A stretch of DNA of 64,000 nucleotides from contig NZ_CP080572.1 in the NCBI RefSeq assembly GCF_023746595.1, forward strand, positions 310,001 to 374,000, read 5' to 3'. Positions within the stretch are counted from its first letter, which is position 1; each line of letters begins with the position of its first letter. The stretch comes from Thermococcus argininiproducens. Lineage in GTDB: Archaea; Methanobacteriota_B; Thermococci; Thermococcales; Thermococcaceae. Of the stretch, positions 1 through 64,000 are shown one piece after another. The notes under the pieces are model-generated. The model was not told where the DNA came from and searched no databases. It worked only from the letters and a program-made list of their open reading frames with translations. The translations under genes were made by a program, and so were the position numbers.

Positions 1-248
1 GCCACACCTTCCCATGGCACTTCTACATAAGTATTTGGATCTGCCTTGAAAGTAAGGTCACTATCCTCTATTCCCTGGAAGCCCGGAATTGATGAACCAT
101 CAAATGAAATTCCCTCTGTTATAACTTCCTCGTATCTCCCTATTGGTACCTCCATACCTTTAGCAATACCATCTATATCCACAAAAACAAGTTGGAGAAA
201 ACGTGGTTTACCTGAAAACCCTCTTGCAACGGATTTGATATCGTTCAT
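1..248 (-). CDS. glnA: Glutamine synthetase type I, N-terminal part (cut by window edge)
   Basis: Makes glutamine from glutamate, ammonia and ATP in the cytoplasm. Only about 82 N-terminal residues are present; the gene runs off the left edge. They begin MNDIKSVARGF and include the beta-grasp segment FVDIDGIAKG and the conserved FDGSSIPGFQGIEDSDL motif of type I glutamine synthetases. The ATG at 248 follows a GGTGGGGG Shine-Dalgarno site. A TATA-like element (311-320) and an imperfect palindrome (334-350) lie upstream. Family assignment is firm; completeness cannot be judged here. Confidence 0.93.
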   Translation of the reverse strand, partial: MNDIKSVARGFSGKPRFLQLVFVDIDGIAKGMEVPIGRYEEVITEGISFDGSSIPGFQGIEDSDLTFKADPNTYVEVPWEGV

Positions 249-310
249 TTTTACCCCCACCTTAATGATAATATTTTCATTATTGTCCAGCATTTTTATA
301 CAATATTTCT

Positions 311-350
311 AATATAAGCTTTTCTAATGAACTATTGTCAAAATGGCAAT
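311..350 (-). promoter_or_regulatory. Probable glnA promoter with adjacent imperfect palindrome
   Basis: On the minus strand AGCTTATATT (320-311) is a TATA-like box preceded by an A-rich BRE-like stretch, at a suitable distance from the glnA ATG at 248. Directly upstream lies the imperfect palindrome ATTGTCA-AAA-TGGCAAT (334-350), with one mismatch between arms. Lying just upstream of BRE/TATA, it could be an operator. The binding protein is unknown; this is inference. Confidence 0.45.
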
Positions 351-440
351 TTTTATCCCGAGTTACATTTTTGTGTACAAAACTAGACCAAATCACATAT
401 ATTTTTGATACATATATGTCAATAACATTTTAGGAAAAAC

Positions 441-450
441 CTTTTTATTC
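441..450 (+). promoter_or_regulatory. TATA box of a probably leaderless UPF0216 gene
   Basis: CTTTTTATTC, preceded by an A-rich BRE-like run, is centred about 24 bases before the ATG at 470. No Shine-Dalgarno site lies between them, so transcription probably begins at or next to the start codon. Confidence 0.5.
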
Positions 451-469
451 CCCCTTCAAAAATTCAAAC

Positions 470-877
470 ATGCCTAAAGATGATGAAATTATACAGAAAG
501 AAATTTCCCGTTTGAATGTCCATCTTCCGAAAAGTAGAAAAAAACTTGCCCAACTGCTTAAAGAGGAAGAACCAAAAGTACAACTTAGAGATGGCCAGTT
601 TCACTATTTTAAACGAGAGGAACTCGAGTACATCCTCTCATTAATCGAAGAACACGAAAGAGAGTTCTTATATATTCCAATAATCCTCGAAATCACCACC
701 ACCTGGCATGGATATTTTAGAGTAAGGGGTAAAGTCGCTGTAAAGATCATTGAAAAAATTCTTGGAAACTACGATATGCTAGAGGAAAAAACTGAAATAA
801 TCCTTCCTCGTTACTTATTACCAAAAATACGAAAAAAACTTCCTACTACAACAACCTACGCATTTATTGTGGAGTGA
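470..877 (+). CDS. UPF0216 / DUF61 family protein
   Basis: A 135-residue soluble protein of the archaeal UPF0216 (DUF61) family, whose function is not established. Recognisable features are the N-terminal segment EISRLNVHLPKSRKKLAQLL and the central REELEYILSLI helix followed by a short beta-rich half. The length matches the family. There is no Shine-Dalgarno site and a TATA box sits about 24 bases upstream, so the mRNA is probably leaderless. It is followed after six bases by a small membrane-protein gene that has its own GTGAG-type site, so the two may be cotranscribed. Confidence 0.8.
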   Translation: MPKDDEIIQKEISRLNVHLPKSRKKLAQLLKEEEPKVQLRDGQFHYFKREELEYILSLIEEHEREFLYIPIILEITTTWHGYFRVRGKVAVKIIEKILGNYDMLEEKTEIILPRYLLPKIRKKLPTTTTYAFIVE

Positions 878-883
878 GAAAAG

Positions 884-1150
884 ATGGATGATAACAAAAT
901 ATTGCTTAACTATTATCTATTCACAATTCCCCAGATAACCGTATTTGCTGGAGCTATTTTGGGGATTATGTTAATTTTCAATGTAGAGATTAAAATTGCC
1001 CTTGGAATTTTTGCATCATTTTATGGACTTCTATTGACTATCATAGCGCTTTTAGTTAAGAGACAATTTTCAAAACTTCCACTATACAGAGCAAGCTTAT
1101 TGTTCTTTGTAGGTTTTACTGTGCTCGGAATTTTCCTACTTTTAATGTGA
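884..1150 (+). CDS. Small hypothetical membrane protein
   Basis: An 88-residue protein I do not recognise. It holds three hydrophobic segments (about residues 15-33, 36-57 and 68-87) joined by short basic loops such as LVKRQFSKLPLYR, so it should be a three-helix membrane protein. The gene starts six bases after the UPF0216 stop and is followed 43 bases later by a secreted surface protein, suggesting a small operon. No catalytic motif is visible. Confidence 0.65.
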   Translation: MDDNKILLNYYLFTIPQITVFAGAILGIMLIFNVEIKIALGIFASFYGLLLTIIALLVKRQFSKLPLYRASLLFFVGFTVLGIFLLLM

Positions 1151-1193
1151 AGTTTTATATTTGTTGAGATACTAACTATATAGGGGGAGATTT

Positions 1194-2852
1194 ATGCGAA
1201 GGAAACTTATAGTCCTTATAGTACTCCTACTGATCACATCTATGGTATCTTCACAAACCCTCCTATTCTCAACTCTAGAAGAAAAAATAGTCGTGATTTC
1301 GGGAGACTATAAAGAAGGGACTCTAACGTTGATAAACAATGCAGATAAAGACTTCCAAATTGTGACGTTTCGCAGATATTACGTTTTGGATTCCAAAAAC
1401 AACGAGATCTCTGGAATCACGCTGGAAATATACAAACCTGATGGAGAGCCTCTATCTACTGGTGTTCTCTATACATATTGGAAGTCAGGAGAAGAAAGAA
1501 CTCTAAGGTATAAGATTTATGTAAATGAAAGTGTCAAACCAGGAACTTATACACTTTTCATGGTGCTTTGGGGATTTTTAAGCTCTGGGGATCTTAGGGT
1601 TATACAAATTCCAGTTACTCTTGAAATAACAGATGTACCTCTAATGTTCAAAGAGGCCTTTGTTGAAGTTAAAGAACGGTCAGTTAAAACAAACAGAATA
1701 CTCACTGGAGAGACCATTGTAATATACTCTACGGTTCATAATCTCAAAAATTCTCCAGTATCAATAAATGGAACAGCGTACTTAGAGAAAAATGGAAAGC
1801 GATATCTTAAAACAGATATAGCCATGAATCTGACTCCAGGAGATAACTCACTTCAAGTGGAGATCCCAATCCCATATGATCTCCAAGCTGGCGAATATAG
1901 ACTCATATACAAGTTAGAATATTCTAAAGGCACATATCTTTTCTCAAAAGTTTTTTACATCACTTTTGGAGTGGATTTAACAGCAATTTCTTTGGAAAAG
2001 ACAGAAGTTATGGAAGATGAAAAAAATACCCTATATCTAACCCTGTTTTCGGAAAGGGACATCGTAGTTAATTACACTATAGAAGTCTATGGAGTCAACA
2101 ACGAACTTTTACACAACTCTACAAAAGCTATCAAAATAGAAAAAGGAAGTACAATAATACAAGACGAGATACCTTCTTTATCCCCAGGAAGCAAAAAAAT
2201 CATGAGCAAAATTAGCTTTGGGAAAATAACTCTTGATCAGGGATCCATCTCCTACAATGTACTTGCATACCCACAAATCGAGAATATACTGTACAAAGAA
2301 ATCTCCTTAAACGAGAATAAGGCAACAGTTCAGTTTTCCATAACGCTCAGCAATGCCAACTCGAAGGAAGTGGTTACTAAACTATCCTATAGATTCTTCA
2401 GGCCCAATGAAACTATCCACAAAGGATCAAGAGACTTATCCCTATCTCCAGGAGAAAATTACGTGAATATTACCCTGGAACTTCCAATAGGAGAGAAGAT
2501 ATACTACGAGTTTTCCCTAATACAGAATAATAAGGAACAGAAGATCAGTGGGGATCTGGAGATAAAACCTCCTGCTCCTCCAACTTCCACTTTCTCACAG
2601 TCATCAACCCCTCTAACTTCCACAACAAACACTACTATTCCTACTCCAGCCCCTCAACAAAGAAATATTCTTACATATATTGCCATACTACTCATAATAA
2701 TCTTCTTAGTATTACTGATCCTCTATTTGAAACCAGCACCTTCAAAGAAAAGACGTGAGAGACCAAAACCCAAGAGGAGATCCCCCATAGGCAAGTTCAA
2801 GAGACCAAAAGAACCCGAGATCAAAGAGTACAGAGAATTACCGAAAAAATAG
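1194..2852 (+). CDS. Secreted, membrane-anchored surface protein with beta-sandwich (CARDB/NEW3-like) domains
   Basis: A 552-residue protein with an N-terminal signal peptide (about 1-20). The roughly 460-residue exported part is rich in beta-strand patterns (GTLTLINNADKDFQIV, TVHNLKNSPVSINGTAYL) like CARDB/NEW3-type Ig-like domains. It continues into a Ser/Thr/Pro linker (about 460-485), one transmembrane helix (about 488-510) and a very basic tail of about 40 residues. The layout is that of a surface protein anchored at the C-terminus with a cytoplasmic basic tail. GGGGGAG before the ATG at 1194 supports the start. Exact domain names are by pattern only; the ligand is unknown. Confidence 0.6.
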   Translation: MRRKLIVLIVLLLITSMVSSQTLLFSTLEEKIVVISGDYKEGTLTLINNADKDFQIVTFRRYYVLDSKNNEISGITLEIYKPDGEPLSTGVLYTYWKSGEERTLRYKIYVNESVKPGTYTLFMVLWGFLSSGDLRVIQIPVTLEITDVPLMFKEAFVEVKERSVKTNRILTGETIVIYSTVHNLKNSPVSINGTAYLEKNGKRYLKTDIAMNLTPGDNSLQVEIPIPYDLQAGEYRLIYKLEYSKGTYLFSKVFYITFGVDLTAISLEKTEVMEDEKNTLYLTLFSERDIVVNYTIEVYGVNNELLHNSTKAIKIEKGSTIIQDEIPSLSPGSKKIMSKISFGKITLDQGSISYNVLAYPQIENILYKEISLNENKATVQFSITLSNANSKEVVTKLSYRFFRPNETIHKGSRDLSLSPGENYVNITLELPIGEKIYYEFSLIQNNKEQKISGDLEIKPPAPPTSTFSQSSTPLTSTTNTTIPTPAPQQRNILTYIAILLIIIFLVLLILYLKPAPSKKRRERPKPKRRSPIGKFKRPKEPEIKEYRELPKK

Positions 2853-2860
2853 TCCAAAAT

Positions 2861-2870
2861 ATTTATAACT
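2861..2870 (+). promoter_or_regulatory. TATA box of rnpB
   Basis: ATTTATAACT is centred about 27 bases upstream of the first base of the P1 helix of the RNase P RNA at 2893, the normal archaeal TATA-to-start spacing. It lies just after the stop codon of the preceding gene (2852), so rnpB appears to have its own promoter. Confidence 0.65.
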
Positions 2871-2892
2871 CTACTTTTATTAAAATTAAATA

Positions 2893-3216
2893 GTGAGGGG
2901 GCTGGGGCTGTCGGGTAGTAAGCCTGAGGAAGTTCCGCCCACCTCACCGGGGCCGCGGTGTCGTAAGGCACCTCCCGAAAGGGAGGGCAACGGCGCAGAA
3001 ACGACACGTCCCCTCAAATAGGAGGATGAAAGCGGTGAAGGTCTTCGGCAACGAAGACCGAGCTAACCCGCAGACGATTTGAGGGGGAACGGTGAAACGG
3101 CCGTCCCGCGGGGTGCAAGGCCAAGCTAGGGACGATGAATTCCCGGTGGGAGTCCCGTGGTGGGCCGCTTAGTCGAATGCCCCATTTTTACAGAAGGCGG
3201 GCTATAGCTCCCTCAC
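2893..3216 (+). ncRNA. rnpB: RNase P RNA (archaeal type A)
   Basis: Catalytic RNA that removes 5' leaders from pre-tRNAs. The universally conserved core blocks are visible: GAGGAAGTTCCGCCCACC (CR-I region) near the 5' end, GCAGAAACGACACG in the middle, and ACAGAAGGCGGGCTATAG (CR-V) near the 3' end. The ends form an 11-bp P1 helix, 2893-2903 with 3206-3216, with one G.U pair. The 324-nt length fits Thermococcales. It is much richer in G+C than its flanks, as expected for structural RNA of a hyperthermophile. Its 3' end overlaps the stop codon of the convergent EamA gene. Confidence 0.96.
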
Positions 3217-4076
3217 TTCATTTTCATATCTAAAAACGAAGCCACCAATATTAGCGAACCCCCAATAACAGTTCTAAATGTTGGTATTTCTCCTAGAAGT
3301 ATCGCTGCATAAACTATTGCACTTAGTGGATCAAGATAACTTAAGAGTGCTGCTTCATTAGCTTCAACCTCTTTAAGGCCGTCCATGTAGATAAAAAGCG
3401 CAAACACAGTATGAATAATTGCTATAAAAGTAACCACTATGAAAGAGTTTAAAGAAACATAGAAATCTCCTACACTTACTAGAACAGGAAAAAGAATCAA
3501 CGTAGCAAAAAATAACTGAAAAAATGTTAGATTGGAACTATCAATATCCCTAAGATATCGACCCAAAATAGTTACACTCGCATAAAAAATTGCACCTAAA
3601 AAAGCAAATAGTATTCCAACAAAGTCCTTATTTCCAAGGGACATCTCTGTTTGGCTTCCTATTAAAAAAGCCCCTAAAAAAGCTAAACATACTAGAACTA
3701 TCCTTATTTTTGTAATATTCTCTTTCAAAAACACTGAAGATAGTATAACTACTATTATAGGCGCCAAATAATAGATAAGAGTTGCTTTGGCTATGTTAGT
3801 ATACATGATTGCGGAAAAGAAAAATACCCAATTTAAAGCCAAAACAAACCCCAATAGAAATACCAAACCAATCTTAGGTCTCACATTTAAAAAAGCGCCC
3901 TTAACCCAACCAGCATTCTTTAATAAATGTATCAAAATAAGGAGTATACTCCCTAAAAGAACCCTATAAAAGGCCAATTTTAGACCATCTAATTCAGAAT
4001 AGCGAGCAAAAACCCCTACACTGCCCCATATCAACATCGAGAATATTATTTTAGCCCTTCCCTGTAGCATACTCAC
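3213..4076 (-). CDS. EamA/DMT-family membrane transporter
   Basis: A 287-residue integral membrane protein with ten predicted helices forming the two EamA halves: the first begins at MLIWGSVGVFARYSE, the second around LGAIFYASVTILGRYL. The drug/metabolite transporter superfamily exports or imports small metabolites; the substrate cannot be read from sequence. Its start overlaps the priS stop by four bases (ATGA-type junction at 4073-4076), so it should be cotranscribed with the primase genes. Its last codons overlap the 3' strand of the rnpB P1 helix on the opposite strand. Confidence 0.85.
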   Translation of the reverse strand: MSMLQGRAKIIFSMLIWGSVGVFARYSELDGLKLAFYRVLLGSILLILIHLLKNAGWVKGAFLNVRPKIGLVFLLGFVLALNWVFFFSAIMYTNIAKATLIYYLAPIIVVILSSVFLKENITKIRIVLVCLAFLGAFLIGSQTEMSLGNKDFVGILFAFLGAIFYASVTILGRYLRDIDSSNLTFFQLFFATLILFPVLVSVGDFYVSLNSFIVVTFIAIIHTVFALFIYMDGLKEVEANEAALLSYLDPLSAIVYAAILLGEIPTFRTVIGGSLILVASFLDMKMK

Positions 4077-5101
4077 TCCTCCAACTTCTCCACCCAGAGC
4101 TTATATGCCTCTTTGACTTCTTTTTCTCTGAATTTTGGCACCGCATTTTTAAAGGGGTCAAATTTTTCAAGATCCCTTTCATTGATCCCAATATATGTAG
4201 TTATAAGGCCCACTTTTGAATGTAGAGAGGAAGGAAGTCTTAAAATCCGTTTAATATCTACCGTAACTCTACCATCAAAATAAGCTTTAGAAAAAGTAGT
4301 TGACAGACTAAAAAGTCTCAGCAGTGTTCTGTATCCCACTCCGCGAGGAAATGCAGTTAACATACCTTTTTCTACAAAATCCCTATATATGTGCTCCTTC
4401 TTTTCTAGTATCTGTTCAATTTGTCGCCTATTTAGACCAATGTTTCTCAAATGATACTCAGAAACACGCTTAATAAAATATCCAAATCTAAATCGAAATA
4501 CTCTGAAATATCCGGAAGATAATAATATCCTCCTTTCTTGAAGATCCTCGAAAGCAACCTCTTCAGCACTGGAAATATAATTTAGAATTTTCTCTCTTGC
4601 TTTCGAATCCAGACTAAGTGCCCAATCATCTAAAACCCGTATGTGATATCCTCTTCCCGAGTAAACAAGGTGAACATTCTCAAATCCAAAGTCTTCCTTT
4701 AGTATAATGAAAGTATCTTTAGTGAGCTCTTTGGCATCTTCTAAACATATCGGACATACTTTCCCTGTTTCATGATTGCATCTTTTCAGAGGCAAGTCTT
4801 TTGCATCTATATCAAAAACAAGCTCCGCTCCTAGCCATCCTTTCATATTTCTCGGTTCTTCATAAAGAGCAACGCTTGAATAGATCGAATATGGGGCTGT
4901 TATCTTTATGTAATCCTCTAAATCTTTTATATGGTAGAACACGTTTTTTCTATCATTAGGGCCTTCTCCGGTATGATCGAAACCAAACTCCCTATTTTCA
5001 AGAGTTTTAAGTATGAATGAGGGTATCTTCCGTACATTCCATTCCTCTGAATAATATTTTGCCCTCTCTCCTTTACTCATCTCTCTAAAGAGTTCACTCA
5101 T
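4073..5101 (-). CDS. priS: DNA primase small (catalytic) subunit PriS
   Basis: Catalytic subunit of the archaeal/eukaryotic-type primase, which makes primers for DNA replication. The 342-residue length matches Pyrococcus PriS. The metal-binding acidic motif is LVFDIDAKDLP (about 94-104). A zinc site is suggested by CNHETGKVCPIC, and the conserved nucleotide-binding SGRGYHIRV follows near residue 148. It overlaps the upstream priL gene by eight bases and the downstream EamA gene by four, forming a tight operon. Confidence 0.96.
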   Translation of the reverse strand: MSELFREMSKGERAKYYSEEWNVRKIPSFILKTLENREFGFDHTGEGPNDRKNVFYHIKDLEDYIKITAPYSIYSSVALYEEPRNMKGWLGAELVFDIDAKDLPLKRCNHETGKVCPICLEDAKELTKDTFIILKEDFGFENVHLVYSGRGYHIRVLDDWALSLDSKAREKILNYISSAEEVAFEDLQERRILLSSGYFRVFRFRFGYFIKRVSEYHLRNIGLNRRQIEQILEKKEHIYRDFVEKGMLTAFPRGVGYRTLLRLFSLSTTFSKAYFDGRVTVDIKRILRLPSSLHSKVGLITTYIGINERDLEKFDPFKNAVPKFREKEVKEAYKLWVEKLEE

Positions 5102-6290
5102 TGTTCTCCCCCGTTGATTTTTCTTTTTTACTTTCTAAGTAGAGCTTCCTCAGATAATACGTGAGGGGATTTCTAATATACCTGCAATCCCTATCAGGCT
5201 TACAAAGTTGAGGAGCGCTTGCCCGTATCTTCTCACAGTTAGGGGGGAAATACCAAGTAGAACTTCCACTATCTTCTAAATTTGGTTCCAACGTATACCC
5301 AAAGCCAAGATGGTACCATATATTCTTAATTTCATTTGGTTGATCTTGAAATAATGGTGGACTGCACCTATTACCCGCTTGGACTATTACAGGTAAAATC
5401 TCTTCCTTGATGACTTTTAAATCCTTTATACAGTCTTTTACTTTAACATCTCTCTTAGAGGGATTTGGACATATTCTAGCGTAGCTCAAAAAGGAGGTCA
5501 AAAGGACTGTTATTCCATAGTTTCTCAAACCACTAGGTACGCCATTTAAAACTATCTTAATACAAGGAGGAAAGAGCTCAAAACGTAGTGGTTGGGCTGT
5601 TGCACTTCCAAGCCTCTCAAGCCTCTCTTTAAACTGCTCTCTAGCAATTTCACTTAGCCCTGAATACAATTCCATGTAATATTGTGGTAGTTCCTCCCGA
5701 ATTTCATAGAGTATGTTAACTGCCCTCTCCATATTTCTCCCAAAGCTTCTTTTCCACAACTCAATAAGTTGAGATCTATTAAGGTACACATATCCCCCTT
5801 TTATATAAAAACCTTTGAGAGAGTCCTCATTAAGCATTAAAAAATCTTTTAATGCAATCTTATATTGCAGAAGGTATTTCTCCTTCTCCTCAGATGGTAG
5901 TTCTTTATGTAAACTTTTTTCAAGTATGGTTCTGTCTTTTCTGGGAAGTTCATCTGCCTGCACTTTTTCTATGGGTAATGCCAGTTCTGAAAAATTTCTC
6001 GATTTTTCTATCCTTGCTAGGTATATTCTCAAATTTGCTTCTTTAACAAGTTCCATCTCTAAGCCGTATGGAGAAAATGCTAACGCCCCCAACAAGGCGT
6101 AGAAACTTATTAAGTCCTTCCATTCATCAAATCTCAGAATATGTTGAGGAACTTCCCCGCTTTTTAACCATTTGACCCGTTCTAATGCCATATCAATACC
6201 AATATGATTCGGAATAACTTCTAATAGGTCATTAATACTTCCAAATTCTTTTAATATCTCCTGAGCATGTTTTCCAAACGGATCTAACAT
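5094..6290 (-). CDS. priL: DNA primase large subunit PriL (iron-sulfur)
   Basis: Non-catalytic partner of PriS that regulates primer initiation and length. It has 398 residues with an alpha-helical N-terminal half and a C-terminal domain carrying the conserved cysteines of the 4Fe-4S cluster. Visible Cys contexts are GNRCSPPLFQ, FPPNCEKIRA, APQLCKPDRDC and RNPLTYYLRK. The ATG follows AGGAGGTGGGTGG directly. A TATA-like TTTTTATAAG at 6355-6346 gives a plausible promoter. First gene of the priL-priS-EamA operon. Confidence 0.95.
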   Translation of the reverse strand: MLDPFGKHAQEILKEFGSINDLLEVIPNHIGIDMALERVKWLKSGEVPQHILRFDEWKDLISFYALLGALAFSPYGLEMELVKEANLRIYLARIEKSRNFSELALPIEKVQADELPRKDRTILEKSLHKELPSEEKEKYLLQYKIALKDFLMLNEDSLKGFYIKGGYVYLNRSQLIELWKRSFGRNMERAVNILYEIREELPQYYMELYSGLSEIAREQFKERLERLGSATAQPLRFELFPPCIKIVLNGVPSGLRNYGITVLLTSFLSYARICPNPSKRDVKVKDCIKDLKVIKEEILPVIVQAGNRCSPPLFQDQPNEIKNIWYHLGFGYTLEPNLEDSGSSTWYFPPNCEKIRASAPQLCKPDRDCRYIRNPLTYYLRKLYLESKKEKSTGENNE

Positions 6291-6483
6291 CCACCCACCT
6301 CCTATTAATGCTCACATTAGAATAAAACTCTTTTGTTGCCTAGGCTTATAAAAAACAATTAAAATATTAGAAATATTCCAATGAGTATTGGCAAATATGA
6401 GTAAATTTCCAAAAACCTTATATTCTCATATTAAATAACTTTAATAGTTAGAAACAAATTAAGTTAACTGCAAGGTGGGAATT

Positions 6484-7233
6484 ATGACCAACTCGTTTCC
6501 AACTAAAAGAGTTAAAAGTGGGATACCGGGGTTTGACGATCTGATAGGAGGAGGTTTCCCCGAAGAATCCACCGTCCTTATCACAGGGAGTACTGGTACC
6601 GGAAAAACAACATTCGTCGCCCAATACATCTACAAAGGAGCAGAGGAATATGGAGAACCCGGTGTTTTTGTCACATTAGAGGAGAGAGCCAAAGATATTA
6701 GGAGAGAAATGGGCCAATTTGGATGGGATCTCGAGAAATATGAAAAACAAGGCCTCATAGCCATAGTGGATGGCGTTAGTTCTATTTCTGGTATTCCCTC
6801 TGAGGAAAAATTTGTACTAGAAGACACCATAAATGTTGACAGCTTTTTAAGATACATATATCGTGTTGTTAAAGCAATAAATGCAAAAAGACTTGTTATT
6901 GACTCAATCCCCTCAATAGCATTTAGACTCCAGGATGAAAGAGAAATTAGAGGAGTTTTATTAAAACTCAACACAATCCTCCTTGAAATGGGAGTGACAA
7001 CTCTTCTAACAACTGAGGCTCCCGACCCCAAAGGAGGTAAAATTAGCAAATATGGAATAGAAGAATACATTTCTAGAGGTGTTGTACTTCTTGATCTTCA
7101 AGAGAAGAACATAGAACTAAAGAGATACCTATTAGTCAGGAAGATGCGTGGTACCAGGCATTCAATGAGGAAATACCCATTCGAAATAACTAACAAAGGA
7201 GTCGTGGTCTATCCAAGTGGAGAGATTTATTAA
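6484..7233 (+). CDS. KaiC-like/RadA-family ATPase (single domain, catalytic residues intact)
   Basis: A RecA-fold ATPase of the KaiC/RadC-like archaeal family, about 249 residues. It has Walker A GSTGTGKTT (about residues 36-44), the KaiC-type catalytic glutamates in VTLEERAKDIRREM, Walker B RLVIDSIPS, and the C-terminal signature MRGTRHSMRKYPFEITNKG. The role of such single-domain proteins is mostly unknown; some act in signalling or motility. I choose the ATG at 6484 because AAGGTGG sits before it; the in-frame GTG at 6475 lies inside that site. A second, degenerate KaiC gene follows after 15 bases, implying a functional pair. Confidence 0.85.
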   Translation: MTNSFPTKRVKSGIPGFDDLIGGGFPEESTVLITGSTGTGKTTFVAQYIYKGAEEYGEPGVFVTLEERAKDIRREMGQFGWDLEKYEKQGLIAIVDGVSSISGIPSEEKFVLEDTINVDSFLRYIYRVVKAINAKRLVIDSIPSIAFRLQDEREIRGVLLKLNTILLEMGVTTLLTTEAPDPKGGKISKYGIEEYISRGVVLLDLQEKNIELKRYLLVRKMRGTRHSMRKYPFEITNKGVVVYPSGEIY

Positions 7234-7248
7234 GGGAGGGAGTTTTAA

Positions 7249-8028
7249 TTGAATCCATACCACAACCCACTAGCTAAATCAGAGCTAGAAGAGAAAGTTG
7301 AACGCATTCCTACAAACATCATTGACCCCTTATTAATGGGGGGGATTCCACGGGGTAGCGTTGTTCTCCTCATAGGGGACCCAAAATCAGGCAAAACAAC
7401 ATTTATAAGCCAATTTATATATAATCAGCTGATTTCCGGAGCCAATGTAATCAGCCTCCTTGTAGACATTCCTCGTTATGAATTCATAAGTAATGCCCTA
7501 GATTTCGGGTGGAATTTTATCACACACCTAAATGAAAGGCTACACCTTTTAGATGCGTATACTCAAAGAATCAGGGGAGGTCCTAAATTTTCTTTTACTG
7601 AGGAAGCAATTCCCGATATCAGGGACACTAGTCAGATAATAGACATAATTAAAGATACCACAACAAGGATTCTCTTAAATAACCCACACAATGAAGAACC
7701 CCTCACAGTAGGAATAATCTCATCCCTAACCCCCATGTTCTTTGAGACTGAAAAAAAAGAGATATACAAATTTTTAGAAGACTTAAAAGCATTTTCTCAT
7801 AAGAACAAACAGGTGTGGATAATAGAAATGAACTCCGGGGTGGAAGAACCCCAAGTAGAGACAATAATCAAGGCAATAGTAGATGGGATAATTGAAATGA
7901 GACTCTTTGAGGAAAATCATACCCTTCAAAGATATCTCAGAGTATACGGGATGAGAAGAACCAGACATCTCCTTTCTTGGGTCCCCTACGACATAACTGA
8001 CAAGGGGATTGTTCTTAAACTCGAATAG
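7249..8028 (+). CDS. KaiC-like protein, degenerate partner
   Basis: A 259-residue RecA/KaiC-fold protein, starting at TTG behind GGGAGGG. Walker A is intact (GDPKSGKTT), but the catalytic Glu pair of the neighbour (VTLEER) is replaced by LLVDIPR. The Walker B position reads TVGIISSL with no Asp, against LVIDSI in the neighbour. The C-terminal block survives as MRRTRHLLSWVPYDITDKG. This points to a nucleotide-binding but probably non-hydrolysing subunit, perhaps in a mixed ring with the preceding ATPase. The functional reading is inference; the residue differences are directly visible. Confidence 0.75.
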   Translation: MNPYHNPLAKSELEEKVERIPTNIIDPLLMGGIPRGSVVLLIGDPKSGKTTFISQFIYNQLISGANVISLLVDIPRYEFISNALDFGWNFITHLNERLHLLDAYTQRIRGGPKFSFTEEAIPDIRDTSQIIDIIKDTTTRILLNNPHNEEPLTVGIISSLTPMFFETEKKEIYKFLEDLKAFSHKNKQVWIIEMNSGVEEPQVETIIKAIVDGIIEMRLFEENHTLQRYLRVYGMRRTRHLLSWVPYDITDKGIVLKLE

Positions 8029-8085
8029 GCCTGCTTTTATTTTACACACTATTTGTTTTTGATCTCTTACCTTTTAAGAGTAAGA

Positions 8086-8093
8086 TTTTTAAG
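8086..8093 (+). promoter_or_regulatory. TATA box for a probably leaderless gene at 8115
   Basis: TTTTTAAG lies about 25 bases before the ATG at 8115 with no Shine-Dalgarno site in between, so transcription likely starts at or near the start codon. It separates this gene pair from the KaiC pair. Confidence 0.45.
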
Positions 8094-8114
8094 ACATGTA
8101 TATTACTATCTACC

Positions 8115-9317
8115 ATGGTCAAATTAAAAAAACTTGAAATAGTGTTTATTGTCCTCTCCTTTCTATCTCTTGCTCTGCTCTATTATATCGGAACAGAAAA
8201 AATAACAGCAATTACTCCAAATGAGGGTGAAAAAGAAGATATTATCCAATTTATTGGCCTATGTGTTTATTCAAAAGGAGACTTCAGTGTTCTATATAAT
8301 GGAACCAAAACCATCATAATACACAAGAACCTAGAACCAAATAAAGTATATAGGGTCATGGGAAAGACTATTGACTCTTCAAAAAGCACAATAGATGTTT
8401 TTGACGTCATAGAAGTCTCCCCAGAATTGTTGCCTTTAGAAACACTCAACGGGACTTTCTGGAAGGGAAGTGCCTGCTATCTTCTACTTCCAGAGAGAAT
8501 AAGATTAAACAAATGTTTAAATGTCTCTAAAGGAGAGACAGTAAAAGTTGACGGTTTATTTTATGGAAAGAAATTCTATGTAGTCAGATATGTTCAAGAG
8601 GGATTTCTGACGAGACCCGAAAACAACATGCCTTTTGTTATCAAAGGAGTTGTGTTAGATAATAGGAATCCCTCCACAATATGGAACGGAAGCGAAGAAA
8701 TCAAAGTTTACCTACCTTACAAAACTGAATTAAAAATTGGTGATATTGTAGAGATCACAGGTATTGCAAAACTTTATTCTACTCTCACTCTCTATGTGGA
8801 AGATAACTCCGATATAAAATTCCTTGGAAGGACCAACATAACAGAAATTGGAAAAGAGAATATAGGAGACATCGCTTATGGAATGTGCCAAATTACCAAA
8901 TCCGCTAGATATCTAAAATTAAACTGTACTTCCCTGAAGCTTTATGGGTTTTCTGCTAAATTTGGGGATATCATTGAATTTAAAGCCATAAGACGGAAAA
9001 ACTCTCTTTACTGCATTGAGTGTCGAGTGAAAATACCAAGAGAAAAACTATCAAATTCCATTTGTCACCCCCTTTCCAATATCCCAAGCAAAATCCATGG
9101 AAGAGTAACCTGGATAAAAAGATACGCCAATGGCTTTAGCATAGCCAACATAACTAATGAGAAATGCTGGATTCTATTAAAACTCCCAAAATCTCTAGGG
9201 GTATCTTTACACGAAAATCTGACTATAACTGCATTTGGATTCCATTCTACGTATAGAGGAATGCCAGCTTTTGAAATCCCCTCAGGGGATGAATTATGCT
9301 TAGAGAAGTATTCTTAG
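8115..9317 (+). CDS. Membrane-anchored protein with OB-fold-like repeats
   Basis: A 400-residue protein with one N-terminal hydrophobic helix (about 9-25, signal anchor), the rest predicted outside. The exported part seems to hold three or four beta-barrel units of OB type: around 40-100 (IQFIGLCVYSKGDFSVLY), 175-240 (FVIKGVVLDN, KIGDIVEITGIAKL), 245-300 and 320-400 (IHGRVTWIKRY, ENLTITAFGF). It carries scattered Cys residues, unusual for an exported archaeal protein. The 3' end overlaps the next gene, a TctA-like permease, by 22 bases, so the two are likely coupled. I do not recognise a named family. Confidence 0.55.
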   Translation: MVKLKKLEIVFIVLSFLSLALLYYIGTEKITAITPNEGEKEDIIQFIGLCVYSKGDFSVLYNGTKTIIIHKNLEPNKVYRVMGKTIDSSKSTIDVFDVIEVSPELLPLETLNGTFWKGSACYLLLPERIRLNKCLNVSKGETVKVDGLFYGKKFYVVRYVQEGFLTRPENNMPFVIKGVVLDNRNPSTIWNGSEEIKVYLPYKTELKIGDIVEITGIAKLYSTLTLYVEDNSDIKFLGRTNITEIGKENIGDIAYGMCQITKSARYLKLNCTSLKLYGFSAKFGDIIEFKAIRRKNSLYCIECRVKIPREKLSNSICHPLSNIPSKIHGRVTWIKRYANGFSIANITNEKCWILLKLPKSLGVSLHENLTITAFGFHSTYRGMPAFEIPSGDELCLEKYS

Positions 9318-10447
9318 GAATCTTGGCTGGGACTATTACTGGATTAACGCCTGCTCTACATGTAAACACCTTAGCTTCAATTATAGGGAGTGTAGATAGC
9401 ATAATGGAAGGATTTTTGTACGTCGTGTTTCTCTATACTATGGGTCTAACCCATACTTTTCTAGATGCATTTCCTTCAACATTTTTTGGAATTCCAGAGG
9501 AAGACACTGCCTTGAGTATTCTTCCAGCTCATAGGCTGGCCCTCCAGGGAAGAGCTCTCGAAGTTGTGAATATTTCATTAAAAACAAGTTTTCTAGCAGT
9601 TTTGTTCTCTCTAGCTTTTCTTCCTATATATCTCTGGGTGGCCCCATATTACACTCCAACAGTGGGGAGAATTTTTGTATTCCTCTTAGCAGGTTTAATT
9701 ATATTCTCCGAAAAAGGCATGAAAAAAGTGTATGCACTTATTATGTTCTATATGGCTGGAATATTGGGAATTATTAGTGATAAGTTACCTCTTAAAGAAC
9801 CTTATTTTCACTTGTTTGTAGGGTTGTTTGGTGTTCCAGCTATCTTGTTTTCTTTGAAAAATAATGAAAAAATAACACCAGGAGAAAGTGAGATCCTACT
9901 TCCAAAAACACATTTCCTGAGGTACTCCTTCCTCGGGACATTGTTTGGCATGCTTGCTTCCCTTTTGCCCACATTCACATCCTCTCAAGCAGCACTACTG
10001 GGAAGTTTCCTATCTAAGGATGAAAGAGCTTTTTTAACAATTTCATTCTCAGTTAATACTGCCAATTTCATATTTGGCTTAGCAAATTTTTATGCTACTG
10101 GAAAAACTAGAAATGGAATTTTAGTTTTAATAAAGAATCACTACTATCCCCTAAACTCCAAAGAATTTGCCATATTGCTTATTATAACAATAGCCGTGGG
10201 AAGTGTTGTCAATTTGTATGGACTCTCAATTTCCAAAAAGGTAGGAAGAGTAATAGAGAAGATAGATTACAAACTTCTCAATATTTCAATATTGTTCTTT
10301 ATAATAGCTGGCTCTTTTTACTTTGATGGCCTATTAGGAATAGGAGTACTTGGAGTGGCCACTATACTTGGAACTACAACCCTTATCCTAAAAGTAAAAA
10401 GAACAACTTGTATGGGAGTACTAATGTTGAAAATAATGATAAAATAG
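9296..10447 (+). CDS. TctA-like (DUF112) membrane protein
   Basis: A 383-residue polytopic membrane protein with about ten helices. The N-terminus GILAGTITGLTPALHVNTLA resembles the glycine/proline-rich loop that opens TctA permeases of tripartite tricarboxylate transporters (GxxxGxxPG). A related motif, LGTLFGMLASLLPTFTSSQA, recurs in the middle, the internal duplication expected of that family. Archaeal members usually stand alone without TctB/TctC, as here. The substrate is unknown. The ATG at 9296 lies inside the preceding OB-fold-like gene and follows GGGGATG. Confidence 0.72.
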   Translation: MLREVFLGILAGTITGLTPALHVNTLASIIGSVDSIMEGFLYVVFLYTMGLTHTFLDAFPSTFFGIPEEDTALSILPAHRLALQGRALEVVNISLKTSFLAVLFSLAFLPIYLWVAPYYTPTVGRIFVFLLAGLIIFSEKGMKKVYALIMFYMAGILGIISDKLPLKEPYFHLFVGLFGVPAILFSLKNNEKITPGESEILLPKTHFLRYSFLGTLFGMLASLLPTFTSSQAALLGSFLSKDERAFLTISFSVNTANFIFGLANFYATGKTRNGILVLIKNHYYPLNSKEFAILLIITIAVGSVVNLYGLSISKKVGRVIEKIDYKLLNISILFFIIAGSFYFDGLLGIGVLGVATILGTTTLILKVKRTTCMGVLMLKIMIK

Positions 10448-10458
10448 GACTAGAAACC

Positions 10459-10773
10459 TCAAGACATTTCTTTCTTCTCTTTTAGTATTTTTTGAAACCC
10501 GACCAAGTCCGTAACGACTCTAACCCCATCAAGGGTCTCAAAATATGCCTTCTTTATTTTAATAACCTTTGCTCCAGTATATTTCATTTGGGGCGGATCA
10601 TATGAACCAAGTTCTACTATCTCATCCTCTACAATATACATTTTAATTTCTGGTTGGCCGATATATTTCCAAACTTCATAAAAAACCTCTGGTTCTAGAT
10701 GGATTTCCCCCTCTACCTCAGTATAGCCTGCCCCAATTACTTCCAGAAACTCTTTTATTACTTCAAAGTTCAT
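10459..10773 (-). CDS. Hypothetical protein (104 aa)
   Basis: A small soluble acidic protein, not recognised. It has an alpha/beta pattern: an N-terminal helix (FEVIKEFLEVI), beta-strands (KMYIVEDEIVELG, KYTGAKVIKIKKA) and a C-terminal helix (VGFQKILKEKKEM). ATG at 10773 is preferred over an in-frame GTG at 10782, which lies within the GGTGA ribosome site. It stands alone, convergent with the TctA-like gene and divergent from the RlmI-like methyltransferase. Confidence 0.6.
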   Translation of the reverse strand: MNFEVIKEFLEVIGAGYTEVEGEIHLEPEVFYEVWKYIGQPEIKMYIVEDEIVELGSYDPPQMKYTGAKVIKIKKAYFETLDGVRVVTDLVGFQKILKEKKEMS

Positions 10774-10847
10774 AGAACTCACCAGTATAATATATAGAGC
10801 TCAAGAGTTAAATACCTATCGTCTCAACTTTAGAAGGGTGAGTTATA

Positions 10848-12038
10848 ATGGCAAAAGTATACATCGATGCTCAAGCTTACAGGGCAATTGAAAAAGGTGC
10901 GATGATAATTTTCAAAAAAGGTATAGTGAGAACGGAAGGCGAGATCAAACCAGGAGATGTTGTAGAAGTTTATTCAAGGGGAGGAAAATTTTTAGGGAAA
11001 GGCTTTGCTAATCCAAACTCAAATATCATGATCCGTCTACTCACAAAAGACAAAGATACTGAAATTAATAAAGAGCTTTTCAAAGAACGCATAAGAAAAG
11101 CAAATGAGTACAGAAAAAGTATTCTAGGATATAACACCGCCTATAGAATGGTTTATGGTGAAGCAGATTACCTCCCAGGTTTAATTGTTGATAGATTTAA
11201 TGATATAGCATCTCTCCAAATCTCAAGTGCTGGGATGGAAAGATTCAAAATGGATGTTGCAGAAGCTATTCTTGAAGTTGAGCCCGAAATCGAAACAATA
11301 TTTGAGAAAAATACTGGACGATCAAGGAGAAGGGAAGGTCTCCCAGAGATAGAAAGAGTTCTCCTCGGTAAAGAGAAATATCGCACAATTATTAAAGAGG
11401 GCCAAGCTAAGTTTATTGTTGATATGAGAGGCCAAAAAACAGGATTTTTCTTAGACCAAAGAGAAAATAGAATCGCTTTGGAAAAATACATAAAAGGGGG
11501 AGAAAGGGTTCTTGATGTATTTACTTATACAGGGGGTTTTGCTATCCACGCTGCAGTTGCTGGTGCCGAAAAAGTTGTTGCGGTAGACAAATCCCCAGCT
11601 GCAATAGAACAAGCGAAAGAAAACGCCAAGCTAAATGGTGTAGAGGATAAGATGGAGTTTTTAGTAGGCTCCGCATTTGGCATTATGGAGAAAATGCAAA
11701 AGAAAGGAGAAACGTTTGATATAGTTATACTGGATCCTCCTGCATTTGTACAGCATGAAAAGGACTTAAAAAGAGGTCTCAGGGCATACTTCAACGTAAA
11801 CTATCAGGGATTGAAACTTGTTAAAGACGGAGGCATTCTGGTAACGGCTTCCTGCTCCCAACACGTTGACATGCAAATGTTTAAGGATATGGTAATAGCA
11901 GCTGCAGCAAAAGCGGGCAAATTCCTAAAGATGGTAGAGCCCTATAGAACCCAAGCCCCAGATCACCCAATTTTAATGGCCTCAAAAGATACAGAGTACC
12001 TGAAATGTCTGTTTCTTTACGTAGAGGATATGAAGTGA
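10848..12038 (+). CDS. Class I SAM-dependent rRNA methyltransferase, RlmI/PH1915 type
   Basis: A 396-residue protein with an N-terminal PUA domain (about 1-75, KGIVRTEGEIKPGDVVEVYS), a linking beta domain, and a C-terminal Rossmann methyltransferase. Visible motifs are VLDVFTYTGGFAIHAA (motif I), VVAVDKSPAA (motif II), VILDPPAF (motif IV) and VTASCSQHV with the cysteine typical of m5C enzymes. Related proteins include E. coli RlmI, which makes 23S rRNA m5C. Which rRNA base is modified here is not readable. GGGTGAG before the ATG supports the start. Confidence 0.88.
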   Translation: MAKVYIDAQAYRAIEKGAMIIFKKGIVRTEGEIKPGDVVEVYSRGGKFLGKGFANPNSNIMIRLLTKDKDTEINKELFKERIRKANEYRKSILGYNTAYRMVYGEADYLPGLIVDRFNDIASLQISSAGMERFKMDVAEAILEVEPEIETIFEKNTGRSRRREGLPEIERVLLGKEKYRTIIKEGQAKFIVDMRGQKTGFFLDQRENRIALEKYIKGGERVLDVFTYTGGFAIHAAVAGAEKVVAVDKSPAAIEQAKENAKLNGVEDKMEFLVGSAFGIMEKMQKKGETFDIVILDPPAFVQHEKDLKRGLRAYFNVNYQGLKLVKDGGILVTASCSQHVDMQMFKDMVIAAAAKAGKFLKMVEPYRTQAPDHPILMASKDTEYLKCLFLYVEDMK

Positions 12039-12062
12039 TATTCTCTTAATTTTATTTTGGCA

Positions 12063-12074
12063 TCAGCCCGTGGG
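12063..12074. repeat. Direct repeat flanking the IS607-like element, right-end copy
   Basis: TCAGCCCGTGGG here is identical to 13489-13500. Allowing one mismatch the match extends to 16 bases. Read on the minus strand it is CCCACGGGCTGA, directly after the tnpB terminal hairpin. The other copy forms the last guide and D box of a C/D sRNA-like sequence. Confidence 0.75.
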
Positions 12075-12079
12075 GGTCT

Positions 12080-12149
12080 GTCCGTCGTGAGTTTTTAGGG
12101 GGGAACGTGAGTGAACGTCCTCCCCCTTAAATCCACCCTCACGATGGAC
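12080..12149 (-). ncRNA. Right-end hairpin at tnpB 3' end (omegaRNA-like scaffold)
   Basis: A 70-base hairpin overlaps the tnpB stop codon. The outer stem is 12 bp, 12080-12091 (GTCCGTCGTGAG) with 12138-12149 (CTCACGATGGAC), with one wobble. Inner stems pair AGGGGG 12097-12102 with CCCCCT 12122-12127, and ACGT 12105-12108 with ACGT 12115-12118, closed by a six-base loop. TnpB nucleases use an RNA from the 3' end of their gene (omegaRNA/reRNA), and this is where its scaffold would lie. The function is inference; the pairing is visible. Confidence 0.55.
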
Positions 12150-13341
12150 TTGGGCTTCATCAGCCTCAACTCCCCTCCGAGTTCATTGGAGAGTAAATCA
12201 TCGACCTCACCCCCGCTTAGGGCGACCCCAAGTCCCCGCACGAAAACATTAAACGCTCCGAGAAACTGCCTATCTGATTTAAAACCACACCTGCAAACCA
12301 CCAGCCCGTTTCGGGACTCTAACTTACTCCCACACGTCGGGCAGGTGGAGGAAGTGTTAGCAGGATTCACAAACTCGATTGGAACACGGTAAGAGAGTTT
12401 TTGAGCGATTTTAGACCAGGTGGAGCGTGAGAGTTTTCGATTAAGCTTCTTTGAGCCGTTCTTCAGCATTTTAAACTTGTTCAAATCCTCAAAGACGAAA
12501 ACAGCGTTTGGGAACGCCCTTGACAGTTGAACTGCAAGTTTGTTAAGATAGTCTTCAATCCGGTTCTTTCTCCTTGTCCAATACTTCTTGAGGAGCATTC
12601 CAATCCTCTTTGGGGCTTTTCGCTGAATGCTTTTCAATCTGTCGATAATTCTATCGTAGGTTTCTGCAATCCTGTGAAGTTCACTCAAATCCACCTTAAT
12701 CCAACCTTTCTCCGGATGATAAATATCGAGGCTCATTAAATTGGAGTCAATCCCAATTTTAATCCTTCCTTTGAACTTGACTTCTCTTGAGAAGGTTAGA
12801 AGAACATCTTTCTCTCTGATTATCGGTTCACCAACCTTCCAATCTTTAATCCGCTCATAGAACCATTCACAAGAATAGTCGAGTTCAAGGTATTCTTCCC
12901 TCGGTTTAACGGTTATTCTTATCCTTGAGCCTTCGACTTTCATCAGAGTACTCTTCACCCGCACGAACTTCCTTTTCACGGTCGGTTTCTTTCTTTTCCT
13001 CCTCTCTTTCAGGTAGTTCTGTCTCCAACTATCGAGAATTGAGTAAGCAGTCTTAATGGCCGAATCAACGTAATGCTTCGCAAAAGGCCAGTCTTCAAGA
13101 AATTTATCTCTTAATCCCTTCTTGAACTCTTTGGACTGTGGGAGGATTGGAATTAGTCGGGTTGTCTCGTAGTATTTGTATTTCCCGCCGAGAGAATAGC
13201 GGTGTTTGACTTTCTTTTTTTCCAAGTTGTGTTTTCCCAAATTTCATCAATCGCCCGCTGGAGTAATTTTTGATAGGCCGTGAGGAGGGTTTCAACGTTC
13301 CAGTTGTGGTTCATTTTGTAAGTTAGAACCACTTTAGCCAT
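12095..13341 (-). pseudogene. tnpB: TnpB (OrfB) RNA-guided nuclease of IS607-like element, one frameshift
   Basis: The N-terminus (MAKVVLTYKMNHNWNVETLL, ATG at 13341 behind AAGGAGGT) is in one frame. The remaining roughly 375 residues are in another, switching at a run of seven A on the coding strand (13221-13215). One extra A would fuse the frames. The RuvC residues look intact: Asp in KIGIDSN, Glu in FVFEDLNKF, Asp in FKSDRQFLGAFNVF. The zinc finger CPTCGSK...CRCGF is also present. It may be a recent inactivating deletion, an assembly error, or a slippage site that still yields full protein. Confidence 0.85.
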
Positions 13342-13369
13342 TCTCGACCTCCTTAATTAGCTTTTTAAC

Positions 13370-13488
13370 TCAAGTTTTGAGCTTCTTATACTTGTGAGAG
13401 CGTATTCCGTAAAGTTTGCCCGCAAAGTGGCTGATTATCGTGGTTAAGTCTTCAATTAGCTCCTCCTTTGGAGCTTTTGCCTTCTTGT
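13370..13488 (-). pseudogene. tnpA: C-terminal fragment of IS607-type serine recombinase TnpA
   Basis: Minus-strand codons read [18 protein letters not shown] then [21 protein letters not shown] and a TGA at 13372-13370. This matches the tail of IS607 TnpA resolvases, which end in a conserved PxEELxEDLxxIIxxFxxxLYGxRSxKYKK pattern. The catalytic serine domain and HTH are absent; the reading frame closes just beyond the 12-base direct repeat. It lies 28 bases before tnpB, as in complete IS607 elements. Confidence 0.8.
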
Positions 13489-13500
13489 TCAGCCCGTGGG
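13489..13500. repeat. Direct repeat flanking the IS607-like element, left-end copy
   Basis: Identical to 12063-12074 in the same orientation, 1,426 bases away. On the minus strand it contributes most of the second guide and the D box of the C/D sRNA-like sequence. IS607-family insertion normally gives no target duplication, so the origin of the repeat is unclear. Confidence 0.75.
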
Positions 13501-13544
13501 CGTCTCATCATCGCATTCCTCAGTGGAGGTGCTTTCTCCTCATC
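13489..13544 (-). ncRNA. Candidate box C/D sRNA adjoining the IS607-like element
   Basis: Minus-strand order: C box ATGAGGA (13543-13537, one mismatch to RUGAUGA), 13-nt guide, D' box CTGA (13523-13520), 8-nt spacer, perfect C' box ATGATGA (13511-13505), 12-nt guide, D box CTGA (13492-13489). Guide lengths are typical of archaeal methylation guides; the spacer is long. A TATA-like TTATAT lies about 25 bases upstream, after the methyltransferase stop. The distal guide plus D box (13489-13500) recurs at the other end of the IS element. No rRNA target was assigned. Confidence 0.5.
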
Positions 13545-13578
13545 TGCTTTCTCAATTTAAAAATCCCCTAATATAAGC

Positions 13579-14325
13579 TTATCGCTTAGAGAATATAAGT
13601 GAATGTCTGTACCTAGTTCCCACTTTAAACTGGATATCCTGCACAGCATAACCAAGCTTAGTTCCCTCTCTAACAAGAGTTCTCAATAAACCTGCTTTAT
13701 CTGGAAGGAAAAGTGCAACTTTAGCATTCTCAGTCATGTGTTTCCTTGCTTCTCTTAGAATTCTTACAGCAAATTCTTCCCCATATTTTCCCCCACCAAT
13801 CCCTTCAATTGGGGTTAAAACACCCTTTGTTGCTCTCTCGTAATAAGGGGGTGCAGAGAATATTACATCAAATCTCTCTCCTTTTGGGATTAATTTCTCA
13901 ATTACTTCACCATTGCTTTTAATCAGTTTAACTTTAGCGTTGTTCTTTTGAACATTGGCTTTAGCATATTCAAAAAATTCATCATTTACTTCAGTCGCCC
14001 AAACACTGCAATTAAACAATTTGCTTGCCATAATTGCCATCAAAGCTGAATGTCCAGTGCCTATTTCCAAAACTCTTTCTCCTCCTCTAAGAAAAGTCTT
14101 TAGGAATATAAATCTCGAGATTGGAGTGGTTATAAGTCCATTTGGGTGATATTCTATCTCAATACCAAAAACCGCCTTTGCAACAGCTTTATTATATAAA
14201 ATCCTAGCTTTCCTATTTGAAAGATCTAACCTACCCCTACTATCAATATATTTTCCAAGTTCTGGGAAAATTTTAATTGCTTCCCTCACGGGGAGGCCCA
14301 ATTTTCCATCTCTCCACCCAGGCAT
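13579..14325 (-). CDS. RlmF/METTL16-related N6-adenine methyltransferase
   Basis: A 248-residue Rossmann methyltransferase. The N-terminal segment LPVREAIKIFPELGKYID precedes motif I VLEIGTGHSALMAIMA (about 98-113), an acidic WATEVNDEF (motif II) and the catalytic motif FSAPPYYE, which corresponds to the (N/D/S)PP(F/Y) of adenine-N6 enzymes. The family resemblance is to RlmF (23S m6A1618) and eukaryotic METTL16; the archaeal RNA target is not known to me. It starts behind GGAGGATC. The sRNA-like sequence and IS element lie just downstream. Confidence 0.8.
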   Translation of the reverse strand: MPGWRDGKLGLPVREAIKIFPELGKYIDSRGRLDLSNRKARILYNKAVAKAVFGIEIEYHPNGLITTPISRFIFLKTFLRGGERVLEIGTGHSALMAIMASKLFNCSVWATEVNDEFFEYAKANVQKNNAKVKLIKSNGEVIEKLIPKGERFDVIFSAPPYYERATKGVLTPIEGIGGGKYGEEFAVRILREARKHMTENAKVALFLPDKAGLLRTLVREGTKLGYAVQDIQFKVGTRYRHSLIFSKR

Positions 14326-14401
14326 GGATTGAGATCCTCCGTTTTTATAGGATAAATCTAACTAAGAAAAATTTAAAGGTTAAGGTCAAAAGATGAGAAG
14401 A

Positions 14402-15664
14402 TCAGAGAAGGGCCAATAGGGCCATTATTTTTGCATCCTCAATCATGTTATCTATTTTTGCGTATTCATTGGGTTGATGTGCTCTTTCGTCTAACGTAGC
14501 CCAAACAACTGCTGGAATTCCAAGTTTTCTAAAGTACGCTGCAAAGGTTCCTCCACCAATACCTCCAATTGTAGCTTCTTTGCCCCTAAGCTCCTTTATG
14601 GCTTTTTGAAGAAGTTTGACTATTTCACTATCCTTTGGAGTGGGTTCTGGAGCATCAAGCCTCTGGAGAACTTCTAACTCAATTTTTGGTAAAACCTCGC
14701 CATTTACTTCCTTTTTGTATTTTTCTTCAATTTCTCTAGCAAGCTTTTTAGCATCAGTTAAGATGTCATCCAAGGCATATTGTGGTAAAACTCTGCAATC
14801 AAAAACTATCTCATGCTCCCCTGGAGCTATGTTTGGTGCATCGCTTGGATTACCTCCCATTGTGGGCTCGAAAGTGCTCTCTGATGGATCAAACAGATTG
14901 TCTTTTGCATTATACTTCCCATGGAGAAACTCATCAAGCTCTTTTGCATAATTAAGAGCAACACGATGGGCATTTAATCCTAACCCAGGCATGCTTGCAT
15001 GAACTTGTTTCCCTCTAACTTTGACCTTCATCCAAAGTATACTTTTCTCGGCAATTTCAATAAAAGTACCTTCCTCATTTCCACCATCAGGAACTAAAAC
15101 GAGATCATCCTTTTTAAAGAGTTCTGGGTGTTCTTTCATCAACCACTCTAATCCATACTTACTACCAGTTTCTTCGTCACTAACGAAAGCTAGAATTATT
15201 GTTCTCTTAGGTCTTATCCCAAGGTTCATTAATGCTCTAACAGCGTAAAGAGATGCAACTAAACTTTGACCGTTATCCTCGCTTCCTCTCCCGTAAACCT
15301 TACCATCGATTACTATTGGTTCGAAGGGTTTTGTAACTGTCCATTTTCTCAAGTCTCCTGGGGGAACAACATCTAAGTGCGTGAGAATCCATAATCTTGG
15401 ACTCTCTTCGCCCTTTTCTCCATAATAGTATGCCAAGATATTCGGCCTAACACCATTTTTGGCCCTCTTATCTGGAGCATCATAGCGTTCAATCTTGTCA
15501 AACGGCCAGTCTTTGATTATTTCAAGAAGTTTCATTGCCTTATCATATTCTCCCTCCCCATCACTATCAGGACTAATTGCGGGGATTTTTATAAGTTCTA
15601 TTAGTGTTTCCACCATTTCATCTCTAAGAGTCTCTATTTCTTTAGAAACAGCTGCGATATTCAT
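14402..15664 (-). CDS. M20 family metallopeptidase (ArgE/DapE/dipeptidase-like)
   Basis: A 420-residue zinc amidohydrolase that cleaves peptide or N-acyl bonds; the substrate is uncertain (dipeptides, acyl-amino acids or succinyl-diaminopimelate in relatives). Motifs are LTHLDVVPPG (metal His plus catalytic Asp), KVYGRGSEDNGQ (bridging Asp), FVSDEETGS (catalytic and metal Glu), and a C-terminal metal His in DERAHQPNEYA. A lid domain lies between about 200 and 330. I place the start at ATG 15664, seven bases after GGTGG; an upstream in-frame extension to 15718 lacks support. Confidence 0.88.
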   Translation of the reverse strand: MNIAAVSKEIETLRDEMVETLIELIKIPAISPDSDGEGEYDKAMKLLEIIKDWPFDKIERYDAPDKRAKNGVRPNILAYYYGEKGEESPRLWILTHLDVVPPGDLRKWTVTKPFEPIVIDGKVYGRGSEDNGQSLVASLYAVRALMNLGIRPKRTIILAFVSDEETGSKYGLEWLMKEHPELFKKDDLVLVPDGGNEEGTFIEIAEKSILWMKVKVRGKQVHASMPGLGLNAHRVALNYAKELDEFLHGKYNAKDNLFDPSESTFEPTMGGNPSDAPNIAPGEHEIVFDCRVLPQYALDDILTDAKKLAREIEEKYKKEVNGEVLPKIELEVLQRLDAPEPTPKDSEIVKLLQKAIKELRGKEATIGGIGGGTFAAYFRKLGIPAVVWATLDERAHQPNEYAKIDNMIEDAKIMALLALL

Positions 15665-15736
15665 CCACATCACCACCTTTAATTTCTCACAGTCTTTAAA
15701 GTGATTTTTGTTAAGCAATAAAAAAGAGAAAAGAAT

Positions 15737-17623
15737 TCATTCAACTTCTTTCTTACCAGTAAGGAAAAGCCACACTGCTATAATACCAAGGAAGACTACT
15801 CCAATGATGTCGCTGCTGAAGCCAATTGAGGGAGCTTTGTTTGCTACTATTAACCCTGCGAAGAATATGCCCATCAATGCTTCTCCAGCTATTAATCCAG
15901 CTGCTCCAAGGACTCCCGCGTCGGTTGGTTTTTCTTCTGTTTTGCTTCCTCTAGCTCTTCCCACAAGCCATCTTAAAAGACCACCAATAAATATTGGGAC
16001 GCCTAAGCTCAAGGGGAGATAAATTCCTACAGCAACTGGCATAACTGGAGTTCTGAACTTTGAGTTTTTCATGGCCAGAATCTCATCGAGTACTATCAGA
16101 CCTATGGCAATTGCAGCACCAATGAAGACCATGTTCCACTCAAGAGTTCCGGTAAATACACCCTCTGTAACTTTGGCCATGAGGAATGCCTGAGGTGCTG
16201 CTAAAGCATTTTCTTTAGCTGTGGGAGTTCCAGCAATACCATAAGCCTTTATCAGAAGGTTAAGTACTGGAGCCATGACTAGGGCAGCTGTAAATGTTCC
16301 AACTACCTCAAAGACCTGCTGCCTCTTTGGAGTCGCACCAACAATATGCCCTGTTGCTAAATCCTGCATAGTATCACCAGCAATAGCAGCTGCTGTACAA
16401 ATTACTGCTGCTACGAGAATTGTGGCAGTCATGCCCTCGGGCCCGCTAAGCCCAAGACCCTTAAGAACTAGTGCAGTGAAAAGCAAACTCATTATTGTAA
16501 TACCTGACACTGGGTTGTTTGATGATCCTACAACACCAGCAAGGTATCCGGCAATAGAACTTCCGAAGAACCCGACAATAAGCATTATGACCGCCATAAC
16601 GGCTGCTATTCCGACAGAATCTATTAAGTTGGCATATAGAAGGAACAATGGCACTACAAATGCTGCTATTAACATGAGTACTGTAGTCATTGGCATGTCT
16701 TCTTCAGTTCTAAGGATTATTTCACCACTTTGTTTTCTTTTGGTTGCTTCAAGTCCAGCTTTTATACCTCTTGAGATTGGCCCTCTGAGTTTTATAAGGC
16801 TCCATAGGCCACCAACGACCATTGCGCCAACTCCCATATACCTTATCTTAGTACTCCATGTTACCCATGCAAGATCCAAGGCACTAAGGCCATCTGGATT
16901 CCCAGTTTTAGCCACATAGAGTGGAATCGCAATGAACCATGCAATTGCACCACCTAAGAAAACTAGGAAGGCTATATTTAACCCTACAATATACCCAACA
17001 CTCAAGAGGGCCGCTGAGAGATCACTTCCTAAATATAGGACTCTCCTACCAACAAATTTAGCAGTTTCAACAGCTGGGGCCCATAGACCAGAACTTCCTA
17101 AGAGTTTGTAAAGACCACCAAAAATACCACCAACAAAAATCGGCTTTGCGTGAGAGCCTCCTTTGTCTCCTGCAATAAGGACCTCAGCACAAGCTGTACC
17201 CTCTGGATAGGGGAGCCTCTCCTCAACTATAAATGCCCTTCTAATCACTATTGTGAAGAGTGCACCTAGTGAACCACCTAACGCCGCTATGATCGTGATT
17301 AACCAGTAGGGAAACTCTGTGTATGTTCCCAAAACCACTAATGCTGGGAATGTAAATATAACTCCTGCTGCTAAGGATTCACCTGCTGAAGCTGCGGTTT
17401 GAACCATATTATTTTCAAGAATATTCCTGTCTTTGAACGCCATTAATATTGCCATAGATATGACTGCTGCTGGAATACTAGCACTAACAGTCATACCCGC
17501 ATACATACCAAGGTATGCATTTGCTGCACCCATAATTATGGAGAGAATTATTCCCAAAATAAACGCCTTGATTGTATATTCTGGTAAAGATTTCTCGGGT
17601 GGAACGTATGGTTTAAACTCCAC
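15737..17623 (-). CDS. OPT-family oligopeptide/metal-chelate transporter
   Basis: A polytopic protein of about 628 residues with roughly 15 helices, of the OPT family, proton-coupled transporters of peptides or metal chelates. Family-typical segments are YLGMYAGMTVSASIPAAV near the N-terminus, EERLPYPEGTACAEVL, and the central SNNPVSGITIMSLLFTALV. The start is set at GTG 17623, six bases after GGAGGTG; the GTG at 17632 is part of that site. The M20 peptidase downstream in the same direction suggests peptide uptake followed by hydrolysis, which is inference. Confidence 0.9.
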   Translation of the reverse strand: MEFKPYVPPEKSLPEYTIKAFILGIILSIIMGAANAYLGMYAGMTVSASIPAAVISMAILMAFKDRNILENNMVQTAASAGESLAAGVIFTFPALVVLGTYTEFPYWLITIIAALGGSLGALFTIVIRRAFIVEERLPYPEGTACAEVLIAGDKGGSHAKPIFVGGIFGGLYKLLGSSGLWAPAVETAKFVGRRVLYLGSDLSAALLSVGYIVGLNIAFLVFLGGAIAWFIAIPLYVAKTGNPDGLSALDLAWVTWSTKIRYMGVGAMVVGGLWSLIKLRGPISRGIKAGLEATKRKQSGEIILRTEEDMPMTTVLMLIAAFVVPLFLLYANLIDSVGIAAVMAVIMLIVGFFGSSIAGYLAGVVGSSNNPVSGITIMSLLFTALVLKGLGLSGPEGMTATILVAAVICTAAAIAGDTMQDLATGHIVGATPKRQQVFEVVGTFTAALVMAPVLNLLIKAYGIAGTPTAKENALAAPQAFLMAKVTEGVFTGTLEWNMVFIGAAIAIGLIVLDEILAMKNSKFRTPVMPVAVGIYLPLSLGVPIFIGGLLRWLVGRARGSKTEEKPTDAGVLGAAGLIAGEALMGIFFAGLIVANKAPSIGFSSDIIGVVFLGIIAVWLFLTGKKEVE

Positions 17624-17876
17624 ACTGGACACCTCCGCATTTTATTGGCACTTGGGATATATCTGACCTATATAAAATACTTTCGGTTATATGAATATCA
17701 CATCAATATAAATTATTGGACTATATCATAATAATAACATGCAAAAATGTCTAAAATGTCGCACCGATGAAATTATAAGTGAAGTAATGTTCATCAATTA
17801 ATCAAAGAATTTCCATAGAACTTATATACACGATTACTATAACTATTAATATCGCTAAAAAGCGGAGGGAGGTAAA

Positions 17877-18692
17877 TTGGTTGAGATAATCTTTCTAGGC
17901 AGTGGCGGCGGGAGATTTATCACAATAACACAGTTTCGCCCTACTGGCGGGTTTTTTATTAATACTAGCAGGCGAATCTATGTAGACCCAGGACCAGGAG
18001 CTCTAGTACGTGCATGGAGGTATAAAATAGATCCGAGAAAGATAGATGTACTTTTTGTTTCTCATAGACATACAGATCATTGTAATGACTCGGAGATCAT
18101 GGTAGAAGGAATGACTGTAGGAGTTACAAAAAGACGCGGCACCCTAATAGCTTCAAAAAGTGTTGTCTATGGAGATAATGAACATACACCCGCAATTTCT
18201 AAGTATCATTTAGATTCCTTAGAGGAAATCCATATTCCCAACCCAGGAGAGAGAATACAACTTGGAGAAGACGAAATGACAATAACCCCTACAATACATT
18301 CAGATCCTACTGCTATAGGATTTATATTAAAAACACGGTTCGGGAAGATTGGATATATTCCCGACACAGAGTATTTTGATGACTTAAAAAAGATATACAA
18401 TGGAGTCAGATTACTAATTGCCTCAGTTACACGACCAACAAACATGAAGATACCCTATCATCTCTGTACTGAAGATATAATTTATATGCTAAAAGACATG
18501 AAACAAAAACCAGAAATGCTGATCATGAGTCATATAGGAATGAAAATGCATTTTGCAAACCCCTATAAAGAAGCCAAATTTATAGAAAACGTCACCGGAG
18601 TGAAAACTCTAATTGCAAAAGAAGGATTTAAAGTTAAGATGGAAAGAAAAGATATAAAATTAAGAACCCTTCGACCGGCCAGAGAACTCTAA
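17877..18692 (+). CDS. MBL-fold metallo-hydrolase
   Basis: A 271-residue beta-lactamase-fold hydrolase with the metal motif FVSHRHTDHCND (HxHxDH, about 60-70), the later metal ligands ITPTIHSDP and GYIPDTEY, and a C-terminal MSHIGMKMH. It starts with GLY-rich FLGSGGGRF at a TTG codon behind GGGAGGT. The layout resembles RNase Z/phnP-like enzymes but lacks features that would fix a substrate. A TATA-like TTATATAC lies about 50 bases upstream. The 3' end overlaps the convergent phosphomutase gene by 33 bases. Confidence 0.82.
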   Translation: MVEIIFLGSGGGRFITITQFRPTGGFFINTSRRIYVDPGPGALVRAWRYKIDPRKIDVLFVSHRHTDHCNDSEIMVEGMTVGVTKRRGTLIASKSVVYGDNEHTPAISKYHLDSLEEIHIPNPGERIQLGEDEMTITPTIHSDPTAIGFILKTRFGKIGYIPDTEYFDDLKKIYNGVRLLIASVTRPTNMKIPYHLCTEDIIYMLKDMKQKPEMLIMSHIGMKMHFANPYKEAKFIENVTGVKTLIAKEGFKVKMERKDIKLRTLRPAREL

Positions 18693-20030
18693 AACGAGCC
18701 GAGTAACCAAGTTATATGCTAAACTAAAGAGCTCTTCTTTCCTTTTTTCTGTAATCCCCTCAACGACAACTCTTATTTTTGGCTCAGTTCCGCTTGGCCT
18801 TACAAGTACCCAAGAACCATCTTTAAGATTTAACCTCATTCCAGAAATCGTTATTACCTCCTCGATCTGATCACTTAAAAGCTCCCGCAACTGTTCTTTT
18901 GCTTTTTCTACAACTTGATACTTTATTTCTTCAGGGCACTTAACATTCTTTTTGATTAGACAGTACTTTGGAATATCTTTGATTATTTCAGAGAAAGGCT
19001 TGCCTTCTTGATCTATTATCTTCAAAAGCAAACCAATTGTAACAAAGCTATCAATCCATAACCCAAACTCTGGATGAATGAACTTCCAAGGCTCTGAGGC
19101 AAATATGGCATTATATTTCTTTATTCCATCATGTAGTTGCCCCAATGGAACCCGGTATACTCTCCCTCCTTCCTCTTCAACTACTTTGTCTATCCTAAAA
19201 GACGTGTTTATTGAGACCACTATGTTACCACCTTTGTGTTCCTGAGCATACAACCGTGCAAACAAAGCTATCAAAGTATCTTCCTCTACATAGTTTCCTT
19301 TTTCATCAAAAACCGCTATCCTATCTGCATCACCATCTTGAGCAATTGCAAGATCAAATCCAAGTTCTCTCACGAGGTTGCTTAGGTAGGCAATATTCTC
19401 ATATCTTGGCTCTGATTTTCTACCGGGAAAATATCCATCAGGATGAGCATTCAAAGTTACAACTTTCGCCCCCATTTTTCTCAACAGATAGGGAGTTATT
19501 AAGCTTCCAGCCCCATTCCCCATGTCCAAGAGTACTTTAAGCTTGGTTTCGTGATTTACGTATCTCAATATCTCATCAATGTACTGTTCTTTTAGATTCA
19601 AGTCCCTTGCCGTCCCAATATGATCCCACGGGCTTTTTTTATAACTCTGAGAGAATATAATTTCCTCCAGCTCTTCTTCCTGTTCTAAAAAGAATTCAAT
19701 CCCTTTTTCATTGAATACTTTGATGCCATTATCACTTGGCGGATTATGTGATGCTGTTATCATGACTCCTGCATCTCCAAGCTTGTTAGTAGCCCATGCC
19801 AACATTGGAGTTGGCACAAAACCTATTCTGAGTACATCAACTCCTGTGCTTAGCAGTCCACTCACCAAGGCATTTTCAAGCATTATGCTTGATGTCCTAG
19901 CATCCCTACCAACTACAACTGTCCCCTTGTCAACGTACGTCCCAAGAGCTTTCCCAACATTTAAAGCAAGTTCTGGTGTGATCTTTGAATGAATAGGCCC
20001 CCTAATTCCCGCTGTACCAAATAGTCTCAT
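18660..20030 (-). CDS. glmM: Phosphoglucosamine/phosphomannomutase family protein
   Basis: A 456-residue alpha-D-phosphohexomutase that interconverts sugar 1- and 6-phosphates. It has the N-terminal GTAGIRGP, the phosphoserine loop MITASHNPPSDNGIK (about 91-105), the metal loop QDGDADRIAVFD (about 235-246), the sugar-binding SEPWKF and the phosphate loop VRPSGTEPKIRV near the C-terminus. Sequence alone does not distinguish GlmM from ManB-type activity; archaea often have several such paralogs. It is convergent with and overlaps the MBL gene. UPF0146 lies directly upstream of a separate unit. Confidence 0.85.
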   Translation of the reverse strand: MRLFGTAGIRGPIHSKITPELALNVGKALGTYVDKGTVVVGRDARTSSIMLENALVSGLLSTGVDVLRIGFVPTPMLAWATNKLGDAGVMITASHNPPSDNGIKVFNEKGIEFFLEQEEELEEIIFSQSYKKSPWDHIGTARDLNLKEQYIDEILRYVNHETKLKVLLDMGNGAGSLITPYLLRKMGAKVVTLNAHPDGYFPGRKSEPRYENIAYLSNLVRELGFDLAIAQDGDADRIAVFDEKGNYVEEDTLIALFARLYAQEHKGGNIVVSINTSFRIDKVVEEEGGRVYRVPLGQLHDGIKKYNAIFASEPWKFIHPEFGLWIDSFVTIGLLLKIIDQEGKPFSEIIKDIPKYCLIKKNVKCPEEIKYQVVEKAKEQLRELLSDQIEEVITISGMRLNLKDGSWVLVRPSGTEPKIRVVVEGITEKRKEELFSLAYNLVTRLVLEFSGRSKGS

Positions 20031-20060
20031 GTCACCACCATGCTAATGTTGGAACTTGCT

Positions 20061-20477
20061 TTATATATCTTTTTGATGAGGGTTCCATACATATATGGGA
20101 ATTCCTCTATAGTTTTCAAGCTTCAAAAATCTTGGCATGCCATCAAGAGAAAATGGAACAATATATACCGGAATTTTCAGCGTTCTTCCCAATTCTAAAA
20201 TGGGTTTAATAAGCTCTGGAGTCGGTCGAATTGAATATATTACCTCGGCATCCCTATAGATGGCTAAGTTAGGAGAGAACACATCATCAATACATGCCTT
20301 AAGACCAAGTTCTTTGGCTTTTTTAACAGCTTTTGGATTCCAATCCACAACGATAATCTCTCTTCCCAGCTTTTTTAGTTTTAAGGCAATTTTAAAGTTA
20401 AATCCCACTCCTACCTCTATTAGCTTCCCCTTTGGGTGTCTCTCATTTAAAAATATAGCTATCTCCTCAAAACTCAT
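20061..20477 (-). CDS. UPF0146 family protein
   Basis: A 138-residue archaeal protein of unknown function with a shortened Rossmann/methyltransferase-like fold: KLIEVGVGFNFKIALKLKKLG (motif I-like glycines) and IIVVDWNPKAV (motif II-like acidic end of beta-2). The later part, YSIRPTPELIKPILELG, is typical of UPF0146. No methyltransferase catalytic motif is present. It follows malK in the same direction after a T-rich stretch, so it may have its own or a read-through transcript. Confidence 0.78.
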   Translation of the reverse strand: MSFEEIAIFLNERHPKGKLIEVGVGFNFKIALKLKKLGREIIVVDWNPKAVKKAKELGLKACIDDVFSPNLAIYRDAEVIYSIRPTPELIKPILELGRTLKIPVYIVPFSLDGMPRFLKLENYRGIPIYVWNPHQKDI

Positions 20478-20512
20478 GAAAAATACAAGAAAAAGAAAGG
20501 TTAAAAAGCTTT
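20478..20512 (-). terminator. T-rich terminator of the maltodextrin operon
   Basis: Directly after the malK stop, the minus strand contains repeated T runs (TTTTTAACC, TTTCTTTTTCTTG, TATTTTTC) without a stable hairpin. This is the usual form of intrinsic archaeal termination signals. Confidence 0.4.
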
Positions 20513-21631
20513 TCAGAATATTGCCCTTTCACTTCTCTTATCAAAGATGTGAATCTTCTTCATATCAAAAACAACGTCAACCTCTTGGCCCTCCTTAACC
20601 AGAGATTCAGGAGGGAATTTACCAATGAAGCTTAAATCACCAACTCTTAAGTGGACAATCTTCTCTCCACCTAAATTCTCAACAATATCTACTTTAACCC
20701 TAACCATGTTCTCTCCAGGAATCTTCACTTGAGCAAACAATGCATCATAAACATCCTCAGGCCTAAATCCAAAAAGAACATCCTTACCAGCATATCCCAA
20801 CTCTTCAAGTGCTTTTACTTGGTCTGGAAGCAGTTTTAACTTGAAAGCCCCGAAGCTTATAAAGCCATCGGGAGTAACCGTACCCTCTAAGAAGTTCATT
20901 GGAGGTGATCCAATAAATCCACCAACAAAAACGTTAGCCGGTCTGTTATATACCTCATCAGGTGAACCAACTTGTTGAAGAACACCAAAATTCATGACAG
21001 CAACTCTATCACCCATAGTCATGGCCTCAACCTGATCATGTGTAACATAGACTGTGGTCACTCCAAGCTGACGCTGGAGCTTTTTAAGCTCAGCCCTCAT
21101 TCTGACTCTTAACTTTGCATCAAGATTTGATAATGGCTCATCCATGAGAAAAACTTGTGGTTTCCGAACAATTGCTCTACCCAAAGCCACTCTCTGCCTT
21201 TGACCACCTGACAGTTCTCTAGGTTTTCTTTTCAAGAGTTCAGTTAAACCAAGAAGTTCTGCTACTTCTCTAACCCTATCATCAATCTCCTGCTTGGAAA
21301 CCTTCCGTAATTTTAGTGGAAAAGCAATATTGTCGTAAACTGTCATATGTGGATAAAGTGCATAACTTTGGAAAACCATAGCAATGTCTCTATCTTTAGG
21401 AGGAATAAAAACACCTTTCTCTGCATCTGCTACAAGTTTCTCTCCAATAAAAATCCTACCCTTTGTGGGCTCTTCTAGGCCAGCTATTATCCTAAGAGTA
21501 GTAGTTTTCCCACATCCACTCGGTCCAAGAAGAACCATGAATTCACCATCTCTAACTTTTAAATCAAGATCTTTAACTGCCTCAACACCATCAAATATTT
21601 TCCAAACCCCTTCAAGCTTAACTTCAGCCAT
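20513..21631 (-). CDS. malK: Maltodextrin ABC transporter ATP-binding protein
   Basis: ATPase subunit of a CUT1-type sugar importer, 372 residues. Walker A is GPSGCGKTTTLR (about 37-48), the Q-loop FQSYALYPHM, the signature LSGGQRQRVALGRA, Walker B VFLMDEPLSNLDA and the H-loop VYVTHDQ. A C-terminal OB-type regulatory domain (about 240-372) contains FGFRPEDV. It is the last gene of malE-malF-malG-apu-malK. P. furiosus has a comparable maltodextrin system; the substrate assignment rests on the neighbouring amylopullulanase and binding protein. Confidence 0.93.
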   Translation of the reverse strand: MAEVKLEGVWKIFDGVEAVKDLDLKVRDGEFMVLLGPSGCGKTTTLRIIAGLEEPTKGRIFIGEKLVADAEKGVFIPPKDRDIAMVFQSYALYPHMTVYDNIAFPLKLRKVSKQEIDDRVREVAELLGLTELLKRKPRELSGGQRQRVALGRAIVRKPQVFLMDEPLSNLDAKLRVRMRAELKKLQRQLGVTTVYVTHDQVEAMTMGDRVAVMNFGVLQQVGSPDEVYNRPANVFVGGFIGSPPMNFLEGTVTPDGFISFGAFKLKLLPDQVKALEELGYAGKDVLFGFRPEDVYDALFAQVKIPGENMVRVKVDIVENLGGEKIVHLRVGDLSFIGKFPPESLVKEGQEVDVVFDMKKIHIFDKRSERAIF

Positions 21632-21698
21632 TTCTAGCCACCTCTCTCATTTTATTTAATGTTTCGTAAAAAATTATTAAAAAATAAGAGAAGACGAA

Positions 21699-24600
21699 TC
21701 ACCTCTTTTTTCTTAATGCTAATGGTGTTAGGAGTAGTGCAAGGAATACTGCTGGGCCACAGATTCCACCAGTCTCTGTTGGCGACTCGGTTGGTGATGT
21801 TGGGGATTCTGTTGGAGAACTTGTTGTTGGTGAAGTGGTCGTAGGGGAAGTTTCAGTTGGGGTTTCTGTCTCAGTTGGCGTTTCAGTTTCCGTGGGTTTT
21901 TCTTCAGCTCCCCTTACCCACAATACCATTTTCACTGTTGCTCTCTTGTTATTTTCGGCATCATAACTGTTCAATTGTTCCTCTTGAGTGGGTTTGAATC
22001 CCTTTGGAACAAGCATGTCATAGACTCTTGGGGCCACTCCAGCTATCACTGCATTAACGTCTCCACCGCCACCCTTCCACTCTTCAGCGTCCACAGCTAT
22101 AGGCCTCCACTTATCAGGCCCATAACCATCTTGAGAACCAACGAGAATTACTCCCCATACCCCATAGTCCTTGTTGATCTCAAGATACTTCTTTGGAACC
22201 TCGACAACTATTGCATTCTTAGTAGGATCGGCGGAAATCTTCAATTCCCCTTGAATTGATTCCCCATTTGGAAGGAGTATTATGTTTCCGTAGTCCCAGC
22301 CAGCTATCCTTAATGCTAAATCCCATGGGTGTTCAGGGTCAAGATCTACATTTGAACCAGGCCCATCTGGGAACATTTTAATGGCAGATGAATTTCCACC
22401 ATCCTTGAAGTCAAAGTACGCTTCAATAATCTGCAAACTAAAACCATTAGGTCCATTCCATGGGTTACCTCCCAGTTCTGCAAAGTAGAACTCTAAAGTG
22501 TAAGTCTCCCCAGTATCAAGCATCTTAAATTTAAGTAAATCAAGGTGATTTGGAACAAACACTTTGTTTGTAGCATATGTATATGTGCCAGGTCCATGAT
22601 CGTCTCCCTGAGGGTCATCAATCTCAATTATTACATTCGTACTTGTTGTGACAGGTATCATTTTCACTGTTGCTCTCTTGTTATTTTCGACATCATAACT
22701 GTTCAATTGTTCTTCTTGAGTAGGCTTAAATCCTTCTGGAGCTAATAGATCATAGACTCTTGGAGCTACTCCTGCTATCACTGCATTAACGTCACCGCCA
22801 CCACCTTTCCACTCTTCAGCGTCCACAGCTATAGGCCTCCACTTATCAGGCCCATAACCATCCTGAGAACCAACAAGCACAGCCATGTATTCAGGAAGTT
22901 TTGGAAGATACTTCTTTGGAATCTCAACAACTATTGCATTTCTAGCCGGATCAGCGGAGATCTTCATCTCTCCCTGATAATTGGTACCATCTGGCAGTAC
23001 TATTATGTTTCCATAGTCCCAACCAGCAACTCTAATAGCGAGATCCCATGGATGATCCGGATCTAAATTTACATTACTTCCTGGTCCATCTGGGAACATC
23101 TTTATCGCACTCGTGTTCCCACCATCCTTGAAGTCAAAGTAGGCTTCAATAATCTGCAAACTAAAACCATTAGGTCCATTCCATGGATTATCGCCAAGTT
23201 CTTTGAAGTAGTATTCAAACACATAAGATCCTGGCTTTTCAAGAACTCTAACCTTAAGGAGATCAAGATGCTCAGGAACAAACACTTTGTTTGTAGCGTA
23301 AGTATACGTTCCAGGACCGTGATCGTCTTCCTCTACATCCTTTATCTCAGCGACGACGACCCCTTCAACTTGTTTTGGAAGTTTTACTTCAATAGGAGTG
23401 GTTATTACCTCCAGTTCTCCCTGCTCGTTAACTGTTGAAACAGCAAAGTAAAAGTCTGCTGGACTATCTAGGTAGTCAAATGGAAGTATTACTTCTATTC
23501 CACTTTCTATTTGGCTAATCTCTGCTTCTCCGACTTTCTCACTATTTTCATAGTCCGTTGCTTTGTATATCTCAGCTTTTCCACCCTTTACTAGTATGTG
23601 GGTAGTTATCATAAGACCTACACTGTCTTTGCTAAATGGAAAGATATCATATCTCAGTTCAGTTGGTTTAGATTGAAGAAGGGTAAAGGTGTTGCCCATA
23701 ACTTTTCCAGGCTCAAATATGCTTATTTCAAAGTCCTTTGTGGTCTTTACAATGAAATGTACTCCTTTGTCATCGAAATAGACCTCCACTCCCTCAGCTA
23801 GTGAAGATAAGCTTGACCAAACTTTCTTTTCTCCTTCAGGAAGGCCTGTCAATTCTCTTAATGTATATGGCTCTCCATTGGGGAAGTAGTTTCCAAAAAG
23901 ATAGCTTGGAATTTCTAGGCCTGCAAATTTGTACATTTCATACAAGTAGGTTTTAAGATAGCGATCGAAAGTAAAGTCTTGGCCACTATCTTGGTCGCTT
24001 CCATACCACCAGAACCAGTCACTTGCCTCTGCTCTTAGGAGGTACTCGTATACAGTATCCCAATTGCTTATCTTGTTCTTGTTTTCAAATAATGTTTTTC
24101 TCCCAAGATATAACCAATACCATCCCAAGTTTTCTTGAGGTTCTCCTATCCATGTAGAAAGTGTTCCATCAACCCAGCTGGACTCTGGCCATTGCATGTT
24201 CTCTTCAACACCCGCTAGATCATAAAGCTCTCCAAGGCTCTGAGCCTCCGTTAATACCTTAACTCTCTCTTCCGTAGTAAAGTCAAGCTTTTTCATCAAC
24301 TTTGGAGTAAGTTTATTGGCTTTATCTCCGTACATTTGAATGTATTCACTTGGAGTCACTGTTCTTATAAGACCCTGATTTTGAAGCTCGGTAAGTTTCT
24401 TGTAGAGCTCTTCAATGAACAACTTACCATCAAATGGATAGTGCTCCCATGGGTTTTCGCCATCAAGAGTAACGACATAAACAAGGCTTCCATCATAATT
24501 TTCCTTCTGTATCTTTAGAAGCTCATTTACGAAATCTTCAACTGCCTGATACTGGTTCATTCCGGAATACCTAAATCCTACCCTATCACTTAGATCGTGG

Positions 24601-25715
24601 TTTCTGGGGAAGAGATAAATCTTTTTGCCATTAAATTCCGCCACCCAAGGCTTATAGTAATTTTCAACAGTATTTGGGACCCCAAGGATATCAAGAACCA
24701 TTTGATCTGTCATCACCCACTGCCATCCATTATTAGCTAATATTTCAAGGGTCTTATCATTTAATGCACTCTCTGCTGCCCATCCTCCCTGAGGTTCAAC
24801 TGTATTATCGCCCAGATACTTCTTGTAAATCTCATGAGCTTTCTTAATGTGAGCATCGAAGTCCTCATACCATCCAAAGTCATTGAGCAGAGGCCCAATT
24901 GGGTGTGCATAAGGAACTACAGTCACTTCAACGTTTCCATTTCCAAGAAGATAATTTATCTTCTCATGCTCCTCAAATGTATGATTTAGAAGCCACATTT
25001 GATGGTTCAGCACTAGTTTAAGATCATCTCTTGTATATCTTCCCACATCTACTTTATCATAGAGAGCCTTAAGTTCTGGAGTGTTTATTATATAATTATA
25101 GTCAATCCAAGCTAAGTTGAAAAGAACTGCCAGGTCAATATAGTCTTGCTCCGTAAATTCGCTTGTTATCTTATCCTTTTGCTCATCCAAAGGAAGAGTT
25201 CCATATTTTTTGAATGCCTCATTTCTTTTTTCTCTGAGCTCTGTATACCTATCCCACTCATCCCTATATGGGTTGCCACTTTTGTCTGCAACTGGTTCTC
25301 CATTCCATGGTATTGTATGATCGAAAAATCCTCCTGGGGCTTGTAACATAAACCATTTGTCCTCAAGAGTTAGTGGTTCTCCATTAGCTATCTTTTCTGA
25401 AACTATTTGATAAGTATCCTTTTTACCATTCATATAATCTGCAAGTTGAGCTAAAAGAGACCCTGATAAATCTATAGCAACGTGGACATCGGGATATTTA
25501 CTCAGATAATTTGCCATTTTCCAGTAGTTGTTTGCTGCATGTAGTCTAACCCATGGTCTTGTATACATATCTTGAATTGGATCGTAGTAATAGGGCTGGT
25601 GCTGATGCCATACAATTACTACGTTCAGTGGCTTTGGCTCTTCTGCTTTTGTTCCTGTTCCGAATACACTCAGAAGAATCAAAAATATTGAAAGTAGGGC
25701 CAAACCTTTTTTCAT
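21699..25715 (-). CDS. apu: Amylopullulanase (GH57) with CGP-CTERM anchor
   Basis: Secreted enzyme that cuts alpha-1,4 and alpha-1,6 links in starch and pullulan; about 1,338 residues. After a signal peptide come the GH57 motifs WHQHQPYYY, YAHPIGPL, GGWAAESA (nucleophile Glu about 315), TLDGENPWEH (acid Asp about 418) and SDWFWWYGSD. The 103-residue Glu-Asp distance equals that recalled for the T. hydrothermalis enzyme. The C-terminal half has two DOMON/glucodextranase-C-like repeats of about 230 residues, a Thr/Pro/Glu linker and the tail GGICGPAVFLALLLTPLALR (CGP-CTERM). ATG 25715 is chosen since GAGGTG precedes it. Confidence 0.95.
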   Translation of the reverse strand: MKKGLALLSIFLILLSVFGTGTKAEEPKPLNVVIVWHQHQPYYYDPIQDMYTRPWVRLHAANNYWKMANYLSKYPDVHVAIDLSGSLLAQLADYMNGKKDTYQIVSEKIANGEPLTLEDKWFMLQAPGGFFDHTIPWNGEPVADKSGNPYRDEWDRYTELREKRNEAFKKYGTLPLDEQKDKITSEFTEQDYIDLAVLFNLAWIDYNYIINTPELKALYDKVDVGRYTRDDLKLVLNHQMWLLNHTFEEHEKINYLLGNGNVEVTVVPYAHPIGPLLNDFGWYEDFDAHIKKAHEIYKKYLGDNTVEPQGGWAAESALNDKTLEILANNGWQWVMTDQMVLDILGVPNTVENYYKPWVAEFNGKKIYLFPRNHDLSDRVGFRYSGMNQYQAVEDFVNELLKIQKENYDGSLVYVVTLDGENPWEHYPFDGKLFIEELYKKLTELQNQGLIRTVTPSEYIQMYGDKANKLTPKLMKKLDFTTEERVKVLTEAQSLGELYDLAGVEENMQWPESSWVDGTLSTWIGEPQENLGWYWLYLGRKTLFENKNKISNWDTVYEYLLRAEASDWFWWYGSDQDSGQDFTFDRYLKTYLYEMYKFAGLEIPSYLFGNYFPNGEPYTLRELTGLPEGEKKVWSSLSSLAEGVEVYFDDKGVHFIVKTTKDFEISIFEPGKVMGNTFTLLQSKPTELRYDIFPFSKDSVGLMITTHILVKGGKAEIYKATDYENSEKVGEAEISQIESGIEVILPFDYLDSPADFYFAVSTVNEQGELEVITTPIEVKLPKQVEGVVVAEIKDVEEDDHGPGTYTYATNKVFVPEHLDLLKVRVLEKPGSYVFEYYFKELGDNPWNGPNGFSLQIIEAYFDFKDGGNTSAIKMFPDGPGSNVNLDPDHPWDLAIRVAGWDYGNIIVLPDGTNYQGEMKISADPARNAIVVEIPKKYLPKLPEYMAVLVGSQDGYGPDKWRPIAVDAEEWKGGGGDVNAVIAGVAPRVYDLLAPEGFKPTQEEQLNSYDVENNKRATVKMIPVTTSTNVIIEIDDPQGDDHGPGTYTYATNKVFVPNHLDLLKFKMLDTGETYTLEFYFAELGGNPWNGPNGFSLQIIEAYFDFKDGGNSSAIKMFPDGPGSNVDLDPEHPWDLALRIAGWDYGNIILLPNGESIQGELKISADPTKNAIVVEVPKKYLEINKDYGVWGVILVGSQDGYGPDKWRPIAVDAEEWKGGGGDVNAVIAGVAPRVYDMLVPKGFKPTQEEQLNSYDAENNKRATVKMVLWVRGAEEKPTETETPTETETPTETSPTTTSPTTSSPTESPTSPTESPTETGGICGPAVFLALLLTPLALRKKR
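21928..22633 (-). repeat. C-terminal apu repeat module 2
   Basis: Encodes the second copy of a beta-sandwich module running from GDDHGPGTYTYATNKVFVP to NSYDAENNKRATVKM. Large blocks are identical in protein and nearly so in DNA to 22661-23352, indicating a tandem duplication within the gene. Confidence 0.85.
22661..23352 (-). repeat. C-terminal apu repeat module 1
   Basis: First copy of the tandem module, from EDDHGPGTYTYATNKVFVP to NSYDVENNKRATVKM. It shares strings such as GPNGFSLQIIEAYFDFKDGG and YGPDKWRPIAVDAEEWKGGG with module 2. Probably carbohydrate-binding or spacer domains. Confidence 0.85.
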
Positions 25716-25725
25716 CTTTATCACC

Positions 25726-27069
25726 TCATTCTTTCAATCCTCCAAGAGTAAGCCCACTCCTAACATAGTTCTGGGCTAGGAGGAACATGATAAATACTGG
25801 AAGAGCAAATACCAATGCGGCAGCTGCAAATTGATTCCACGAAATAGACCTTAAATTAGCAAGCATTGTGTAGAGCCATACGGTAAGAGGATAATTCTCT
25901 TGGTTAAGAAGCAGATTGGCCAGAATTAACTCTGTCCAACCCCCAATAAACGCAAATATTGCAACAGTTGCTAATCCAGGTAATGCCATTGGGACAAGAA
26001 CGTGCCTTATGATTTGTAGATACCCTGCACCATCTACTAATGCTGCTTCATCAAAGTCTGGTGGAATTGAGTCCAAATAGGACTTGAGCAACCAAGTATT
26101 AAATGGCACACCTCCTGCAGCATAAATAATGGGTAAGACAAAGATATTATTAGTTAGATGAAGCTTTACCAACATCCCATAAAGAGCAACCAACCCAGCT
26201 ATTCCTAATCCACCAGCCACTTGAGTAAACATCAGGTAAAAGTACAATACATGTTCCCTCCCAAAGAACTTCAGCCTAGAGAATGCATACGCAGAAGGAA
26301 TAACAAAGAGCAGGGTTAAGATAACAGTCAAACTTGCTATTAACAAACTTCGTTTCATGTAATCCGGGACTTCTCCACCAACTTTTGCAAGGCGTATGAA
26401 TGCAAAATTAGTAGTTGTAAAAGTTGCTTTTTCAGTAGAGATTATCCCTCCATCTTTTAAAACAAGCTCAATGTTTTCAGCTTCATACGTATTTTCTCCG
26501 ACTTTAGTAAACTTTGAGATATCTATTGGTACCTCAGCAGGATCATGTATAATCAAAGTCACTTTCTTTGCAAGTAGTTTGAGATTTTTAACGCCGCCTG
26601 TGCTTTCAACTTTTTGCGTTTTCAGTATTATACTGTCTCCCCGTACTATAACTTTTGTACCATCCGGCTCTTCTCTCTCTTCCCCACCACTTCTTTCGAT
26701 GACCTCTGTATCTATTAGAGTAAATCTACTCGGATAACTTCCAGTTATCTCGCCCTCTTGAAATCTCACCTCATACCTGTTTAGGGTATCCTTTATCGTA
26801 CCACTTTCTGCTTTTATCCCAAAGTCTGTTGTTTTTATTAGCCCTTCTACATGGCCAAAAAGCAGGTTCCTATAATTGGAGAAGGTCACCTCATCAGGGA
26901 CTATATCAATCTCAGTAGTCGCAAGAGCCCCCGAAGGTTTGATTGAAAGCATTGCCATATAATAAACTGGGAATAAGAGGAGGGCTAATACAAACAAGGC
27001 AAATAGCGTTAATAAAATCGACTTTATTAATTCATCTCTCCTTTTAGGAATCCCAATTTTGAATTTCAT
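25726..27069 (-). CDS. malG: Maltodextrin ABC permease MalG with large extracytoplasmic insert
   Basis: Inner-membrane permease of 447 residues, far longer than the roughly 290 usual for MalG-type subunits. After helix 1 (about 17-40) a hydrophilic beta-rich insert of about 160 residues (75-235, with IKAESGTIKDTLNRYEVRF and KVIVRGDSIILKTQKVES) precedes the remaining five helices. The ABC-contact EAA loop is normal: DEAALVDGAGYLQIIRHVLVP. By topology the insert lies outside the cell and may contact the binding protein. It overlaps malF by four bases. Confidence 0.92.
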   Translation of the reverse strand: MKFKIGIPKRRDELIKSILLTLFALFVLALLLFPVYYMAMLSIKPSGALATTEIDIVPDEVTFSNYRNLLFGHVEGLIKTTDFGIKAESGTIKDTLNRYEVRFQEGEITGSYPSRFTLIDTEVIERSGGEEREEPDGTKVIVRGDSIILKTQKVESTGGVKNLKLLAKKVTLIIHDPAEVPIDISKFTKVGENTYEAENIELVLKDGGIISTEKATFTTTNFAFIRLAKVGGEVPDYMKRSLLIASLTVILTLLFVIPSAYAFSRLKFFGREHVLYFYLMFTQVAGGLGIAGLVALYGMLVKLHLTNNIFVLPIIYAAGGVPFNTWLLKSYLDSIPPDFDEAALVDGAGYLQIIRHVLVPMALPGLATVAIFAFIGGWTELILANLLLNQENYPLTVWLYTMLANLRSISWNQFAAAALVFALPVFIMFLLAQNYVRSGLTLGGLKE

Positions 27070-27968
27070 CCTTTGACACCCTCCTGAAGTTTAGTTATCC
27101 TCATGTTGACAAACATGTAAACAGCCAATACTATTGTGGCTATTAGAAGAATTGCAGCGGCCCTTCCATAGTGAGGCACTGAACTGCCGAAGGCCTTTCT
27201 ATATCCATAAAGTAGTAAGAATCTATCTTCAAAAAGACCAGCGTTATAGATAAATGGCACCAGGAAGTATTGGAAGCTTGCCGCAGATGTTAGTATAGTA
27301 GCAAATGCGATTGGTTTACTTACAATTGGTATAACAACTCTAGTCAATCTCTGCCAGTAGCTTGCCCCATCAATAATCGCTGCTTCTATAAGGGTGTCCG
27401 GTACACTTTGGAGGGCTGAAGTTATCACCGTCATCATAAAGGGATAAGCAAGCCATACTTCAATTAGATTTAGAGCCACAAAACCCCAAGTTACACTTGT
27501 CATCCAATCTGGAGGATTACTCATTCCAACATCCTTCAATATGATATTTATAGGTCCCACTACAGGGTCAAACATAAAACGCCACACCATCACTGAAAAG
27601 AGCAAAGGTAACGCCCAAGGGATTATTAACAATGCCCTATAGAAGAACTTTCCTTTTACATACTTATTGTTATAAAGAACACTCAAAAGAATTCCAACAA
27701 CAACTTTTAAAGTCACACTTGTTGCAACAAAACCCCATGTCCACACAAATGCAGATCTAAATTTTGGATCAGCCAACGCCCATTTGAAGTTTTCTAACCC
27801 AACAAATGTCAAAGCCTCAGCATTTGGAGCTTGAATTGGAAAATTGCCCAATTTAGCATTTGTGAACGCAATATATATAGAATAGAGTATCGGATAGATA
27901 TTGAAGAATAAAAATGCCGTCATACCAGGGATTATTAAAGCGAGAGCAGCCATGGTTTTTTTGCCCAT
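27066..27968 (-). CDS. malF: Maltodextrin ABC permease MalF
   Basis: A 300-residue membrane permease with six helices. The EAA motif is TLIEAAIIDGASYWQRLTRV, which contacts the ATPase. No large periplasmic domain like that of E. coli MalF is present, while the partner MalG has gained one. It overlaps malG by four bases and follows malE at a 49-base gap, within the malE-malF-malG-apu-malK unit. Confidence 0.93.
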   Translation of the reverse strand: MGKKTMAALALIIPGMTAFLFFNIYPILYSIYIAFTNAKLGNFPIQAPNAEALTFVGLENFKWALADPKFRSAFVWTWGFVATSVTLKVVVGILLSVLYNNKYVKGKFFYRALLIIPWALPLLFSVMVWRFMFDPVVGPINIILKDVGMSNPPDWMTSVTWGFVALNLIEVWLAYPFMMTVITSALQSVPDTLIEAAIIDGASYWQRLTRVVIPIVSKPIAFATILTSAASFQYFLVPFIYNAGLFEDRFLLLYGYRKAFGSSVPHYGRAAAILLIATIVLAVYMFVNMRITKLQEGVKG

Positions 27969-28017
27969 TTATTCACCCCCGAAGAATAATAAAAGCAGAA
28001 CAAAGAAAAGAAAATTA

Positions 28018-29340
<1,323 letters not shown>

Positions 29341-29390
29341 TTACGCTTTAATGTTCACTTTGTTTCAGGATGATAAAAGAGTACAGATAT

Positions 29391-31358
29391 TCACAATGAA
29401 TGTGCAATAAAGAACGAAAATGGGCTCAGATACTTGCCATCCAAATGCCCCAATAAAACCTGCTTAGGAGTTTCTTTTATTGGTACCATCTTCTTTGAAT
29501 AATTGATCCCTACTAAGATACTCTCATCTTCGTGCACTCTCTTGTAAAGAAGCAAACCATCTTTAAACTCTATAGGTTCAAACGCTCCGATTTGAAGTGC
29601 CTTACTGGTTTTTCTGAGTTTTATTAATTCCCGAGTAATTTTAAATAACTCCTTATCCCACTTTTCCATGTCCCACACCATAGGTGTTCTTGAGCGTTCC
29701 ATAAATGCTCCCTTTGTATTATTCATACCTATCTCACTTCCATAATAAATTGAAGGGATTCCTTTGTATGTGAAAAGAAAAACCAATGCACACATATACT
29801 TCCTTTTGTCTTGAAGTAAGCCGAGCATTCTATCCACATCATGGTTCTCAAGAAAGTTATACATTGTATACTCTACTGGCCCAAGATAGATACTCAACAG
29901 TTCGAGGCAATTTAGAAATTCTTGAGCGTTTATCTCCTCATTGACAAAAAATCTAAGAATTGCTTCATAAAGAGGATAATTCATAGTCCCATGAAACTTA
30001 TCAAATACCCATAACCTTGGATCATCCATAACTTCTCCAATTAGATATGCACTCTTAGGTAGGTTTTCCCGCACCTCTTTCCATAGTTTTGGTGGCACTC
30101 CATGGGCAACATCTAATCTCCATCCACTGATCCCCTTTCTAAGCCAGAATTGAGTTACGTCCTTAATAAATTCTTTAACCTCCTCATTGTCGTGATTCAA
30201 ACGAGGCATTAACCACACAGAGAAAAAACTTTCGTAATTCCACTTAAAAGACTTAAGTTTCTTGTATTTCTCGTTCCAAGGAAGATCAGAATTTAAGAGC
30301 TCAAGAAATTCCTTAGAAACTACTGGAAATCCAGTTATTCGGTAAAAATTCCTATACCTACTTTTATTCTCATTTTTTAGGACATCTTGGAAATACGGAT
30401 GAAAGAAACTCGTATGATGGAATACTCCATCCAAAATAACTTTTATCCCTTCTCTTTTCATTTTTGTAATAAATTCCTCAAATACCGTGTCTCCTCCAAA
30501 TTTTTTAGCTACTTTATAATAATCCAGTATATCATATCCATGATACGTCATTGATTCAAAGATTGGAGTCAAGTAAAGAGCATTAACCCCCAATTCCTTT
30601 AAATAACTAATTTTTTGGAGTATTCCCTCTAAATCACCTCCATGGTGGGATATATTCCCAAATCTAATTTCATCTTTTGGATCATTTTCTGGGTTTCCGT
30701 TAGCAAACCTATCAGGCATTATCTGATATAACACTCTATCGAAAACCCAAAAAGGGACATAGTGTTTCTTGGATTGTTCCTTAAGATCAACCTCAAAATC
30801 CCCATAATGAAAAATACCATCTTTACTATGAACTTCAAAATAGTAAGAAAGCTTGGTTTGTCTGGGAATTTTAACTTCAAAATATTCAAAAAGGTCATCG
30901 GCAGCTTTTTTCTCCATTTCATGCTTCTTTTTTTCTACAAAAAATACTTTTTTAGCACTCCCTTTAAGGGTCCTAAACCTAATATAAGTATAGTGACCCA
31001 AAGAATAGAGATAACTAACTGAAGGATAGTGATAGAATTTTTCTCCTGAGTAAATTTTCGCAATGTTAGCTTCTATTTCGGCTTTGTATGAAATCCTTCT
31101 AAAATTAGCTCTCTCTTCATTTTCAGGATCAAGAACGTAATTACCATCAATCGAAAAAGCGTAATACCAAAATCCTTCAGGAAGTTCAATCTTTATACTC
31201 CATCTACTTCCTTGTTCTCTCATCCTAAAGCTCCCTTCATTAAATGCATTGAAATTTCCCAGAAGATAAGCATATGTACCACTCTTTGGTATTGAAAATT
31301 CTACAATCCCAACTTTTCCTAAATATTCATCATTTCTAAAGCCGAAAATTTTATACAT
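29391..31358 (-). CDS. GH13 cyclomaltodextrinase/neopullulanase-like glycosidase
   Basis: Intracellular amylase-family enzyme of about 655 residues without a signal peptide. An N-terminal beta domain (about 1-170) precedes the (beta/alpha)8 barrel. Catalytic residues are the Asp in GWRLDVAHGVP, the Glu in YLIGEVMDD and the Asp in FLENHDVDRM; the conserved ILDGVFHHTS is also present. The layout fits cyclodextrin/maltodextrin-hydrolysing enzymes, which would degrade imported dextrins. ATG 31358 follows AGGGGTG; the gene may share its promoter region with the divergent regulator. Confidence 0.88.
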   Translation of the reverse strand: MYKIFGFRNDEYLGKVGIVEFSIPKSGTYAYLLGNFNAFNEGSFRMREQGSRWSIKIELPEGFWYYAFSIDGNYVLDPENEERANFRRISYKAEIEANIAKIYSGEKFYHYPSVSYLYSLGHYTYIRFRTLKGSAKKVFFVEKKKHEMEKKAADDLFEYFEVKIPRQTKLSYYFEVHSKDGIFHYGDFEVDLKEQSKKHYVPFWVFDRVLYQIMPDRFANGNPENDPKDEIRFGNISHHGGDLEGILQKISYLKELGVNALYLTPIFESMTYHGYDILDYYKVAKKFGGDTVFEEFITKMKREGIKVILDGVFHHTSFFHPYFQDVLKNENKSRYRNFYRITGFPVVSKEFLELLNSDLPWNEKYKKLKSFKWNYESFFSVWLMPRLNHDNEEVKEFIKDVTQFWLRKGISGWRLDVAHGVPPKLWKEVRENLPKSAYLIGEVMDDPRLWVFDKFHGTMNYPLYEAILRFFVNEEINAQEFLNCLELLSIYLGPVEYTMYNFLENHDVDRMLGLLQDKRKYMCALVFLFTYKGIPSIYYGSEIGMNNTKGAFMERSRTPMVWDMEKWDKELFKITRELIKLRKTSKALQIGAFEPIEFKDGLLLYKRVHEDESILVGINYSKKMVPIKETPKQVLLGHLDGKYLSPFSFFIAHSL

Positions 31359-31395
31359 AATAAACACCCCTAATGATTATATATCACCTCTAATG

Positions 31396-31401
31396 TTTAA
31401 A
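31396..31401. promoter_or_regulatory. Shared palindromic TATA element between GH13 gene and trmBL1
   Basis: TTTAAA sits midway in the 84-base divergent gap. It is about 25 bases from a plausible start site in front of each gene's ribosome-binding site (GGAGGAGG for the plus gene, AGGGGTG for the minus gene). One palindromic TATA core may therefore serve both directions. Nearby repeats of CTAATGNTTA could be operator elements. Inference from spacing only. Confidence 0.35.
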
Positions 31402-31442
31402 TTATTAGTAGTGAATATTAAAAATTTTTAGGAGGAGGAAAA

Positions 31443-32468
31443 ATGAGAGAAGAAGAGATAATTAAAATGCTACAGAAACTTGGTTTAACAAAATATGAAA
31501 GCCTAGCCTATATAACCCTCCTAAAACTTGGTACGAGTAAAGCTACAGACCTTACAAAAGAAAGTGGGATTCCCCACACTAGAATATACGACGTTCTCAG
31601 TTCCCTTCATAGAAAAGGATTCGTCGATATAATGCATGGTACTCCAAGGATGTATAAACCAGTAAACCCAGAACTTGTTTTTGAAAAATTAAAAGAAGAA
31701 ATAATAAACGATATTGGAGTTATAAAGGACGCCCTTCTGGAGTTATATAAATCCGTTCACGGAGAGGATATTCCAGAAATTTGGACAATCCATGGATTTG
31801 AAAACACTCTCGAAAGGGCAGAATACATAGTGAGGAGTGCTAGAAGAGAGGTGCTAATAAACACTCCATTTGAGTTCCTCACACTACTCAAGGATGAGAT
31901 TAGAAAGAGAAAAGACATAATCTTCGTCATTGTAAGTAACTTTGATGAAATTCCAGACTGGTTAAATAGAGAGAATATCATTCTAGCTAAAAGTGGAGGA
32001 GCACCTTGGCTAATGGCAACTTGGGTTATTGGAGATATTGAGTATGCTCTTTTCTTTGGAGCCCTTCCAAAGGATCGGAGAAGAGAAAAGTTTTACTCCT
32101 TCTGGGGGAAGTCTCCAAAATTAATCCAAAACTACATGCACTGGTTTTATACAATGTACTTTGATAACAGTGAAGTCGTGAAACCTGTTGATTATGAAAA
32201 ACTCAAAAAACCCTTTGAAGTCGCGAATATAAGAACTCTCATAACCATTCTTAATCAAACAAAACTACCTAAAGCCATGGAAATTATTGGTCATTTCGTT
32301 GATACCCGGGAAGAGGCAACTATCAAAGGCAAAGTAACAGAGTATGAATACACCTCCCTAACCGCCAATATAACCCTTATAGATGAGAATGGAAAAGCAT
32401 GGAAAATTGGAGGATTAGGAAGTTATTTTGAGGATATAGAAGGAGAAAAGTTCATCCTCCTTGAATAA
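31443..32468 (+). CDS. trmBL1: TrmB-family sugar-sensing transcriptional regulator (TrmBL1-like)
   Basis: A 341-residue regulator. The N-terminal winged helix reads LGLTKYESLAYITLLKLG and IPHTRIYDVLSSLHRKGF, followed by a linker helix and a C-terminal TrmB effector domain (about 105-341), known to bind maltose, maltotriose or glucose in relatives. TrmBL1 is the global regulator acting at TATCAC-N5-GTGATA sites, and one such site precedes malE nearby. GGAGGAGG before ATG fixes the start. A TrmB/TrmBL1 distinction by sequence alone is tentative. Confidence 0.88.
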   Translation: MREEEIIKMLQKLGLTKYESLAYITLLKLGTSKATDLTKESGIPHTRIYDVLSSLHRKGFVDIMHGTPRMYKPVNPELVFEKLKEEIINDIGVIKDALLELYKSVHGEDIPEIWTIHGFENTLERAEYIVRSARREVLINTPFEFLTLLKDEIRKRKDIIFVIVSNFDEIPDWLNRENIILAKSGGAPWLMATWVIGDIEYALFFGALPKDRRREKFYSFWGKSPKLIQNYMHWFYTMYFDNSEVVKPVDYEKLKKPFEVANIRTLITILNQTKLPKAMEIIGHFVDTREEATIKGKVTEYEYTSLTANITLIDENGKAWKIGGLGSYFEDIEGEKFILLE

Positions 32469-32503
32469 CATCTCACAAAACTAAGAAATAGGAGGTCAGT
32501 ATT

Positions 32504-33874
32504 ATGAGAATACTAATATTAGGATTTGAGTATTTGCCAGTAAAAGTCGGAGGGCTGGCAGAAGCTATAACAAGCATTGCTGAAACCTTAGCAAAACTTG
32601 GTAATGAAGTTTGGGTGTTTACACCTTCCCACGGACATATAGAAGGTGAGATGATACTAAAATTCGAGATTGCAATTTATAATGGGAAAGAGAAGATACA
32701 AGTATATGAGAGACTCCAAAATGGAGTCAGAGTATTTGCTATAAGCAGTCCACTCCTAGATAACAAAGATGTTTACGGGCCAGGATGGGAGGGAATGCTA
32801 GGTAAAGCAATACAATTCGGAAAGGCCACAGTTGGACTTTTAAATTTCCTCATAGAGAGGGAAGGAAAGCCAGATGTCCTACATTTCCATGACTGGCACA
32901 CTGTCTTTGCAGGTGCTTTAATTAAGAAATATTTCCAACTTCCGGCAGTTTTTACAATTCACCGATTAAACAAATCCAAAGTCCCGGCATATTACTTCCA
33001 CGAGGCCCACTTAGGAGAACTCGCACCATATCCTGATATAGATCCTGAATATGTAGGAGCATACATAGCAGATTTAGTTACGACAGTGAGCAGAACTTAT
33101 TTATGGGAAGAATGGGAGTTTTATAAGAACTTTGAGGGAAAAGCAACATATGTCTATAATGGCATAGCCTGTGATTTTTGGAATGAAGAATTATTAGAAA
33201 ATAAAGCTCTTCCAAGGGAAGAAAGAAGGAGAAAGATCCTGGAGAGCCTGGGCTTAAGCGACGGTATTACATTTATGTTCATTGGTAGATTTGACAGAGG
33301 CCAGAAAGGTGTCGATACCCTTCTAAAAGCAATTGAAACTATCGCACATGAACATCCAAGTGAGTTCTCAAAAATGCGCTTTCTTATAATAGGAAAAGGT
33401 GATCCAGAGCTTGAAAGTTGGGCTCATGCTTTGGGAACTAAGTACCCAGAAAATATCAAAGTAATAACTGAGATGCTAAAGAGAGAATTTACAAGAGAGC
33501 TTTATGGTAGTGTTGACTTTATAATTGTTCCATCGTACTTTGAACCCTTTGGGCTTGTACAAATGGAGGCGATGTGCTTAGGGGCAATTCCTATAGGTTC
33601 GGCCGTTGGGGGAATAAAAGACACAATAATAAGTCTAGATGAAGATACAGAAAACGCTACTGGATTGCTAGTCCCACCAAGAGATCCTAATGCACTTGCA
33701 CAGGCTATTTTAAGAATGAGCAAGCTAAAAGAAGAGAACTCAGTGGTCCTCGAAAAAATGCGCCAAAATGGCAAAAAACGCTCAAAAGATGTTTTTACAT
33801 GGGAAAACGCTTGTAAGAGATACCTAAGAGCATATAAAAACAATATAGACAAAGCAGTAGAATTTCTAAGATAA
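32504..33874 (+). CDS. glgA: Glycogen synthase, GT5 family
   Basis: Transfers glucose from ADP- or UDP-glucose to alpha-glucan; 456 residues, the short archaeal form. GT-B fold with the donor-loop motif KVGGLAEAI (about 14-22), DVLHFHDWHT, the phosphate-binding FIGRFDRGQKG, and the retaining-enzyme EPFGLVQMEAMCLG (E-x7-E). It begins behind TAGGAGGT, 35 bases after the regulator, so the two are probably cotranscribed, linking glucan storage with sugar sensing. Confidence 0.94.
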   Translation: MRILILGFEYLPVKVGGLAEAITSIAETLAKLGNEVWVFTPSHGHIEGEMILKFEIAIYNGKEKIQVYERLQNGVRVFAISSPLLDNKDVYGPGWEGMLGKAIQFGKATVGLLNFLIEREGKPDVLHFHDWHTVFAGALIKKYFQLPAVFTIHRLNKSKVPAYYFHEAHLGELAPYPDIDPEYVGAYIADLVTTVSRTYLWEEWEFYKNFEGKATYVYNGIACDFWNEELLENKALPREERRRKILESLGLSDGITFMFIGRFDRGQKGVDTLLKAIETIAHEHPSEFSKMRFLIIGKGDPELESWAHALGTKYPENIKVITEMLKREFTRELYGSVDFIIVPSYFEPFGLVQMEAMCLGAIPIGSAVGGIKDTIISLDEDTENATGLLVPPRDPNALAQAILRMSKLKEENSVVLEKMRQNGKKRSKDVFTWENACKRYLRAYKNNIDKAVEFLR

Positions 33875-33907
33875 TTTTGTTTCCTCTATAATTTTTGAGG
33901 TGGTATT

Positions 33908-34360
33908 ATGCAATGTCCATTTTGCAATCCATCACGAGAAGTGTTACTCTATGAAGATGAAAGGATTAGAATCCTTATTGACTCATATCCAGCAAGCAGA
34001 GGGCACTTGCTTGTAGTCCCCATAAAACATGTAGAACGGATAGAGGAATTAGAAGAGGATGAAAAACTTGCTCTTTTAAACGGCATTGAAATCTCGATTA
34101 AAAAACTTAAAGAAGCTTTAAAACCGGATGGATTTAACATAGGGATAAATCTTGGAGAAGCTGCAGGACAGACAGTTTCTCATCTCCATATACACGTTAT
34201 TCCTCGATATAAGGGAGATAGCACCTTTCCCAGAGGAGGCATACGAAAGGCTGTTCTTAATGTTGAGGACGAAAACTTAAGTCTTAAGGAAAAATGGATA
34301 AAGAACAGACTAAAAGAAGACGAAAAGAAGAAACTGGTGGAATTATTCCGCAATATCTAA
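33908..34360 (+). CDS. HIT-family hydrolase
   Basis: A 150-residue histidine-triad nucleotide hydrolase or transferase with the triad SHLHIHVIPRYKGD (about 95-108). A CPFC motif at residues 3-6 with a second pair nearby suggests the zinc site of HIT proteins. Relatives cleave AMP-linked substrates such as adenosine phosphoramidate. GAGGTGG precedes the ATG. The last 18 bases overlap the convergent MazG-YbaK gene. Confidence 0.9.
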   Translation: MQCPFCNPSREVLLYEDERIRILIDSYPASRGHLLVVPIKHVERIEELEEDEKLALLNGIEISIKKLKEALKPDGFNIGINLGEAAGQTVSHLHIHVIPRYKGDSTFPRGGIRKAVLNVEDENLSLKEKWIKNRLKEDEKKKLVELFRNI

Positions 34361-35095
34361 AAGCTCAGCCTTTTGAAATTCTAGGATTTTCTTTGGACTG
34401 AGCTTACTTAATCTATCTATCCTCCCTCCCCCTCCAATTACAAATTCTTTCCCAAGAACTTTCTCATCCATTATTGTTCTTATGGGAACTCCTACTGGTG
34501 GAACTTCACCAACTTTATATCCCGTAATCATCTCGACTTCTTTGGCTTTTGCCATTCTAACGTTCCCAAAGACCTTTTTCAATTTTTCAATGCTTGCCTT
34601 TGATTTTCCATCCACTATAACAAGGATAGGTTCACTTTCATTTACTATAAAAACCAGAGATTTAATTATCTGATCTGGTTGAACACCAAGAAGTTTCACA
34701 ACTTGCTTTACACTCTTAACCTCTCCTTTCGGTTCTATTATCTCCCCTCCAAGCTCTTTAACTATTTCTTCAATTCTTATTTCTTTTACAGGATATTTTT
34801 CTTCATTCTTCTTCAACTTTTCTTCTACTGCCTTATCTAGATCTATTCCCAGTTCATGAGCTAAGATAACAAGGTAGATTATTATATCCGCCATCTCCTC
34901 TTCAATCTTTTCCTGTACTTCCTTATTTTGGATCTTTTCAAAGATTTCATCGTTCGTTTCCCACTGGAAATGCTCCAAAAGTTCCCCAAGTTCGATTGCT
35001 AATGAGATTGCAAGGTTCTTTGGGGTATGATATTTTCTCCAGAGTCTTTCATCCCTGAACTTAATTACTTTTTCTTCAATTCCCTTAAAATTCAT
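34343..35095 (-). CDS. MazG-like NTP pyrophosphohydrolase fused to YbaK/ProX-type tRNA deacylase
   Basis: A 250-residue two-domain protein. Residues 1-105 form an all-alpha NTP-PPase of the MazG/RS21-C6 type with SLAIELGELLEHFQW and EKIEEEMADIIIYLVILAHE (EXXE...EXXD metal motif). Residues about 105-250 form a YbaK/aminoacyl-tRNA deacylase domain with the key Lys in IIKSLVFIV, then EVEMITGYKVGEVPPVG and FVIGGGGRIDRLSKL. One half would clean abnormal nucleotides, the other mischarged tRNA. It overlaps the next minus-strand gene by 11 bases. The domain calls are firm; the joint function is unknown. Confidence 0.85.
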   Translation of the reverse strand: MNFKGIEEKVIKFRDERLWRKYHTPKNLAISLAIELGELLEHFQWETNDEIFEKIQNKEVQEKIEEEMADIIIYLVILAHELGIDLDKAVEEKLKKNEEKYPVKEIRIEEIVKELGGEIIEPKGEVKSVKQVVKLLGVQPDQIIKSLVFIVNESEPILVIVDGKSKASIEKLKKVFGNVRMAKAKEVEMITGYKVGEVPPVGVPIRTIMDEKVLGKEFVIGGGGRIDRLSKLSPKKILEFQKAELLDIAE

Positions 35096-35372
35096 GTATC
35101 CTCATCTCCCGCATAACCTTCAAGTATTCTAGAAGCTCTTTCAATTCTTCTTTTGAGAATTTCTCCTCCACGTCCTCATCCGCGCTAAAAGTCAATAGAT
35201 ACTCCCTTATTTTATTCAACTTTTCAAGTTCATCTTCCAGTTCAAGAGACCTTTTAGTGAACTCCCATGAAGTGTGTGGACTCTCAAAAATTCTCTGCTT
35301 ACTACTTACTATTGCTATCTTTACATTTGCTATTGCGTCATCAACCAGTTTGATCAACTCTTCTATTTTCAT
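35085..35372 (-). CDS. Hypothetical helical protein (95 aa)
   Basis: A small highly charged, probably all-helical protein that I do not recognise. It shows heptad-like stretches (MKIEELIKLVDDAIANVKIA, LELEDELEKLNKIREYLLTF, KFSKEELKELLEYLKVMREM), so a helical hairpin or coiled coil is likely. Its 3' end overlaps the start of the MazG-YbaK fusion gene by 11 bases, implying cotranslation and possibly a regulatory or structural role for that enzyme, which is inference. Confidence 0.65.
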   Translation of the reverse strand: MKIEELIKLVDDAIANVKIAIVSSKQRIFESPHTSWEFTKRSLELEDELEKLNKIREYLLTFSADEDVEEKFSKEELKELLEYLKVMREMRIHEF

Positions 35373-35445
35373 TTTTCACACCGTCAAGAGTTAACAGACA
35401 AATTATTTAAAGTTTAATTTAGGAAAATAAAATGAGGTGGGTCGA

Positions 35446-35703
35446 ATGGACCTCGACCTATTTATGGAAAAGTATGGATTCAAAATTCTTCTTCCATTAG
35501 TCTTCGGAGTGCCTGCTATCATGATAGGAGCATTTCTCATAGCCCCTGCACTCCCAGATCTCTTCAGAGGAGAGTACTCCGAAGCATTGCAAATCATTGC
35601 ATTCATTCTACTCTTTGCAGTAGTCCTCGGTGGAATTGCCCACAAATCAAGAGTCTTCGCGGGTGGAATCTTTGGCAGATATTGGTACAAATGGAAAAGG
35701 TGA
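35446..35703 (+). CDS. Small two-helix membrane protein, paralog 1 of 3
   Basis: An 85-residue protein beginning MDLDLFMEKYGFKILLPLVF. It has two transmembrane helices (about 13-35 and 45-65) and a short basic tail (GRYWYKWKR). The start is ATG 35446, six bases after GAGGTGG; an in-frame GTG at 35437 lies in that site. It is the first of three tandem paralogs sharing an N-terminal (M)D(L/F)D(L/I)FMExYGFKIL motif. Family unknown to me. Confidence 0.7.
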   Translation: MDLDLFMEKYGFKILLPLVFGVPAIMIGAFLIAPALPDLFRGEYSEALQIIAFILLFAVVLGGIAHKSRVFAGGIFGRYWYKWKR

Positions 35704-35708
35704 GGAAA

Positions 35709-35987
35709 ATGGATTTTGACATTTTCATGGAGCGATACGGGTTTAAAATTTTGATGGTATTCATAACAGTGATAGCATTGATAGTCCCTCTGCATTATCT
35801 CTTCTTTTATCTTATAGCTATCAAAAAAGAAGAGCTAGCATATGCAATATTAGTAATAGGGTTCTCTCTCGCATTTGCACTAGTTCTCAGAAGTACAAAA
35901 GGAATAATTACCGAGTACAAAAAGTCCCATAGAAAAGTTCATGGAGAGAGTTTGTATAAAATTGTTCAGAAAAAGACGAGGAGGTGA
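35709..35987 (+). CDS. Small two-helix membrane protein, paralog 2 of 3
   Basis: A 92-residue paralog beginning MDFDIFMERYGFKILMVFIT, with two hydrophobic helices and the cytoplasmic-looking basic tail KSHRKVHGESLYKIVQKKTR. The ATG at 35709 follows AGGTGAGG, five bases after the stop of paralog 1. It is the most divergent of the three in helix 2 and the tail. No catalytic residues are visible. Confidence 0.7.
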   Translation: MDFDIFMERYGFKILMVFITVIALIVPLHYLFFYLIAIKKEELAYAILVIGFSLAFALVLRSTKGIITEYKKSHRKVHGESLYKIVQKKTRR

Positions 35988-35992
35988 GAATT

Positions 35993-36250
35993 TTGGATCT
36001 TGATCTCTTCATGGAACGGTATGGATTCAAAATCCTTCTTGGAATAATGGCCCTTGTAATACTCGGCCTTTTTGTAGTGCCCCTATTGGGAATGGTAGAA
36101 CTCATAAAGAGATTTGGCCTCGAGATAGGACTCTTCATGATCATAATAGCCGCTCTCTATGGTTTTATCGTTTGGAGAAGAACTTCCGAAGCTTATGCAG
36201 AGGCCCATGGAAAGTATTTCTATGACGATAAATGGTATAAAAGAAAATGA
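35993..36250 (+). CDS. Small two-helix membrane protein, paralog 3 of 3
   Basis: An 85-residue paralog, identical in length to paralog 1. I place the start at TTG 35993, giving MDLDLFMERYGFKILLGIMA, because this aligns with the other two and follows GAGGAGGTGAG. The GTG at 35984 would overlap the stop of paralog 2. Two helices are followed by the tail EAHGKYFYDDKWYKRK, comparable to the tail of paralog 1. It is convergent with iorA, only two bases apart. Confidence 0.7.
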   Translation: MDLDLFMERYGFKILLGIMALVILGLFVVPLLGMVELIKRFGLEIGLFMIIIAALYGFIVWRRTSEAYAEAHGKYFYDDKWYKRK

Positions 36251-36252
36251 AA

Positions 36253-38139
36253 TTACTCTCCACTTGGATATACAATTGCATCAAAAGGACACAACTGTTC
36301 ACAAAGTCCACAACCAGTGCATATAAGCGAATCAATTCTCATTTTGCCGCTTTCACTATCAAAGACCAATGCAGGACATCCTGTTAACAAAGCACACGCT
36401 TTACATCCAGTACACTTGCTTTCAATAACCACGGGAATTTTCCCGACTTCACCTCTCCTTATAACTGGGATTATGCACTCTCTCTTTGCTATGATAACCG
36501 CTGGCCCTTTGGTCTGCATCGCTTCTCTTATAGCTTCCTTTGTAGCTTTGAGGTCATAGGGATCAACTGTCTTCACATACTTAACTCCTAATGCCTTCAC
36601 AAGAGACTCAATATTTATTTCATTGAATTTCCTACCGGTTTCACTTCCCCCAGTTCCAGGATGTGGTTGATGTCCAGTCATTGCCGTTGTTCTATTATCA
36701 AGAATCATGATAAGAACATCAAGATCCTTGTAAACAGCATCTACAAGTGGCTGTAATCCATTGTGGAAGAATGTAGAATCTCCTATTGTTGCTATTATTT
36801 TCTTCCCCATTGCTATACTCTGACCGTTTGCTAAGCTTATACTCGCCCCCATTACATATTCAGTCCATATCACTTCTAACGGGGGAAGAAGTGATAGAGC
36901 ATAGCATCCTATATCTCCGTGGACTGGGAGTTCATCCTTTTTGAATTTTAACTGCCTAAGGGCATCAAGCAAAGCCCTATAAGAGCCTCTATGTGGACAA
37001 CCTGGACACATGGTTGGTGGTCTTGAAGGAGCTAATTTCTCAGCTTCTTCCACCTCTTTAGACTTCACGTACTCTTCCCCTTCATTACCAAGAATCTTTA
37101 AGAGGGCATTTCTTACAATTCTTGGAGTCAGCTCCCCTTCAAGAGGTAAATGTCCAGTTCTCTTCCCATAAATTGGGATCAATATTCCCTCGTCATAAGC
37201 AGCGATTTTGACTTCTTCCTCTAAAAAAGGAGCTCCATCTTCAATCACTATAGCCTTCTTGACGCTTCTTAAGAACTCCACTACAAGTTTTCTGGGTAGG
37301 GGATGAGGAGTTGAAAGTTTCAAGATCTTAAAGTTCTCTCCCATCTTTGAGGTGACTTCTTTAACATAGTTATAGGGTGCTCCTTCAGTTATGATTCCTA
37401 TCTCTCCCTCTCCTTCGATCCAATTAAATGGAATACTCTCAAATTCAAGTTCAATCTCCTTTAATATTTGATTAAGCCATCTATGTCTCTCAAGATTGCC
37501 TTTCATTGAAGCTCTCACGTATCTCTGAATGTCTTTTTTAAATTTAGGCTCTCTATTAAGGTTAATAAAGTCGCCAACTTCAACATCTGCAGTGGTATGA
37601 TTAACCCTAGTAGTTGTCCTGAAAATAACTGGGACTTTGTACTTCTCACTAAGCTCATAAGCGTATTTTACCAGATCATGCGCTTCTTGAACATCTGCAG
37701 GCTCCAATACTGGCAATAAAGCAATCTTACCGTAATACCTGTCATCTTGTTCTGTTTGGGATGTGTGAGGACCAGGATCATCCGCAACTAAAATAACTAA
37801 TCCTCCTTCAACCCCAGAATAGGCCAAGCTCATTAAAGGATCAGCTGCAACATTAAGTCCAACACATTTCATAGTCACAAGGGTCCTAAGGCCAGTATAC
37901 GCAACACCCGCAGCCTCTTCAAGTGCAACCTTTTCATTAGGTGCCCATTCTGCAAAAACTTCTGGGTTTAACCTAGCTATTGTTTCAATAACCTCAGTAG
38001 ATGGTGTTCCTGGATAACCAGTAGCAAATGAAATACCACTCTCTAAAGCTCCATACGCAATCGCCTCATTCCCCATGAGAAGTTTTTTATTTGAAACTTT
38101 AGGGACAGCAACCGAGGACTGTGAATTCGCTATTTCCAT
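36253..38139 (-). CDS. iorA: Indolepyruvate:ferredoxin oxidoreductase alpha subunit
   Basis: Converts indolepyruvate and related aryl-pyruvates to acyl-CoA with ferredoxin reduction, in aromatic amino-acid fermentation. About 628 residues: an N-terminal pyrimidine-binding domain (FATGYPGTPSTEVIE), a thiamine-diphosphate domain (GDIGCYALSLLPP, ATIGDSTFFHNGLQPL) and a C-terminal double 4Fe-4S ferredoxin domain (CTGCKACALLTGCP, CTGCGLCEQLCPFDA). ATG 38139 follows GGTGG. The beta-subunit gene iorB is not next to it in this window. Confidence 0.94.
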   Translation of the reverse strand: MEIANSQSSVAVPKVSNKKLLMGNEAIAYGALESGISFATGYPGTPSTEVIETIARLNPEVFAEWAPNEKVALEEAAGVAYTGLRTLVTMKCVGLNVAADPLMSLAYSGVEGGLVILVADDPGPHTSQTEQDDRYYGKIALLPVLEPADVQEAHDLVKYAYELSEKYKVPVIFRTTTRVNHTTADVEVGDFINLNREPKFKKDIQRYVRASMKGNLERHRWLNQILKEIELEFESIPFNWIEGEGEIGIITEGAPYNYVKEVTSKMGENFKILKLSTPHPLPRKLVVEFLRSVKKAIVIEDGAPFLEEEVKIAAYDEGILIPIYGKRTGHLPLEGELTPRIVRNALLKILGNEGEEYVKSKEVEEAEKLAPSRPPTMCPGCPHRGSYRALLDALRQLKFKKDELPVHGDIGCYALSLLPPLEVIWTEYVMGASISLANGQSIAMGKKIIATIGDSTFFHNGLQPLVDAVYKDLDVLIMILDNRTTAMTGHQPHPGTGGSETGRKFNEINIESLVKALGVKYVKTVDPYDLKATKEAIREAMQTKGPAVIIAKRECIIPVIRRGEVGKIPVVIESKCTGCKACALLTGCPALVFDSESGKMRIDSLICTGCGLCEQLCPFDAIVYPSGE

Positions 38140-38215
38140 AGACACCACCAAAGCTTTTTCAATTTAGGCCTATAAAACTTATAGTTCGGAAAAAAGATTT
38201 AAAAATCGAAAATTT

Positions 38216-38896
38216 TTAGACTCTTATCTCAAATACCATAAAAGTCCTGGCTATTGGGTTGGGGTAAACCTGCCACCCAAAATCTTTCTTCTCAATAAGC
38301 AATTCGCCATAAAGTCCGCCCTCTCGAGGGTCTAAACTCTCTCCAAAGATCCTATCGTCTTTTACTTCAACCTTCATATATCGTGGAAGGCCTATTCTAA
38401 TAAAACCTTTCTCTAGACCATGTTCAATTCCCCATTTGACTGAATAGAGACCCGCATAGATCTCAGCTATTCTCACAGCCACACTTTCCTTTCCAATAGC
38501 AATCACTTCTATTCCTGTTTCTTCCCAGAATTTCTTCGCTAACGGCTGTAGATCTTTGCGTAAGCTGTGCCATATTGCCTTTCCTCTATCTGAGATTCTC
38601 AAAGCATCGATTGTAGGATCATCAAGCTTCCTAATCTCTATTCCCCCAAGAGTTGAGTCTAAGTGGACTACATCAGGTTTAACTTTCTTTGCAAGTTTTA
38701 AAGCTAAAAAAGCTTCATCTTTTAGTGCCTGTCGCCCACTTAAATCATAATCAAAGGGATTTGAATACCTCACAATACTTATTTTAGCTGTTCTGTATGG
38801 TTTTTCCACGAGAACGGCAGCAGTTGCTATAAGACCAATTGGATTATAGTTCTCATCAAGTACTGCTCCTCCAGTATCAGCAGCCACTATCCTCAT
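38216..38896 (-). CDS. DUF4152 family protein
   Basis: A conserved archaeal protein of about 226 residues, seemingly the DUF4152 family, with an RNase H-like beginning: [20 protein letters not shown] resembles the first strand and acidic residue of that fold. A second acidic motif, [13 protein letters not shown], lies near residue 80. The function is not established; a nuclease-like role is only inferred. The start is ATG 38896; the gene overlaps the 3' end of dph6 by 20 bases, so it is translated with it. Confidence 0.65.
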
Positions 38897-39581
38897 AATC
38901 ATCACTCTTAGGCTCTAAATGGGCAGCCTTAATCAACAATACTCCCGAAGAAGTATACGGATCCCATATCTTTTCAACTTCATCAAATACAATCCTCGCT
39001 CTAAAAAATGGAGCATCCCTAACAAACGTTTCAAACTCACCGCCCTCTCCAGCTATATGCACTTTATACTTTTTATTGAGCGCTTTTAATTCCTGGATGG
39101 CCCTTTCATCTATTTTTCTCCCAAGCCACTGCTCATTTAGGCCATATGCTGACACCCCAACTACTACCACATCAAAACCTGCCTTAATAATTTCTCTCAT
39201 ATACTCCTCTGGATCAGCTTGCCAGAAGGGAGCAAACACTTCTAATCCCAGTTCTTTTGCCACCTTTTCCACTCTCTCCCTTTGATATGTACTGGCTAAC
39301 GCCCCAGCAACCACACCATCTATCTTCAATCCTTCTAATACATTCTTAAGATCCTCCACTTCTTTTTCTTTTTCCCCTTTTGTAAAGCCTTTTACAAGGG
39401 GGATCCCAATCGCCCTGGCCTGTAACTCGGTTAAGTGAATGTTTGGCACATGATACATATAACTCTCCTCACTTTCAGAATGCATACTCACAAGATATTT
39501 AACATCAAATCCTTGCTTTAATGCCCAGTAGAGAGCATATGTAGAGTCCTTTCCTCCAGAAAAAAGTACTGCAACTCTCAT
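38877..39581 (-). CDS. dph6: Diphthine--ammonia ligase
   Basis: Adenine-nucleotide alpha-hydrolase (N-type PPase) enzyme of 234 residues that amidates diphthine on EF-2, the last step of diphthamide formation. The N-terminal PP-loop [17 protein letters not shown] (about 6-22) is clear. The family-specific pattern [15 protein letters not shown] and the C-terminal [16 protein letters not shown] complete the assignment. It is the first gene of a two-gene unit with DUF4152. Confidence 0.9.
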
Positions 39582-39643
39582 CTTCTATTCCCTCTTCATG
39601 TTTTTAACCTAATTAGGGTAGCACTTTAAAAAATTTTGGAAAA

Positions 39644-40729
39644 CTAGAGAAGAAATTCTAAGGCTTTCTCAGTCTTCTTGTCAAAAAGAATAACCCTGCC
39701 CTCATTTGGAATTATAGTCACTTTCTCCCCAAATTTGAAGTGTTCTCCCTCTGGAGCAAAAACCTTCACAAAAACTTCACCATCTACTGCCACAGTGACT
39801 ATTTGTTCTCTTCCAAGGGGTTCAAAGGAATAAACCTCTCCTTTAATGCCTTTCCCTTCTCCCTTAACAATCTCTGCATCATGAGGTCTGAATCCAAAGA
39901 GTGCTTCACTAATATTTAGTTTTTTGACGATCTCTCTATATTGTTGTGGTACTGGAATTATGCTCTGATAGATGTAGAGATTCCCTTCCTTTATTTCAGC
40001 TTCAACGAAGTTCATTGGTGGACTACCTAAGAATCCAGCTACAAACTTATATGCTGGTTTATAATACACCTCGTCTGGGTCCCCCACTTGAAGTATCTTT
40101 CCTTCCTTGATTATGGCAATCCTATCTGCCATTGCTAGGGCCTCTGCCTGATCATGAGTTACATAAACTGCAGTAATACCAAGCTCTTTTTGAAGTCTTT
40201 TAAGTTCCGCTCTGACCTCCAATCTAAGCAGGGCATCTAGATTGCTTAGCGGTTCATCCAGTAGTAAAACATCTGGCTCTTTAACTAGGGCCCTCGCTAT
40301 TGCTACTCTTTGCTGCTGACCACCACTAAGTTGCCAAGGATATCTATCTAAAAGACGCTCAATATGCAACATTTTAGAAACTTCTCTAACCTTCTTTTCT
40401 ATTTCCCCTTTTGGAGCTTTTTTAAGTTCAAGAGGGAAAGCTATATTCTTGAATACCTTCATATGGGGATAGAGAGCCCAATTTTGAAATACCAAACCTA
40501 CATTTCTGTCTTTTGGAGGGATTTCTGTAACGTCCCTATCATCAAAGTATATCCTTCCAGCCGTTGGTCGATATATCCCTGCTATCGTATATAATAGGGT
40601 AGATTTTCCACTCCCTGATGGTCCTAATAATGCCATAAACTCTTTATCTTCTATTTTCAAATTGATTCTATCCAACGCCGTGAAATCCCCAAATTTTTTT
40701 GTAATCCCTTCCAATGTTATCATAACCAT
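39644..40729 (-). CDS. Sugar-type ABC transporter ATP-binding protein
   Basis: CUT1-type ATPase of about 361 residues: Walker A GPSGSGKSTLLY, Q-loop FQNWALYPHM, signature LSGGQQQRVAIARA, Walker B VLLLDEPLSNLDA, H-loop VYVTHDQ and a C-terminal regulatory OB domain with FGFRPHDAE. The start is ambiguous between ATGs at 40729 and 40723; both follow GGTGATGGAG. Paralogous to malK in this window. It closes a four-gene importer whose substrate is not readable from sequence. Confidence 0.9.
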   Translation of the reverse strand: MVMITLEGITKKFGDFTALDRINLKIEDKEFMALLGPSGSGKSTLLYTIAGIYRPTAGRIYFDDRDVTEIPPKDRNVGLVFQNWALYPHMKVFKNIAFPLELKKAPKGEIEKKVREVSKMLHIERLLDRYPWQLSGGQQQRVAIARALVKEPDVLLLDEPLSNLDALLRLEVRAELKRLQKELGITAVYVTHDQAEALAMADRIAIIKEGKILQVGDPDEVYYKPAYKFVAGFLGSPPMNFVEAEIKEGNLYIYQSIIPVPQQYREIVKKLNISEALFGFRPHDAEIVKGEGKGIKGEVYSFEPLGREQIVTVAVDGEVFVKVFAPEGEHFKFGEKVTIIPNEGRVILFDKKTEKALEFLL

Positions 40730-40734
40730 CTCCA

Positions 40735-41604
40735 TCACCCTTTGATTCCTCCTGAATAACCTTGGAGGAGCAATTGTTGGGCCGTTAGGAAAAAGATTAT
40801 AGTAGGTAAAAGATATAGCGTTCCAGCGGCTGCTATGAGAGGCATGTGTGAGTACTCTGCCTCAATGTTGGCCTCAATAAACGTTGCAAGAGTTTGGTCT
40901 ATTAAAAATGTTCTTACATAGATCAAATCTTGCCAACCAGCTAAAAATCCAAACAAAGCTACCGCCAATATACCTGGTTTTATTAAGGGTAGCATTATCT
41001 TCCACCACACTTTGATCCTAGAGGCCCCATCTATTATTCCAGACCATTCAAACTCCCAGGGAATTGTATCGAAGAAACCTTTCATTAACCATACAGACAT
41101 TGGAATTTCTAGAGCTGCTCTTGCAAGTACTACATAGAAAAATGAATAAATTCGAACCAGAGACGGATCTTGAGGAAAAGTCAGACGATAGAAAAGATAA
41201 ACTCCTACAATCAATGCAACTCCTGGAAAAGCATGAAGTACAAGAAGAAGAAGCATCATTGCTTTTCTCCCTCTAAATTTCATTCTCGAGAGGGAATAAC
41301 CAGCAAGTGTACTAATCAAGGTAACTATACCAGAAACTCCAAGAGCAACTACTAGAGTATTAAATGTTATTTTTAATATATTCTGACGTATACCTCCTGT
41401 TATGGCCAATTTCCCTTGAAAGACATTTACCCAATTTTCAATAGTAGGCCGAAAAGACTCTAGACTTAGATTAGTTATCATATCCTTGCTAAAGCTCGAT
41501 AGAACCAGCAGAGCAAATCCTAATATAAGAGGGAGACTTGCAAAGATGATGACTGCTATTATCAGCCATTCATATCTCTTGGGCCTAGTTTCCACATCCC
41601 TCAT
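40735..41604 (-). CDS. Sugar-type ABC permease (MalG-like)
   Basis: A 289-residue permease with six helices and the EAA loop FEWSGIIDGASRIKVWWKIM. Unlike the MalG of the other operon it has no large insert, so its size is normal for the family. It overlaps the second permease by four bases at its start and nearly abuts the ATPase gene downstream. Confidence 0.9.
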   Translation of the reverse strand: MRDVETRPKRYEWLIIAVIIFASLPLILGFALLVLSSFSKDMITNLSLESFRPTIENWVNVFQGKLAITGGIRQNILKITFNTLVVALGVSGIVTLISTLAGYSLSRMKFRGRKAMMLLLLVLHAFPGVALIVGVYLFYRLTFPQDPSLVRIYSFFYVVLARAALEIPMSVWLMKGFFDTIPWEFEWSGIIDGASRIKVWWKIMLPLIKPGILAVALFGFLAGWQDLIYVRTFLIDQTLATFIEANIEAEYSHMPLIAAAGTLYLLPTIIFFLTAQQLLLQGYSGGIKG

Positions 41605-42542
41605 TCTACATCACCCCTCGGCTCATGAATCATCCTTTCAAATTGGAGTACTTTTAGAGTAACATAACCGCCCATGATGCCAATTATGGATAATAAAACT
41701 GCTGCCGCTGCTGCCAAACCCTGGTCTTGTTCTCCACGTCCAAAAGCAGTGTTAAAGACATACAAAGCAAGTGTTGTTCCATAATCCCTATTCACTAAAT
41801 CCCATTCAACTAGCAGGAAAAGGTGAGGATAAGTAGTGAGTAAGCTAAGGAACTGCCAGGTAAGGACGTAAAGAAAGTGCCATTTTAGCATGGGGATTAA
41901 AATTTTCCTTGAAATCTGCCATGCAGAAGCCCCATCTACCCTAGCCGCTATCACGAGTTCTCTAGGTATCTGATTTAACGCGGACGTAAAGACTATCATG
42001 CCAAAACTAACCCCTACAAGCCCATTAACAAAGATAATAATGCTCCACACTCCCCAAGGAGTTATTTGACCCCAGGGAATTGGCTCAGAGACAACACCCA
42101 ACTTAAGCAAAATAGAATTCAATGTCCCGATATCACTCCCATGGAAGAAGTAGTACCACACTAAACTATAAACAGCTATTGGGGACATCCTGGGAAGTAG
42201 CCAGAGAAGCCTAATACTTGAAGCAGAACTCTCATTTATAAAGAACGTTCCTAATGCTAAAAGAAGTCCTCCAAAAACATTTATGAGGAGCGTTATCCCC
42301 ACGAAAACAACAGTAGTTAGAAGAATCGCCCTAATCATAGGATCATGCTGAAACATGTGAAAGAGCCTTTGATAGTTATAAAGACCAACAATCTCACTCA
42401 AATACTTCTCCGTATTCCAGTTCCTCATTTTCGTGAAGCTTATATAAACAGTGAATACAAGGGGGATTAAATAGAATATGCCCACCATTGCTATCATCGG
42501 AGAAAGAAAAAAGGAAAGACTTCGAAGCTTTTCTCCCTTCAT
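41601..42542 (-). CDS. Sugar-type ABC permease (MalF-like)
   Basis: A 313-residue permease with six helices; the cytoplasmic EAA motif reads LVIAARVDGASAWQISRKI. The N-terminus KLRSLSFFLSPMIAMVGIF forms the first helix. It follows the binding-protein gene by 11 bases and overlaps the next permease by four, so the importer is one operon. Confidence 0.9.
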   Translation of the reverse strand: MKGEKLRSLSFFLSPMIAMVGIFYLIPLVFTVYISFTKMRNWNTEKYLSEIVGLYNYQRLFHMFQHDPMIRAILLTTVVFVGITLLINVFGGLLLALGTFFINESSASSIRLLWLLPRMSPIAVYSLVWYYFFHGSDIGTLNSILLKLGVVSEPIPWGQITPWGVWSIIIFVNGLVGVSFGMIVFTSALNQIPRELVIAARVDGASAWQISRKILIPMLKWHFLYVLTWQFLSLLTTYPHLFLLVEWDLVNRDYGTTLALYVFNTAFGRGEQDQGLAAAAAVLLSIIGIMGGYVTLKVLQFERMIHEPRGDVE

Positions 42543-42553
42543 AAAGCTTCACC

Positions 42554-44188
42554 TCATGGGAATTGCCAGTCTTTTGGAATTTCTCCAATAACCTCTACGT
42601 TCTCGGCAAGCTCTGGGTCTGCATTTACTTTCTGGATTATATAATCAACACCTTCTTCTGGAGTCATTTCTCCTCTTAGTACCTTATCTAAAGCCTCTTT
42701 GAATATATCGGCCAATGCAGGATATTTTGGATGAGCTGGAGCGAACTTTGTATATTCTAGCATATAGCTCACGTCAGCAAGGAACTTGGCATTTATTGGA
42801 TGCACTGTAGTTGCAACTATATCTTTCAGATTATCTTTCACTTCTTGATCCAAGTCTAGATTAAGACTCTTTAAGTCGTTAAGCCACTTTTCATCGCTAA
42901 TAAGCTTCGCAGCAGCTTTTCTAACAGGCAAATGAGCACTTATTACACTGTGTATTGCATTTATATCCGGGTCACTTGCCTTTATTATCATTAAGAAAGC
43001 AAGCTCATGATATATTTCCTCCAGTTCTTCATATTTTGGATTTTGTTGACCTGCTTTGGAGTTTATCATCCATACAAAGGGTTGGCTCAGAGTCACTGGT
43101 TGTAGTCCTTTTTCACCAGCAGGGAATAATGTATAAGCAAACCATTTCTGGACTTCGTCGGGCTTTATAGGTCTTGGAGTCCCTTCTTTTCCATAGTAAT
43201 CCTTCGTTTGCCACTCTGTCCAATACCATGTTCCACCAATGTCAAAGAGTGTCCTCCCTTCAACAATCGTAGGATGGATCTGTTTCGCCCAGTCCCAACT
43301 CATTATATCCTCTGGAAGAAGACCATCCTGAGCAAATTTCCACTCAACATAAAACCATTTGTAAATTGCAGGAACATCAACAACAAGCTTCTTAGACTCT
43401 TCATTGTAGAGCTTTCCACCAAAGGCGAAGATGAATTGAATTAAGTCTGGATGAGCAGAGCCTTTTCTGTGTATAAGACCCCATTCTGCCACTCCATTTC
43501 CTTTTGCTTTCTTTGCCCACTGATAAACGTCGCTCCATGTGAATTCTCCATTTTTAACCTTCTCTTCAATTCCCTCTAAATTGAAACCAATCTTTGCAGC
43601 TACGTCTCTCCTTATGTAAAGAGGTCTTGCCTCTGTATCTTGAGGCAACCCATATAGCTTTCCATCAAACTTAGAAGCCTCGATAAGGGATGGGTAGAAG
43701 TCTTCTATTACACTCTTGTATGCGTTGGCGTATTCTGTTATATCAAGAATGTAGCCTTCATCTGCTAGGGTTGGTAAGAATGCGTAGGAATTTACAAAGA
43801 AGTCTCCAGCCTGACCAAGAGGTTGCTTGCTAAGATACTCTTGATAAGCATCTTGAAAAGCTGCGGCATAATGTTTGTCGGTTATTATTATCTTTACATT
43901 AACACCATTCTCTTCCCAGATTTTGTTTATCCTTCTAGCTGCTTCAACAATCCCGTGAACTCTCATGACACTATTGGGGTCTCCAGAGCCCCATGCAGAA
44001 AACTTAACTTCGTTTATTCCGTTTTCTTCAAGAACCTTTCCTATAGCTACTGCATCTTTGAGAAAGTCTCCACTCAACTCAACAGTAGTTATTTTTGTCT
44101 CAGAAGTCTCTTGGCCACCAATGCACCCACTTGCCATCACTCCAAAAAGAACCACCAATATAACTACTGCTCCAAGTTTCCCTTTCAC
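42554..44188 (-). CDS. ABC transporter substrate-binding lipoprotein (large family-1 type)
   Basis: About 544 residues, longer than maltose-type binding proteins. The signal peptide ends in the lipobox GVMASGCIGG; the binding fold then begins IGKVLEENGINEVKFSAWGS. Later motifs (LYGLPQDTEARPLYIRRDVA, FDIGGTWYWTEWQTKDYYG) fit a carbohydrate binder with many aromatic residues. I place the start at GTG 44188, six bases after GGGAGGTG; a longer in-frame start at 44230 lacks a ribosome site. The substrate is unknown. Confidence 0.87.
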   Translation of the reverse strand: MKGKLGAVVILVVLFGVMASGCIGGQETSETKITTVELSGDFLKDAVAIGKVLEENGINEVKFSAWGSGDPNSVMRVHGIVEAARRINKIWEENGVNVKIIITDKHYAAAFQDAYQEYLSKQPLGQAGDFFVNSYAFLPTLADEGYILDITEYANAYKSVIEDFYPSLIEASKFDGKLYGLPQDTEARPLYIRRDVAAKIGFNLEGIEEKVKNGEFTWSDVYQWAKKAKGNGVAEWGLIHRKGSAHPDLIQFIFAFGGKLYNEESKKLVVDVPAIYKWFYVEWKFAQDGLLPEDIMSWDWAKQIHPTIVEGRTLFDIGGTWYWTEWQTKDYYGKEGTPRPIKPDEVQKWFAYTLFPAGEKGLQPVTLSQPFVWMINSKAGQQNPKYEELEEIYHELAFLMIIKASDPDINAIHSVISAHLPVRKAAAKLISDEKWLNDLKSLNLDLDQEVKDNLKDIVATTVHPINAKFLADVSYMLEYTKFAPAHPKYPALADIFKEALDKVLRGEMTPEEGVDYIIQKVNADPELAENVEVIGEIPKDWQFP

Positions 44189-44372
44189 AACTTCCCACCT
44201 CCCGAAAATTTCGGAAGATTCAAAGGCCAAAAAGGCATAATGTTATTATAAGAGGAAGCCCAGTAGCAACTTTACCGAAGACATTTTTGGAAACTAACTC
44301 TTATAAACATTTACATAATCCATTTGAAAATTTTTCTCTTTAGAACAAAAGCTCATTTATCAGGCCTTTTTG

Positions 44373-44389
44373 TATCACTGAAAGTGTTA
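44373..44389. promoter_or_regulatory. Glycolytic-motif-like palindrome upstream of inositol-phosphate synthase
   Basis: TATCACTGAAAGTGTTA matches TATCAC-N5-GTGATA with one mismatch. It lies in the divergent gap, about 32 bases upstream of the probable TATA (AATATTTAA, 44421-44429) of the synthase gene. An upstream position is the arrangement reported for TrmBL1 activation, but the distance is larger than usual and the site could instead serve the divergent ABC operon. Confidence 0.5.
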
Positions 44390-44462
44390 TATACTGAAGA
44401 TAAAAGATTATAAACCAAAAAATATTTAACGATTATAAAATAACTAGAGAGAGGTGATATGA

Positions 44463-45614
44463 ATGGTGCGTGTGGTGATACTGGGTCAAGGATATGTGGG
44501 GAGTATTTTTGCTCTCGGGGTAGAGAGAATAAAAAACGGCGAATTAGGATATTATGGTATCCCTTTGGAAAATGATCTCCCCATAAAAATCGAAGATATT
44601 GAAATAGTTGGTAGTTACGATGTGGATAAAGACAAAATTAGAAAATCTCTCTATGAGATAATTGGAAACTATTGGGATGGCCACGTGCCCAAGAACCTAA
44701 AAAACATTGTTGTGAGAAAAGGAATTCACTTAAACAGCTTAAGAAATCTACCTTTTGAAGTTGAAGGACTAGAGGATGAGATGTCTCTTAAAGAAGCCGT
44801 TGAGACTCTTGTTAATGAATGGAAAAAGCTAGAGGTCGATGTAATAGTAAACGTCTGTACAACAGAAGCATTTGTTCCATTTAAGAACAAGGGAGACCTC
44901 ATTGCAGCAATTGAAAATGATGATAGAGAGAGGCTAACTGCCACCCAAGTATATGCATATGCTGCAGCTCTTTACGCAAAAGAAACCAATGGTGCGGCTT
45001 TTGTAAATGCAATTCCAACCTTAATAGCAAACGACCCTGCTTTTGTAGAACTCGCTAGAGAGAGTAATTTGGTAATATTCGGAGATGATGGAGCAACAGG
45101 TGCCACTCCATTTACTGCAGATATTCTGACCCATTTGGCCCAGAGAAACAGATACGTTAAAGATATTGCTCAATTTAATATTGGAGGAAATACAGACTTT
45201 CTAGCCCTAACAGACAAAGAGAGAAACAAAAGTAAGGAATTCACAAAGTCTAGCATTGTTAAAGAGCTCCTTGGATATGATGCTCCCCACTACATTAAGC
45301 CCACAGGATTTCTGGAACCCTTAGGAGATAGGAAGTTCATTGCAATGCACATTGAATATGTAAGCTTTAATGGAGCAGTTGACGAGCTTATAATAAATGG
45401 AAGGATCAACGACAGCCCAGCCTTAGCAGGTCTTCTAGTGGATTTGGTAAGGTTAGGCAAAATTGCCATCGAAAGAAAAGAATTCGGAACAATTTACGAA
45501 GTAAACGCTTTTTATATGAAAAACCCTGGACCACAGGAAAAAGGCAACATACCAAGGATCATCGCCCATGAAAAAATGAGAACATGGGCAGGATTAAAAC
45601 CAAAGTGGCTTTAG
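44463..45614 (+). CDS. Myo-inositol-1-phosphate synthase
   Basis: A 383-residue NAD-dependent enzyme that turns glucose 6-phosphate into inositol 3-phosphate, first step to the heat-stress solute di-myo-inositol phosphate and to archaeal inositol lipids. Rossmann glycines are in VVILGQGYVGSIFALG. Further family motifs are VNVCTTEAFVP, FGDDGATGATPFTADIL and NIGGNTDFLAL, with catalytic lysines such as that in NKSKEFTKSSIV. GAGAGGTGAT precedes the ATG. Its last bases overlap the convergent alaX gene. Confidence 0.93.
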   Translation: MVRVVILGQGYVGSIFALGVERIKNGELGYYGIPLENDLPIKIEDIEIVGSYDVDKDKIRKSLYEIIGNYWDGHVPKNLKNIVVRKGIHLNSLRNLPFEVEGLEDEMSLKEAVETLVNEWKKLEVDVIVNVCTTEAFVPFKNKGDLIAAIENDDRERLTATQVYAYAAALYAKETNGAAFVNAIPTLIANDPAFVELARESNLVIFGDDGATGATPFTADILTHLAQRNRYVKDIAQFNIGGNTDFLALTDKERNKSKEFTKSSIVKELLGYDAPHYIKPTGFLEPLGDRKFIAMHIEYVSFNGAVDELIINGRINDSPALAGLLVDLVRLGKIAIERKEFGTIYEVNAFYMKNPGPQEKGNIPRIIAHEKMRTWAGLKPKWL

Positions 45615-46840
45615 CTCTTTTTGATTTTTTCTTTTAGGAGGGCCCTTGCTATTCTAAGGACCTCCTCTGGAGCCTCTCTAAACCCTCCTCCTCTGGCTAA
45701 AACCTCACTCCCTCCTCCACTACCACCGACTTCATTGAGGACTTCTTTAAGGAGTTCATTCATTGCAATGTCTTTAACCTCCTTATTTTTTGCAAAAATC
45801 AAGTAATTTCTCCCCACTATTAATGCTACTGTATCAGGATTTTTATCTACAAAATAAACTACAAACGCTTGGGCGTCCTTCATAGATGCATCTTCTACAA
45901 TGGAGACAACTCTTATCCCATTGATATTCTCAGCACTCTGTAGAAGTGCCTTGCTCTTCCATTTCCACGTCTCTCTCCTCAACTTGTCTTTTTCTTCTTC
46001 AAGAGTCTCAAGCTCTCTTTTAACTTCAAGTATTCTATTAAAAAGAGGCCTGTTTTTATTTAACATTTCACTTAGGCTTTTCCAATAGTCCTCTAATAGC
46101 TTGTCCAGATATATTAAGGCCCTATAACCACAAACAAACTCTATACGCCATATGTTTCTGGCTTTTTTATAAAAGTTAACTATTTTTATAAAACCAACTT
46201 CTCCGGTGTTTCTTACGTGTGTACCACCACAGGGAATTAAATCCACTTCATCTATTTTTATAATTCTAATTTTCCCTGTTACCTCTTTTGGAAGGGCCTT
46301 TCTAAGAGAACTCCTAATTTCTTCAGGGAGTTCGTCGTACTCGCTAACCTCCACAGGAACATTACTCCAAACAACTTCATTTGCCTCTAACTCAGCAGCA
46401 AGAAGGTGCTCCCATGTCAACTCCTCATCAAAGTTTATTTCTATCTTATTATAATCGGGAAAGATTTGAAACCCTGTTGTATCACTATTGTACATCTTCT
46501 TTAAAACAGCAGAAAGAATATGTTGGCCGGTATGCTGTCTCATGTTTTCATATCTCCACTCCCAATCAAGTTCAAGCTCTACATTTTCCCCAATTTGGGG
46601 GAGCCTGCCCTTGATCCTACCTTCATGCCAAATTTCCTCCTTTCCTTCTACCTTTCTCACATCAATTCTGAATCCTTCTCCTTTTATAATTCCAATATCA
46701 CCCGGCTGGCCTCCTCCCTCAGGATAGAAGATAGTCCTATCCAATTTTAGTCTAATATTATCTCCATTAACTTCAATTCCCTCTATCTTTGCCACAGCTT
46801 CTTTTAAATATGGATCAGCATAAAATAACTTAACTGTCAC
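45611..46840 (-). CDS. alaX: Alanyl-tRNA editing protein AlaX (long form with DHHA1 domain)
   Basis: Trans-editing factor that hydrolyses Ser- or Gly-tRNA(Ala); about 409 residues, so the AlaX-L type. The editing domain includes TIFYPEGGGQPGD, the zinc site MRQHTGQHILSAV (HxxxH) and LIPCGGTHVRNTGEVG (CxxxH). A coiled-coil linker (about 255-300) leads to a C-terminal DHHA1 domain with NEVGGSGGGSEVLARGGG. The GTG at 46840 is preferred (MTVKLFYAD, as in relatives); an alternative GTG lies at 46849. Confidence 0.9.
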   Translation of the reverse strand: MTVKLFYADPYLKEAVAKIEGIEVNGDNIRLKLDRTIFYPEGGGQPGDIGIIKGEGFRIDVRKVEGKEEIWHEGRIKGRLPQIGENVELELDWEWRYENMRQHTGQHILSAVLKKMYNSDTTGFQIFPDYNKIEINFDEELTWEHLLAAELEANEVVWSNVPVEVSEYDELPEEIRSSLRKALPKEVTGKIRIIKIDEVDLIPCGGTHVRNTGEVGFIKIVNFYKKARNIWRIEFVCGYRALIYLDKLLEDYWKSLSEMLNKNRPLFNRILEVKRELETLEEEKDKLRRETWKWKSKALLQSAENINGIRVVSIVEDASMKDAQAFVVYFVDKNPDTVALIVGRNYLIFAKNKEVKDIAMNELLKEVLNEVGGSGGGSEVLARGGGFREAPEEVLRIARALLKEKIKKS

Positions 46841-46885
46841 ATCCCTCACCAGAATAAAAATCTCAGTGAAAAGATAAAAAGATAA

Positions 46886-47530
46886 CTAACCTTGAGCTTT
46901 AGCTTCAAGAAGAGCCTTAACTCTCTTCAATCTGAAGAAGTTTTCCCTTTCCATTTCGTCCAAGTGCTGGCTGATGTATTTCACAGTATCTTTCATTCTC
47001 GGTATGATGATATACTCCAAAGCATTCACTCTTCTTTTAGTCTTCTCTATCTCTTTTGCAAGTCTCTTTAATGTTTCTTCAATTTCTGCAAGGCGTATGG
47101 CCAATTCCAAAACCTCTTCAAATTTCTCTGCGGCAACATCTACTTTAGGAGAAGTTGAAACAAATGCATACCCTCTTTCATAAGGATCCCTTCTAAATCC
47201 TTCTGCTTCAATAAGAGGCACCGGGACTCCCATGATATTCCTTCTCTTTATATTTATCTCTCTATTAGGTTTAACACTTAGAGCCGTTTCACTTAATCTC
47301 ACTATTCCCATATCAATTTCAGCCAACCTAAGTTGCTCAAAAGCCTCCGCTATTTTTTGATTAAGTTCTCTCCTCAAAGCTATTGCTTCATCGTAGATAG
47401 TAAAGAACTCCATTATAAGAGCATCCTGCTTCTCTTTAAGGATTTTGTGACCCTTTTCTGCAAGTTTTATTCTCCTCTTTAATCTAAGCAATTCCATTCT
47501 GGTTGGCTTCACTTTTAGTATTCCTGCCAT
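46886..47530 (-). CDS. atpD: A-type ATP synthase subunit D
   Basis: Central-stalk subunit of 214 residues, an antiparallel coiled coil linking the catalytic A3B3 head to the membrane ring. The family start [21 protein letters not shown] and the C-terminal helix [20 protein letters not shown] are conserved. It is last in the H-I-K-E-C-F-A-B-D operon, 28 bases after subunit B. Confidence 0.95.
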
Positions 47531-47558
47531 TCAACTCACCTCAGTAGGAATAAAGAAA

Positions 47559-48947
47559 TTAAGAGGAGTGTCTGTACTTTGGATGATACTTCTCTATGTA
47601 TTTCCTCTCAACTCTCTTGAGTTCTGACTCTGGTAGTACTGAGAGAAGATCCCATCCAAGGTCTAAAGTCTCAAATATTCCTCTATCCTCATCATATCCC
47701 TGCGCAACGAACTCCCTCTCGAACTTATCCGCAAATTGTAGATATTTCCTATCAGTCTCTGAGAGAGCTTCTTCACCAACTACTGCCACAAGATCTCTTA
47801 AGCTTCTACCCTCAGCATATGCTGCATAGAGCTGCTGGCTGAGCTGTGAATGTTCTTCCCTAGTCCTTCCTTTTCCTATACCATCCTTCATGAGACGGCT
47901 AAGGCTTGGAAGAACATCAATTGGTGGGTAGATACCTTTTCTGTGGAGGTCTCTACTCAGAACGATCTGCCCTTCTGTGATGTAACCTGTAAGGTCTGGT
48001 ATTGGGTGAGTAATATCATCATCAGGCATCGTTAATATTGGCATTTGAGTTATACTTCCCTTTCTACCTCTCACTCTCCCTGCTCTTTCATAAATTGTAG
48101 CTAAATCAGTATACATGTAGCCTGGATAACCTCTTCTTCCGGGAACTTCTTCTCTTGCAGCGGATATTTCTCTCAAAGCCTCTGCGTAGTTTGTCATATC
48201 TGTTAAGATCACAAGTACCTGCATGTCATAGTCAAAGGCCAAGTACTCAGCAACTGTAAGGGCCATTCTAGGAGTGATGATACGTTCAATGGCTGGATCA
48301 TCTGCGAGGTTCAAGAACAATACAGCTCTTTCAATCGCACCAGTCTCTTCAAAACTCTTTTTGAAGAAGTTTGCTTCCTCATAGGTAATACCCATAGCTG
48401 CAAACACTACCGCAAACTGCTCTTCTTCTCCCAAAACCTTTGCTTGTCTTGCAATCTGAGCGGCAAGCATGTTGTGAGGCAAACCGCTACCACTGAATAT
48501 TGGGAGCTTTTGACCTCTAACAAGTGTGTTCATCCCATCTATTGCAGAGATACCCGTTTGAATGAAGTCTCTCGGATATGCTCTTGCTACAGGGTTAAGG
48601 GGAGCTCCATGGACATCTCTTCTGTCCTCTGGAATTATCTCCGGTCCACCATCTATTGGCTCTCCTATACCGTTGAATACTCTCCCAAGCATGTCCATTG
48701 AAACTGGGACTTTAAGTGTCTCCCCTGTGAATCTTACTCTCGTGGTTTTTACATCTAAATCTCTTGTTCCTTCGAAAACTTGGACGATTGCTAGATCCTC
48801 TCTTGCTTCAAGAACTTGTCCCTTCCTCTTCTCTCCACCTTCAACTTCAATCTCTACAACTTCACCATATGCTACTCCTCTAACACCTTGGACAATCATT
48901 AAAGGACCGTAAATCTTGCTTATTGTGGAGTACTCCATAGCAGGCAT
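47559..48947 (-). CDS. atpB: A-type ATP synthase subunit B (regulatory)
   Basis: Non-catalytic nucleotide-binding subunit of about 462 residues: N-terminal beta barrel ([20 protein letters not shown]), [18 protein letters not shown] replacing the Walker A of subunit A, and a helical C-terminal domain ending in EKYHPKY. ATG 48947 (MPAMEYS) follows GGAGAG at good spacing; an upstream GTG at 48956 is less likely. Confidence 0.95.
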
Positions 48948-48952
48948 TTTTA

Positions 48953-50710
48953 TCACTCTCCGTATTTCTTAAAGAGTTCTTCAAATTGAGCCCTGGTTTT
49001 TTCTATTAGGCCGGCTATCTCCTCAACATTTGGATTGTACTTCATTCTTCCTATCTCTTCCCTAACGGGCAATTTTACAATCTCTTCAACTGGAATTCCT
49101 GCATCTACAGCTTCCATAGTGTACTTGTAAAAGTTGAGTATAACTTTCATCATTGTTATTTGCTTCTTCGGTGGGCAATAAGTGTCAACTTCGTGAAAGG
49201 CGTCTTGTTGGAGGTAATCCTCCCTAATCATCCTCGCTACGAGAAGAATAGCTTTCTCCCTTTCTGGCAGTGCATCTGGACCAACTATTCTGACTATTTC
49301 CTGAAGTTCAGATTCTTTCTGCAAAAGTGCCATTGCCTCGTCTCTCATTAATTTCCATTCTGAATCAACATTATTATGCCACCAATCTTTTATTGAGTCC
49401 ACATAAAGGGAATAACTTGTGAGCCAGTTTATAGCTGGGAAGTGTCTTCTTCTTGCAAGATCCGCATCTAATGCCCAGAATACTTTAACAACTCTCAATG
49501 TGTTCTGCACAACAGGATCGCTTAGGTCACCACCTGGAGGTGATACTGCTCCAATAACACTAACACTTCCAATTCTCTCATCGCTTCCCAAAGTCTTTAC
49601 TCTACCAGCTCTTTCATAAAACTCTGCTACCTTTGAAGCTAAATAAGCGGGATATCCTTCCTCACCTGGCATTTCCTCAAGTCTTCCAGAAATTTCTCTC
49701 AAAGCTTCTGCCCATCTTGAGGTTGAATCTGCCATTAAAGCCACATTATATCCCATGTCTCTAAAGTACTCTGCTATTGTAATTCCGGTATAAATTGAAG
49801 CCTCTCTTGCTGCAACAGGCATGTTTGAAGTATTAGCTATGAGCACTGTTCTCTCCATTAATGGTTTTCCTGTTCTCGGGTCCTTAAGCTTGGGGAACTC
49901 TTCAAGCACATCTGTCATCTCATTTCCTCTTTCCCCACATCCAATATATACCACAACTTCTGCATCACTCCATTTTGCAAGTTGGTGTTGGGTGACTGTC
50001 TTACCTGAGCCAAATGGTCCAGGAATTGCTGCAGTACCACCTTTGGCCTGTGGGAAGAAAGTGTCTATAGTTCTTTGTCCTGTAATAAGTGGAATTTCTG
50101 GAGGAAGTTTCTGTTTATAGGGCCTTTTTACACGAACTGGCCATCTCTGATACATTTTTAGCTCTTTAATTTCGCCGTTGGGCATTTTAACTTTTGCAAT
50201 AACTTCTTCTATTGTGTAATCTCCTTCCTCAGCGATTTCAACGATTTCTCCGTTAACCCTTGGTGGAATCATTATTTTGTGCTCTATAATTCCCGTTTCT
50301 GGGACAGTTCCAATTATATCCCCCTCAACTACCTTGTCTCCTACTTTAACGGTTGGTGTAAAATGCCACTTTTTGTCTCTTGGAAGAGCAGGAGCTGTGA
50401 GTCCTCTACCTATAAAGTCTCCACTTTGGTCTCTCAATATCTCAAGAGGCCTTTGGATTCCATCATATATTGAAGTGAGCAATCCTGGTCCAAGTTCAAC
50501 ACTCAAAGATGCTCCTGTACCTACAACAGGCTCTCCTGGTCTAATACCAGCAGTTTCTTCATAAACCTGAATAACTGCTTTGTCACCTTCCAGCCTAATG
50601 ATTTCTCCAATAAGCCCCAATTCACCTACTCTAACTACTTCATACATTCTAGAGCCTTTCATATCATCCGCAACGACTAATGGTCCAGTAACCCTAACTA
50701 TCTTTCCCAT
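48953..50710 (-). CDS. atpA: A-type ATP synthase subunit A (catalytic)
   Basis: Catalytic subunit of about 585 residues: N-terminal barrel ([18 protein letters not shown]), the non-homologous bulge region typical of A/V types, P-loop [17 protein letters not shown] (about 231-247), and [20 protein letters not shown] around the nucleotide site. No intein interrupts the P-loop, unlike in some Thermococcales. ATG 50710 follows AGAGGTG. Confidence 0.96.
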
Positions 50711-50715
50711 TTCTT

Positions 50716-51024
50716 TCACCTCTTTATCTCAACACCTATGGCCCGTCTAACAATTTCTCTTAGTTGTTCTTCACCATATAATGACCCATATTTATCAGGA
50801 ATTTGAAGAATTATAGGGAGTGTAACATCTGGAATCTCAACTTTTTGAGCTAAACGCTCTGTTATAAATATCACACCAATATCTTCTCTTTCTACCAACT
50901 CTCTTAGTTTATTTCTCACTCGCTCTATCTCAAGCGGTGCGTCTCCAAAAGAATACGTTTCATGAACTCCTGCAAGTTTGAAGCCAAGTGCTGTGTCCTT
51001 GTCACCCAATACTACTATCTTCAT
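50716..51024 (-). CDS. atpF: A-type ATP synthase subunit F
   Basis: A 102-residue CheY-like regulatory subunit of the central stalk, starting [19 protein letters not shown] and containing [13 protein letters not shown]. It overlaps subunit C by four bases upstream, and its stop is interlaced with the ribosome site of subunit A. Confidence 0.94.
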
Positions 51025-52130
51025 AGCTGGTCACCCACAATTCCCTTTATTATTTCTGGCTTTAGCCCATCCTCTATTAATTTAGCAATCGCCTTAAGCT
51101 TTCTAATTTCTGATTCTTTTTGAAGGATATAGCTTACGGGGGTAGCTATACTGAGGGGGTAAAATCTTGTAAGTTCTGCCATTTTTTGTTGGATATACTT
51201 GTCAAACGCTCTTTCAAAAGCTGATATATCTCCCACAACCTTATCTCGGACATCCTTCAATATTGGGGAGTATTCCGTAGAATCGAGTTCTGCTAGTGCC
51301 ATTTCAATGTCCTCAACATTTAGTAGAGTTTCAAGTGTTCTCCTGTTCATCCTTCCACCTGGAATAAGAGATTTTCTGATTTTATCCGCGCTTAACCTAT
51401 GCACTTTTGCCCTTAAGATTGTGATTAGATTTATTTTATCTATTTTCAAGTTCACAAACTCTTCAAGAATCTTTTTCTCCTCCGCCTTCCGAGAAGCAGC
51501 ATATCCAAGAAGCTTGGAATAGTGTTTTTTATACAATTCAGTTTCAAATTCTTCCGAAGTTATCTCCTTAAGGAGTAGCCTTTGATAAGGTTCTTCATAT
51601 TCCGTACCCTCAAGGATAACGAGAATTTCTTCTAAGGTCTTTGCCTCTGCCATTGCTTTTACCTTTTCCACCATGGTCCCCAACCCATGGACATAGTCTC
51701 TTGCAACTTCTCCTCTTAATTTGGCCTTAACTACTGAAGAAATGTTTCTAATGTCCCACTCTTCAAGAAGAAGTTGGAAGAATACCCTTGTTCTCTTTGG
51801 CAAAATTTTCATCATTAATCTGTATGTGTCTGCTAGAGATACTTCTAGAGCCTTGTCAATAGCTTCTGCATTTAAAGAAGTCAAATTTCCTAAATATGGT
51901 TTATAATCACTATCTTCTAAATTCATGACAAAGTTGTTAAGTGTTTTTGACTCAGCAAGTTCTCCTAGTTTTTGTTCAGTAAATAACCTCGCTTCCATAG
52001 CCTTAATCCTTGCATTAGGGTATGAATAGGGAGTATATTTCCACAATATCTGACCCGTTTTGTATGCTATCCATGTAAAAATCACTGCCAAGCTCGTGTC
52101 CAACAGTGCAGTTATAGTTCCTACTTCCAC
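51021..52130 (-). CDS. atpC: A-type ATP synthase subunit C
   Basis: Funnel-shaped socket subunit (V-type subunit d family) of about 369 residues between the rotor ring and the stalk. Characteristic stretches are [20 protein letters not shown] and the mid-protein [20 protein letters not shown]. The GTG at 52130 ([11 protein letters not shown]) agrees with relatives; a GTG at 52139 is possible. Confidence 0.93.
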
Positions 52131-52135
52131 ATTCC

Positions 52136-52747
52136 TCACCCAAATAAGATTTTTGCTATTTTAGCCCTTAACTCAGATTGAAGTCTCTCCATCCTAGCCT
52201 CAAAAGTGTTATCTATTCTTACCGTTTTTGTAGAATTTTGTATGATCACACCACCTAGTGTCTCCACAGAGTCCCCAAGTGAGATTTCTACGTCTTTACC
52301 AATCTTTTCTTTTACAATCCGTTTTACTTCTTCCAAATGTTTCTCTATCAAAGAAAGTGTCCTCTCATTTGAGGTGAGCAGCACTTTTTCCTCTTCAAGC
52401 TCCTGAATTCCATTGAGTATCAGGTCTTTGAGTACTTCTAAATACTCTTCTTCTGGAATTGAAGCTAACCTTTCCTTCATGGAATCTATAACCTCATTAA
52501 TTAGCTCTTCTTGAAGTGCAAGCTTCCTCCTCCTAACCTCAAGCTTTGCATTTGCTATTATCCTCTGTTTTTCCAGTTCCGCTTGGGTCTGAGCCTTCCT
52601 AATGATCCAATCTGCTTTTGCTTTGGCTCTTCTCTCAGCTTCTTTTTTAATCTCCTCTGCTTTATGTTCCGCCTCTTCTAAAATGTATTTTATTTTCTGT
52701 TCTGCCTCTCTGTTAATCTCCTCGATAATTAGCTTAGCTCCTTCCAT
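52136..52747 (-). CDS. atpE: A-type ATP synthase subunit E
   Basis: Peripheral-stalk subunit of 203 residues. A long charged N-terminal helix (about 1-100, EAEHKAEEIKKEAERRAKAK) pairs with subunit H as a coiled coil; the globular C-terminal domain (LGGVIIQNSTKTVRIDNTFE) binds the head. Confidence 0.94.
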   Translation of the reverse strand: MEGAKLIIEEINREAEQKIKYILEEAEHKAEEIKKEAERRAKAKADWIIRKAQTQAELEKQRIIANAKLEVRRRKLALQEELINEVIDSMKERLASIPEEEYLEVLKDLILNGIQELEEEKVLLTSNERTLSLIEKHLEEVKRIVKEKIGKDVEISLGDSVETLGGVIIQNSTKTVRIDNTFEARMERLQSELRAKIAKILFG

Positions 52748-52781
52748 TAGTGACTCCTCCTTGAAATGTTAGGGAGAAGGC

Positions 52782-55266
<2,485 letters not shown>

Positions 55267-55269
55267 ACA

Positions 55270-55581
55270 TCATCTCCCTCTAATGAGTTTTACTGCCTCA
55301 TTAATAGCTTTCTCAAAATTTTGTTCTGCTTTGAGTTTTATCTCTTCAATCTCCTCTTCTCCATCCTTTGTAATCTTCTCTGCTTCAACCTGTCCTTCTT
55401 TCCTTTTCTCTTCTATTAAAGAGTTTGCCTGTTTTTGGGCCTCATTTATTATTTGCTCTTCAATCCTTCTTGCTTCCTCCTTTGCTCGGTCAATTATTAT
55501 CTTTGCATCTCCTTTTGCTTTTTCAATCCTTTCTTCTGCCTTTTTCTCCGCATCTACAATTTCTTTAATGATTGTCTCCAT
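55270..55581 (-). CDS. atpH: A-type ATP synthase subunit H
   Basis: A 103-residue, nearly all-helical peripheral-stalk subunit (EIVDAEKKAEERIEKAKGDA and KAEQNFEKAINEAVKLIRGR), forming a right-handed coiled coil with subunit E. It opens the operon behind GGAGGGC, with a promoter about 60 bases upstream. Confidence 0.9.
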   Translation of the reverse strand: METIIKEIVDAEKKAEERIEKAKGDAKIIIDRAKEEARRIEEQIINEAQKQANSLIEEKRKEGQVEAEKITKDGEEEIEEIKLKAEQNFEKAINEAVKLIRGR

Positions 55582-55640
55582 GAAAAGCCCTCCGATGAAG
55601 TTAATGAAAGTAACCGTTTCAAAGGAGTGTTAAGTGAATA

Positions 55641-55650
55641 CTTTAAATAA
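55641..55650 (-). promoter_or_regulatory. Probable promoter of the A-ATPase operon
   Basis: On the minus strand TTATTTAAAG (55650-55641) is a TATA-like box about 65 bases before the atpH ATG, implying a leader of roughly 35-40 bases. The spacer also contains the ribosome-binding site TCGGAGGGC. Confidence 0.45.
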
Positions 55651-55749
55651 TTTATGCTCAAAAGTGCACAAAGAAGAACAGAAAAGATGAAGATTTTTGC
55701 ATAAATGATAAAACAGAAATAAAGATTCATATTCACTATTGAACATTAG

Positions 55750-56445
55750 TCAACTCTGACCTTCACTGGTTTTCTTTCGCTCAAATACAGTTTTAATATC
55801 CTTTAATACTGCATTCTTTGCAAAAACCACTACTTCTCCTTTCTTTGGTAATTTCGTATCCCCTGATGGGATAATCAGATTTCCCTTCTCGTCATATATT
55901 GCAACTATAAGAGAGTCCTTGGGCAAATTAAGCTCTTTAACAACCTTTTCTGAGATCTCACTTCCATCATTCAATGGAAACTTTACAATTTCTGCACCTT
56001 CTCTTGGGAAAAGCACTCTATCAAAGCCAGGAATTGTTATGCTTCTGAAAATGTAGTTGGCCGCAATTTCTTCGGGGCTTATGACCACATCAAAGTATTT
56101 CTTTAAATCTTCAACCCTTTCAAAGACTTCCTTATTCTTAGGCTTGCTTATTCTGAGGATGGTCTTTATTTTGGGATTCAAATGCTTTGCAAGGATACAT
56201 GCTAAAATATTTGCATCATCCCTACCAGTTAAAGCCGCAAACGTATCTGCCTGCTTAACATTAGCCTCTTCTAGAGTTTTCTGATCTGTTGCATCTCCTT
56301 CGAGTACAAGCCCATTAATAAGGAAAGATAGTTCCTTAGCTCTTTCTTTGTTTATGTCAATTATCGTAACATCGTGCCCTTCATTTTCCAACATTTTGGC
56401 CACAAGATAACCAACCCTTCCAGCACCCATTATCACAACAAACAT
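55750..56445 (-). CDS. TrkA-family potassium channel/transport regulator
   Basis: A 231-residue cytoplasmic protein. The RCK/TrkA-N domain has the NAD-binding VVIMGAGRVGYLVAKML and VTIIDINKERA; a TrkA-C domain follows (about 140-215, EIVKFPLNDGSEISEKV). Such proteins gate a separate Trk/Ktr membrane subunit, not encoded here. It is seven bases downstream of secD in the same direction. Confidence 0.9.
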   Translation of the reverse strand: MFVVIMGAGRVGYLVAKMLENEGHDVTIIDINKERAKELSFLINGLVLEGDATDQKTLEEANVKQADTFAALTGRDDANILACILAKHLNPKIKTILRISKPKNKEVFERVEDLKKYFDVVISPEEIAANYIFRSITIPGFDRVLFPREGAEIVKFPLNDGSEISEKVVKELNLPKDSLIVAIYDEKGNLIIPSGDTKLPKKGEVVVFAKNAVLKDIKTVFERKKTSEGQS

Positions 56446-56451
56446 TCAACG

Positions 56452-57996
56452 TCACCTCTCCTCAGCGAGGAGTATTTTCGCGATTTCAGCATATGCTGGC
56501 CTTGTTATTAGTATTCCCGTTATTGTACCTACAATGGTACTGAATGCAAATCCTCTAAGTCCACCAATAAAGTACCAGAACAAAAAGAGCATTGCAATAA
56601 TGGTAGTTGTTGCAGATGCCCATATAACAAAAAATGCCCTTCCCATTCTCTTTAAGATACCACTTCTTTTTGTTATTTTCTCCCTTTTTACTCCTCCCAA
56701 AAGTTCATCAGTTATCACAATTTGTTGATCTACACTCGTCCCTATGAGAGCTATTATACCTGCTATACTTGGAAGATCAAGATCCCACCGAATAAGTGCA
56801 GCAAATCCTAAAATCGCAAGCACTTCGCTTAAACTTGTTAAAACTACTGGAATTGCTATCTTAGCTCTCCTATAGTGGAAATACACTATAACTCCCACCA
56901 TTATAAGAGCCATCATACCTGCTTGTACCACTTGTTTTTTGAATTGTTCCCCTAACGTCGGAGATATATAATTAACTCCCTCCAGAGATACCTTAACTGG
57001 AAGAGAACCACTTTCAAGAACTGTCCTGACAATTTTCGCCTGTTCTATGGCAAAAACATCTTGACGAGTTCCTCCAATTGAGATTGCTAATTCAGTCCGT
57101 GGTTCTCCTGTTGTGAGGCCTTCTTGTAGCTTATATGGACCATACAAACCTATAATCCTCCTAATAAACTCGTCTATAGCCTCTCCTGCACGTGGTTCTC
57201 TTTTTTCTACTTTTATTCCAAAGTTTCTCAACTGAGATTCGAGATTACCATTAATCCCAATTAAGATAACCTTTTCTTTGCCTTCTGCAAGTTTAGCTAT
57301 TTCTTCTGCAGTCTGATTTCCATATGCGATAACATCAATATTAAATGCCTCTTTGAGTCTCTGGGGAAGTGATTTAGCATCTGGTACAAATTGAAACTCA
57401 TTTATCATAACCATAACCGCGTAGACATCTTGGGAAACTATTAAAACCGAGTTCACAGGAGGGTCAAGGAATATATCTACCGGATATCCGACCTTTCCAA
57501 GGGCGAGTTGAGCAAATTTTTCTGCAGCTTCTTTTGAAATCGAGAATGGAACTATCCAAGCACTTTTACTTGCATCGTAACCCACCTGGTCAACTCTTTT
57601 AATGTCCTCTCCAGTAGCAAAGATTACTCCATTAAACTCTGCATAGAATACACCCTGACGAGTTATTGTATTTATAATGTTATCCACTTCTTTATCACTT
57701 ACTCTAGCCACACTTATTTTAATTGTATTATTCCCCCAAGGTTCTAATTTGATATCTTTAACTCCTAGAATATTCAATCTTTCTTCAAGAGAATTTTTGA
57801 CCTCTTCTAGAAGTACTGTGTTGTTTTCTTCAAGAACAACTGTTATTTCAACGCCGCCACTAATATCAGTCCCATAGCTCAATCCTCCAACAACTGTATC
57901 ACCAATGGTAAATCCTCTAATGAGAGTCAATGAAACAACGACAGTAAGTATAAGAAAGATTACTTTTGTCTTTAAAAGAACCTTTTTCCAGTTCAT
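56452..57996 (-). CDS. secD: Protein-export membrane protein SecD
   Basis: Accessory subunit of the Sec translocon, 514 residues. Helix 1 lies at about 9-27, a large extracytoplasmic domain (about 40-340) starts with GGLSYGTDISGGVEITVVLE (the D-x-x-GG motif), and five C-terminal helices include ALIGTSVDQQIVITDELLGG. It overlaps the preceding secF by four bases. Archaeal genomes have SecD/F although SecA is absent. Confidence 0.94.
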   Translation of the reverse strand: MNWKKVLLKTKVIFLILTVVVSLTLIRGFTIGDTVVGGLSYGTDISGGVEITVVLEENNTVLLEEVKNSLEERLNILGVKDIKLEPWGNNTIKISVARVSDKEVDNIINTITRQGVFYAEFNGVIFATGEDIKRVDQVGYDASKSAWIVPFSISKEAAEKFAQLALGKVGYPVDIFLDPPVNSVLIVSQDVYAVMVMINEFQFVPDAKSLPQRLKEAFNIDVIAYGNQTAEEIAKLAEGKEKVILIGINGNLESQLRNFGIKVEKREPRAGEAIDEFIRRIIGLYGPYKLQEGLTTGEPRTELAISIGGTRQDVFAIEQAKIVRTVLESGSLPVKVSLEGVNYISPTLGEQFKKQVVQAGMMALIMVGVIVYFHYRRAKIAIPVVLTSLSEVLAILGFAALIRWDLDLPSIAGIIALIGTSVDQQIVITDELLGGVKREKITKRSGILKRMGRAFFVIWASATTTIIAMLFLFWYFIGGLRGFAFSTIVGTITGILITRPAYAEIAKILLAEER

Positions 57997-58844
57997 TTTT
58001 TCTCACCTCTATAGATGTACCATCTCAGAACTCCAGCATTAAGTATCCACGTGTTCATAAAGTCCGCGAGAAGTCCAAAAATAAGGACACTCGCTATCAT
58101 ATCTATGACTTCAGCTTGAGAAAGCAACCATAACGAAGCCAAGGCTCCAAGCGTTGTAGTACTCATTGTAAATCCTGTGGAAACTGCTGAAAAGTAAGCA
58201 TCTTCTATAGTATCTTCTTTTCTCCTTAAAAGTTTAGTAGTGAGCAGAATGTTGCTATCAACGGAGTATCCTATAAGTAGTAGGAGAGCTGCTATAGTGG
58301 CTTGACGTAATTCAAGTCCAAAAATGCTCATTAGTGCAAGTGCTATTGTCATGTCTGAAAGAGCCGAGAATACCACTGTCAGAGAAGGTATGGGATCTCT
58401 GAAGAAAATAAAAACAATAATAGCCATTCCAATAAATGCCAATATTACTGCTTTTAATCCCTGGTGTTGTGCAGTTTTTGAGATTGCTGCTCCAACTTTC
58501 ACAGGATGCATTTCTGCATTTGGATATTCAGAACGTAAAATACTCATTATCTCAAGAGGATCTGTATCTAAAGGTGCTCTTATCTCTATTTTGGTTTTTC
58601 CGGTAGGATCAATTATCGCCCTAGCAGTTACATCAAAATTATTCTGCTTAAGAAATACCTCGACTTCAGAGGCACTTGCATCAACTCCATAAATTGTTAT
58701 TGCAACTCCTCCTCCAAGATCTATTCCAAGGTTTGGAAAGTGAACTGCGAGTATTAAAACTGCTACAAGAAAAACAATTAGTGGATAGGTTATCATTTTT
58801 TTAGGATCAGTAGCAGCAAGCTTTTTGAGAGTATTCTCAAGCAT
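57993..58844 (-). CDS. secF: Protein-export membrane protein SecF
   Basis: A 283-residue partner of SecD with six helices. After helix 1 the conserved LGIDLGGGVAITIYG appears; the C-terminal core has LLLIGYSVDSNILLTTKLLR and FMNTWILNAGVLRW. ATG 58844 follows GAGGTGAACAGG; the GTG at 58853 lies inside the ribosome site. The order secF-secD is typical of euryarchaea. Confidence 0.93.
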   Translation of the reverse strand: MLENTLKKLAATDPKKMITYPLIVFLVAVLILAVHFPNLGIDLGGGVAITIYGVDASASEVEVFLKQNNFDVTARAIIDPTGKTKIEIRAPLDTDPLEIMSILRSEYPNAEMHPVKVGAAISKTAQHQGLKAVILAFIGMAIIVFIFFRDPIPSLTVVFSALSDMTIALALMSIFGLELRQATIAALLLLIGYSVDSNILLTTKLLRRKEDTIEDAYFSAVSTGFTMSTTTLGALASLWLLSQAEVIDMIASVLIFGLLADFMNTWILNAGVLRWYIYRGEKK

Positions 58845-58989
58845 CCTGTTCACCTCTTACGTGGTTTTTAATGTACGGCATTGTCTTTTTAGATACTCCA
58901 CCGTAGCATTTAAAAATCTATTCAATAGCGCACTTACTAGACACGCAACTTTTAAAACCTAAGGTGAATAACTGGATTAGGTGATGCTC

Positions 58990-59406
58990 ATGGACACTAT
59001 TGGATATCACTACGTGGTTGAGGCTTCAGGATGTGATCCAGAAGTTTTGAAAGACCCTAACAAAATAAGAGAGATTTTCATCGGTGCAGCGAAAGCAGGA
59101 AACATGGAGATAAAAGCCAGCTACTTCTTTAGGTTCTCTCCGACTGGGGTTAGTGGTGTAGTCATTGTCGCTGAGAGTCATATATCAGTCCACACATGGC
59201 CCGAAGAAGGTTATGCGGCACTAGATGTTTACACATGTGGAGAGAAAGCAGACCCGGAGAAAGCCGTGGACTATATTCTTGAACAATTCAAGGCCCAATA
59301 TGCTCACGTCTCAGAAGTCAAGAGAGGTATTAAGGAAGAAGAAGGCACTTTTACCCATATGATACTAACTTGGGAGGAAAAACTTGATAGAAGAAATGAA
59401 AGGTAG
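58990..59406 (+). CDS. speD: S-adenosylmethionine decarboxylase proenzyme (SpeD, prokaryotic type)
   Basis: Pyruvoyl enzyme of polyamine synthesis, 138 residues. The proenzyme cleaves itself at the Glu-Ser bond in VIVAESHISVHTWPEEGYAA, the Ser becoming the pyruvoyl group; His and Cys (DVYTCGEKADP) complete the active site. The start MDTIGYHYVVEASGCDP at ATG 58990 follows AGGTGA. A TATA-like CTTTTAAAA lies at 58949-58957. It is convergent with the coiled-coil gene, ending one base before it. Confidence 0.93.
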   Translation: MDTIGYHYVVEASGCDPEVLKDPNKIREIFIGAAKAGNMEIKASYFFRFSPTGVSGVVIVAESHISVHTWPEEGYAALDVYTCGEKADPEKAVDYILEQFKAQYAHVSEVKRGIKEEEGTFTHMILTWEEKLDRRNER

Positions 59407-60252
59407 TCATTCAAGAAGCTTTTCAAGTTCCATCCTTATTTTCTCTATCTTATCCTTGATATTCTCAAACTTGATCTTATAAGCCTCAAGCTCTTCGATT
59501 TTCTGAACTAAAGACCTCTTTTCTTCATTTAATCTTTTGATTTCTTCCTCTTTTTCGCGAAGCTGGTTTTCCAGCCTTTTAACTTCCTCTTCGAGCTGTT
59601 TAAGCTTTTCTTCCTCCACTCTTTTACTCTGGAGCTCCATGAGTTTTAGTTTAGTTTCCATCAACTCCTTCTCAATATTTTTCTTCTCTTTTTTAAGTCT
59701 CTCAAAGTCCACCCTTGTTTTTTCAAGTTCCTTTCTTAATCTTTCTATTTCTTCTTGGGCCTTTTCAGCTTCCGCAAGTTTTGCAATCTCTTTCATCTTC
59801 TCAAGTTCTTTTTTGACAGTCTCATACTCTAATTTGAGCTTCTCGTACTCTTTCATCAATTTTTCATACTCCTCTTTTGCAATGACTTCCTTTAGTCCGC
59901 CCTTCTCAATTATTTCAATTGTTTTTATTAATTCATCCAGCTTTCCCTGCTTGATTAGTTCGTAAGTCTCCCTCACCAGCTGACCTGCCTTGCTTTCACC
60001 TTTAAGATGTTTTCTTATGGTCTGCTCCGTTCTTCCAAGCTCCCTTGCGATTTCACTTGTTATCATTCCTGCTTTTTCTCTTGCTATCGCTCCAGCTGCA
60101 ACTGCCAGACTATCAACCCACGTCAACCTCTCTGCTGAGTCCTTAATTAACTCGATAACCTCTGGCCTAAAGAGAGTTGCAAAGAGAAGAATACTCTCTA
60201 ATTGGTGAATCTCCTGTCTTCCGATTGGATTAAGGGGTATTTCTATTTCCAT
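59407..60252 (-). CDS. HTH plus long coiled-coil protein, partner of KaiC-like ATPase
   Basis: A 281-residue protein. The N-terminal helical region ends in a helix-turn-helix (MITSEIARELGRTEQTIRKH, about 62-81). From about 120 to 281 it is one almost continuous charged coiled coil with heptads. The function is not established; it could bind DNA and oligomerise, or act as an adaptor. It follows the KaiC-like gene after 12 bases, so the two are one operon. Confidence 0.72.
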   Translation of the reverse strand: MEIEIPLNPIGRQEIHQLESILLFATLFRPEVIELIKDSAERLTWVDSLAVAAGAIAREKAGMITSEIARELGRTEQTIRKHLKGESKAGQLVRETYELIKQGKLDELIKTIEIIEKGGLKEVIAKEEYEKLMKEYEKLKLEYETVKKELEKMKEIAKLAEAEKAQEEIERLRKELEKTRVDFERLKKEKKNIEKELMETKLKLMELQSKRVEEEKLKQLEEEVKRLENQLREKEEEIKRLNEEKRSLVQKIEELEAYKIKFENIKDKIEKIRMELEKLLE

Positions 60253-60264
60253 CCCCTCACCCCC

Positions 60265-61008
60265 TCAGATTTCTACGATTCCACCTCTCTTCAGTATTTT
60301 GTTTGCATAAACTATAATTCCCTTATCTGTTATATCAAAGGGATGTCTCCTCATTGAGTGACTTGTACCTCTCATTTTCCATACTGTAAGAGAACGTTTG
60401 AGTTCTCCATCGATTTCGTCTAGATCTAACCTTATAATACCATCAACTCCATGCTCTACTCCAGGCCCACCAAATCCTCTTTCTCCAACGCTAATCTGGC
60501 TCACAAATATACTTGTACACCCTGTTCCGGCTAAAACTCTTTTTAACTGTAGAATTATACTTCTCGCTATGGCCGGCTTGTTTATATAAAGGGTTGTTAC
60601 AGAATCTACCACTACCCTCTTAGCGTCTATATCCTTTATGGCCTGTCTGAGAACATCAATAAACTCTCTGAGGTCTGTCAAATCGTGGACTATATATTTC
60701 TCATATTCCCTTGATCTCCCAATCCCTGCTGTAAAAGCATCCACCATAGCAAACATTCCTTGGTCCTCATAAGGCCTAATATCCCAACCAAATTGGGCCA
60801 TGTTCTGTCTAATCTGAACTGGATGTTCCTCTAATGCAACATAAATTCCTGGTTCTCCTTTCTGCAGCCCATTCCACAGGAATTGCTGGCTAAAAATCGT
60901 CTTTCCTGTTCCTGGACCTCCACTAAGCAGAACTACGTTCCTTTCAGGAATTCCACCATGAAGTATTTCATCCATACCTGGTATCCCTGTTTCAACCCTT
61001 TTTATCAC
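60265..61008 (-). CDS. KaiC-like ATPase (PH0284 type)
   Basis: A 247-residue RecA-fold ATPase closely resembling the structurally known P. horikoshii PH0284. Walker [11 protein letters not shown], catalytic Glu pair [14 protein letters not shown], Walker [12 protein letters not shown] and the C-terminal [19 protein letters not shown] are all intact. The start GTG 61008 ([11 protein letters not shown]) follows GGAGGTG; GTG 61017 is part of that site. Function unknown; the HTH-coiled-coil partner suggests regulation or DNA-linked signalling. Confidence 0.87.
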
Positions 61009-61230
61009 TTCTATCACCTCCTATGGAGATTGTTGATAAGTTTTATAGGATTTCAAGAGAACAGTGATTTTAGTTACCATTTGGTATTATATTAAGTAAA
61101 AGTATTTAAATTTTACGGTGCTTAGAAATGATGAACAACTATAAATAGCCCAGATTATATCCAAAAGACCCATTTCAGGGCAGAAAGGACATTAAATGAT
61201 GTATCAATCTTCCTAATTTTATCGCAAACT

Positions 61231-61238
61231 TTATAAAT
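61231..61238 (+). promoter_or_regulatory. TATA box of tRNA-Trp
   Basis: TTATAAAT, centred about 29 bases upstream of the mature tRNA 5' end at 61264, gives a very short leader to be removed by RNase P. Confidence 0.6.
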
Positions 61239-61263
61239 TGAGACCTAATTTAGTGTTATTGGC

Positions 61264-61404
61264 GGGGGCGTGGTGTAGCCTGGTCTATCATCGCGGGCTC
61301 CAGAGGTGTGAAGACGAGCGGGTTTGCTGATTTGGGGATGAGCCTTTGGAGCTCTGACCCGGAGAAACCCGCGGACCGGGGTTCAAATCCCCGCGCCCCC
61401 ACCA
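61264..61404 (+). tRNA. trnW: tRNA-Trp(CCA) with intron carrying box C/D guide
   Basis: Acceptor stem GGGGGCG (61264-61270) pairs with CGCCCCC (61394-61400); CCA is encoded (61402-61404). The anticodon stem GCGGG/CCCGC and anticodon CCA at 61300-61302 identify tryptophan; the T-arm is CGGGG-TTCAAAT-CCCCG. A 63-nt intron (about 61304-61366) interrupts positions 37/38. It is a known type of archaeal intron that works as a box C/D guide on its own pre-tRNA. Confidence 0.96.
61304..61366 (+). ncRNA. Box C/D methylation guide within the tRNA-Trp intron
   Basis: C-like GTGAAGA (61308-61314), D' CTGA (61327-61330), C'-like GATGAGC (61337-61343) and D CTGA (61354-61357). The guide before D' contains GCGGGTTT, complementary to AAACCCGC at the intron/exon 2 junction; the guide before D contains TGGAGC, complementary to GCTCCA around the anticodon. 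This is the arrangement described for Haloferax and Pyrococcus, directing 2'-O-methylation of positions 39 and 34. Confidence 0.88.
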
Positions 61405-61443
61405 TCCCACGCTCTTCTGAGAAAAGTTAAGAAGAAAACTTAG

Positions 61444-61505
61444 GGGGCTCATACAATTCCTCGCATCATCATAAAATCAGAAAGGAGAACGGTAATCATC
61501 GCCCC
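61444..61505 (-). ncRNA. Candidate box C/D sRNA in the lrp 3' flank
   Basis: A 62-nt minus-strand sequence beginning six bases after the Lrp stop codon. Order: stem GGGGC, G, C-like box ATGATTA (61499-61493), 12-nt guide, D' CTGA (61480-61477), 4-nt spacer, C' ATGATGA (61472-61466), 13-nt guide, D-like box ATGA (61452-61449), stem GCCCC. The 5-bp terminal stem and all spacings fit archaeal C/D sRNAs; the two terminal boxes each differ from consensus by one base. The guide before D could pair with the conserved 23S segment AAUUCCUUGU (inference). Confidence 0.7.
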
Positions 61506-61511
61506 GAAAAT

Positions 61512-61964
61512 TCAGAGCTCTTCTTTAACTGTTACAAACGAAACCATTGTTACGGTCTGCCCTACTCCTTTAACCTCTCTAAGTTTGTCAACGACAACTT
61601 TTCCTATCTCCTCAGCTGAGGGTGCCCTAATCTTTATTAAGAGATCCCATTCACCAGCAATTATGTGAACTTCATGAACTCCTTCAATCTGTGCAATTTT
61701 TTTAGCCACTTCTCTTTGAGAAAGTCCAAATTCCGGGTCATACCTAGCTAAGATAAATGCTGTAGTCCCCAAGTTAAGCTTTTTGTAATTAGGTTTGATT
61801 GTGAATTTTTCTATAATTCCTTCGTTAATGAGTTTCTTAATTCTATAATGCACAGTCGTCCTTGGAATTCCAAGTTTTTTACTTAGAGTAGCGATGTTTT
61901 CCCTTGAGTTCTCTTTAAGCTCTTTAAGCAGTTTTAAATCCACAGCATCAATTGCATCACTCAT
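61512..61964 (-). CDS. Lrp/AsnC-family transcriptional regulator
   Basis: A 150-residue feast/famine regulator. The N-terminal winged HTH (VDLKLLKELKENSRENIATL, LGIPRTTVHYRIKKLINEG) is joined to a C-terminal RAM ligand-binding domain (EVHIIAGEWDLLIKIRAPSA). The effector, usually an amino acid, is unknown. ATG 61964 (MSDAIDAVDLKLL) follows GGGGGAT; upstream in-frame starts are unsupported. A C/D sRNA candidate follows directly in the 3' flank. Confidence 0.9.
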   Translation of the reverse strand: MSDAIDAVDLKLLKELKENSRENIATLSKKLGIPRTTVHYRIKKLINEGIIEKFTIKPNYKKLNLGTTAFILARYDPEFGLSQREVAKKIAQIEGVHEVHIIAGEWDLLIKIRAPSAEEIGKVVVDKLREVKGVGQTVTMVSFVTVKEEL

Positions 61965-62020
61965 CCAAATCCCCCACATAATTGTCATATTTCCAACAAA
62001 TTACCGATAGGTATTGTCAA

Positions 62021-62581
62021 TTAACTCTTTTTAAGGTTTTCTTTTAACCATCTTGCAAATTCTGTCAATGCCCTACCCCTATGTGAAATCTTGTTTTTCT
62101 CACTAGTGGTCATCTCAGCAAATGTTTTAGTACTTCCTTCTGGCAAAAAGATTGGATCAAACCCAAACCCATGCTCCCCTCGTTTTTGATCAATGATCCT
62201 TCCATATACAATGCCCTTAAAGAGATGTAACTCTCCATCATAATATCCAATTACACTTTTAAAATAAGCTTTCCTATTTTCTAGCCCCACCATTAACTTT
62301 AGTATCCCCTCATTTCCGAGAGTTCTATAAACGTATGCAGAATAAACTCCCGGAAAACCATGAAAAGCCTCAATAAAAAGGCCTGAATCGTCTATGAAAA
62401 AAGGTTCATCAAAATAGTCCTTCAACCAATTAACCCCAAAAGCCACAACTTCTTCAAGAGTATTTGCTTGTATCTCTGGATATTCCACTTTTTTTTGTAT
62501 AACTTCAATCCCAAGGGGGGAAAGATAGCTTCTAACCTCGTCTAATTTTCCTTTGTTAGATGTTACAAAAATCATCCTCAT
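62021..62581 (-). CDS. XTP/dITP pyrophosphatase (HAM1/RdgB family)
   Basis: A 186-residue house-cleaning enzyme that hydrolyses ITP, XTP and their deoxy forms. The nucleotide motif is [18 protein letters not shown] at the N-terminus; metal-binding [20 protein letters not shown], then [16 protein letters not shown] and [18 protein letters not shown] are all present. ATG 62581 follows GGTGG; the GTG at 62590 is inside that region. Confidence 0.93.
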
Positions 62582-62657
62582 GTTTTCCACCTACTCATCA
62601 AAAGAATTAGAAAGTTAAAAAGATTGAGCTCAGTGCTCCTCATCTTAGTGAAGGATT

Positions 62658-63146
62658 TCAATCAATGGTATATCCTATCTTCTCCACTAATTCCCTCCTT
62701 TCTTTCTTCTGTTCAGCAGTTTCAATCCTATTGGCAGCTTTTCCATCAACTATTCCAAGAACGGACCTACCAAGCTCAGTTTCAGCAACTATAACCTGCA
62801 ATGGATTTTCACTAGCCCCATAAACCATCACAACTGCTGGATGATTCTTAACTGTGTTTAGCACATTTATTGGAAACGCATCTTTCATAACTATAACAAA
62901 TACATGTCCAGCCCCAATTTTTAAAGCATTCTTTGCTGCCACTTCCTCTAGTTCTTTATCATTCCCAGTATATCTGGTTAACTGAGGCTTTGCCTCATTC
63001 ATAGCAATTCCAAACTTTATTCCTGGTACTGCAGTTAAAAGTGCTCGAGCTAAGTCATCAACAGTAAATATTGAGAAGTTCCCTTGACCAATTATACATT
63101 CAGCGCCTTCTGGTTTTTCCACATTAACAACTTCAATCTTGACCAT
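62658..63146 (-). CDS. Adenosine-specific kinase-like protein (DUF355)
   Basis: A 162-residue protein of the DUF355 family, members of which are called adenosine-specific kinase from work on Pyrobaculum. Conserved stretches are FSIFTVDDLARALLTAVPGI, FGIAMNEAKPQLTRYTGND and VYGASENPLQVIVAETELG. The physiological role is uncertain. ATG 63146 follows GGTGGGTGA; a GTG at 63155 is less likely. Confidence 0.85.
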   Translation of the reverse strand: MVKIEVVNVEKPEGAECIIGQGNFSIFTVDDLARALLTAVPGIKFGIAMNEAKPQLTRYTGNDKELEEVAAKNALKIGAGHVFVIVMKDAFPINVLNTVKNHPAVVMVYGASENPLQVIVAETELGRSVLGIVDGKAANRIETAEQKKERRELVEKIGYTID

Positions 63147-63207
63147 TTCACCCACCCCTTATTACATAACATTCTATACATAAAACTTTTTTGCACAATT
63201 ATGTGAA

Positions 63208-64000
63208 CTACCCCACTCTTTTGGGGGCTTCCTGCTTCATCGGGAAGACTTGCCCCGTGACGACAGCCTGATAAGGCACGACACGGGGTAGAGGTCTTCC
63301 CTCCACAGGCAATCCAGGTCGTCCCAACCCTTCATCCAAGCCCTTCTTTAGAATATTGAACGAAGCGTTCAAATCCCTGTCCAGCTCAACCCCGCACTTC
63401 GGGCACGCGAAAACTCTATCAGAAAGCTTCAACTTCTCAACGACGAAACCACAGCGGGAGCAAGTCCTTGAAGTGTAGGCTGACTTGATGAAAACAACCC
63501 TCCGACCGGCTCTCCCAGCCTTGTCGGAAAGTATCTTAACGAACTCCTTCAAAGCCGAATCCAGAAAACGGCGTCTAAAACTCCGGGAAGAGTTGTTCTC
63601 CACGATGTTTTTAGCGCCCAAATCCTCAAGAACGATAATATCATAATTCCTTACATAATAGAGGGCAAGCTTGTGGAGGAAGTCCCTCCTCTGATTGTAG
63701 AGCTTTTCATAAGCTTTAGCCAGCTTTACCCTCGCCTTCTCCCAGTTCTTTGAACCCTTTTGCTTCTTTGAAAGTTGCCTCTGGAGTTTCTTAATCCTCT
63801 CAAGGGACTTCTCCAAGAAGAGCGGGTTTTCGAAGGCGTTCCCGTCGCTGTCCACGGCGAAGTGTTTAACTCCAAGGTCTATTCCCACGGCCCTTCCAGT
63901 TTTTGGAAGCGGTTCCGGTTCCTCCTCAACTTGAAAGATTGCGTACCACTTTCCGCTTCTCGTCCTCTTAATGATGACGCCCTTTACTTTCCCCTTAATC
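63208..64000 (-). CDS. tnpB: TnpB (OrfB) RNA-guided nuclease, 5' end beyond window
   Basis: The frame is open to the right edge, giving at least 264 residues; the first visible codons read IKGKVKGVIIKRTRSGKWY, so the GTG at 63888 is internal, not a start. The RuvC active site is complete: Asp in GIDLGVKHFAVD, Glu in IIVLEDLGAKN, Asp in CGVELDRDLNASFNIL. The zinc finger is CSRCGFVVEKL...CPKCGVEL. Only distantly similar to the IS607-type TnpB of this window. No frameshift is seen, so it may be active if the missing part is intact. Confidence 0.92.
   Translation of the reverse strand, partial: IKGKVKGVIIKRTRSGKWYAIFQVEEEPEPLPKTGRAVGIDLGVKHFAVDSDGNAFENPLFLEKSLERIKKLQRQLSKKQKGSKNWEKARVKLAKAYEKLYNQRRDFLHKLALYYVRNYDIIVLEDLGAKNIVENNSSRSFRRRFLDSALKEFVKILSDKAGRAGRRVVFIKSAYTSRTCSRCGFVVEKLKLSDRVFACPKCGVELDRDLNASFNILKKGLDEGLGRPGLPVEGRPLPRVVPYQAVVTGQVFPMKQEAPKRVG
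63242..63301 (-). ncRNA. Hairpin in tnpB 3' coding end (omegaRNA-like scaffold)
   Basis: An 8-bp outer stem (GGGAAGAC 63242-63249 with GTCTTCCC 63294-63301) and a 9-bp inner stem (TGCCCCGTG 63251-63259 with CACGGGGTA 63282-63290, one wobble) enclose a further small stem. This lies in the last 30 codons of tnpB, where guide RNAs of TnpB are made. Pairing is visible; the RNA role is inference. Confidence 0.5.

Follow-up and report, generated by a model that had tools for sequence, protein, structure and literature searches.

A DCTPP1/RS21-C6-like pyrophosphatase domain fused to a predicted aminoacyl-tRNA editing domain in Thermococcus argininiproducens and its relatives

One gene in the window (the whole stretch of 64,000 nucleotides of Thermococcus argininiproducens DNA analyzed here) encodes two domains of known families in a domain architecture that is new and confined to a narrow group of genomes (Table 1). 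The protein is probably a housekeeping enzyme with two functions and an independent active site for each; its predicted activities are those of a dNTP pyrophosphatase and an aminoacyl-tRNA deacylase. A natural fusion of an editing domain with a nucleotide-pool enzyme is an unusual architecture. No description of a MazG-INS fusion was found in the titles and abstract openings of the open-licence literature, and the main text of a survey of archaeal fusions (PMC11237513) mentions neither MazG nor a deacylase.

The original prediction, made from the sequence alone, was of a MazG-like nucleotide pyrophosphohydrolase fused to a YbaK-type tRNA deacylase. Its core, a genuine two-domain fusion of a MazG-like and a tRNA-editing domain, is borne out by Pfam and by a confident two-domain model. 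PF12643 (MazG-like) matches residues 30-108 (E 1.5e-19, 70.4 bits against a cut-off of 27), and PF04073 (tRNA_edit) matches residues 125-239 (E 1.1e-23, 84 bits against a cut-off of 25.5). In an AlphaFold2 model (69 rows) both domains are well folded (mean pLDDT 93.5), while their placement relative to each other is less sure (pTM 0.64); residue 100 closes the last MazG helix, and residue 103 opens the first INS helix. A Foldseek search with this model paired the N-terminal half with 4qgp and mouse dCTPase, and the C-terminal half with 2cx5, 2z0k, and 1wdv. PADLOC returned nothing for the fused protein.

Table 1. The fused gene, its domains and key residues, and its two neighbours (positions in the window)
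Feature	Position	Strand	Evidence
Fused gene, 250 aa + stop	34343..35095	-	ATG start, one open frame
Residues 1-103, all-alpha NTP pyrophosphatase domain, DCTPP1/RS21-C6-like	34787..35095	-	PF12643, PDB profile matches, model
E35xxE38, first metal-binding motif	34982..34993	-	Invariant in 16 fused proteins and 49 aligned MazG domains
E67xxD70, second metal-binding motif	34886..34897	-	E67 invariant, D70 at least 90% in 49 MazG domains
N97, deoxyribose-preference residue by alignment	34805..34807	-	Aligns with RS21-C6 Asn125; invariant in 49 MazG domains
Seam, residues 104-107	34775..34786	-	Ends and starts of standalone MazG and INS genes
Residues 108-250, INS-superfamily aminoacyl-tRNA editing domain (predicted)	34346..34774	-	PF04073; 1wdv, 2cx5
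K145, conserved INS lysine (IKS)	34661..34663	-	Invariant in 42 INS domains and 16 fused proteins
G196-E-V-P-P200, GXXXP loop	34496..34510	-	G196 and P199 invariant, P200 at least 90% in 42 INS domains
GGGG loop, residues 221-224	34424..34435	-	Sequence; alignments of fused proteins and of 42 INS domains
HIT-family hydrolase, convergent, 18-base overlap with 3' end of fused gene	33908..34360	+	
Small helical protein, 95 aa, 11-base overlap with start of fused gene	35085..35372	-	

By family, fold, and its metal and deoxyribose residues, the N-terminal half is of the DCTPP1/RS21-C6 type. "MazG-like" thus describes it correctly as an all-alpha NTP pyrophosphatase, but it is not MazG proper: a profile of 49 MazG domains scores 109 bits against 4qgp and 90.5 bits against DCTPP1/RS21-C6, versus at most 28 bits against other MazG-type structures, and the NCBIfam models for MazG itself fall far below their cut-offs (TIGR00444, 20.5 versus 148.3 bits; PRK09562, 21.4 versus 208). 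The predicted EXXE...EXXD motif is kept throughout the 16 fused proteins. In a gap-free alignment D70 and N97 correspond to Asp98 and Asn125 of RS21-C6, residues that have been tied to sugar recognition and deoxyribose preference (PMC2954211). Both DCTPP1/RS21-C6 and A. fulgidus AF1178 (PDB 4QGP; 46% identity to the N-terminal half in the structural alignment) share with it the fold, the two metal-binding motifs, and N97. However, the solved proteins consist of this domain alone, whereas in the fused protein an editing domain follows directly. These likenesses point to dCTP or a modified dCTP as the most likely substrate.

The C-terminal half belongs to the INS superfamily by family, lysine, and GXXXP loop, the last two being the motifs by which the superfamily is described (PMC11286415). 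A profile of 42 INS domains scores best against the uncharacterized APE2540 (1wdv, 108 bits), followed by ProXp-x (2cx5, 94 bits), YbaK (1dbu, 59 bits), and the INS domain of ProRS (44 bits). APE2540 (1WDV) and ProXp-x (TTHA1699, PDB 2CX5/2Z0K) are also the best matches when sequence and structure are considered together, with 29-34% identity, and have the fold, the conserved lysine, and the GXXXP loop in common with the C-terminal half; the solved proteins, unlike the fused domain, are free-standing. YbaK, a Cys-tRNA-Pro deacylase, shares superfamily and fold (Foldseek, 1dbu and 2dxa) but is a weaker match, and the YbaK equivalog TIGR00011 gives 60.5 bits against a cut-off of 153.25. Because this cut-off is far from reached, "YbaK-type" is true at the superfamily level only. 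A review, moreover, calls YbaK bacteria-only (PMC11295145). As for the motifs originally named, the IKS lysine is retained in every fused protein, while the GGGGRID loop is not wholly invariant, reading GGGGSI in two of the 16 (L009 and L010) and AGGGRID in six proteins from genus g6.

ProXp-x deacylates 2-aminobutyrate (Abu)-tRNA and, less well, Ala-tRNA-Pro, with a preference for A73 (PMC11295145). By this likeness, the fused domain would most likely remove small, wrongly attached amino acids (Ala or 2-aminobutyrate, and perhaps Cys) from tRNA-Pro and other A73 tRNAs. The fused domain is the single PF04073 match in its own genome, and the ProRS found there is a family-I enzyme (a 494-codon frame) without an INS domain, which leaves the fusion as the sole candidate for INS-type proofreading in this genome. 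INS-type domains with an added domain are described elsewhere, namely ProXp-ala joined to ProRS in Plasmodium and plant ProXp-ala with a C-terminal domain (PMC11295145). In those cases, however, the partner is a synthetase or a helical tail, whereas in Thermococcus it is a nucleotide-pool enzyme.

The original prediction proposed a survey of domain architecture in Thermococcales and named, as grounds for rejection, separate genes in relatives together with a sequencing-induced fusion. The survey places the fusion in two genera (g1 and g6) and in a basal lineage of a third (g3). Some match was present in 57 of the 61 family genomes covered, and 16 carried the fused gene at full length, with one more cut by a contig end, all in g1 or g6; a search of 115 genomes added two g3 genomes, G091 and G097, for 18 at full length in all. 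Seam and locus are identical in these 18, several of which are single-contig assemblies with no internal stop. An assembly artefact or a pseudogene therefore has a negligible chance of being the explanation. Separate genes do exist in relatives, in other genera, but the fusion is not a product of sequencing. The g1 and g6 genomes without a fused gene (G040, G042, and G027) are 75-79% complete. A scan of contigs, for which the queries were two MazG peptides only, found five of 11 loci fused (one cut by a contig end), all Thermococcaceae. Mobile elements yielded no fusion: none of 82 matching plasmid records covers 80% of the query, nor does any of 23 phage records, and viral contigs gave one weak MazG-like locus but no INS match.

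Identity over the whole open reading frame is 73-98% in 15 other genomes, a conservation that extends beyond the motifs and is not given by chance. Median dN/dS values for g1 and g6 are 0.055 and 0.066 in the MazG half and 0.075 and 0.072 in the INS half (in g1, where synonymous sites are saturated, 21 of 45 pairs were usable for MazG and 39 of 45 for INS). Purifying selection acts on both halves. Retention of the editing domain also differs between genera: among 53 near-complete genomes an INS domain is present in all 14 from g1 and g6 versus 13 of 39 from other genera (11 intact, two broken), a difference with a Fisher p of ~1e-5, although the genomes are related and so are not independent cases.

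These data bear on the possibility that the fusion is neutral, two unrelated housekeeping genes having been joined by chance with no effect and retained by inheritance. Such an account would expect what is seen in crown g3 genomes, which do without the fused domain and in many cases without any INS domain. Yet both halves are kept in all 18 full-length genomes, with low dN/dS where measured, and only one decayed copy was seen; we regard neutrality as a tentative second reading. The decayed copy, in the basal g3 genome G108 (L191:1645-2305), contains stops and frame shifts, and an intact standalone INS gene lies elsewhere in the same genome (L207). Fusion thus does not always protect the editing domain, and G108 is possibly a case of redundancy and loss. 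The fused lineages, set beside sister genomes in which the domain is split, decayed, or missing, offer a natural experiment on the value of trans-editing in hyperthermophiles.

The fused gene sits in an arrangement of neighbours that relatives keep without the editing domain. As originally described, a HIT hydrolase gene converges on its 3' end and the gene for a small helical protein overlaps its start (Table 1); the latter protein has only weak, sub-threshold matches and no convincing family. At standalone MazG loci the helix gene lies beside MazG in 20 of 25 cases, and 12 of these 20 also have a convergent HIT gene within ~100 bases. The 12 fused loci read with long flanks keep the helix-MazG-HIT order, except that the INS domain follows MazG. 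The small helical protein is possibly a partner of MazG. The AlaX editing factor and the ITPase noted in the window are indeed present (an AlaX-like protein at 45611-46849 and Ham1/ITPase at 62021-62590), but the genes behind the view that such functions stand out here are some 10 and 27 kb from the fused gene and, at that distance, lie outside the fusion locus. Two further features were seen at these loci. Next to the fusion locus, at 35437-36250(+), are three tandem small membrane proteins with similar 'DLFMERYGFKILL'-like starts, the copy number of which differs among relatives, and the HIT gene of G020 (L073:5600-6259) contains ~210 extra bases inside.

The seam suggests how the fusion arose. 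At the conserved helix locus, standalone MazG reading frames terminate after codon 104-108, apart from those of G059 and G052, which are longer or truncated by a stop. The family's standalone INS proteins begin at position 105-107 of the fused numbering. Since the seam thus runs nearly from stop to start codon, the fused protein approximates a standalone MazG protein and a standalone INS protein set end to end. In the INS tree the fused proteins lie apart from the standalone ones, the standalone branch having support of 88/90 and the fused branch a weak 61/30. A single clade of the fused loci is not rejected for either MazG (AU, 0.40) or the helix gene (AU, 0.45). A V-ATPase tree places G091, a genome with the fusion, as sister to the remaining g3 genomes (99/99). 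The MazG, helix, and HIT trees are compatible both with an ancestral fusion in g1, g6, and g3, lost in crown g3, and with sideways transfer. One origin by joining is the simplest account.

Two other histories were considered and set aside. Fission, in which the standalone INS genes of g3 would derive from a basal g3 fused gene, was rejected (AU p 6e-5). In g3 the standalone INS gene has an AlaX gene on one side and, on the other, a conserved gene that we take to encode cDPG synthetase, and in g6 these two flanking genes are adjacent with a gap of ~200 bp, so that the gap could be read as an empty donor site. This idea was dropped: the gaps hold no recognizable remnant (best E 0.2), one g4 genome has the pair adjacent with no INS gene there, and the standalone INS genes of g2, g4, and one g5 genome are elsewhere. 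At eight loci (L057, L058, L059, L061, L062, L064, L207, and L208) the standalone INS gene is divergent from the AlaX-type gene, so that two trans-editing factors adjoin; having AlaX as a neighbour in g3 agrees with a function of the INS domain in editing.

Why the two domains are joined is a separate question. The original prediction saw the fusion as joining nucleotide-pool cleansing to aminoacyl-tRNA quality control, and a functional coupling, either as one fidelity pathway or through regulation of one activity by the other, could be the reason for it. Both domains look active, and the same seam joins them in three lineages. However, where the genes are separate they are far apart (the nearest pair on one contig, in G047, is ~112 kb apart) and were never adjacent in the loci read. 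Moreover, among 39 genomes 10 have both, three INS only, 14 MazG only, and 12 neither (Fisher p 0.30), although the odds ratio of 2.9 leans towards association and a weak link is possible. Because the separate genes are distant and do not co-occur significantly, coupling of the two chemistries is unsupported, and we consider it decidedly improbable.

DCTPP1-type enzymes are oligomers. The MazG half might therefore serve also, or mainly, as an oligomerizing platform that displays several INS copies per particle and so binds tRNA more firmly. The precedent for such an arrangement is plant ProXp-ala, in which the added helical C-terminal domain dimerizes the protein and improves tRNA binding (PMC9425024). 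Against this analogy, the catalytic residues of the MazG half do not vary and purifying selection on it is strong, and for this reason it is not a scaffold only; the platform reading appears unlikely. Far less probable still would be a combination in which the deacylase, through its dCTPase half, becomes a multi-headed particle and editing responds to the dCTP/CTP pool; if that were true, one protein would set both the status of DNA precursors and the fidelity of translation.

In the preferred reading the two active sites would work independently: the N-terminal domain would be a DCTPP1/RS21-C6-type dNTP pyrophosphatase with dCTP or modified dCTP as its most likely substrate, and the C-terminal domain an aminoacyl-tRNA deacylase, performing a task beyond the INS-less ProRS in cis. 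The editing domain would have been joined seam to seam behind MazG in a pre-existing helix-MazG-HIT locus, probably once. The two chemistries probably do not feed each other. Instead, the fusion would fix, and perhaps oligomerize, the only INS-type editing domain of the genome and, as its distribution suggests, may guard it from loss by tying it to an expressed enzyme.

Three observations lie outside this argument. G009 (L153 and L059) is labelled g5, yet its V-ATPase and standalone INS gene group among g3; transfer, mislabelling, or a mixed assembly may be the cause. The Hyperionvirus protein A0A3G5A643 (BFVD), annotated as a tryptophan-tRNA ligase, aligns with the model over 245 columns (E 1e-7, rmsd 14, 12% identity) and may hold an INS-like domain. 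Finally, V-ATPase subunit A of seven of the 28 genomes searched (L155-L161) carries several hundred extra residues near position 240-255, an insertion as expected of an intein.

Follow-up and report, generated by a model that had tools for sequence, protein, structure and literature searches.

The window, by which we mean the whole 64-kb stretch of DNA that was analysed, carries on its minus strand a gene for an lrp/AsnC-family regulator and, directly behind it, a small structured element (Table 1). The lrp stop codon TGA ends at 61512, six bases ahead of position 61505, which agrees with the spacing and shared strand given in the preliminary description. Upstream of lrp, rdgB is encoded on the same strand. 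A tRNA-Trp gene with an intron (61264–61401, plus strand) is convergent with the element and ends 43 bases from it. This gene was missed by ARAGORN; its intron carries C/D boxes that match Rfam sR3 (38.6 bits) and sR40 (24.8 bits), both under threshold. Elsewhere in the window we observed an archaeal RNase P RNA (2893–3216, plus strand), a known C/D sRNA (Rfam sR43; 13487–13547, minus strand) and an ORF (63208–63888, minus strand) that, as read from its translation only, resembles the C-terminal part of TnpB-type proteins (IDLGVKHFA... CSRCG... CPKCG). A sigma-70-type promoter scan was discarded as inapplicable to archaea.

Table 1. Parts of the sRNA gene and the adjoining lrp gene, in window coordinates
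Feature	Position	Strand	Remarks
Box C/D sRNA body, about 62 nt	61444–61505	-	Covariance-model score 79.5 bits; sole strong match in its own genome
Terminal stem, 5' strand, GGGGC	61501–61505	-	Paired with 61444–61448; inner three pairs invariant, outer two covary
Box C, AUGAUUA, position 6 = U	61493–61499	-	AUGAUYN in 77/77 distinct sequences, AUGAUGA in 0
D' guide, CCGUUCUCCUUU, 12 nt	61481–61492	-	Core CGUUCUCCUU invariant; 11 bp to 23S 2660–2670
Box D', CUGA	61477–61480	-	Invariant
Box C', AUGAUGA	61466–61472	-	RUGAUGA throughout
D guide, UGCGAGGAAUUGU, 13 nt	61453–61465	-	Core GCGAGG in most sequences
Box D, AUGA, position 1 = A	61449–61452	-	Covariation with box C position 6
Terminal stem, 3' strand, GCCCC	61444–61448	-	Stem covariation analysis
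lrp/AsnC-family regulator gene, immediately upstream	61512–61988	-	Probable host transcript; PDB and NCBIfam matches to Lrp/AsnC regulators

Read from 61505, the minus strand has the order GGGGC-G-AUGAUUA-CCGUUCUCCUUU-CUGA-UUUU-AUGAUGA-UGCGAGGAAUUGU-AUGA-GCCCC, where UUUU is the spacer between boxes D' and C'. Stem, boxes, guides and spacer, as previously described, are all present in this arrangement. The interval is almost certainly a double-guide box C/D sRNA gene. Its C' and D' boxes conform to RUGAUGA and CUGA in all sequences, the k-turn core consists of tandem G.A pairs, a U.U pair and a Watson–Crick pair between box C position 6 and box D position 1 (C6-D1; U-A in the window), with GA/GA and U.U invariant, and the terminal stem, made up of invariant and covarying pairs, abuts this k-turn. 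Guide lengths lie in the range of about 10–13 nt (D' guide 12 nt in 48/48 sequences, D guide 11–13 nt in 47/48), and the D' guide is complementary to rRNA over the nucleotide marked by the +5 rule (23S 2660–2670, 11–12 bp with one or two G.U pairs). In one relative (locus L237, genome G109) the D guide has just 4 nt (AGCA) and the D' guide is intact, as though the D side had been deleted.

The strict consensus of RUGAUGA for box C and CUGA for box D does not apply to this gene: AUGAUUA and AUGA are each one base off, and the terminal boxes of the relatives read AUGAUYN with A/G/CUGA. This letter consensus is the usual sign of a box C/D sRNA and not its structural definition; the underlying structure holds. 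No Rfam family reached its gathering threshold (best score in the window 20.8 bits for sR1, threshold 45; best score in relatives 30.9 bits), and matches at a lax threshold were rejected as cross-matches through the boxes only. The folding energy of the single sequence is unremarkable (z = -0.74), as expected of a k-turn RNA. A search for the C/D architecture with a 4/4 stem found it once in the 64-kb window and in none of 40 simulated 64-kb windows (order-2 Markov), with a pattern that was drawn up post hoc and left box C positions 6–7 and box D position 1 free. Since the pattern was written after the candidate had been seen, conservation is the stronger test.

Of 94 Thermococcaceae genomes, 88 contain the sRNA with a score of 60 bits or higher by a covariance model built on 47 sequences, and none of the 21 genomes from elsewhere in the class does. 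With blastn it was found in 34 of the 61 genomes searched; further copies, including that of the presumed P. furiosus, were located by reading behind the lrp orthologue. Stem and boxes are kept in the relatives and 35 alignment columns are invariant, among them the 10-nt core of the D' guide, which is what the preliminary description had expected of a genuine sRNA. Whole-structure covariation amounts to 0.349, a value reached by 0 of 500 shuffles, for which it is 0.179. The off-consensus terminal boxes would suit a chance resemblance or a decayed pseudogene, but conservation, covariation and the lack of matches in simulated windows make this explanation hardly conceivable. The assignment to the box C/D class made beforehand is borne out by the same conservation and covariation.

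The six Thermococcaceae genomes without the sRNA are four drafts (G004, G094, G098, G108) and two single-contig genomes. In the complete genome G029 (Pyrococcus group), no trace of the sRNA was found in the space behind lrp. In G066 (complete, Thermococcus group), it ends abruptly after GGGGCGATGAT (L242, G066:C1:1078300 onward), and the sequence beyond is unrelated and codes for large proteins predicted to be membrane-bound or secreted, a break that reads as an insertion or rearrangement within the sRNA gene. Gone in one genome and broken in the other, the sRNA is dispensable.

In box C/D k-turns, position 6 of box C pairs with position 1 of box D (the 4b:4n pair). Across 77 distinct sequences of the family this pair is U-A in 34, C-G in 33, U.C in nine and U.G in one, and in the 47 aligned sequences it is U-A in 26, C-G in 18 and unpaired U.C in three; G-C occurs in neither set. 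Every relative departs from the box C consensus and almost every one from that of box D, and the changes come together. The two terminal boxes, formerly described as one base off, are therefore not degenerate, since positions C6 and D1 covary as a Watson–Crick pair. In archaeal box C/D k-turns, 4b:4n is strongly conserved as G:C (PMC5689011). Among 22 other circular RNAs of T. kodakarensis that were inspected, it is G:C in 21 and U:C in one, with boxes read by script and consensus boxes favoured where several placements were possible. Because the pair is U-A or C-G and never G-C here, in contrast to G:C elsewhere, the family, as judged from its aligned sequences, holds a lasting swap of the 4b:4n pair. 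The sRNA was probably overlooked because the swapped base pair disguises both end boxes.

The pair -1b:-1n is C:G in all sequences of the family. According to published k-turn exchange rules, C:G at both -1b:-1n and 4b:4n favours folding in Mg2+ alone (PMC5689011), and the terminal k-turns with C:G pairs are predicted to fold in this way. A different exchange was observed in the T. kodakarensis RNAs sR28, sR31, sR38 and sR41 (L164, L166, L169, L170), in which a C box ATGACGA is combined with a D box CCGA, so that both bases of 3b:3n are changed together, from U.U to C.C.

In every relative in which the flank was read, the sRNA lies directly 3' of the same lrp orthologue and on the same strand, sometimes within a few bases. 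This position makes it likely that the sRNA is released from lrp transcripts by cutting or trimming, in line with the processing from lrp mRNA proposed earlier. The same position would also be expected if the element were a k-turn of the lrp 3' UTR, bound by L7Ae and controlling the lrp mRNA without any guide function; L7Ae has been proposed to regulate archaeal mRNAs (PMC5539422). Such a role accounts neither for the constancy of the D' guide, the C'/D' boxes and the 12-nt spacing nor for the existence of a separate 61-nt RNA that yields circular reads, and we regard it as very improbable.

This RNA is the orthologue in genome G036, which we take to be T. kodakarensis KOD1, as published circRNA junctions fall on C/D-like RNAs there. 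On this presumed identity, the 61-nt orthologue corresponds exactly to the circRNA junctions 1894519–1894579 (PMC9014305, Table 1). The RNA, listed as 'TK2109', is represented by 14,240 small-RNA reads; circular reads in small RNA fall from 28 in the wild type to 0 when the ligase is knocked out, and in total RNA from 857 to 4 (PMC9014305). RT-PCR failed to confirm the circular form, though reads did (PMC9014305). The study lists no transcription start for this RNA (PMC9014305); this agrees with, but does not prove, its release from the lrp transcript.

The better-conserved guide is the D' guide, whose 10-nt core is identical in 77/77 sequences. In rRNA it matches best to 23S AAAGGGGAACG at 2660–2670, with 11 bp including one G.U pair and the +5 nucleotide at G2664. 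Across the sequences, 11–12 contiguous base pairs with one or two G.U pairs are formed (-15.3 kcal/mol for the window's own guide), and the target sequence shows no variation among the 19 23S genes of the family in which it was found. With U2552 as the anchor, alignment to an actual 23S gene of E. coli equates G2664 with E. coli 2568 and C2594 with C2498. The D' score was matched somewhere in rRNA by 43 of 1000 composition-matched shuffles, and since 4.3% of shuffles do as well, the match alone is modest and only suggestive. A weaker match, with three G.U pairs, exists in RNase P RNA; tRNAs (30 of 45 tRNA genes) and RNase P RNA were rejected as targets, giving nothing better than 23S for the guides. 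We consider it likely that the D' guide targets G2664 for methylation. The preliminary description had offered a target for the D guide only and none for this one, which has the best rRNA match.

That D-guide target was the 23S segment AAUUCCUUGU, with predicted methylation of U2044 (E. coli U1939). It is indeed the longest D-guide match in the window genome (10 bp, guide positions 3–12, -12.4 kcal/mol) and also forms in L006–L008 and L010, yet it includes two G.U pairs and is barely better than the 6-bp match to CCUCGC (-11.8 kcal/mol). The match is not conserved: it is broken in L011 and even in the close relatives L004/L005 (GCGAGGATTTTT), and its register or pairing is mostly lost where the spacing from core to box D is 4 nt (66/88 loci). 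The 23S segment AAATTCCTTGTCGG is invariant in the 18 genes in which it was found, yet the guide match is not kept. Methylation of U2044 is thus improbable.

The GCGAGG core of the D guide points elsewhere, to a site that lends support to the D' match. Its sole exact complement in 16S and 23S rRNA is CCUCGC at 23S 2594–2599, in the peptidyl transferase loop and 70 nt from the D' site. The 4-nt spacing was counted over 88 loci from 83 genomes, five of them counted twice; the window lineage has 6 nt. With 4 nt, the +5 rule marks C2594, but pairing reaches 7–8 bp at best with positions 1–3 unpaired, which leaves methylation of C2594 uncertain. The register of the window is shifted by two and gives 6 bp at 2594–2599 with a mismatch beside the +5 nucleotide. 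In other lineages the D guide differs: AGUAGCAAGAA, the T. litoralis-type guide, matches best at 23S 2587–2594, and the guide of L023 (on a contig shared with L110, Thermococcus sp. JdFR-02) at 2602–2611. The guides beginning with GCGAGGUU and the guides AGUAGCAAGAA and AGAAGAGUCGAA, all three unrelated, match well within the 26-nt stretch 2586–2611, in most cases better than anywhere else in rRNA. Shuffles reached the respective score within 100 nt of G2664 in 112–1370 of 5000 cases for the GCGAGGUU variants, and in 18 and 2 of 5000 for the AGUAGCAAGAA and AGAAGAGUCGAA guides. As three unrelated D guides match there, one stretch of the loop appears to be targeted, and the balance leans towards the peptidyl transferase loop as the D-guide target across the family. 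For the window genome the D-guide target is deduced from complementarity, and D-guided methylation is doubtful. The D' guide of sR31, GAGTAGCAAGCATT (L166, presumed T. kodakarensis), pairs with 23S 2586–2594, the stretch of the T. litoralis-type D guide AGTAGCAAGAA of the present family, two bases off register.

The D guide might instead act here as an anchor or chaperone, with GCGAGG holding CCUCGC while the D' guide methylates and no methyl group is added on the D side. A chaperone role has been proposed for double guides (PMC4644070), the core is conserved while the D-proximal bases drift, and the only CCTCGC of both rRNAs lies near the D' site. Against this, 6–8 bp are perhaps too short for specificity, guides may simply lose function, and longer matches to the same region exist in other lineages. 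We give the anchoring role a little less than an even chance; it refines rather than opposes the methylation-guide reading. A more far-reaching model, in which the k-turn is Kt-7-like and folds without L7Ae, the D guide methylates the C2498 equivalent in most species and the site slides along the loop elsewhere, appears unlikely.

Taken together, computed conservation, covariation, gene position and guide complementarity are best explained by a double-guide box C/D sRNA directing 2'-O-methylation of 23S rRNA, to which we assign a probability of roughly 0.85. The sRNA would be cut or trimmed from the lrp transcript. Boxes C and D would form a terminal k-turn in which the 4b:4n pair is U-A or C-G in place of G-C, and C'/D' an internal k-loop. 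With L7Ae, Nop5 and fibrillarin bound, the RNP would direct methylation near the peptidyl transferase centre, the D' guide pairing with the 3' strand of helix 90 and marking G2664, and the D guide, family-wide, pairing some 70 nt further upstream, in the peptidyl transferase loop. The sRNA would bracket the helix 90–92 (A-loop) domain and may also be a folding helper around these helices.

If correct, this adds a near-universal guide RNA of Thermococcaceae that strict box searches and Rfam have missed, and identifies an RNA that had been sequenced but assigned to a protein gene. Screens that require RUGAUGA...CUGA overlook sRNAs with a flipped C6-D1 pair. The family would provide natural tests of the published k-turn folding rules and of an RNA guide marking a 23S nucleotide that is marked by a protein enzyme in E. 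coli. Literature searches on the guide sequence and on Gm2568 or Cm2498 in Pyrococcus returned nothing relevant, and Pyrococcus sRNA lists given only in supplements may contain the sRNA. As far as these searches show, the family is new as described, with 23S methylation guidance as its most likely function.

Compared to archaeal double-guide box C/D sRNAs (the Pyrococcus sR series; T. kodakarensis sR01–sR61), the family shares size, C/D and C'/D' boxes, 12-nt guides, the terminal stem, the position 3' of an ORF, 23S targets within 100 nt of each other and, in the T. kodakarensis orthologue, circular reads. It differs in scoring below the gathering threshold of every Rfam family and in its 4b:4n pair, which is U-A or C-G and never G-C. 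The circRNA 'TK2109' is the same RNA as the orthologue; the original study notes C/D box sRNA homology for its circRNAs, filed this one under the protein-coding gene TK2109 (lipoyl synthase) and gives it in the main text without a C/D name, guides, target or family (PMC9014305). In E. coli, C2498 is methylated by RlmM (PMC11542601), and C2594, the +5 nucleotide of the D guide in most family species, is its equivalent; RlmM is a protein enzyme, whereas the RNA-guided methylation is predicted here from 7–8 bp, outside the register of the window. Kt-7-type ribosomal k-turns (PMC5689011) resemble the sRNA in the universal C:G pair at -1b:-1n and in C:G at 4b:4n in the presumed T. kodakarensis, P. 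abyssi and P. furiosus. The sRNA has U.U at 3b:3n as in box C/D k-turns, and the likeness in folding to Kt-7 is a prediction.
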